Source: a virus. Taken from it: a DNA stretch of 24,397 nt. Of the stretch, positions 1 to 24,397 are shown one piece after another. The stretch is taken from IMG/VR virus record IMGVR_UViG_3300022658_000144, positions 1-24,397 of that record; one strand, 5' to 3'. Each line of letters starts with the position of its first letter. Position 1 is the stretch's first letter. The position numbers and the translations under genes are program-made. The notes beneath the pieces are model-generated. The model worked only from the letters and a program-made list of their open reading frames with translations, made no database searches and was not told the DNA's origin.

Positions 1-1
1 C

Positions 2-367
2 GGCATCCTGGCCTGGGCCGTGCAGGGCTGCCTGGACTGGCAGCGCCTCGGCCGGCTCGATCCGCCGCAGCAAGTCGTCGATGCCACCGAGGAGTACTTC
101 GAGGGTGAGGACGCGCTGGGTCGCTGGCTCGACGAGCGCTGCGTCCGCGAGCCCAACGCGAAGTCCCTGGCCGCCGAACTCTTTGCTGACTGGAAGCAGT
201 GGGCCGAGGCCGCGGGCGAGTTCATTGGTACGCAGAAGCGGTTTTCCGACCTGCTGCTGACACGCGGTGTCGAGAAGTGGCGCAACACGGCTGGCCTGCG
301 TGGCTTCCGTGGCTTGGGCCTCAAGTATCCGCAGGCCCCCGCATACACCCCCTACGGCGACAACTGA
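2..367 (+). CDS. Phage/plasmid primase-helicase (P4 family), C-terminal end, 5'-truncated by the window
   Basis: The frame is already open at the window edge and ends in TGA at 365-367, so only the last ~121 residues are present. The segment starting GILAWAVQGCLDWQR, followed by an acidic stretch (EEYFEGEDALGRWLDERC), matches the conserved C-terminal part of P4 alpha-like / D5-type primase-helicases, which prime and unwind DNA during phage or plasmid replication. The ATPase core (Walker motifs) and primase domain would lie upstream and cannot be seen. The tail contains an aromatic and basic region (WKQWAEAAGEFIGTQKRFSDLL) that may be a small winged-helix DNA-binding end. It is followed at 387-484 by iteron-like inverted repeats, a common neighbour of such genes. 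The family assignment is from recalled sequence patterns, not a search. Confidence 0.75.
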   Translation, partial: GILAWAVQGCLDWQRLGRLDPPQQVVDATEEYFEGEDALGRWLDERCVREPNAKSLAAELFADWKQWAEAAGEFIGTQKRFSDLLLTRGVEKWRNTAGLRGFRGLGLKYPQAPAYTPYGDN

Positions 368-386
368 TCGCTATACCGACACACCC

Positions 387-484
387 GACTGACGGATCTG
401 ACGGACTTCCACGTAACTCTCTACACGTGCGCGTGACGCGCGCCTCATGGAGGGTTTCGATGTAATCCGTCAGATCCGTCAGTC
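387..484. repeat. 19-bp perfect inverted repeat made of tandem 9-mers (candidate origin iterons or operator)
   Basis: Left arm 387-405 and right arm 466-484 are exact reverse complements over 19 bp. Each arm is itself two tandem 9-mers: CTGACGGAT then CTGACGGAC at 389-406, and ATCCGTCAG twice at 465-482. The 60-nt centre holds a smaller hairpin (GCGCG/CGCGC, 429-433 with 437-441, 3-nt loop). It fills the 140-bp gap between the primase-like gene and the resolvase. Iterons beside a P4-type replication gene suggest an origin or repressor site; that role is inference. Confidence 0.75.
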
Positions 485-507
485 CGAACCGAAAAAGGAC
501 TGAAACC

Positions 508-972
508 ATGATGACGACGATCCTGGCCATCGACTTGGGCACCCAAACCGGCTGGGCACTGGTCAGCCGTGACGGCAGCATCACCAGCGGCAGCCAATCC
601 TTCAAACCGCAGCGCTTCGAAGGCGGCGGCATGCGATTCCTGCGCTTCAAGCGCTGGCTCAACGACATCAAGCAGTGCAACGACGGCATCGAGCAGGTGG
701 CCTTTGAAGAGGTCCGCCGCCACGCTGGGGTGGACGCCGCCCACGCCTACGGAGGCTTCCTGGCGCACCTCACAGCCTGGTGCGAGCACCACAACATCCC
801 GTACCAAGGCGTGCCAGTCGGCACGATCAAGCGGCACGCCACCGGCAAGGGCAACGCGAGCAAGGGCGACATGGTCAACGCCGCCTGTCGTCGTGGCCAT
901 GCACCGGCTGACGACAACGAAGCGGATGCCCTGGCGATCCTGTACTGGGCCATCGAGACACAGGAGGTGTGA
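508..972 (+). CDS. RuvC-fold Holliday-junction resolvase-like nuclease
   Basis: A 154-residue protein of the RuvC/RNase H-fold resolvase type. These enzymes cut branched DNA formed during phage recombination, replication or packaging. Visible catalytic acids fit the fold: D9 in AIDLGTQTGW (first strand), E67/E68 in VAFEEV, and D136/D140 in ADDNEADALAI near the C-terminus. The segment GTIKRHATGKGNASKGDMV is the usual substrate-binding region before the last acids. ATG 508 is preceded by AAAAAGGA as ribosome binding site; the second codon is also ATG. It sits where lambda-like phages carry ninG/rap or rus-type resolvases, and its stop at 970-972 is followed directly by the next gene at 974. The exact subfamily cannot be assigned without a search. 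Confidence 0.85.
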   Translation: MMTTILAIDLGTQTGWALVSRDGSITSGSQSFKPQRFEGGGMRFLRFKRWLNDIKQCNDGIEQVAFEEVRRHAGVDAAHAYGGFLAHLTAWCEHHNIPYQGVPVGTIKRHATGKGNASKGDMVNAACRRGHAPADDNEADALAILYWAIETQEV

Positions 973-973
973 C

Positions 974-1192
974 ATGAAAGTTCCCAGCTACCAGTACCGC
1001 TGCCCCTTGGGCCGTCTGCAGCCCCAGACTCCGGATCTGGACGCCATCAAGCAGCAAGGTTGGCGTGACCAGCACATCCTGGTCGTCTCAGAAACGGACG
1101 AGCGGCTGGACTATTTCGAGCGTCAGTTCGTGAAACGAATCGGTGAGCGTCTGTACGGCACCGGCCAGGAGGAGGGTGGTCGGCATGACTGA
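974..1192 (+). CDS. Small phage protein of unknown function (72 aa)
   Basis: Begins one base after the resolvase stop, with AGGAGGTG (963-970) as a strong ribosome binding site just before the ATG. Its last codons overlap the start of the next gene (ATG 1185, stop 1190-1192), so translation is probably coupled to both neighbours. The product is charged, with an N-terminal YQYRCPLG and a C-terminal half rich in E, R and F (LDYFERQFVKRIGERLYG). I see no recognisable catalytic motif, signal peptide or membrane segment. The position in a compact early-gene run and the strong start region support a real gene; the function is unknown. Confidence 0.7.
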   Translation: MKVPSYQYRCPLGRLQPQTPDLDAIKQQGWRDQHILVVSETDERLDYFERQFVKRIGERLYGTGQEEGGRHD

Positions 1193-1585
1193 GCATCGCG
1201 GAACTTGGACCATCGACGACGTGGCGGCTCGCTTCGAGGAGGCGGCCAGCACCGGACGGCGACTGCCTCCGGTGCGAGTGCAGGGCTACTACACCGTCTG
1301 GCCGGTCTTCATCCGGCAGGAGTGGGAGCCTTGGCAGCAGACGAGAAGGCCTACCGACCCTTCCCGCCGAGCCCAGAGGACATCGACCGCATGCTCGAGG
1401 TCATGCGCTGGGTGCGGTGGCTGGAGGTCGAGCAACGGCATCTCGTCTGGATGCGGGCCAAGCGCTATGGCTGGCGCGACATCACGATCCGCTTTGCCTG
1501 CGATCGAACGACCGCGTGGCGGCGCTGGCAGCGGGCATTGCAACTCGTCGTCGATAGGCTGAATGGTGGCGAATGCAGTCCGTAG
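1185..1585 (+). pseudogene. DUF6362-like helix-turn-helix protein, broken by a 1-nt loss near 1329-1331
   Basis: From ATG 1185 the frame reads MTEHRGTWTIDDVAARFEE and RLPPVRVQGYYTVWPVFIRQ as expected for DUF6362, then changes to unrelated arginine/serine-rich sequence and stops at 1562. The expected continuation (LAADEKAYRPFPPSPEDIDR, then RWLEVEQRHLVWMRAKRYGW and ITIRFACDRTTAWRRWQRAL) lies in the -1 frame and stops at 1583-1585. Adding one C at the CC of 1329-1330 restores a 133-residue protein of normal length. The C-terminal half contains a sigma-region-4-like helix-turn-helix (around RDITIRFACDRTTAWRRW), so the intact protein probably binds DNA. It occupies the position of the late antiterminator Q in lambda, but no sequence similarity to Q is claimed. 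The break may be a real mutation or a homopolymer sequencing error. Confidence 0.8.
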
Positions 1586-1787
1586 GGAAATAGCGTGTTT
1601 CGGCTCGGGTGTGCGGCAGTCGTCATGTATCAGGGGTGATGAGCGAGTTTTGCCCCTGCAACAAAACAGTCTGATTCGACGTACATTGACGGCTATGGTC
1701 GCGAAAGATGCGTGACCGAGAGGTAGGGCCCCAGGCAAAAGGGGTCCTTCCTCGCCAAAATCCCATGCGGGGGGCGCGAGCGCGGCA

Positions 1788-1837
1788 TTTGCCTAGCGTC
1801 AGGGTGCAAACCCAGGTTTGCGGGGTTTGCAGTTTGC
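1788..1837. repeat. Cluster of TTTGC motifs with overlapping inverted repeats
   Basis: TTTGC occurs at 1788-1792, 1817-1821, 1826-1830 and 1833-1837, with the inverse GCAAA at 1806-1810. GCAAACC (1806-1812) pairs with GGTTTGC (1815-1821) around a 2-base centre, or GCAAACCC (1806-1813) pairs with GGGTTTGC (1823-1830), so two mutually exclusive hairpins are possible. This looks like a protein-binding site cluster or a small RNA switch; neither is shown. Confidence 0.5.
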
Positions 1838-1874
1838 AGCCAGCCCATCCGCCTCATCCCCACCATCCTTTTTG

Positions 1875-1908
1875 AACCCGCCCACGGTCTGCTGTCGGCG
1901 GGTTTTTT
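1875..1908 (+). terminator. Intrinsic terminator 1
   Basis: AACCCGCC (1875-1882) pairs perfectly with GGCGGGTT (1897-1904) across a 14-nt loop, and the stem runs into six Ts (1903-1908). This is a standard Rho-independent terminator for plus-strand transcription leaving the early region. Confidence 0.8.
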
Positions 1909-1936
1909 CGTTTCTCCCTTGGTGCTTTGGCGCTTG

Positions 1937-1978
1937 GCGGCCCGTGACAGGGTGTTCCTGTCCGGGCCGCGTTTTTTT
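1937..1978 (+). terminator. Intrinsic terminator 2, ending 13 nt before the methyltransferase start
   Basis: GCGGCCCG (1937-1944) pairs with CGGGCCGC (1963-1970) and GACAGG (1946-1951) pairs with CCTGTC (1957-1962). This gives a 14-bp stem with one bulged T and a 5-nt loop, followed by seven Ts (1972-1978). It is stronger than terminator 1. The next start codon is at 1992, which leaves no room for a promoter between terminator and gene. Confidence 0.88.
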
Positions 1979-1991
1979 CCGGTGAACCCAC

Positions 1992-3407
1992 ATGCTCAAC
2001 GTCGAATACCGCCAGGTCGAGGCGCTGATTCCCTACGCCCGCAATCCACGCACGCACAGCGAGGATCAGGTGGCCAAGATCGCCGCCAGCATCGTCGAAT
2101 ACGGCTGGACCAATCCGGTGCTGGTCGACGGTGACAACGGCATCATCGCGGGCCATGGTCGGCTGGCCGCTGCCCGCAAGCTGGGCCTGGATCAGGTGCC
2201 GGTCATTGAACTGGCCCATCTGACCCCGACCCAGAAGCGTGCCTACGTCATTTCCGACAATCGGCTGGCACTCGACGCCGGCTGGAACGAGGAACTGCTG
2301 GCGCTGGAACTGGCCGAGTTGTCCGAGGCGGGGTACGACCTGGCCTTGACCGGCTTCGATGACACCGAGATCGAGGCCTTCCTCTCCGAGGAGGTCGTTT
2401 CCGACGACGCTGACTTGGAGCAGCAGGAGGCAACCGACAGCGATGAACCGGACGCCGCCGACGAAGTGCCCGATGCTCCGGTGGTACCGGTGTCCCGCAC
2501 TGGCGACGTCTGGGCCATCGGCCCGCACCGTCTGATCTGCGGCGATGCCAGCGATCGGGACGTGGTCGCCACGTTGATGCAGGGCGAATCGGCCCGCCTG
2601 TGCTTCACCTCGCCGCCCTACGGCAACCAGCGCGACTACACCTCCGGCGGCATCGCCGATTGGGACGGCTTGATGCGCGGCGTCTTCGCCAGCCTGCCGA
2701 CGGCCGACGACAGCCAGGTGCTGGTCAATCTCGGGCTGATCCACCGCGACAACGAGGTCATCCCGTATTGGGACGGCTGGCTGAACTGGATGCGCACCCA
2801 AGGCTGGCGGCGCTTTGCCTGGTATGTCTGGGATCAGGGGCCGGGGATGCCGGGCGACTGGGCAGGTCGGTTCGCCCCGAGCTTCGAGTTCGTGTTCCAC
2901 TTCAACCGCGCCAGTCGCAAGCCGAACAAGATCGTGCCCTGCAAGCACGCAGGCCAGGAATCGCATCTGCGCGCCGACGGGTCCTCCACCGCCATGCGCG
3001 GCAAGGACGGCCAGGTCAATGGCTGGACCGCTGCCGGTCAGCCAACCCAGGACTTCCGCATCCCCGACTCGGTGATCCGCGTCATGCGGCACAAGGGCAA
3101 GATCGGTCAGGACATCGACCACCCGGCCGTGTTCCCGGTCGCGCTGCCGGAGTTCGTGATCGAGGCCTACACCGACGCGGGCGACATCGTGTTCGAGCCC
3201 TTCGGTGGCAGCGGCACCACGATGCTGGCGGCACAGCGCACTGGTCGCGTCTGCCGCACGGTCGAGATCGCGCCAGAGTACGTGGACGTCGCTGTTCGGC
3301 GCTTCCAGCAGAACCATCCCGACGTTCCCGTCACGCTTGTGACCACCGGCCAGTCCTTCGACGATGTGGCCAAGGAGCGTCTGGCCACCCCGGAGGTTGA
3401 GCAATGA
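1992..3407 (+). CDS. ParB-domain DNA methyltransferase with TSPPY motif
   Basis: A 471-residue two-domain protein. Residues ~1-125 form a ParB/sulfiredoxin-like domain (LIPYARNPRTHSEDQVAKIA, GIIAGHGRLAAARKLGL). An acidic linker follows (~135-170), then a DNA methyltransferase domain. The catalytic motif TSPPY is at 206-210 and the S-adenosylmethionine-binding FEPFGGSGTT begins at 401, so the order is catalytic first, cofactor second (beta class). TSPPY is the form typical of N4-cytosine methyltransferases, though N6-adenine activity cannot be excluded. GGTGA at 1980-1984 is the only ribosome-site candidate for ATG 1992. The stop overlaps the next start as ATGA. Phage methyltransferases of this kind can shield DNA from restriction or mark regulatory sites; no partner nuclease is present, so it is an orphan enzyme here. 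Confidence 0.92.
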   Translation: MLNVEYRQVEALIPYARNPRTHSEDQVAKIAASIVEYGWTNPVLVDGDNGIIAGHGRLAAARKLGLDQVPVIELAHLTPTQKRAYVISDNRLALDAGWNEELLALELAELSEAGYDLALTGFDDTEIEAFLSEEVVSDDADLEQQEATDSDEPDAADEVPDAPVVPVSRTGDVWAIGPHRLICGDASDRDVVATLMQGESARLCFTSPPYGNQRDYTSGGIADWDGLMRGVFASLPTADDSQVLVNLGLIHRDNEVIPYWDGWLNWMRTQGWRRFAWYVWDQGPGMPGDWAGRFAPSFEFVFHFNRASRKPNKIVPCKHAGQESHLRADGSSTAMRGKDGQVNGWTAAGQPTQDFRIPDSVIRVMRHKGKIGQDIDHPAVFPVALPEFVIEAYTDAGDIVFEPFGGSGTTMLAAQRTGRVCRTVEIAPEYVDVAVRRFQQNHPDVPVTLVTTGQSFDDVAKERLATPEVEQ

Positions 3408-4672
3408 GCACCGCCTGGTTTGCCGACAAGATCGAGCAGTGGCCGACGGCCAAGCTCCTCCCCTACACCCGCAATGCCCGAACCCACTCGGACGAGCAGG
3501 TGGCGCAGATCGCAGCCTCGATCGCCGAGTTCGGCTTCACGAATCCGATCCTGGCCGGCAGCGACGGCGTGATCGTGGCTGGCCACGGACGGCTCGCGGC
3601 AGCGCAAAAGCTGGGGCTTGAGGTAGTGCCGGTGGTCGTGCTGGACCATCTGAGTCAGACACAGCGCCGGGCGCTGGTGATCGCGGACAACCGCATCGCT
3701 GAGAACGCGGGCTGGGATGACGCCATGCTGCGCATCGAGATCGCCGCCCTGCAGGACGACGACTTCGACCTGTCGCTGACCGGCTTCGACGCGGATGCGC
3801 TGGCTGAGTTGATGGCAGGGGACGAACCGGATGCGGAGGGCGAAACCGATGACGACGCGGTGCCCGAGGTCAGCGAAACGCCCGTCTCCCGCCCCGGCGA
3901 CGTCTGGCTGCTCGGCGGCCACCGCCTGCTGTGCGGCGACTCCACCGTGGCCGAGAGCTACGAGCATCTGCTCAAGGGCGAGCCAGTGGACATGGTCTTC
4001 ACTGACCCGCCCTACAACGTCAACTACGCCAACAGCGCCAAGGACAAGATGCGCGGCAAGGACCGCGCGATCCTGAACGACAACCTGGGCGACGGCTTTT
4101 ACGACTTCCTGCTGGCCGCCTTGACGCCGACCATCGCCCACTGCCGTGGCGCGGTCTATGTGGCGATGTCCTCCAGCGAACTGGATGTGCTGCAGGCGGC
4201 ATTCCGTACGGCGGGCGGCAAATGGTCGACCTTCATCATCTGGGCCAAGAACACCTTCACGCTGGGACGAGCCGACTACCAGCGCCAGTACGAGCCGATC
4301 CTCTACGGCTGGCCGGAGGGCAAGCAGCGTCACTGGTGCGGCGATCGTGACCAGGGCGACGTCTGGAATATCAAGAAGCCGCAGAAGAACGATCTGCACC
4401 CGACCATGAAGCCGGTGGAACTGGTCGAGCGCGCTATCCGCAATTCCAGCCGGCCGGGCGATGTGGTCATGGACCCGTTTGGCGGCTCAGGCACCACGCT
4501 GATCGCCGCAGAAAAGACGGGTCGGCTGGCGCGGCTGATCGAACTCGACCCCAAGTACGTCGACGTGATCGTGCGCCGCTGGCAGGACTGGACAGGCCAG
4601 CAGGCCACGCGAGAGGCAGATGGCAGACCGTTTGATGACATGGCCCCAGACGTGACGGAGGATGTTGAATGA
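3404..4672 (+). CDS. ParB-domain DNA methyltransferase with DPPY motif
   Basis: A 422-residue protein with the same architecture as its upstream neighbour: ParB-like N-terminus (LLPYTRNARTHSDEQVAQIA, VIVAGHGRLAAAQKLGL), a short acidic linker, then a beta-class methyltransferase domain. The catalytic TDPPYN begins at residue 200 and the cofactor-binding MDPFGGSGTT at 356. DPPY points to N6-adenine methylation, unlike the TSPPY of the first enzyme, so the two probably modify different bases or sites. The domains are similar but clearly diverged, so this is not a recent duplication. It starts inside the ATGA shared with the previous stop and ends in an ATGA shared with the next gene, indicating one translationally coupled unit. 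No restriction endonuclease is encoded alongside. Confidence 0.93.
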   Translation: MSTAWFADKIEQWPTAKLLPYTRNARTHSDEQVAQIAASIAEFGFTNPILAGSDGVIVAGHGRLAAAQKLGLEVVPVVVLDHLSQTQRRALVIADNRIAENAGWDDAMLRIEIAALQDDDFDLSLTGFDADALAELMAGDEPDAEGETDDDAVPEVSETPVSRPGDVWLLGGHRLLCGDSTVAESYEHLLKGEPVDMVFTDPPYNVNYANSAKDKMRGKDRAILNDNLGDGFYDFLLAALTPTIAHCRGAVYVAMSSSELDVLQAAFRTAGGKWSTFIIWAKNTFTLGRADYQRQYEPILYGWPEGKQRHWCGDRDQGDVWNIKKPQKNDLHPTMKPVELVERAIRNSSRPGDVVMDPFGGSGTTLIAAEKTGRLARLIELDPKYVDVIVRRWQDWTGQQATREADGRPFDDMAPDVTEDVE

Positions 4673-4917
4673 AGCAGTCGCGCGCTATGTCGCTGCTGGA
4701 GTCGATCGCCAACGTGCTGGTTGGCTACGGGGTGGCGGTCATGACCCAGATGCTGGTGTTCCCGCTGTTTGGCTGGCACGCCAGCGTGCAGGACAACCTG
4801 ACGATCGGCCTGATCTTCACCGGCGTGTCGCTGGTCAGGAGCTTTCTGCTTCGCCGGGTGTTCGAGTCGATCCGGGTGCGTCAGTCTGCCAGGGTTTCTT
4901 CGACGATCGCGCAGTGA
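4669..4917 (+). CDS. Small two-helix membrane protein (DUF7220-like)
   Basis: An 82-residue protein with two hydrophobic stretches: about residues 11-33 (IANVLVGYGVAVMTQMLVFP) and 44-60 (LTIGLIFTGVSLVRSFLL), the second ending in basic residues. The start MKQSRAMSLLESIANVLVGY resembles the DUF7220 family of small phage membrane proteins as I recall it. The role is unknown; it lacks the features of a classical holin-endolysin pair because no lysozyme gene adjoins it. The ATG overlaps the second methyltransferase stop (ATGA at 4669-4672). Its 3' end overlaps the minus-strand gene ending at 4881 by 37 bp, a convergent arrangement. Confidence 0.75.
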   Translation: MKQSRAMSLLESIANVLVGYGVAVMTQMLVFPLFGWHASVQDNLTIGLIFTGVSLVRSFLLRRVFESIRVRQSARVSSTIAQ

Positions 4918-5246
4918 ATCACAAAGCCTGTCAGGTAGGGCAGGCCGCGCGGGATGCCGTAGGCCTTGCTGGTCTGGCGTCCGATCTTCCAGCCCATCCA
5001 CTGTTGGGTGGCAGCGTTGATCGCGTCAGCCAGGGTGTGCCCACGGAACAGTCCGTTCTGCACCTCGTCGGCGAAGTGGCGGCCATGGCGGCTGTCGAGG
5101 AAGGTCTTTACCGCGTCCAGGGGTTGGCCGGTGGCGTCCGAGATGGAGTTCATCGCCAGGGGCCAAGCGGCGTCGGCGTGCTCGTTCATCGTTCCCCAAA
5201 AGCCCCAGGCTTCGTTCTGGCTGGCGGGGATCGTGGTGTGTGTCAT
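4881..5246 (-). CDS. Conserved phage/plasmid accessory protein of unknown function (121 aa)
   Basis: The ATG at 5246 has AAGGAG six bases upstream on the minus strand. The 121-residue product contains segments such as NEAWGFWGTMNEHADAAWPL, HGRHFADEVQNGLFRGHTL and QWMGWKIGRQTSKAYGIPRG, which look like a conserved hypothetical family found on proteobacterial mobile elements. I recognise no enzymatic motif and no membrane segment. It is the last gene of the minus-strand cassette, has its own copy of the 28-nt repeat 39 nt upstream, and overlaps the plus-strand membrane-protein gene at their 3' ends. I assign no function. Confidence 0.8.
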   Translation of the reverse strand: MTHTTIPASQNEAWGFWGTMNEHADAAWPLAMNSISDATGQPLDAVKTFLDSRHGRHFADEVQNGLFRGHTLADAINAATQQWMGWKIGRQTSKAYGIPRGLPYLTGFVIHCAIVEETLAD

Positions 5247-5285
5247 CTCGGGCTCCTTGGGGTTGATCGTTGCGACGTCCGTAGT

Positions 5286-5313
5286 AACGCGCTGTTCGAT
5301 TGAGAAGCCAAGC
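5286..5313 (-). promoter_or_regulatory. 28-nt intergenic repeat, copy 1
   Basis: On the plus strand the copy begins AACGCGCTG and ends AAGCCAAGC; the middle differs from the other two copies (6295-6322, 6596-6623). It lies 39 nt upstream of the start codon at 5246. Read on the minus strand it begins GCTTGGCTT. TTGGCT followed 17 nt later by GTTACT could be a weak promoter; an operator or RNA leader is equally possible. Confidence 0.7.
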
Positions 5314-5344
5314 TGTTCGTGGTGGCGTTCTCGATCAATATCGA

Positions 5345-5704
5345 TCAGCCCAGACGGGCCACGTACCGGGCGTAATCACCGCCCGATGGGTCGACGTAGA
5401 GGTAGGGGCGTCCCGGGGCAAAGACTTCGACGCACAGGCGTCCTTGGCCGTAGTAGCCGCCCTTGCCACGCAACCAGTCGCGGGAGGCCAGCAGATTGCT
5501 GGCGAAGCCATCAAAGGCTTCAGGGGTCAAGGTGATGGTCTCCGTGACGTAGACCGCGTAGTCGCCAGAGGCTGCCATCTCACGCAGGTTGCCGGGCTTG
5601 CGGGCGAACGGCAGGCGCAGGCCGAGTTCCTCGACCTGCAGCGTGCCGCCGTCCCATGGGATCTCGATGGGCTTGCGCTCCACCGTGAGGACGAGAGTCT
5701 TCAT
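5345..5704 (-). CDS. Hypothetical protein (119 aa), second gene of a two-gene minus-strand unit
   Basis: I choose ATG 5704 because it has GGAG upstream (AACGGAGCCACCGC) and gives a natural N-terminus, MKTLVLTVERKPIEIPWDGG. A longer reading from 5737 would overlap the upstream gene. The start is 13 nt after the DUF3489-like stop, and this gene has no 28-nt repeat of its own, so the two are probably co-transcribed. The protein has beta-rich segments and a region GGYYGQGRLCVEVFAPGRPY, but no motif I can tie to a function. It resembles small conserved hypothetical proteins of plasmids and integrative elements. Confidence 0.75.
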   Translation of the reverse strand: MKTLVLTVERKPIEIPWDGGTLQVEELGLRLPFARKPGNLREMAASGDYAVYVTETITLTPEAFDGFASNLLASRDWLRGKGGYYGQGRLCVEVFAPGRPYLYVDPSGGDYARYVARLG

Positions 5705-5717
5705 GCGGTGGCTCCGT

Positions 5718-6254
5718 TCAAGCGACGCGGTAGACACGCTCGGCGCCCTTGACCTTGTCGGAGGTGATGGTCAAACCGAGCTTCTTCTTCAAGGCTCCCG
5801 CAAAGGTGCCGCGCACGGTGTGGGCCTGCCAGCCAGTGGCATCGCAGATCTGCGCGATGGTGGCGCCCTCGGGGCGTTGCAACATCCGGATGACCTCCGC
5901 CTGCTTGCTGCTCTCGCGGGTGCGGGGCTTGGACTCCTTGGTGGCGTCCTTGGCGCTGTCGTTGGCCCAAGTGGCTTCAGCGGCTGCCACGGCGGCCTCC
6001 GTCTCCGGGTCCAGGTCCGGGACCAGGGGCGCGGGGGCTGGATGTTGGCGCCCCATGGCGTCGTAGCCCTCGGCGGCGACGAACCAGTCGGTGCCGTCGT
6101 AGGTGATCAGGGCGCGCTTGAACAAGCCGTCGATCACCTTCTGGCGGGCGCCGCCTTTGATGTTGTCCGGATACCAGCTGATCTTGCCGGCGTTGTGTTC
6201 GAGGGCGTAGGCCAGGATCGCGTGCTGGGCCGGGGTGAGTTGCATCTTGCTCAT
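5718..6254 (-). CDS. DUF3489-like protein with C-terminal winged-helix region
   Basis: ATG 6254 (MSKMQLTPAQHAILAYALEH) follows AAGGAG with six-base spacing; an upstream in-frame ATG at 6320 would run through the 28-nt repeat and is rejected. The protein is 178 residues. The N-terminal part resembles a small helical domain (KISWYPDNIKGGARQKVIDG), the middle is an alanine/proline-rich linker, and the C-terminus (SKQAEVIRMLQRPEGATIAQ, ICDATGWQAHTVRGTFAGAL, KGAERVYRVA) is the DUF3489 signature, with a helix-turn-helix look that suggests DNA binding. It may regulate the cassette, but this is inference. It leads a two-gene unit with the 119-residue gene and has repeat copy 2 located 40 nt upstream of its start. 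Confidence 0.85.
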   Translation of the reverse strand: MSKMQLTPAQHAILAYALEHNAGKISWYPDNIKGGARQKVIDGLFKRALITYDGTDWFVAAEGYDAMGRQHPAPAPLVPDLDPETEAAVAAAEATWANDSAKDATKESKPRTRESSKQAEVIRMLQRPEGATIAQICDATGWQAHTVRGTFAGALKKKLGLTITSDKVKGAERVYRVA

Positions 6255-6294
6255 GTGCTGCTCCTTGCAGGGTGGTTGATCGGGTGACGTGATG

Positions 6295-6322
6295 AACGCG
6301 CTGTTCGGGAGTGAAGCCAAGC
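6295..6322 (-). promoter_or_regulatory. 28-nt intergenic repeat, copy 2
   Basis: Same ends as copy 1 (AACGCGCTGTTCG and AAGCCAAGC on the plus strand) and identical length, 40 nt upstream of the start codon at 6254. On the minus strand CCAAGC just upstream of the repeat can pair with the repeat's GCTTGG, and GAAC with GTTC at its end, so a small RNA structure is possible. Confidence 0.72.
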
Positions 6323-6351
6323 GCTTTCTGCTTGGGTTCGACGGTTATTGA

Positions 6352-6558
6352 TCAGCTGTTGGCCGGGGCCGACTTATTGGCTTTCCTGGCCTTCTTGGCG
6401 TGTTCGACGCCGGCGTTGAAGGCGGCTTCGAGGGCGCTACGAACGCACCAGACCGCGACGTCGTGGAAATCGAGTCCGTCCGAGCGGCGCGTCTCCAGCG
6501 TTTCGATGCTGAGGTGCTCGCGGGCGATCTGGGTCAGGAGTTGCTCGATCTGGGTCAT
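6352..6558 (-). CDS. DUF6900-like small protein (68 aa)
   Basis: ATG 6558 is preceded on the minus strand by AAGGA with seven-base spacing. The 68-residue product begins MTQIEQLLTQIAREHLSIET and continues TRRSDGLDFHDVAVWCVRSA then LEAAFNAGVEHAKK, which fits the small DUF6900 family as I recall it, seen on proteobacterial plasmids, integrative elements and phages. It has no catalytic motif or membrane segment, and its C-terminus is basic. It is the first gene of the minus-strand cassette, transcribed away from the terminase genes. Repeat copy 3 lies 37 nt upstream. Confidence 0.8.
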   Translation of the reverse strand: MTQIEQLLTQIAREHLSIETLETRRSDGLDFHDVAVWCVRSALEAAFNAGVEHAKKARKANKSAPANS

Positions 6559-6595
6559 GTCCGTGTCCTTGGATGGGGTTGCTGATGAACGAATG

Positions 6596-6623
6596 AACGC
6601 GCTGCTTCGGAGTAAAGCCAAGC
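6596..6623 (-). promoter_or_regulatory. 28-nt intergenic repeat, copy 3
   Basis: AACGCGCTG...AAGCCAAGC as in copies 1 and 2, with CTTCGGAGTA in the middle; 37 nt upstream of the start codon at 6558. It lies in the 117-bp divergent gap between the minus-strand cassette and the terminase small subunit (6676). Confidence 0.7.
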
Positions 6624-6675
6624 GGAATCCGGAGGAATGACGAACAAATGACTGAAGGGACCAGAGGTCATCCCG

Positions 6676-7212
6676 ATGGGCATCTCGATACGCGCATACG
6701 CCCGACATCGGGGCGTGACCGACACCGCCGTCCATAAGGCGATCCGGGCCGGCCGCATCACTCCGGAGCCGGATGGAACGATCGACATTGGTCGTGCCGA
6801 CAGCGAGTGGGTGCGCAACTCAGAACCGGCGCAGTCCGGCACGCGAGCCAAAGCGGTCAAGGTTGCCGTGCCAGACGGTGCCGACGCGGCCAGTGGTGCT
6901 GGCACTGCTCTGCCCGCGGGCGGCACGTCGCTGCTTCAGGCGCGCACCGTCAACGAGGTGGTGAAGGCGCAGACCAACAAGGTGCGGCTGGCTCGCCTGA
7001 AAGGGGAACTGGTGGATCGCCCGCAAGCGATCGCCCATGTGTTCAAGCTCGCGCGAGCCGAGCGCGATGCATGGCTGAACTGGCCGGCGCGCATCTCCGC
7101 GCAGATGGCAGTCAGGCTTGGCATTGAGCCGCACACGATGCACGTGGCGTTGGAAGCGGCCGTGCGCGAGCACTTGCAAGAACTCGGCGATATGCGTCCG
7201 CGAGTCGACTGA
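6676..7212 (+). CDS. Terminase small subunit-like protein (Nu1-type)
   Basis: A 178-residue protein starting with a helix-turn-helix (YARHRGVTDTAVHKAIRAGR) as in Nu1/terminase small subunits, which bind the packaging start site on phage DNA and hand it to the large subunit. After an alanine/glycine-rich linker comes a helical region (VRLARLKGELVDRPQAIAHV, FKLARAERDAWLNWPARISA) that matches small-subunit C-terminal halves. ATG 6676 has AGAGGT eight bases upstream. Its stop overlaps the large-subunit start by one base (TGATG), as expected for a coupled pair. The cos or pac site should be near, but I cannot recognise it. Confidence 0.87.
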   Translation: MGISIRAYARHRGVTDTAVHKAIRAGRITPEPDGTIDIGRADSEWVRNSEPAQSGTRAKAVKVAVPDGADAASGAGTALPAGGTSLLQARTVNEVVKAQTNKVRLARLKGELVDRPQAIAHVFKLARAERDAWLNWPARISAQMAVRLGIEPHTMHVALEAAVREHLQELGDMRPRVD

Positions 7213-9179
7213 TGATGGATCTCGACTACGAAGGCGCCGAAGAAGTGGAACGGGCGTGGCGGGAGGGGCTCACGCCCGATCCGCTGCTCACCGTATCCGA
7301 GTGGTCCGATCGCCACCGCGTGCTGTCGAGCAAGGCATCGGCCGAACCGGGTCGCTGGCGCACCAGCCGCACGCCGTATCTCAAGGCGATCATGGACTGC
7401 TTGTCGCCGACCTCTCCGGTCGAGCGCGTGGTGTTCATGAAGGCCGCCCAGCTCGGTGCCACCGAGATGGGGTCGAACTGGATCGGCTACGTGATTCACC
7501 ACGCCCCCGGTCCGATGATGGCGGTGTGGCCGACAGTGGAGATGGCCAAGCGCAACTCCAAGCAGCGGATCGACCCGCTGATCGAGGAGTCCGGCGTTCT
7601 GGCCGAGTTGATCGCTCCGGCGCGCAGCCGTGATTCAGGCAACACCATCCTGGCCAAGGAGTTCCGAGGTGGCGTGCTGGTGATGACCGGCGCCAACAGT
7701 GCGGTGGGCTTGCGCTCGATGCCGGTGCGCTACCTGTTCCTCGACGAGGTCGACGGGTATCCGCTGGACGTCGAAGGCGAAGGTGACGCGATCTCGCTGG
7801 CCGAAGCACGCACGCGAACCTTTGCGCGCCGCAAGATCTTCATCGTCTCCACCCCGACTATCTCGGGGGCGAGTTCGATCGAGCGGGAGTACGACGCCAG
7901 TGACCAGCGGCGCTACTTCGTTCCGTGCCCGCACTGCAGCCACCGGCAATGGCTACGGTTCGAGCAACTGCGCTGGGATAAGGGGGCACCGGAGACGGCG
8001 GCCTACGTGTGTGAGTCTTGCGACACGGCGATCGCCGAGCACCACAAGTCCTGGATGCTCGAGCACGGTGAGTGGCGGGCGATGTTTCCCGATGGGAACG
8101 GCAAGACGGCGGGTTTTCACCTGTCCTCGCTCTACAGCCCCGTCGGCTGGCGCAGCTGGCGTGACATCGCCACTGCGTGGGAGGCAGCCGTCAGCAAGGA
8201 GTCCGGGTCGGCTGCCGCAATCAAAACGTTCAAGAACACCGAGCTCGGGGAGACCTGGGTCGAGGAAGGCGAGGCGCCAGATTGGCAGCGCCTGATCGAG
8301 CGGCGGGAGGATTACGCCGTGGGAACGGTTCCGGTCGGTGGCCTGCTCCTGGTGGGTGGTGCCGACGTGCAGAAGGATCGGATCGAAGCATCGGTCTGGG
8401 CCTTCGGCCGGGGCAAAGAGTCCTGGTTGGTCGAGCACCGCGTCCTGATGGGCGATACGTCCCGCGATGCGGTCTGGAGCCGACTGGCCGACATGCTGGG
8501 CGAGACCTGGACCCACGCATCGGGCGCGGTCATGCCATTGGTCCGGTTCGCGCTCGACACCGGCTTTGCCACGCAGGAAGCCTATGCCTTCGTGCGATCG
8601 CGCCGGGATGCGCGGGTGATGGCGGTCAAGGGCGTGGCCCGAGGGGCTGCCCTGATCGGAACGCCGACGGCCGTGGACGTCAGCCAAGGCGGCAAGAAGC
8701 TGCGTCGAGGCATGAAGGTCTATTCGGTGGCGGTCGGCATCGCCAAGCTGGAGTTCTACAACAACCTGCGCAAGAGCGCGGACGTGGGCGAGGACGGTGT
8801 CCAGATGGCCTATCCAGTCGGCTATGTCCACCTGCCCAAGATCGACGCGGAGTTCATCCAGCAACTCTGCGCTGAGCAGCTGATCACCCGGCGCGATCGC
8901 AACGGCTTCCCCATCCGGGAGTGGCAAAAGATGCGGGAGCGCAACGAAGCGCTCGACTGCTACGTCTACGCCCGCGCCGCCGCGTCGAGTGCGGGACTGG
9001 ACCGCTTCGAGGACCGCCACTGGCGAGAACTGGAGCGCCAACTTGGGCTCGACCCACCTGAGGTCGAGCATGAACTGAACCCTGACGAGGCCACCGACAC
9101 CGGTGGCCTCGTCGCATCTGGAGACGCGAAAACGTCCCGCCCCATGCGGCGCGTGATTCGTAGCCGCTGGATCTCTTAG
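7212..9179 (+). CDS. Terminase large subunit, GpA family
   Basis: A 655-residue packaging motor protein of the lambda gpA type. The ATPase part shows the GpA-type Walker A variant (KAAQLGATE at residues 77-85) and Walker B LFLDEVDGYP with D178/E179. Cysteine pairs CPHCSH and CESCD around residues 240-270 look like a zinc-binding loop. The nuclease part shows acids D385 (GGADVQKDRIEASVW), D449 (RFALDTGF) and D582 (NEALDCYVYARAA), the typical GpA arrangement. Length is normal for the family. It translocates DNA into the prohead through the portal and cuts the concatemer. Two adjacent ATGs (7212 and 7215) could start it; the first overlaps the small-subunit stop. A strong hairpin lies inside its 3' end (9084-9113). 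Confidence 0.97.
   Translation: MMDLDYEGAEEVERAWREGLTPDPLLTVSEWSDRHRVLSSKASAEPGRWRTSRTPYLKAIMDCLSPTSPVERVVFMKAAQLGATEMGSNWIGYVIHHAPGPMMAVWPTVEMAKRNSKQRIDPLIEESGVLAELIAPARSRDSGNTILAKEFRGGVLVMTGANSAVGLRSMPVRYLFLDEVDGYPLDVEGEGDAISLAEARTRTFARRKIFIVSTPTISGASSIEREYDASDQRRYFVPCPHCSHRQWLRFEQLRWDKGAPETAAYVCESCDTAIAEHHKSWMLEHGEWRAMFPDGNGKTAGFHLSSLYSPVGWRSWRDIATAWEAAVSKESGSAAAIKTFKNTELGETWVEEGEAPDWQRLIERREDYAVGTVPVGGLLLVGGADVQKDRIEASVWAFGRGKESWLVEHRVLMGDTSRDAVWSRLADMLGETWTHASGAVMPLVRFALDTGFATQEAYAFVRSRRDARVMAVKGVARGAALIGTPTAVDVSQGGKKLRRGMKVYSVAVGIAKLEFYNNLRKSADVGEDGVQMAYPVGYVHLPKIDAEFIQQLCAEQLITRRDRNGFPIREWQKMRERNEALDCYVYARAAASSAGLDRFEDRHWRELERQLGLDPPEVEHELNPDEATDTGGLVASGDAKTSRPMRRVIRSRWIS
9084..9113 (+). 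other. 13-bp perfect stem-loop in the 3' end of the terminase gene
   Basis: GACGAGGCCACCG (9084-9096) and CGGTGGCCTCGTC (9101-9113) pair perfectly around the tetraloop ACAC. No T-run follows, so it is not a standard terminator. It lies 66 nt before the terminase stop, at the border with the fibre-like genes. Confidence 0.75.
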
Positions 9180-9214
9180 ACCAAACGCCCGACCGAACGC
9201 CGACCTCAAGTGCC

Positions 9215-9574
9215 ATGAGCCTGCAATCCCAATTCAACAGCTTCGTGGTGCGCGTGGCCGAGCGCTTCGGTGGCGTGGAAGAGCGCACCGGAACCCTGGA
9301 CGGCCTGAAGACGGTCGCCAAGACCGATCTGGTCGCAGCGATCAACGAACTGGCGGATCGCCCGAGCACCGAGGGCGCAAACAAGACCTTCCAGTTCGTC
9401 CAGGTCTCGCCGGCCAGGGTCTGGACCGTGAACCACAACCTGGGTCTGCGGCCCTCCGTGTCCATCGTCGACAGCGGTGGCGCCGAGATCGAGGCCGACG
9501 TTCGCCACACGAGCCCGAACCAGCTCGTCATCTATTTCGCCATCCCGATGTCCGGGCTGGCCCGATTGACCTGA
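9215..9574 (+). CDS. Fibre-type structural protein, small (119 aa)
   Basis: The N-terminal half is helical (FNSFVVRVAERFGGVEERTG, LVAAINELADR), which could trimerise. The C-terminal half (FQFVQVSPARVWTVNHNLGL, PSVSIVDSGGAEIEADVRHT) is a beta-rich domain often found at the ends of phage fibre or tail-tip proteins. The next gene's C-terminus has a similar domain (FDVNHNFATRDVIVQVF), sharing VNHN and spacing, so the two may be related. The start ATG 9215 has no clear ribosome site. The gene sits between terminase and gpW, where lambda has nothing. A capsid- or tail-attached fibre is the best guess; the exact role is unknown. Confidence 0.7.
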   Translation: MSLQSQFNSFVVRVAERFGGVEERTGTLDGLKTVAKTDLVAAINELADRPSTEGANKTFQFVQVSPARVWTVNHNLGLRPSVSIVDSGGAEIEADVRHTSPNQLVIYFAIPMSGLARLT

Positions 9575-9595
9575 TCCACCTGAAAGGAACCTCGA

Positions 9596-10387
9596 ATGTC
9601 CCGCAAGCAACTCTCTGACCTCGACTTTGGTGGGGTCGCCCGCGTCCGCAACCTGCCGTCGCCGGTCAACGCCGATGAACCGGCCCGCCTGGCGGACCTG
9701 AACTCCGCCGTCGAGGGCTTGGCGTGGAAGGACTCCAGCCGAGTCGCGTCCCAGACCAACCTCAACCTATCCTCGCCAGGCGCTTCGATCGACGGCGTGA
9801 CGATGACGGTGGGCGATCGCGTCCTGGTCAAGGCCCAGACCCTGGGAGCTGAGAACGGCATCTACATCTGGAATGGCGCCGCCATTGCCATGACGCGTGC
9901 CCTGGACGCGAATACGGCGGCAGAGCTCGAGCAGGCCATCACGACGGTTGAGGAAGGCACTTCTGCTGGCACCAGTTGGCGCCAGTCGGTCGTGAACTTC
10001 GTGCTCGACACCACAACGGTCACCTGGCTCCAGTTCGGTGCGACGGTGGGAGCGGCCTCCGAGACGAGTTCCGGCATCGCCGAGATCGCCACGCAAGCAG
10101 AGACGGACGGTGGCACGGACGATCTGCGCATCGTCACCCCGCTCAAGCTCAACAACTGGACGAACAAGCCGCGTCGCGCGCAAGCCACCATTGGCGACGG
10201 CAGCAGCACCCAGTTCGACGTCAACCACAACTTCGCCACCCGCGATGTGATCGTCCAGGTGTTCCAGGCCTCGGGCAGCTACGAGCAGGTCAACTGCGAT
10301 GTGAGCCTGCCGACCGTGAACACGGCGCGCCTGAACTTCGCCAGTGCGCCGGCCAGCAATGCGTACCGCGTCGTGGTGATGGGCTAA
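9596..10387 (+). CDS. Tail/head fibre-like protein (263 aa)
   Basis: ATG 9596 has AAAGGAACC upstream. Residues ~20-145 contain a domain typical of phage fibres (ASIDGVTMTVGDRVLVKAQT, GAENGIYIWNGAAIAMTRAL, then VEEGTSAGTSW and TTTVTWLQFG). This is followed by SSGIAEIATQAETDGGTDDL and RIVTPLKL, the short repeat seen in many tail-fibre proteins. The C-terminal ~65 residues form the same VNHN-type beta domain as the preceding gene. Such proteins are fibre shafts or adhesin-like appendages on the virion. The location among packaging and head genes instead of after the tail-tip genes is unusual and suggests a head-attached fibre or an inserted extra module. No enzymatic motif is visible. Confidence 0.8.
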   Translation: MSRKQLSDLDFGGVARVRNLPSPVNADEPARLADLNSAVEGLAWKDSSRVASQTNLNLSSPGASIDGVTMTVGDRVLVKAQTLGAENGIYIWNGAAIAMTRALDANTAAELEQAITTVEEGTSAGTSWRQSVVNFVLDTTTVTWLQFGATVGAASETSSGIAEIATQAETDGGTDDLRIVTPLKLNNWTNKPRRAQATIGDGSSTQFDVNHNFATRDVIVQVFQASGSYEQVNCDVSLPTVNTARLNFASAPASNAYRVVVMG

Positions 10388-10390
10388 TCC

Positions 10391-10987
10391 GTGAAGGACC
10401 TGTCCTATCGCGTCGTGCCAGTGGTCGCCGTCTTGCCGGCGGCGTCCACCAACCTGGCGGGTGTGATCGTTCGACTCGCCAGCGACAACCGCCCGTACTG
10501 GTGCGACGGCACGACCTGGTTCGATGTGCTGCTGGCGGTCGGCAGCGATCCCCGCGTGACGACTGCTCGGATCACTGCTGACGTCATCAACAGCACCACG
10601 ACGTTGGCCAATGCAACGGGTCTGGCGATTTCGATGGATGCCAACACCACGTACGGCATTTCGGCTCGGGTGCTGTTTCAGACTGCCGCTCCCCAAACTG
10701 GTATCCGCCTGACGCAGACCGCACCAACTGGAGCCACTGTCTTCGCACAGTGGAACACCCCGACCTCGCTCACGGCGAACACCGTGTCGAACCAGCGTGC
10801 GATTGACAGCGGCACCGCCACGAGCGGCATCGACACGGCCAATACCACCACCCTGGCGAGCGCCGAGATCGTCGTCGTCAACGGAGCGACGGCAGGAAGT
10901 CTGCAGATCCGCTTTGCATCCGAAGTGGCTGCATCCAACGCGGTGCTCAAGGTGGGCAGCCACGTCGTGGCTCACAAGATCGTCTGA
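10391..10987 (+). CDS. Putative virion appendage protein with jelly-roll-like C-terminus (198 aa)
   Basis: It starts with GTG at 10391, three bases after the previous stop; no better ATG start exists nearby, so coupling to the upstream gene is likely. The N-terminal ~50 residues (YRVVPVVAVLPAASTNLAGV, RPYWCDGTTWFDVL) look like a fibre-attachment segment. The C-terminal part (NSTTTLANATGLAISMDANT, TYGISARVLFQTAAPQTGIR, ending VLKVGSHVVAHKIV) has the alternating pattern of a beta-sandwich seen in phage receptor-binding or decoration domains. With the two preceding genes it forms a three-gene fibre module. The function is inferred from fold impression only. Confidence 0.7.
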   Translation: MKDLSYRVVPVVAVLPAASTNLAGVIVRLASDNRPYWCDGTTWFDVLLAVGSDPRVTTARITADVINSTTTLANATGLAISMDANTTYGISARVLFQTAAPQTGIRLTQTAPTGATVFAQWNTPTSLTANTVSNQRAIDSGTATSGIDTANTTTLASAEIVVVNGATAGSLQIRFASEVAASNAVLKVGSHVVAHKIV

Positions 10988-10989
10988 AC

Positions 10990-11211
10990 ATGGCCTACAC
11001 GCTCGAACAACTTGAAGCCCTCGAAGGTGCGCTGGTTCGCGGCGAGCGGCGCGTCACCTTCGCAGACAAGACAGTCGAGTACCGAGGTGTCGATGAGCTG
11101 AAGGAAGCGATCCGGCTCGTCAAAGTGGGACTGGCTCAACAGGCAGCCGACACGGGCCTTTTGCCTCCCGTGGTCCGGCAGGTCCGTGTCAACACGACGA
11201 AGGGGTTCTGA
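10990..11211 (+). CDS. gpW-like head-tail joining protein
   Basis: The 73-residue protein has the size and pattern of lambda gpW: an N-terminal helix (TLEQLEALEGALVRGERRVT), a short hairpin (TFADKTVEYRGVDELKEAIR) and a second helix. gpW binds the portal after packaging and prepares the head for tail attachment. The gene sits directly before the portal gene as in lambda, and its stop overlaps the portal ATG (TGATG at 11209-11213). The C-terminal tail (PPVVRQVRVNTTKGF) is longer than lambda's but similar in kind. Confidence 0.85.
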   Translation: MAYTLEQLEALEGALVRGERRVTFADKTVEYRGVDELKEAIRLVKVGLAQQAADTGLLPPVVRQVRVNTTKGF

Positions 11212-12728
11212 TGGGTTACTTCCAGAACCTTCGGCGACGACTCTTCGGCAGCACCCCGACGTATGACGGTGTGGGTGGTGGCCGTCGGGCCCTGGCGTGG
11301 ATGGTGGGCAATCCGGGTGCCGTGGGCGCCTTGCTGCAGACGCAGAACGAACTGCGCGCCAAGAGCCGCGATCTGGTCCGCCGCAATGCCTGGGCCAATG
11401 CCGCGCTGGAAGCCTACGTGGCCAATGCGATCGGCACGGGCATCAAGCCGCAGTCCATGGTGGCTGACCCAGCAGCCCGGGAATCGATTCAAGCCCTGTG
11501 GCGGGACTGGACGCAGGAAGCCGATGCTGCGGGCCTGACCGACTTCTACGGACTGCAGGCGATGGCCTGCCGCGCCATGCTCGAAGGCGGGGAGGTGCTG
11601 GTGCGTCTGCGCTATCGCCGTCCCGAAGATGGCTTGCCAGTAGCGCTGCAGATTCAGGTGCTCGAACCCGAACACTTGCCGGTGACGCTCAACACTACGG
11701 CCGAGAACGGAAACCTGGTGCGCGCCGGTATCGAGTTCGATCGGCTCGGGCGCCGCGTGGCATATCACCTGTACCGCTCCCATCCCCAGGATGGGCTGCT
11801 GGCGCCGATGTCCGGCGACGGTGGCATGAGCACGGTGCGCGTCGATGCAGCCGAGATTATCCACATGTTCCGTCCGCTGCGCCCGGGACAGATCCGGGGT
11901 GAGCCCTGGCTGGCACGGGCACTCGTAAAGCTCCACGAACTGGACCAGTACGACGACGCAGAACTCGTGCGCAAGAAGACGGCGGCCATGTTCGCAGGCT
12001 TCATCACCCGTCTGTCCCCGGAGGACAGCCTGCTGGGCGAAGGATCAGCAGATGCCAACGGCGTGGCGCTCTCGGGCCTGGAGCCCGGGACGATGCAGAT
12101 CCTGGAGCCTGGCGAGGACATCAAGTTCTCGCAGCCGGCCGATGTCGGCGGCTCCTACTCGGAGTTCCTGCGCATGCAGTTCCGAGCGGTGGCGGCCGCC
12201 ATGGGAGTGACCTATGAGCAACTGACCGGTGACCTCACACAGGTCAACTACTCGTCCATCCGGGCGGGTCTCCTGGAGTTCCGTCGCCGCGTCGAGCATC
12301 TGCAGCACGGCGTGGTCGTGCATCAGCTCTGCCGGCCGATCTGGGAAGCCTGGATGGCTCAAGCCGTCCTGGAGGGCGCGCTGGTCCTGCCGGGCTACAT
12401 GCGTGGTGGCGCAACGCGTCGGCGGGAGTGGCAGGCCGTGAAGTGGATCCCGCAGGGCTGGCAGTGGGTGGATCCGCTGAAGGAAACCGAGGCGATGAAG
12501 TCCGCCATCCGATCCGGGCTGATGAGCCGATCGGAGGCGATTTCTGCCAACGGCTACGACGCGGAGGACGTCGATCGCGAGATCGCCGCCGACAACGCCC
12601 GGGCCGACGCATGGGGGTTGGTGCTCGATACCGACCCTCGCCATGACCAGGGACCCGCAACAGGCGCGAACCCCAGGTCCTCGAATCTTGCGTCCGCCAA
12701 CGCGGACGCGCTAACCCAAGGCACCTGA
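11211..12728 (+). CDS. Portal protein, lambda family
   Basis: A 505-residue portal of the lambda gpB family. Conserved blocks are visible: VRRNAWANAALEAYVANAIG, WRDWTQEADAAGLTDFYGLQ, MLEGGEVLVRLRYR, HMFRPLRPGQIRGEPWLARA, and the run ILEPGEDIKFSQPADVGGSY followed by MGVTYEQLTGDLTQVNYSSI. The portal forms the dodecameric ring at one head vertex through which DNA passes and to which gpW-type proteins and tail attach. Length is normal for the family. The C-terminal ~30 residues are polar and likely disordered. An 8-bp hairpin (12690-12709) lies near its stop, and the protease gene begins one base after it. Confidence 0.97.
   Translation: MGYFQNLRRRLFGSTPTYDGVGGGRRALAWMVGNPGAVGALLQTQNELRAKSRDLVRRNAWANAALEAYVANAIGTGIKPQSMVADPAARESIQALWRDWTQEADAAGLTDFYGLQAMACRAMLEGGEVLVRLRYRRPEDGLPVALQIQVLEPEHLPVTLNTTAENGNLVRAGIEFDRLGRRVAYHLYRSHPQDGLLAPMSGDGGMSTVRVDAAEIIHMFRPLRPGQIRGEPWLARALVKLHELDQYDDAELVRKKTAAMFAGFITRLSPEDSLLGEGSADANGVALSGLEPGTMQILEPGEDIKFSQPADVGGSYSEFLRMQFRAVAAAMGVTYEQLTGDLTQVNYSSIRAGLLEFRRRVEHLQHGVVVHQLCRPIWEAWMAQAVLEGALVLPGYMRGGATRRREWQAVKWIPQGWQWVDPLKETEAMKSAIRSGLMSRSEAISANGYDAEDVDREIAADNARADAWGLVLDTDPRHDQGPATGANPRSSNLASANADALTQGT
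12690..12709 (+). other. 8-bp perfect stem-loop at the end of the portal gene
   Basis: GCGTCCGC (12690-12697) pairs with GCGGACGC (12702-12709) around CAAC. No T-run follows, so it is not a simple terminator. It lies 20 bases upstream of the protease start at 12730. Confidence 0.6.
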
Positions 12729-12729
12729 C

Positions 12730-14067
12730 ATGTTGCTGCCCCATTTGGCGTCCCGGCTGTACGGGACGCCGCTTCTGCTCGTCCGCTCGAAGCTCGACGT
12801 CATCTTGTCCGTCCTCGGTGAGCGGGTTCAATGGCCCGCTACCAAGGAGGCACTGCCGATCCCGGCGCCAAAGTCGAGCGTCGGTGCTGCCCCTGGCATC
12901 GCAGTGATCCCGGTCTACGGCACCTTGGTGCGCCGATCTCTCGGGCTCGATGCCGCATCGGGCCTCACCTCCTACGGCCAGGTGGCGGCCATGCTGGATG
13001 AAGCGCTGGCCGACGCTTCGGTGACGGGCATCTTGCTCGACATCGACTCACCCGGTGGCGAGGCCGGCGGCGTCTTCGAGCTCGCTCAGCGGGTGCGCGC
13101 TGCCAGTGCGGTCAAGCCGGTGTGGGCGGTGGCCAGCGACTCAGCCTTCTCGGCCGCCTACGCGATTGCCTGCGCAGCCTCGCGCATCTACGTGAGCCAG
13201 ACCGGCGGCGTGGGCTCGATTGGCGTCATCGCCATGCACGTCGACCAGACGGCTCGCGATGCGCAGGACGGCTACCGCTACACGGCAGTGACCGCAGGCG
13301 CGCACAAGAACGACTTCTCCCCGCACGAACCCCTCGATCCCGATGCCTATGCGCTGCTGCAGGCCGAGGTCGACCGCCTGTACGGCCTTTTCGTCGATCA
13401 CGTCGCCACGATGCGCGGCCTTGATGCAACGGCCGTGCGAGCCACTGAAGCCGGCCTGTACTTCGGCCCCAACGCGATCAACGTGGGACTGGCCGATCGG
13501 CTTGGCACCACCGAGTCCGCGCTGGCGGACTTCGCGTCCTACCTCGCCACCAACGCAGGGGCCACCGGCTTAAAGGTCCTTGCCGCTACCAGTCTCCCCC
13601 TCGCGCCCACCTCCAAAGGGGCGCTTCTCTCAACCCACCCCATGGAGAAAACCGCGATGCACGAAAACGCTATCGATCGACTCCCTCCGGAGTCAGCCAA
13701 CGCGCCGGAAGACCCGGCACCCGTACCCGAAAAGCCCGACCCCACTGAGAGCGGTATTGCAGGGCAAGCCCAGGAGTCCGCCTTGGGCAACGAAGTGACC
13801 GCTGCGGTGAACACAGCGGTTGCACAAGTGCGCGCCGATGCCGTGGCGATCGCTGAGTTGTGCCAGCTCGCTGGCCAGCCCGGGCTCACCGCAGCCTTCC
13901 TTGCCGAGGGGGCGGGCGTCGCACAGGTGCGCAAGACGCTCCTTGCTGGTCGGGCGCAGGGCACGGAGATCAGTTCGCTGATCCATCCGGACGCTGCGGC
14001 CACGACCGCATCCCCGGAGCAGAACCCCCTCATGAAGGCCGTCAAGAAACTCACTGGAAAGGACTGA
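12730..14067 (+). CDS. S49-family head maturation protease with C-terminal scaffold region
   Basis: A 445-residue protein resembling lambda gpC. Residues ~55-270 form the S49/ClpP-like protease: LDIDSPGGEAGG (from ~103), nucleophile S141 in DSAFSAAYAIA, and the likely base K193 in TAVTAGAHKNDFSPHEPLDP. The protease trims scaffold and portal during prohead maturation. After ~300 the sequence turns polar and helical (AVNTAVAQVRADAVAIAELC, LLAGRAQGTEISSLIHPDA), as expected for a scaffold domain fused to the protease. The start at 12730 comes one base after the portal stop, and a 9-bp hairpin covers codons ~6-14. An internal in-frame start near 13657 probably yields the scaffold alone. Confidence 0.93.
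   Translation: MLLPHLASRLYGTPLLLVRSKLDVILSVLGERVQWPATKEALPIPAPKSSVGAAPGIAVIPVYGTLVRRSLGLDAASGLTSYGQVAAMLDEALADASVTGILLDIDSPGGEAGGVFELAQRVRAASAVKPVWAVASDSAFSAAYAIACAASRIYVSQTGGVGSIGVIAMHVDQTARDAQDGYRYTAVTAGAHKNDFSPHEPLDPDAYALLQAEVDRLYGLFVDHVATMRGLDATAVRATEAGLYFGPNAINVGLADRLGTTESALADFASYLATNAGATGLKVLAATSLPLAPTSKGALLSTHPMEKTAMHENAIDRLPPESANAPEDPAPVPEKPDPTESGIAGQAQESALGNEVTAAVNTAVAQVRADAVAIAELCQLAGQPGLTAAFLAEGAGVAQVRKTLLAGRAQGTEISSLIHPDAAATTASPEQNPLMKAVKKLTGKD
12747..12770 (+). other. 9-bp perfect stem-loop in the first codons of the protease gene
   Basis: GGCGTCCCG (12747-12755) pairs with CGGGACGCC (12762-12770) across a 6-nt loop, starting 17 nt after the protease ATG. A hairpin this strong beside the initiation region could lower ribosome loading; this is inference. 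Confidence 0.6.
13657..14067 (+). CDS. Probable nested scaffold protein (Nu3-like internal start)
   Basis: Within the protease gene, ATG 13657 is in frame (codon 310) and has GGAG at 13644-13647, nine bases upstream. From it a 136-residue protein would be made (MHENAIDRLPPESANAPEDP and onwards), polar and helical, close in size to lambda Nu3, which is likewise translated from inside gene C. The region before it (residues ~285-304, PLAPTSKGALLSTHPM) looks like a linker instead of folded protease, and a 6-bp hairpin (13603-13608 with 13619-13624) precedes it. ATG 13642 is an alternative start but has a poorer ribosome site. Evidence is positional and by analogy with lambda; expression is unproven. 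Confidence 0.6.
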   Translation: MHENAIDRLPPESANAPEDPAPVPEKPDPTESGIAGQAQESALGNEVTAAVNTAVAQVRADAVAIAELCQLAGQPGLTAAFLAEGAGVAQVRKTLLAGRAQGTEISSLIHPDAAATTASPEQNPLMKAVKKLTGKD

Positions 14068-14071
14068 AGCC

Positions 14072-14452
14072 ATGTCAGCACTGAACGAACCTCTCAACCT
14101 CGGCGATCTCCTCAAGTACGAGGAGGACTGCCTCAACTACTCGCGTGACGTCGTCACCGTGGCATCCGGTCAGCGTCTCGAACTCGGCGCCGTCGTGGGC
14201 CGCGTCGCAGCGACTTCGAAGATCAAGCGCTACGAGCCGGACGCGACCGACGGAACCGAGTCCCCGGTGGGGATCCTGCTGGGCGACGTCGATGCCAGCC
14301 TGATTGAGCGCGACAACGCCTTGCTGCTTGCGCGCCACGCGATCGTCGCTTCTCACGCCGTTGTCTGGCCCGCCAGCGCCACGCCCGAGCAGAAGGTCGC
14401 CGCCACTGCGGCGCTCGAAGCGCGCGGCATCCTCATTCGTCAGTCCGCCTGA
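14072..14452 (+). CDS. Head decoration protein (gpD-like)
   Basis: A 126-residue protein located between protease/scaffold and major capsid genes, exactly as gpD in lambda. It contains the pattern of phage head decoration proteins: N-terminal SALNEPLNLGDLLKYEEDCL, then SGQRLELGAVVGRVA, a middle GILLGDVDASLIERDNALLL ARHAIV, and a C-terminal helix QKVAATAALEARGI. gpD-type trimers clamp the expanded capsid and stabilise it against the pressure of packed DNA. The ribosome site is GGAAAGGACTGAAGCC before ATG 14072. The length is a little above lambda gpD (110), within the family's range. Confidence 0.9.
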   Translation: MSALNEPLNLGDLLKYEEDCLNYSRDVVTVASGQRLELGAVVGRVAATSKIKRYEPDATDGTESPVGILLGDVDASLIERDNALLLARHAIVASHAVVWPASATPEQKVAATAALEARGILIRQSA

Positions 14453-14466
14453 AAGGAATCCTGAAC

Positions 14467-15471
14467 ATGAACAACCCGTTCAACACCCCGGCGTTTTCGA
14501 TGGCGGCACTGACCTCCGCCATCAACGTCATCCCCAACCGCTACGGGCGCCTCGAGTCGCTCAACCTGTTCCCGGTGAAGCCGGTACGCACGCGCCAGAT
14601 CATCGTCGAGGAGCAGAACGGCGTGCTCAACCTGCTGCCGACGCTGCCACCCGGTGCTCCGGGCACGGTCGGCGCACGTGGCAAGCGCAAGGTGCGCTCC
14701 TTCGTGATCCCGCACATCCCGCACGACGACGTGGTCCTGCCCGAAGAGGTCCAGGGTATCCGTGCCTTCGGCTCCGAGACCGAGATGGAATCGGTGGCCG
14801 GCGTCATGGCGCGGCATCTGGAGACGATGCGCAACAAGCACGCCATCACGCTGGAGCACCTGCGCATGGGCGCCCTCAAGGGCGTGATCCTCGATGCCGA
14901 CGGCTCGGTGATCTACGACCTGTATGACGAGTTCGGTATCTCGCCGGCGGTCGTCAGCTTCGATCTGGGCAATGCCTCGTCGAACGTGAAGAAGAAGTGC
15001 GCCGACGTGCTGCGCCACCTGGAGGACAACCTCAAGGGCGAGTTCATGACCGGTATCCGTGTCCTCTGTTCGCCAGAGTTCTTCGACGCGCTGACCGACC
15101 ATCCCAAGGTCAAGGACGCCTTCACCTACTGGCAGCAGGGCGCGGTGCTCATCAACGACATGCGCTCCGGCTTCACTTTCGGTGGCGTGACCTTCGAGGA
15201 GTACCGTGGCCAGGCGACCGATGCCAACGGCACCAGCCGTCGCTTCATCGCTGCGGGCGAGGCTCATGCGTTCCCGATCGGAACCGTGGACACCTTCAGC
15301 ACGTACTTCGCGCCGGCCGACTTCAACGAGACGGCCAACACCCTGGGCCAGTCCATCTACGCCAAGCAGGAGCCGCGCAAGTTCGATCGGGGCACCGATC
15401 TGCACACGCAGAGCAACCCGCTGCCGATGTGTCATCGCCCGGGCGTCCTGGTCAAGCTCACGGTGGCCTGA
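14467..15471 (+). CDS. Major capsid protein (gpE family)
   Basis: A 334-residue protein with the HK97-fold lambda gpE family pattern: N-terminal FNTPAFSMAALTSAINVIPN and FPVKPVRTRQIIVEEQNGVL, then VLPEEVQGIRAFGSETEMES, a central MRNKHAITLEHLRMGALKGV, and a C-terminal segment with AFPIGTVDTFSTYFAPADFN and EPRKFDRGTDLHTQSNPLPM. It forms the icosahedral shell. AAAGGAATCC precedes ATG 14467, a good ribosome site for a highly expressed gene. Size and order (decoration protein, capsid, then joining proteins) match lambda closely. Confidence 0.96.
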   Translation: MNNPFNTPAFSMAALTSAINVIPNRYGRLESLNLFPVKPVRTRQIIVEEQNGVLNLLPTLPPGAPGTVGARGKRKVRSFVIPHIPHDDVVLPEEVQGIRAFGSETEMESVAGVMARHLETMRNKHAITLEHLRMGALKGVILDADGSVIYDLYDEFGISPAVVSFDLGNASSNVKKKCADVLRHLEDNLKGEFMTGIRVLCSPEFFDALTDHPKVKDAFTYWQQGAVLINDMRSGFTFGGVTFEEYRGQATDANGTSRRFIAAGEAHAFPIGTVDTFSTYFAPADFNETANTLGQSIYAKQEPRKFDRGTDLHTQSNPLPMCHRPGVLVKLTVA

Positions 15472-15474
15472 TTC

Positions 15475-15777
15475 ATGGGGCTGGTGGATGCCGTCTACGC
15501 GGCAGCAGCCAGCGCGGGCCTGCTCCAGGTCTGCGTCTGGCATCCCTCGGATGGATCGGCGGCGCAGTCCCATCCCGTGGGGTTCTCCTGCCCGGACGAA
15601 TCCCTGCTGGATGGGCTCACGGTCAGCAGTGAGTACGCGATGACGTTCCCAACGTCGGTGTTCGTGGGGCTTGCACCCCGGGAGCAGGTCCAGATCGGAT
15701 CAGTGACCTACCTGGTTCGCGAGGTCCGGGCCCGAGGCGACGGATCCGAACGGCGCGCGACTCTCACCAAGGTCTGA
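15475..15777 (+). CDS. Head-tail joining/completion protein (100 aa, FII-like position)
   Basis: Starts four bases after the capsid stop. The 100-residue product has a beta-rich C-terminal part (SEYAMTFPTSVFVGLAPREQ, VQIGSVTYLVREVRARGDGS, RRATLTKV) resembling small gpFII-type or stopper proteins that close the portal channel and join the tail. Its position right after the capsid gene and before a tail-terminator-like gene supports this. Sequence conservation in this group is low, so the family call rests mainly on gene order and size. Confidence 0.75.
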   Translation: MGLVDAVYAAAASAGLLQVCVWHPSDGSAAQSHPVGFSCPDESLLDGLTVSSEYAMTFPTSVFVGLAPREQVQIGSVTYLVREVRARGDGSERRATLTKV

Positions 15778-15781
15778 CGCC

Positions 15782-16228
15782 ATGGCGACCAACTCGGTCC
15801 GCGAGCAGATCCTGCTGGCGGTGATGGAGGCTGTTCGTCCGGCAGCGCAGGCCCTGGGGGCAACGGTCCACCGATCACCGTCGGTGGCCGTCACCCGCGA
15901 GCAGTGCCCTGCACTGGTGGTGTTCCCTGAAACGGACGCCATTGCCGAGCGGGCTAACGACCGCGTCACACGCGAACTCACGGTCCGCATCGTGGCGTTG
16001 GCGCGCGCGGTCCCACCGGTCGTTCCCGAGACCGAGGCAGACCGGCTGCTGACCGCCGCACACGCAGCCCTGATGGCCGACCTGAATCTGGGTGGACTCG
16101 CGCTCGGGATCCGCGAGCAGGAATGCGAGTGGGAAGTGGAGGACGCCGATGCCGTCGCCGCCGCCATTCCCGCGCGCTACCGCATCACCTACCGAACTCT
16201 GGCCCACGACCTGGCAACCCAAGGATGA
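15782..16228 (+). CDS. Putative tail terminator / minor tail protein (gpU-like, 148 aa)
   Basis: The 148-residue protein begins with a helix (VREQILLAVMEAVRPAAQAL) followed by a beta-alpha pattern with CPALVVFPETD and RVTRELTVRIVALARAVPPV, and ends IPARYRITYRTLAHDLAT. This is the general plan of siphophage tail-terminator proteins, which cap the tail tube and set its junction with the head. It lies between the joining protein and the tube protein as expected. It starts four bases after the previous stop. The assignment is by fold impression and synteny, not by a catalytic or unique motif. Confidence 0.72.
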   Translation: MATNSVREQILLAVMEAVRPAAQALGATVHRSPSVAVTREQCPALVVFPETDAIAERANDRVTRELTVRIVALARAVPPVVPETEADRLLTAAHAALMADLNLGGLALGIREQECEWEVEDADAVAAAIPARYRITYRTLAHDLATQG

Positions 16229-16232
16229 ACCC

Positions 16233-16421
16233 ATGACCCGACTCGTCTTGACGCGCCCACACACGCATGCGGGCAAGTCCTACGGGGTCGGTGACCGCAT
16301 CGAGGTCGACGCCGACGCTGCCGATTGGCTGCTGGCGAACGACATCGCCGCGCGGGAACCGAAACCCGTCCGGACTGAAACCGATATTTCTCCCATTCAA
16401 CGCAAGGAACCCAAGCAATGA
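16233..16421 (+). CDS. Small phage protein (62 aa), unknown role
   Basis: Starts four bases after the preceding stop with AAGGATG upstream of ATG 16233. The product (MTRLVLTRPHTHAGKSYGVG then DRIEVDADAADWLLANDIAA) is a small beta-barrel-like protein of a kind often found next to tail-tube genes in phages; I recall a DUF7210-type family but cannot verify it. The C-terminal ~20 residues are charged and disordered-looking. Its stop overlaps the tube-protein start (ATGA at 16418-16421), which supports it being a genuine, coupled gene despite its size. Confidence 0.72.
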   Translation: MTRLVLTRPHTHAGKSYGVGDRIEVDADAADWLLANDIAAREPKPVRTETDISPIQRKEPKQ

Positions 16422-17170
16422 GCACCTATGCAAGTTTTCAAGGCCGAGTGTTCCTCGGCAAGCGCGATATCGCCGGTCTGCCTATCGAGGTGCGCTCGCC
16501 CGGCAACGTGGCCGAGTTGAAGCTGTCGCTGAAGACCGACGTCCTGGAGCACTACGAGAGCCAGACCGGACAGCGCTCGCTCGATCACCGCATGGTCAAG
16601 CAGAAGTCCGCCACGGTGAAACTGACCATTGAGGAGTTCACCAAGGAGAACCTGGCGCTCGCGCTGTACGGCAACCATGTCGTCGGCACGGCAGGATCCG
16701 TCACCGCCGAGCCCATCGGAGGAGCCACTCCGACGCCGGGCGATCGCTACTTCCTGGCCCACCCGCGCGTGTCGAACCTCGTGGTGACGGACTCGGCCGG
16801 CACACCCGCGACGTTGACGGCCGGCACGCACTACACGGCAGACCCGGATTTCGGTGCCGTCCAGTTTCTGGACACCACCGGATTCACGGCGCCGTTCAAG
16901 GCGAGCTATGCCTACGGCGTGGCCACCGAGATCGGCATCTTCACGCAGGCGCTGCCCGAGCGCTTCCTGCGCATGGAGGGCATCAACACTGCCCAGGGCA
17001 ACGCCAAAGTCCTGGTCGAGTTGTACCGGGTGGCCTTCGACCCGCTCAAGGAGATCTCCTTCATCTCGGACGACTACAACAAGTTCGAGCTGGAAGGCTC
17101 GCTCTTGGCGGACACCACCAAGGCCTATGACGCGGTGCTGGGCCAGTTCGGCCGCATCGTCCAGCTGTAA
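16418..17170 (+). CDS. Major tail tube protein
   Basis: The 250-residue protein begins MSTYASFQGRVFLGKRDIAG and contains a tube-protein core (PGNVAELKLSLKTDVLEHYE, QKSATVKLTIEEFTKENLAL) and the C-terminal segment AFDPLKEISFISDDYNKFEL followed by EGSLLADTTKAYDAVLG. These fit siphophage tail tube proteins, which stack as hexameric rings. A central region (SNLVVTDSAGTPATLTAGTH YTAD and following) is an inserted beta domain. It sits directly before the frameshifting chaperone pair, the standard location of the tube gene V in lambda. It starts within the previous gene's ATGA. Confidence 0.9.
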   Translation: MSTYASFQGRVFLGKRDIAGLPIEVRSPGNVAELKLSLKTDVLEHYESQTGQRSLDHRMVKQKSATVKLTIEEFTKENLALALYGNHVVGTAGSVTAEPIGGATPTPGDRYFLAHPRVSNLVVTDSAGTPATLTAGTHYTADPDFGAVQFLDTTGFTAPFKASYAYGVATEIGIFTQALPERFLRMEGINTAQGNAKVLVELYRVAFDPLKEISFISDDYNKFELEGSLLADTTKAYDAVLGQFGRIVQL

Positions 17171-17179
17171 GGGGATCCC

Positions 17180-17587
17180 ATGAGCGATCTGGATACCCTG
17201 ATCCCTGCTGACACCGAGGTGGCGGTGGGTGGCGAGACCCTGCTGATCAAACCCCTGAAGGTCGGCCAGGTGCCGGCCTTCCTGCGGGCCATCTCGCCGG
17301 TCATGCATCAGATCACGGCTGCCGACGTCGACTGGCTGGCCTTGTTCGGCGACCGCGGCGAGGACCTGCTTTCGGCCATTGCCATTGCGGTTGGCAAGCC
17401 GCGTGGCTGGGTCGATGACCTGGCGGCGGACGAGGCCATCTTGCTTGCGGCCAAGGTGATCGAGGTCAACGCCGATTTTTTTACCCGCCAGGTGATCCCT
17501 CGGCTCGACGTCCTGTTCGCGACCGCGAAGCTGCCGCAGGGAAACCCTCCCACGGCAGCCACTGGTTCGACGCCATCGAGCACCTGA
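17180..17587 (+). CDS. Tail assembly chaperone, short form (gpG-like)
   Basis: The zero-frame product is 135 residues (MSDLDTLIPADTEVAVGGET at the start; VMHQITAADVDWLALFGDRG in the middle; ends GNPPTAATGSTPSST). It matches the size, acidic character and position of the short tail chaperone (lambda G) between tube and tape-measure genes. These chaperones coat the tape-measure protein before tube assembly. AAGGGGATCCC is its ribosome site. Near its end the mRNA carries GGGAAAC (17539-17545) in the reading phase that allows -1 slipping, so part of the ribosomes should make the longer form. Most product is expected to be this short form. Confidence 0.88.
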   Translation: MSDLDTLIPADTEVAVGGETLLIKPLKVGQVPAFLRAISPVMHQITAADVDWLALFGDRGEDLLSAIAIAVGKPRGWVDDLAADEAILLAAKVIEVNADFFTRQVIPRLDVLFATAKLPQGNPPTAATGSTPSST

Positions 17588-17784
17588 TCGAGCACGGGCA
17601 TCGCTTGCCGGACATCCTGGACTACACGCTGGCGCAGGTGCGCGCGTTCGTCGCAGCCGCTGAACGGTCGGACGCGGCCCGGGATGCCCGGCTGTTGTCC
17701 TTGGTCGCCATAGGCGCCCGGGGCGATGCCCGGCAGGTCGACCAGACGTTTGATCGTCTTATCGATCGGGCCCAGTTGTCATGA
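17180..17784 (+). CDS. Tail assembly chaperone, -1 frameshift fusion (gpGT-like)
   Basis: Joining the zero frame up to C17545 with the -1 frame from 17545 (CCC TCC CAC...) gives 201 residues with no stop until TGA 17782-17784. The added ~79 residues (SHWFDAIEHLIEHGHRLPDI, LDYTLAQVRAFVAAAERSDA, ending IDRAQLS) form a helical T-like domain, which in lambda contacts the tube protein while the G part binds the tape measure. The fusion stop overlaps the next gene's ATG (ATGA at 17781-17784), good evidence that the -1 frame is really translated. No ATG start in the -1 frame would give the T part on its own. Confidence 0.88.
17539..17545 (+). promoter_or_regulatory. GGGAAAC slippery heptamer for -1 ribosomal frameshifting
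   Basis: Zero-frame codons CAG GGA AAC place the heptamer as G_GGA_AAC, the X_XXY_YYZ phase required for -1 slipping; lambda G-T uses the close variant GGGAAAG. After slipping the -1 frame is open for ~80 codons. No strong downstream hairpin is obvious. Confidence 0.88.
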
Positions 17785-18425
17785 AGGTATCCATCCGGAT
17801 CGACAGTGCCGCTGGGCAGGCGCAGCTGCGCCGTTGGGGTGGGGAGATCCGCGCCAAGGTGCAGAAGGCCGTGGCACGGGCCATGGCAGCTGAAGCCACC
17901 GAATTGCGCCAGGACGTGCGCGCCGAGGTGGCTGGGCAAATGACGGTGGTGAAGAAGTCCTTTCTGAAGGGCTTCACGGCCAAGGTGCTGGATCGCGATC
18001 CCAACCGGTACCCGGCTCTCTATGTGGGCTCGCGCATCCCCTGGTCGCGGATCCACGAAACCGGCGGCGTCATTGCTGGACGTCTGCTGATCCCGCTGCA
18101 CGGGCGCATCGGGCGCAAGCGCTTCAAGGCGCAGATCGCCGAACTCATGCGCGGCGGCAACGCCTACTTCGTCAAGAACGCGAGAGGAAACATCGTTCTC
18201 ATGGCCGAAAACCTGAAGGAGTACGACCGCACGCTGTCGGGCTTCAAGCGACGGTACCGCAAGGCCGAGGGCGTCAAGCGGGTCAAGCGTGGCGCCGACA
18301 TCCCGATCGCCGTGCTCGTGCCCAAGGTGGTTCTCGGCAAGCGCCTGGACATCGAGCGCTTGGTCGCCACGCGCGTGCCGCGCCTGTCGGCCGAGATCGA
18401 AAAGCAGCTGCGCACGGTCGACTGA
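17781..18425 (+). CDS. DUF6441-like tail protein (214 aa)
   Basis: The 214-residue basic protein begins MKVSIRIDSAAGQAQLRRWG and contains VARAMAAEATELRQDVRAEV, YVGSRIPWSRIHETGGVIAG and FKRRYRKAEGVKRVKRGADI. This matches, as I recall, the DUF6441 family found between the chaperone pair and the tape measure in many proteobacterial phages; the general plan resembles minor tail proteins such as gpZ that act at the head-proximal tail end. The start overlaps the frameshift product's stop, so it is probably translationally coupled to GT. No enzymatic residues are evident. The precise role is unproven. Confidence 0.82.
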   Translation: MKVSIRIDSAAGQAQLRRWGGEIRAKVQKAVARAMAAEATELRQDVRAEVAGQMTVVKKSFLKGFTAKVLDRDPNRYPALYVGSRIPWSRIHETGGVIAGRLLIPLHGRIGRKRFKAQIAELMRGGNAYFVKNARGNIVLMAENLKEYDRTLSGFKRRYRKAEGVKRVKRGADIPIAVLVPKVVLGKRLDIERLVATRVPRLSAEIEKQLRTVD

Positions 18426-18428
18426 TTC

Positions 18429-21400
18429 ATGGCCAATCGCATCTCCATCCTCGTCGCGCTGGAAGGGGCTGACGACGGGCTCAAGCGCGCCGTCGCCTCG
18501 GCCGAGAAGTCGCTGGGCGAACTCTCGAACACCGCCAAGACGGTGGGCGAGAAGACCACCAACGGGCTGGCCGAGGTCAAGGCGGGGGTCTCGGCGTTCT
18601 CGGAGCAGTTCGGCCGGGCAAAGACCCAGCTCGTGGCCTTCTTGGCAGCTTTCGAGTTCGCCGGGCGCCTGCGCGAGGTCATCGAGATGGCCGACGCATG
18701 GAACCAGATGGGCGCTCGGCTCAAGCTGGCCACGGCGGGTGCCAACGAATACAAGGTCGCGCAGGCCGCACTCTTCGAGATCGCGCAGCGCATGGGCGTC
18801 CCGCTGCAGGAGACGACCGCGCTGTACGGCAAGCTGCAGCAGTCGGTCCGCATGCTGGGAGGCGAGCAAAAGGACGCGCTCACCATCACCGAGAGCATCT
18901 CGCAGGCATTGCGCATCTCAGGCGCGAGCGCCACGGAAGCTCAGTCCTCCTTGCTGCAGTTCGGTCAGGCATTGGCCGCTGGCGTGCTGCGCGGCGAGGA
19001 GTTCAACTCCGTTGTCGAGAACTCTCCCCGTCTGGCGCAGGCCCTGGCCGACGGTCTGAATGTGCCTATCGGGCGGCTGCGCAAACTCGCCGAAGAGGGA
19101 CGGCTGACCGCCGATGTGGTGGTCAACGCGCTGCTGTCCCAGAAAGACAAGCTGGCGGCCGAGTACGCCAGCATGCCGGCGACGGTGTCGCAATCCATCG
19201 AACGGGTGCGCAATGCCTTCGGGCAGTGGGTGCAGAAGATGGACGAGTCCACCGGCATGACCAAGAAGCTGTCCGAGGCGCTGACTTGGCTCGCGCAGAA
19301 CATGGACACCGTCATGAAGTGGCTCACGATCATCAAGGACGTGGGCCTGGCCGTCCTGATCTACCGCTTCCTGCCCGCTCTGGTGACCGCTTGGCAGACC
19401 GCAGGCGCGGCGGCGGTCCTGGCGGCCAATGCCACGGCCTCCGCGTGGGCCACGGCGAACCTGACGATCTCGGCGGCCGTCGCCACGGTCGGCGTGCTCA
19501 AGACGGCCTTTATGGTCCTCGGGGCCTTCCTGGTCGGGTGGGAGATCGGCACGTGGCTGTCCGAGAAGTTCGAAATCGTGCGCAAGGCCGGCATCTTCAT
19601 GGTCGAGGTGCTGGTCAAAGCGGTCGAGCAGCTTCAGTACCGCTGGGAAGCCTTCGCAGCGATCTTCACCTCGGACACGATTGCCGAAGCCACCAAGCGC
19701 CACGAAGCCCGACTGGCCGAGATGAACCGGATCTTCGGCGAGATGTACGCCGGCGCGACCAAGGGGGCCGATGCCGCCAAGGGCGCGATAAACACGACGG
19801 GCACGGCCGCCGAGGAGATTGCCAAGCGGCTTGAAGCCGTGCGCCAAGGCACGCAGGAAGCCGTTGGACGTGGCGTCGAAGCCGTCCACGCAGCGCTGGA
19901 GAAGCTCAAGTCCCGTCTGGGCGAGGTGGAGCAGACCGTCGGCAAAGCCACGCAGGTGGTGAACGACTCGACCGCGAAGATGGCCGAGGCCTACAAGGGC
20001 CTGACCTCCATCATTGAAGCCAATCTTCAGCGGCAGGTCGAAGCCGTGAAGGGCCGCTACCAGCAGGAGCAGGCGGCGCTTGAACTGAAGACGCAGTCCG
20101 AAACCGCGTTGATCACCAAGTCGACGCAGTTGCTGACCGACGCGCTGACCCAGCAGACCACACTGCGCCGCCAAGCCACGACCGACACGCTCAAGCTCAT
20201 CGATGACGAGTCCAGGGCGCGGATCGATGCCGCCCGGCGCGACGGCCAGACGGAGCAGGAGCGCTCGGCTAACGTCACCCGCGTCGAGAACGAGATCCTC
20301 GCGACCAAGCGCCAAACCATGGTGCAGGCGGCCGCCGAGTACCGCCAGCACATCGACCAACTCAATGCCGAAGCGAACCGCCACCTGGCGGAGATCAAGC
20401 GCATCGAGGAAGAGAAGCGCCTGCTGTCGATGTCCACGGAGGAGCGCATCCGCGAAATCCTCCGGCAAGGCATGACCGAGGTTGAGGCGACCGAGGACCG
20501 CAAGCGCCAGATCTACGAATACCAGTCCAAGGCCCGCGACGCGCTGGCTGCCGGCGAACTGGAGCAGGCCCGCCAGTACGCGCAGAAGGCGATGGATCTG
20601 GCGGCGCAGGTCGCCAGCAGCCAGACCAATGAAGCCAAGCGCGCCAAGGATGCCCGTCGCCAGTCCGAGCAGAATGCCTCGCAGGTCACCCAGCTGGAAG
20701 CGCAGTCGCGCGAAGCCTACCGACGCCAGGAGTACGAGAAGGCCGACACGCTGATGCGTCAGGCCGATCAGCTGCGTGCGGAACTGGCCCAGCGCACCAA
20801 GGACGCCGATACGGCGATCGCACAGGGCAAGGACGGCGTCTACCAGGCCATCCAGCGCATCCGTGACTCCGAGGAGATCCTTAACAAGACGCTGGACGCT
20901 GAAGCCAAGGCACACCAGACGGCCGCACAGTCGGCGCTGACTGCCCGAGACCAGATCCGCGAGACGCTGACCCAGACCGAGGGCCAGATCGACCAGATCA
21001 CGGCCAAGCTTAAGGACGGCCTCAAGGTCACGATCGACGCCGACACGGCGCGCTTCGACAAGGCCATCGCGGACCTGGACAAGGCGCTGGCCGAGAGGCA
21101 ACTCCTCCTCAAGATCCAGGCCGACCTGCAGGAAGCAGAGAAGAAGCTCCAGCAGTACGAGCAACTGCTCAAGGAAGGCAAGACGCTCCCGGTCGACGCC
21201 GATGTATCGAAGGCCAAGGACGCCCTGGCGCAACTCAAGACCTACGCCGACCAGAACTCGCAGCTCGATCTCAAGGTCGCCACGGAGAAGGCGCAAGCAT
21301 CGATCACCAACGTCGAGGGCATGATCCGCGCGCTCGGCCGCATCGAGACCGAATCCCGGCACCAGGTCAGCACCAACGCGGATGCGGCGCGGGCTGAGGT

Positions 21401-22490
21401 GATGAGCCTCAACGGCGCCAACACTTCCAGCACGCACACGATCTACGTACAGCGGGTCGAGGTGAACGCCACGGGTGGTCTGGTGGGCAGTGGCGTGCGC
21501 CACTTCGCCGACGGCGGCGCCGTAGGCCCGGCGTTTCCGCGCATGAGCGGGGGCACAGTTCCCGGCTCCGGAAACCAGGACACCGTTCCACGCACGCTGG
21601 ATGCGGGTGCTTTCGTGATCCGCAAGGCAGCGGTGCAGAAGTACGGCAGCGCCCCCCTGGCGCGTTTGACCCAGATGGCGCGGTCCTCGGCGTCTGCCGT
21701 GGGCGTCGCCAGGTTTGCATCGGGTGGGCCCGTGTTCGGTCGGCTTGGCGCGTCGGGTTCCGGCGACGGCGGTCCGAAGCGCAACCGCGACGCCGCTGAG
21801 GCCCTGAAGATGATCGACCTCGGCCTGGAGGGTATGAACCAGTACACCTCGTGGCTGCAGTCGAACTACGGCGCCTCGGTCAGCCTGGACATGCGCTGGA
21901 AGACCATGGAGAGCTACGGCAAGCAGGCCCAGCAGGACCGGCGGGCCATCGAGGACTTCATCGGGCGCAAGACCTTGACCTCCAACGAGCGGGGCCAGCT
22001 CGAGCGCATCAAGCAGACCTGGCGTCAGGCGATGGCGCAGCCACTGCTCTGGGGCAAGGACCTGGAGCGCGACCTGATCGACTACATGGAGCAGAACCAG
22101 GGGCAGTTCTTCCGTCGCGGTGGTGTCGCGAAATCCGACACCATCCCCGCGATGCTCACCCCGGGTGAGTACGTGGTGAACCGGGATGCGGTGTCTCGCT
22201 TCGGCGCCGGCTTCTTTGAGGCCATCAACAACCTGACGGCTCCGGCGCAAGCGCTGGCTGGCCGGGCGATGGCGGGCATCCAGGGGTTTGCCACGGGCGG
22301 ATTGGTGCAGCCGTCGTCGGGCTGGACCCATGGATCGTCCCGTCCGGTGCTGCCGGCCGATGGTGGTCCGACGCGCACCGTGCGCGTGGAGCTGTCTTCT
22401 GGCGACCGCAAGGTCAATGCCGCGATCGATGCGCGAGACGAGTCGCGCTTGCTGCAGATCCTCGATACGGCCCGAGCCCGGGCCGTCTGA
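18429..22490 (+). CDS. Tail tape measure protein
   Basis: At 1353 residues it is the largest gene of the tail cluster and sets tail length. Residues ~90-270 hold the conserved tape-measure N-terminal domain (AQRMGVPLQETTALYGKLQQ, SGASATEAQSSLLQFGQALA, LRGEEFNSVVENSPRLAQAL). Residues ~295-375 are hydrophobic with likely membrane-spanning helices (LAVLIYRFLPALVTAWQTAG, FMVLGAFLVGWEIGTWL), typical of the part that enters the host membrane. About 470-990 is a long alanine/glutamine/glutamate-rich coiled coil. The C-terminal ~340 residues contain glycine-rich repeats, twice with a DT(V/I)P..L..G pattern (DTVPRTLDAGAFVIRKAAVQ and DTIPAMLTPGEYVVNRDAVS). It starts three bases after the previous stop. 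A long antisense frame is only a composition shadow. Confidence 0.96.
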   Translation: MANRISILVALEGADDGLKRAVASAEKSLGELSNTAKTVGEKTTNGLAEVKAGVSAFSEQFGRAKTQLVAFLAAFEFAGRLREVIEMADAWNQMGARLKLATAGANEYKVAQAALFEIAQRMGVPLQETTALYGKLQQSVRMLGGEQKDALTITESISQALRISGASATEAQSSLLQFGQALAAGVLRGEEFNSVVENSPRLAQALADGLNVPIGRLRKLAEEGRLTADVVVNALLSQKDKLAAEYASMPATVSQSIERVRNAFGQWVQKMDESTGMTKKLSEALTWLAQNMDTVMKWLTIIKDVGLAVLIYRFLPALVTAWQTAGAAAVLAANATASAWATANLTISAAVATVGVLKTAFMVLGAFLVGWEIGTWLSEKFEIVRKAGIFMVEVLVKAVEQLQYRWEAFAAIFTSDTIAEATKRHEARLAEMNRIFGEMYAGATKGADAAKGAINTTGTAAEEIAKRLEAVRQGTQEAVGRGVEAVHAALEKLKSRLGEVEQTVGKATQVVNDSTAKMAEAYKGLTSIIEANLQRQVEAVKGRYQQEQAALELKTQSETALITKSTQLLTDALTQQTTLRRQATTDTLKLIDDESRARIDAARRDGQTEQERSANVTRVENEILATKRQTMVQAAAEYRQHIDQLNAEANRHLAEIKRIEEEKRLLSMSTEERIREILRQGMTEVEATEDRKRQIYEYQSKARDALAAGELEQARQYAQKAMDLAAQVASSQTNEAKRAKDARRQSEQNASQVTQLEAQSREAYRRQEYEKADTLMRQADQLRAELAQRTKDADTAIAQGKDGVYQAIQRIRDSEEILNKTLDAEAKAHQTAAQSALTARDQIRETLTQTEGQIDQITAKLKDGLKVTIDADTARFDKAIADLDKALAERQLLLKIQADLQEAEKKLQQYEQLLKEGKTLPVDADVSKAKDALAQLKTYADQNSQLDLKVATEKAQASITNVEGMIRALGRIETESRHQVSTNADAARAEVMSLNGANTSSTHTIYVQRVEVNATGGLVGSGVRHFADGGAVGPAFPRMSGGTVPGSGNQDTVPRTLDAGAFVIRKAAVQKYGSAPLARLTQMARSSASAVGVARFASGGPVFGRLGASGSGDGGPKRNRDAAEALKMIDLGLEGMNQYTSWLQSNYGASVSLDMRWKTMESYGKQAQQDRRAIEDFIGRKTLTSNERGQLERIKQTWRQAMAQPLLWGKDLERDLIDYMEQNQGQFFRRGGVAKSDTIPAMLTPGEYVVNRDAVSRFGAGFFEAINNLTAPAQALAGRAMAGIQGFATGGLVQPSSGWTHGSSRPVLPADGGPTRTVRVELSSGDRKVNAAIDARDESRLLQILDTARARAV
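22467..22486 (+). other. 8-bp perfect stem-loop at the tape-measure stop codon
   Basis: ACGGCCCG (22467-22474) pairs with CGGGCCGT (22479-22486) around AGCC, one base before the TGA (22488-22490). No T-run follows. It is the third strong tetraloop hairpin near a late-gene end in this window. Confidence 0.6.
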
Positions 22491-22500
22491 CACATCAACC

Positions 22501-22907
22501 ATGCAACTGAAGAACCTCTCTGACGAGGTGGCCTTGGTGCTGCCCGACGATTTGCTGTGGACCGATGAGCACGCGTGGACGCCCGCCGTGGCGTCCACGT
22601 CCTACCTGATCACGGGCGCGCTGCTGATCCAGTCGGCCACCCGACAGGCGGCCGGCCGATCACCTTGGTGGGTGCTGCCGACATGGCGTGGGTCACTCGC
22701 GCGACGGTCGAGCAACTGCGGACGTGGGCGTCCATCCCGGTCGGCGCCACCGCCGGGCGCTTCGCGCTGACCCTGGCAGACGGACGGTCCTTCACGGTGG
22801 CTTTCCGCCATGCCGACACCCCCATCGAGTCTGAGCCCGTGCTGGGCTTCCCGGCGCGGGCCGACACCGACTTCTACCGACTGACTCTGAGATTCCTGGA
22901 GCTTTGA
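22501..22907 (+). pseudogene. Tail protein gene downstream of tape measure, broken by a 1-nt loss near 22650
   Basis: From ATG 22501 the frame reads MQLKNLSDEVALVLPDDLLW then TDEHAWTPAVASTSYLITGA and IQSATRQA, then turns into arginine/serine-rich sequence and stops at 22770. The natural continuation (GRPITLVGAADMAWVTRATV, then PIESEPVLGFPARADTDFYR and LTLRFLEL) is in the -1 frame and ends TGA 22905-22907. Adding one G in the GG at 22650-22651 restores a 135-residue protein like the small tail proteins found just after tape-measure genes in related phages. The sequence around the junction (CAG GCG GCC GGC) is not a slippery heptamer, so programmed frameshifting is unlikely. It is either a real mutation, which could disable tail assembly, or a sequencing error. 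Confidence 0.82.
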
Positions 22908-22908
22908 G

Positions 22909-24397
22909 ATGCCGATTCACTCCGGCGACGTGAAACTGCTGAAGTCCGCCGTCATGGCCGACGTTCCCGAAGGGGGTGGTGCGCCCACCGGGATCACCAT
23001 CGCCGACGGGGTGTCCAACGCGATCTTCCCGGACATCTCTGAACTCGACCGTGCGGGTGGGCGAGTCAACCTGCGCAAGTCGTTCGTCTCTGTCCAGACC
23101 GACGACACCGACACCTACTTCGGTGCCAACGTCATCGTCGCCGAACCGCCGAAGGATCCGCGAGTCAGTGTCACGCTGTTCTCCACCGAGAGGACCTTCG
23201 ACACCCGCGAGCAGGCCCAGACCCGCATCGAGGCCTACCTCAACAAGGGACCGGAATGGGCCGGCTACCTGTTCGAGAACCACATCGCCGGCCAGCGCGT
23301 GATCCAGTTGTTCCAGCGCACGACCGACGCGATCCCCAACGTCGGCCAGACGCTCGTCCTGATCGAGAACGAGGGCCTCTCCACCCAGAAGGAGCAGTAC
23401 ATCCGGGCAACAGCCGTGTCGTCGGTGGAGCGGACCTTCACCTACAACAACGACCAGGACTACAAGGCCGCGATCGTCACTGTCGATATCAGCGACGCGC
23501 TGCGCTACGACTTCACGGGCTCGCCGTCGTCGCGGCTTTTCACGCGCGCCACGAACAGCACCAAGGTCCGCGACACGGTGGTCGCCGATGCGGGCACCTA
23601 CGTGGGCGTGGTGCCGCTGACGCAGGCCGCATCGGTCGGCGCCTTCACCATCAAGGGCGCGTCGATCTACACCCAACTGGTGCCGAGTGCCCAGACGGAG
23701 ACGCCCATCTCGTTCGTGCCGCCCTATGCGGCCGCCGGTCTGCCGGTGCCGGGAGCGACCCCGGTCAGCTACACCGCCAGCCACGCCTGGACGACCTCGA
23801 TCAAGTTCAACCTGCCGGGCGGCTGCTTGCCAGGGTCGCTGACCATCCAGACCGATGGCATCACGATCTTCGATGACGCAGGCCTGCTAAAGACCGCCAG
23901 CGGCACCATCGGCACGATCGACTACGCCAACGGCATCCTGACCCTCAACTCCGGGTCGATGTCCAACTCGAAGGCGATCACCTACACGCCAGCAGCGCAG
24001 ATCCTACGCGCGCCGCAAAGCTCCGAGGTGGCGATCACGCCTGAGTCGCGCAGCCAGTCCTATGTCGGTACCGTGATGCCGATCGCCCAACCCGGCACGC
24101 TGTCGATCAGCTACATGGCGCAGGGACGCTGGTATGTCCTGTCAGACGGCGGCAACGGGTCGCTGAAGGGACTGGACGCCAGCTACGGTGCGGGCACTTT
24201 CAATCGCAACACCGGCGCCTACGTCGTCACCTTGGGCGCGCTGCCGGACGTCGGCAGTTCGCTGATCCTCACCTGGAATGTGCCGACCCAGGAGACGCAG
24301 CAGCCCGCAGTCACGCTCAAAGCATCGCAGAGCCTCGTGCTGAACCCGCCCACGGGCCTTGCCGTGCAGCCGGGATCACCGACTGCCCATAGAGAGG
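22909..24397 (+). CDS. Large tail-tip/baseplate-type protein, 3'-truncated by the window
   Basis: ATG 22909 has GGAG eight bases upstream (CTGGAGCTTTGAG) and overlaps nothing; the frame stays open for 496 codons to the window end. The N-terminus (MPIHSGDVKLLKSAVMADVP, IADGVSNAIFPDISELDRAG, GRVNLRKSFVSVQTDDTDTY) resembles large structural proteins that follow the small tail genes in lambda-like proteobacterial phages. Later segments are beta-rich and repetitive in character (LTIQTDGITIFDDAGLLKTA, GTIGTIDYANGILTLNSG; and GLDASYGAGTFNRNTGAYVV), as in tail-tip or fibre-like virion proteins. No catalytic motif is visible. The exact role in tip or adsorption cannot be fixed because the C-terminus is missing. 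Confidence 0.8.
   Translation, partial: MPIHSGDVKLLKSAVMADVPEGGGAPTGITIADGVSNAIFPDISELDRAGGRVNLRKSFVSVQTDDTDTYFGANVIVAEPPKDPRVSVTLFSTERTFDTREQAQTRIEAYLNKGPEWAGYLFENHIAGQRVIQLFQRTTDAIPNVGQTLVLIENEGLSTQKEQYIRATAVSSVERTFTYNNDQDYKAAIVTVDISDALRYDFTGSPSSRLFTRATNSTKVRDTVVADAGTYVGVVPLTQAASVGAFTIKGASIYTQLVPSAQTETPISFVPPYAAAGLPVPGATPVSYTASHAWTTSIKFNLPGGCLPGSLTIQTDGITIFDDAGLLKTASGTIGTIDYANGILTLNSGSMSNSKAITYTPAAQILRAPQSSEVAITPESRSQSYVGTVMPIAQPGTLSISYMAQGRWYVLSDGGNGSLKGLDASYGAGTFNRNTGAYVVTLGALPDVGSSLILTWNVPTQETQQPAVTLKASQSLVLNPPTGLAVQPGSPTAHRE

Follow-up and report, generated by a model that had tools for sequence, protein, structure and literature searches.

In phage lambda, the last gene on the early side is followed directly by the promoter pR', with tandem -10 elements at a 6-nt spacing, a leader of about 200 nt (6S), the terminator tR' and then the late genes. 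The second -10 element of pR' pauses RNA polymerase for the loading of Q. It is onto polymerase halted at this sigma-dependent, promoter-proximal pause that lambda Q loads (PMC7171158). AlpA of Pseudomonas aeruginosa and GafZ of the Caulobacter GTA are small antiterminators too, and the terminators that they overcome stand at the beginning of the target operon or close to it (PMC7969949, PMC11150451), and the cos sites of lambda, N15 and 21 have been described together with the packaging specificity of TerS (PMC4669245).

The window, by which we mean the whole stretch of DNA analyzed, is a 24.4-kb IMG/VR virus record. It carries, in order, a RuvC-like resolvase gene, a small unknown gene and a DUF6362 gene on the right arm, two methyltransferase genes and DUF7220, followed by four opposite-strand genes, TerS, TerL and the portal, protease and capsid genes, which we take to be such from reading their translations. 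The four minus-strand genes (4881-6735), between the methyltransferase unit and TerS, include DUF3489 and DUF6900. The principal genes are as follows.

1185-1585, plus strand: DUF6362 gene (PF19889, by Pfam), last gene of the right arm, candidate antiterminator
1992-3407, plus strand: DNA methyltransferase 1, ParB_N and N6_N4_Mtase domains (Pfam, PHROG)
3404-4672, plus strand: DNA methyltransferase 2, ParB_N and N6_N4_Mtase domains (Pfam)
4669-4917, plus strand: gene for a small DUF7220 protein, last of the unit (Pfam)
6676-7212, plus strand: TerS, terminase small subunit (PHROG 57), whose HTH helix predicts the class of the cosB repeats
7212-9179, plus strand: TerL, GpA-type terminase large subunit (Pfam GpA_ATPase, GpA_nuclease)

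The lambda layout recurs here in the same order, from the last early-side gene with a promoter-like element (P) just behind it to the leader, the terminator and the genes beyond. The locus differs from lambda in that no lambdaQ-family protein was found, the upstream element of the promoter lies at the -35 position, cos falls within the leader, and the first genes encode DNA methyltransferases where lambda has lysis genes. On balance we think it probable that this is a late switch of the Q/pR'/tR' type laid across a lambda-type cos site, with the terminators T1 and T2 as its exit gate and DUF6362 as its Q-like factor.

Terminators ahead of the methyltransferase unit

Two hairpins and a ribosome-binding site precede the methyltransferase 1 gene.

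1875-1908, plus strand: terminator T1, hairpin 1875-1904, T-run to 1908
1937-1978, plus strand: terminator T2, hairpin 1937-1970, T-run 1972-1978, present in a sublineage only
1981-1985, plus strand: ribosome-binding site GGTGA, recognized from its sequence, before the ATG at 1992

The initial annotation had proposed two strong terminators at these positions, and both folds were better than those of 200/200 shuffled sequences. The T1 stem (1875-1904), reading AACCCGCC-C-ACGG...CTGT-C-GGCGGGTT, folded at -20.1 kcal/mol (z -3.8; 0/200 shuffles equal it), while the bulged T2 stem (1937-1970), reading GCGGCCCG-(T)-GACAGG...CCTGTCCGGGCCGC, folded at -28.9 kcal/mol by itself and at -30.8 kcal/mol within 56 nt (z -3.9; 0/200 shuffles equal it). 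In both, a GC-rich stem on the sense strand is followed directly by a T-run, which is the sequence signature of an intrinsic (Rho-independent) terminator, and T1 and T2 are predicted to be strong ones. Only 13 nt separate the end of the T2 T-run from the ATG of methyltransferase 1, leaving no room for a promoter, as had been claimed. A consensus scan of positions 1-12000 found no sigma70-like promoter, P being missed because it lacks TTGACA. The predicted terminators and the lack of a fitting promoter between them and the gene also support the further claim that the methyltransferase would be reached by read-through only. A simple terminator scan of 12 kb found 6 terminators against 6.9 expected in shuffles, which is no excess, and missed T2 because of its bulge.

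Conservation was examined in 160 loci with the same methyltransferase, retrieved from viral contigs and bacterial genomes; 159 were usable, and this set and its 68 non-redundant members include the window itself. A strong hairpin with a T-run was found within 130 nt 5' of methyltransferase 1 in 156/159 loci (65/68 non-redundant), and the terminator ended mostly 25-32 nt before the start-codon column. The two-hairpin form belongs to the sublineage, and most relatives have a single hairpin. Control stretches ahead of other genes gave a terminator in 4/68 loci for the second methyltransferase, 1/46 for TerS and 0/45 for TerL, and random positions gave 4-10/68. With a laxer finder, a hairpin of dG<=-10 followed by a T-run appeared in 52/204 dinucleotide shuffles of these GC-rich leaders, and the case for termination therefore rests on conservation and not on any single hairpin. 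In L130, L138 and L157 the usual AACCCGCC...GGCGGGTT stem was swapped for unrelated stems, so that function was kept rather than sequence; this replacement argues for selection on termination. Within the T2 sublineage, the inner stem showed paired changes in 11 sequences.

A promoter subclass of the form CAACATCCTGAGG... (L022, L040, L118 and similar loci) carries an added hairpin, GAAGGCCAC...GTGGCCTTC, shortly past the start, possibly a third terminator, T0.

The promoter-like element P and the DUF6362 protein

1657-1699, plus strand: promoter-like element P, with TGCAACA at 1657-1663, the -10 element TACATT at 1682-1687 and a second -10-like (pause) element TATGGT at 1694-1699

The RNA start at P is predicted near 1694, giving a leader of about 215-217 nt from P to T1; in relatives the median leader, from P to the strongest terminator, was 235 nt. 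The pattern of P is [TC]GCAACA or TGTCKCRT, 15-18 nt, TAnnnT, 5-6 nt and nAnnnT. It was present once per interval, upstream of cos, in 152/152 intervals between DUF6362 and the methyltransferase, a count that is not an independent test since the pattern was derived from the same related loci, whereas its near-absence elsewhere is: a scan of 1.9 Mb on both strands gave only 2 further matches, each at the corresponding position of a locus with no detected DUF6362. The upstream element takes two forms, TGCAACA and TGTCGCAT. Among 30 non-redundant loci of the TGCAACA form, a second hexamer with A2 and T6 lay 6 nt past the -10 element in 28/30 and 5 nt past it in 2/30, with other offsets giving <=5/30. 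Lambda pR' reads TAAATT-N6-AACGAT, with the same tandem -10 spacing as P. Two marks of the pR'-tR' type were found in the sequence, namely a promoter with a -10-like pause element just downstream and a terminator between P and the downstream genes, and P is probably active as a promoter at which a pause would occur. A search of the phage collection gave no isolated phage that carried the complete promoter module, only distant DUF6362 genes adjoining cos in Rhodobacter phages. The likeness to lambda tR' drawn in the initial annotation holds for the layout, which resembles Q-pR'-tR', but cos, P (1657-1699) and the DUF6362 candidate had been missed; it was a good guess from incomplete anatomy.

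The DUF6362 gene lies directly 5' of P in most loci. In the window it is frameshifted by a 1-nt deletion near 1328-1331, as judged by alignment with the intact relative L044; the deletion is either genuine or was introduced in assembly. AlphaFold models of two different representatives (pLDDT 77-78) consisted of one N-terminal helix, a low-confidence loop and a four-helix sigma4-like domain. Q21 chains (6p1a, 6p18, 6p1b, 6jnx) aligned to these models over residues 6-129/131 with Z 6.1-8.8. The first model matched 6p1a_C at Z 7.7 over 111 residues (4.5 A) and the second matched 6p18_Q at Z 8.8 over 100 residues (5.6 A), values (7.7-8.8) that a helical HTH protein can also reach through a commonplace arrangement of its helices. 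Sigma region 4 chains aligned to the C-terminal half only (about 54-129). The predicted fold of DUF6362 may be sigma4/Q21-like over its whole length; in size and helix order the protein is similar to the phage 21 Q protein (Q21, PF06530), whose chains align with the models at full length.

The two proteins differ in sequence. DUF6362 gave no match to the PF06530 profile, belonging instead to PF19889, and profile comparison gave a probability of 7%, with no significant sequence similarity; the Q21-family profile was built on six sequences, because identical copies were all that came from a scan for more varied members of the Q21 family. A direct sequence link was considered and set aside, there being no PDB sequence match and a weak profile match. 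In 20 near-full contigs, searches with PF06530 (0/20) and with PF03589, the lambdaQ family (0/20, E. coli control positive), found nothing, as did PF06323, the Q82 family (0/20, run without a positive control). A literature search found no paper naming DUF6362. Phage PhiR49_2 (L336) has a comparable gene order, with a DNA adenine methylase gene beginning about 150 nt past a gene of the Q21 family.

The recognition helix of DUF6362, of type RTTAWRR or KTAQRH, co-varied with the upstream element of P (137:0 and 0:13), with 6 changes on the best tree but only a single independent pair that is well supported. As the gene adjoins P and a single change is well supported, linkage could also account for this. 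DUF6362 may bind P and act there in antitermination. It resembles AlpA and GafZ as a small candidate antiterminator whose target operon has a terminator at its beginning or close to it, but the AlpA and GafZ elements lie between -35 and -10, and within the tests made DUF6362 does not belong to their family.

Much of this could also be read as a unit boundary, with T1 and T2 closing an early right-arm operon and the methyltransferases held low and constant by leakage and poor starts, no antiterminator being involved. Terminators between units are ordinary, and the T-runs are interrupted in many relatives (TTTTGCTTTT), so that leakage is likely. Most relatives start methyltransferase 1 with TTG, or apparently CTG (ATTCTGAACACG...), which would throttle its translation further; the ATG start goes with the two-terminator sublineage. 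We nevertheless regard this reading as unlikely, since a boundary would have no need of a co-varying putative DNA-binding regulator, nor of a conserved promoter that carries a lambda-like pause element and sits past the early operon, ahead of the terminator. It is also rather improbable that DUF6362 does no more than activate P, with a sigma4-like domain that stands in for the missing -35 element, so that more initiation and leaky termination would be enough, an action likened in principle to that of T4 MotA. TGCAACA does stand at the -35 position of a promoter lacking TTGACA, and over the C-terminal half of DUF6362 the fit of sigma region 4 domains equals that of Q21. This reading does not, however, account for the second -10 element or for the near-universal terminator, the Q21 chains match DUF6362 over about 100 residues against about 60-77 for the sigma4 chains, and GafYZ joins activation with antitermination (PMC11150451). 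Both readings are weaker than a switch of the Q/pR'/tR' type.

The cos site within the leader

Bases 1742-1840 are predicted to form a lambda-type cos site comprising cosQ, cosN and cosB repeats.

1742-1751, plus strand: cosQ-like GGGTCCTTCC; lambda has GGGTCCTTTC at a like place before its right end
1770-1781, plus strand: cosN, predicted left end, ATGCG-GGGGGCGCGAGC, the plus strand predicted to be cut between 1769 and 1770, as at the RcKemmy ends
1805-1838, plus strand: cosB repeats TGCAAACC (1805-1812), GGTTTGC (1815-1821), GGTTTGCA (1824-1831) and GTTTGCA (1832-1838), predicted R-type TerS sites

ATGCG-GGGGGCGCGAGC lies 26 nt past GGGTCCTTCC, between DUF6362 and the terminators, and the cosQ-cosN module was present in 147/152 of the DUF6362-methyltransferase intervals. 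In lambda the right end has the sequence GGGTCCTTTC...TTACG and the left end GGGCGGCGACCT. The record of Rhodobacter phage RcKemmy, in which ParB is the first gene and DUF6362 the last, begins with GGGGGCGGAAGCGCG and ends with ...CTATGCG. These ends carry an 11-base 5' overhang, read from sequencing (PMC8601537). As in lambda-type cos sites, cosQ is thus followed by cosN at a lambda-like distance, and known physical ends are matched.

The cosB repeats have the form GTTNNCA, the middle letters falling into three classes, TG, CG and AC (GTTTGCA, GTTCGCA and GTTACCA). In 111/111 loci this class was the one given by the recognition helix of TerS, encoded 4-5 kb away: TDTAVHK or SDTAVHK went with TG, SDAAVRK with CG and SHVAVKK with AC. 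Changes of class numbered 4 on the TerS tree (HTH left out), 10 on the methyltransferase tree and 29 on the DUF6362 tree. The complete match and the fewest changes on the TerS tree indicate that the repeats are TerS sites of the cosB type, like those of lambda, 21 and N15. The first idea, that they were DUF6362 sites, was dropped because the repeat class tracks TerS and not DUF6362. A TerS sequence search of the PDB gave no useful match. Cos in the window shares cosQ, cosN and cosB with TerS-matched repeats with the cos sites of lambda, N15 and 21, but differs in its distance of about 5 kb from terS, an interval that contains methyltransferases and opposite-strand genes, and in having at least three repeat specificities within one family. 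VarioGold (PMC9658991), in which a Q-like gene lies close to cos, was set aside as a parallel, its cos being of another kind with a 3' overhang.

Several loci separate the terminator from cos. In L118 and L060 (Halotalea), cos is missing and no GpA terminase was found in the genome, its place being taken by HNH, terminase and portal genes presumed from their translations to be of HK97 type; P, an extra terminator and T1 before the methyltransferase are still present. L143 likewise lacks cos and keeps P and the terminator, and L145 keeps P while the terminator scan gave no match. In L234, where an insert has come between cosB and the methyltransferase, T1 is found on the methyltransferase side, and in AcaML1 cos is present and T1 absent. 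The presence of the terminator without cos in L118, L060 and L143, its staying with the gene in L234 and the reverse case of AcaML1 argue that it is part of transcription control and not of packaging.

In lambda (NC_001416, 108-150; L165), the inverted repeat of cosB R2-R1 forms a hairpin of -34 kcal/mol with TTTTT about 30 nt before nu1. That the hairpins belong to the cos or packaging machinery, or are an RNA-sensing attenuator, is very improbable: they do come directly after cosB, and lambda too has a strong hairpin and T-run between cosB and nu1, but the same separations from cos speak against it, as does the lack of any Rfam match in positions 1-7300. An attenuator with alternative pairing was rejected, as the leader was no more complementary to the 5' arm of T1 (5.4) than shuffles were (5.9).

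A proposed late switch

The terminators, the cos site, the architecture of P, the gene order and the co-variation can be read in the sequence; the timing of the switch we infer. In the proposed Q/pR'/tR'-type switch, host RNA polymerase would initiate at P near 1694, be held by the second -10-like element, then transcribe cos and stop at T1 or T2, leaving a leader transcript some 215 nt long. Once accumulated, DUF6362 would bind TGCAACA at the -35 position of P, load onto the paused polymerase and make it insensitive to terminators, as Q21 does, and the modified polymerase would continue past T1 and T2 to transcribe both methyltransferases and DUF7220. As P would lie on the right arm and these genes on the left, the unit would be readable only once the ends are joined.

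We give about even weight to the fuller claim that DUF6362 (PF19889) represents an undescribed antiterminator family acting from a -35-position element with a lambda-like pause, and that P and the terminators flank cos, so that methyltransferase expression needs both end-joining and the antiterminator. If true, this would provide a function for DUF6362, a protein family without a known one, and an antiterminator family distinct from those of Q21, lambdaQ and Q82. It would also describe a late switch that has cos as its leader RNA and ties the expression of DNA-modifying genes to end-joining. The correspondence between TerS and cosB gives a naturally occurring recognition code for the specificity of packaging. 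The module, in which P, cos, the regulator and the terminators are packed in 400 bases, occurs in >150 prophages and viral contigs, mostly of beta- and gammaproteobacteria.
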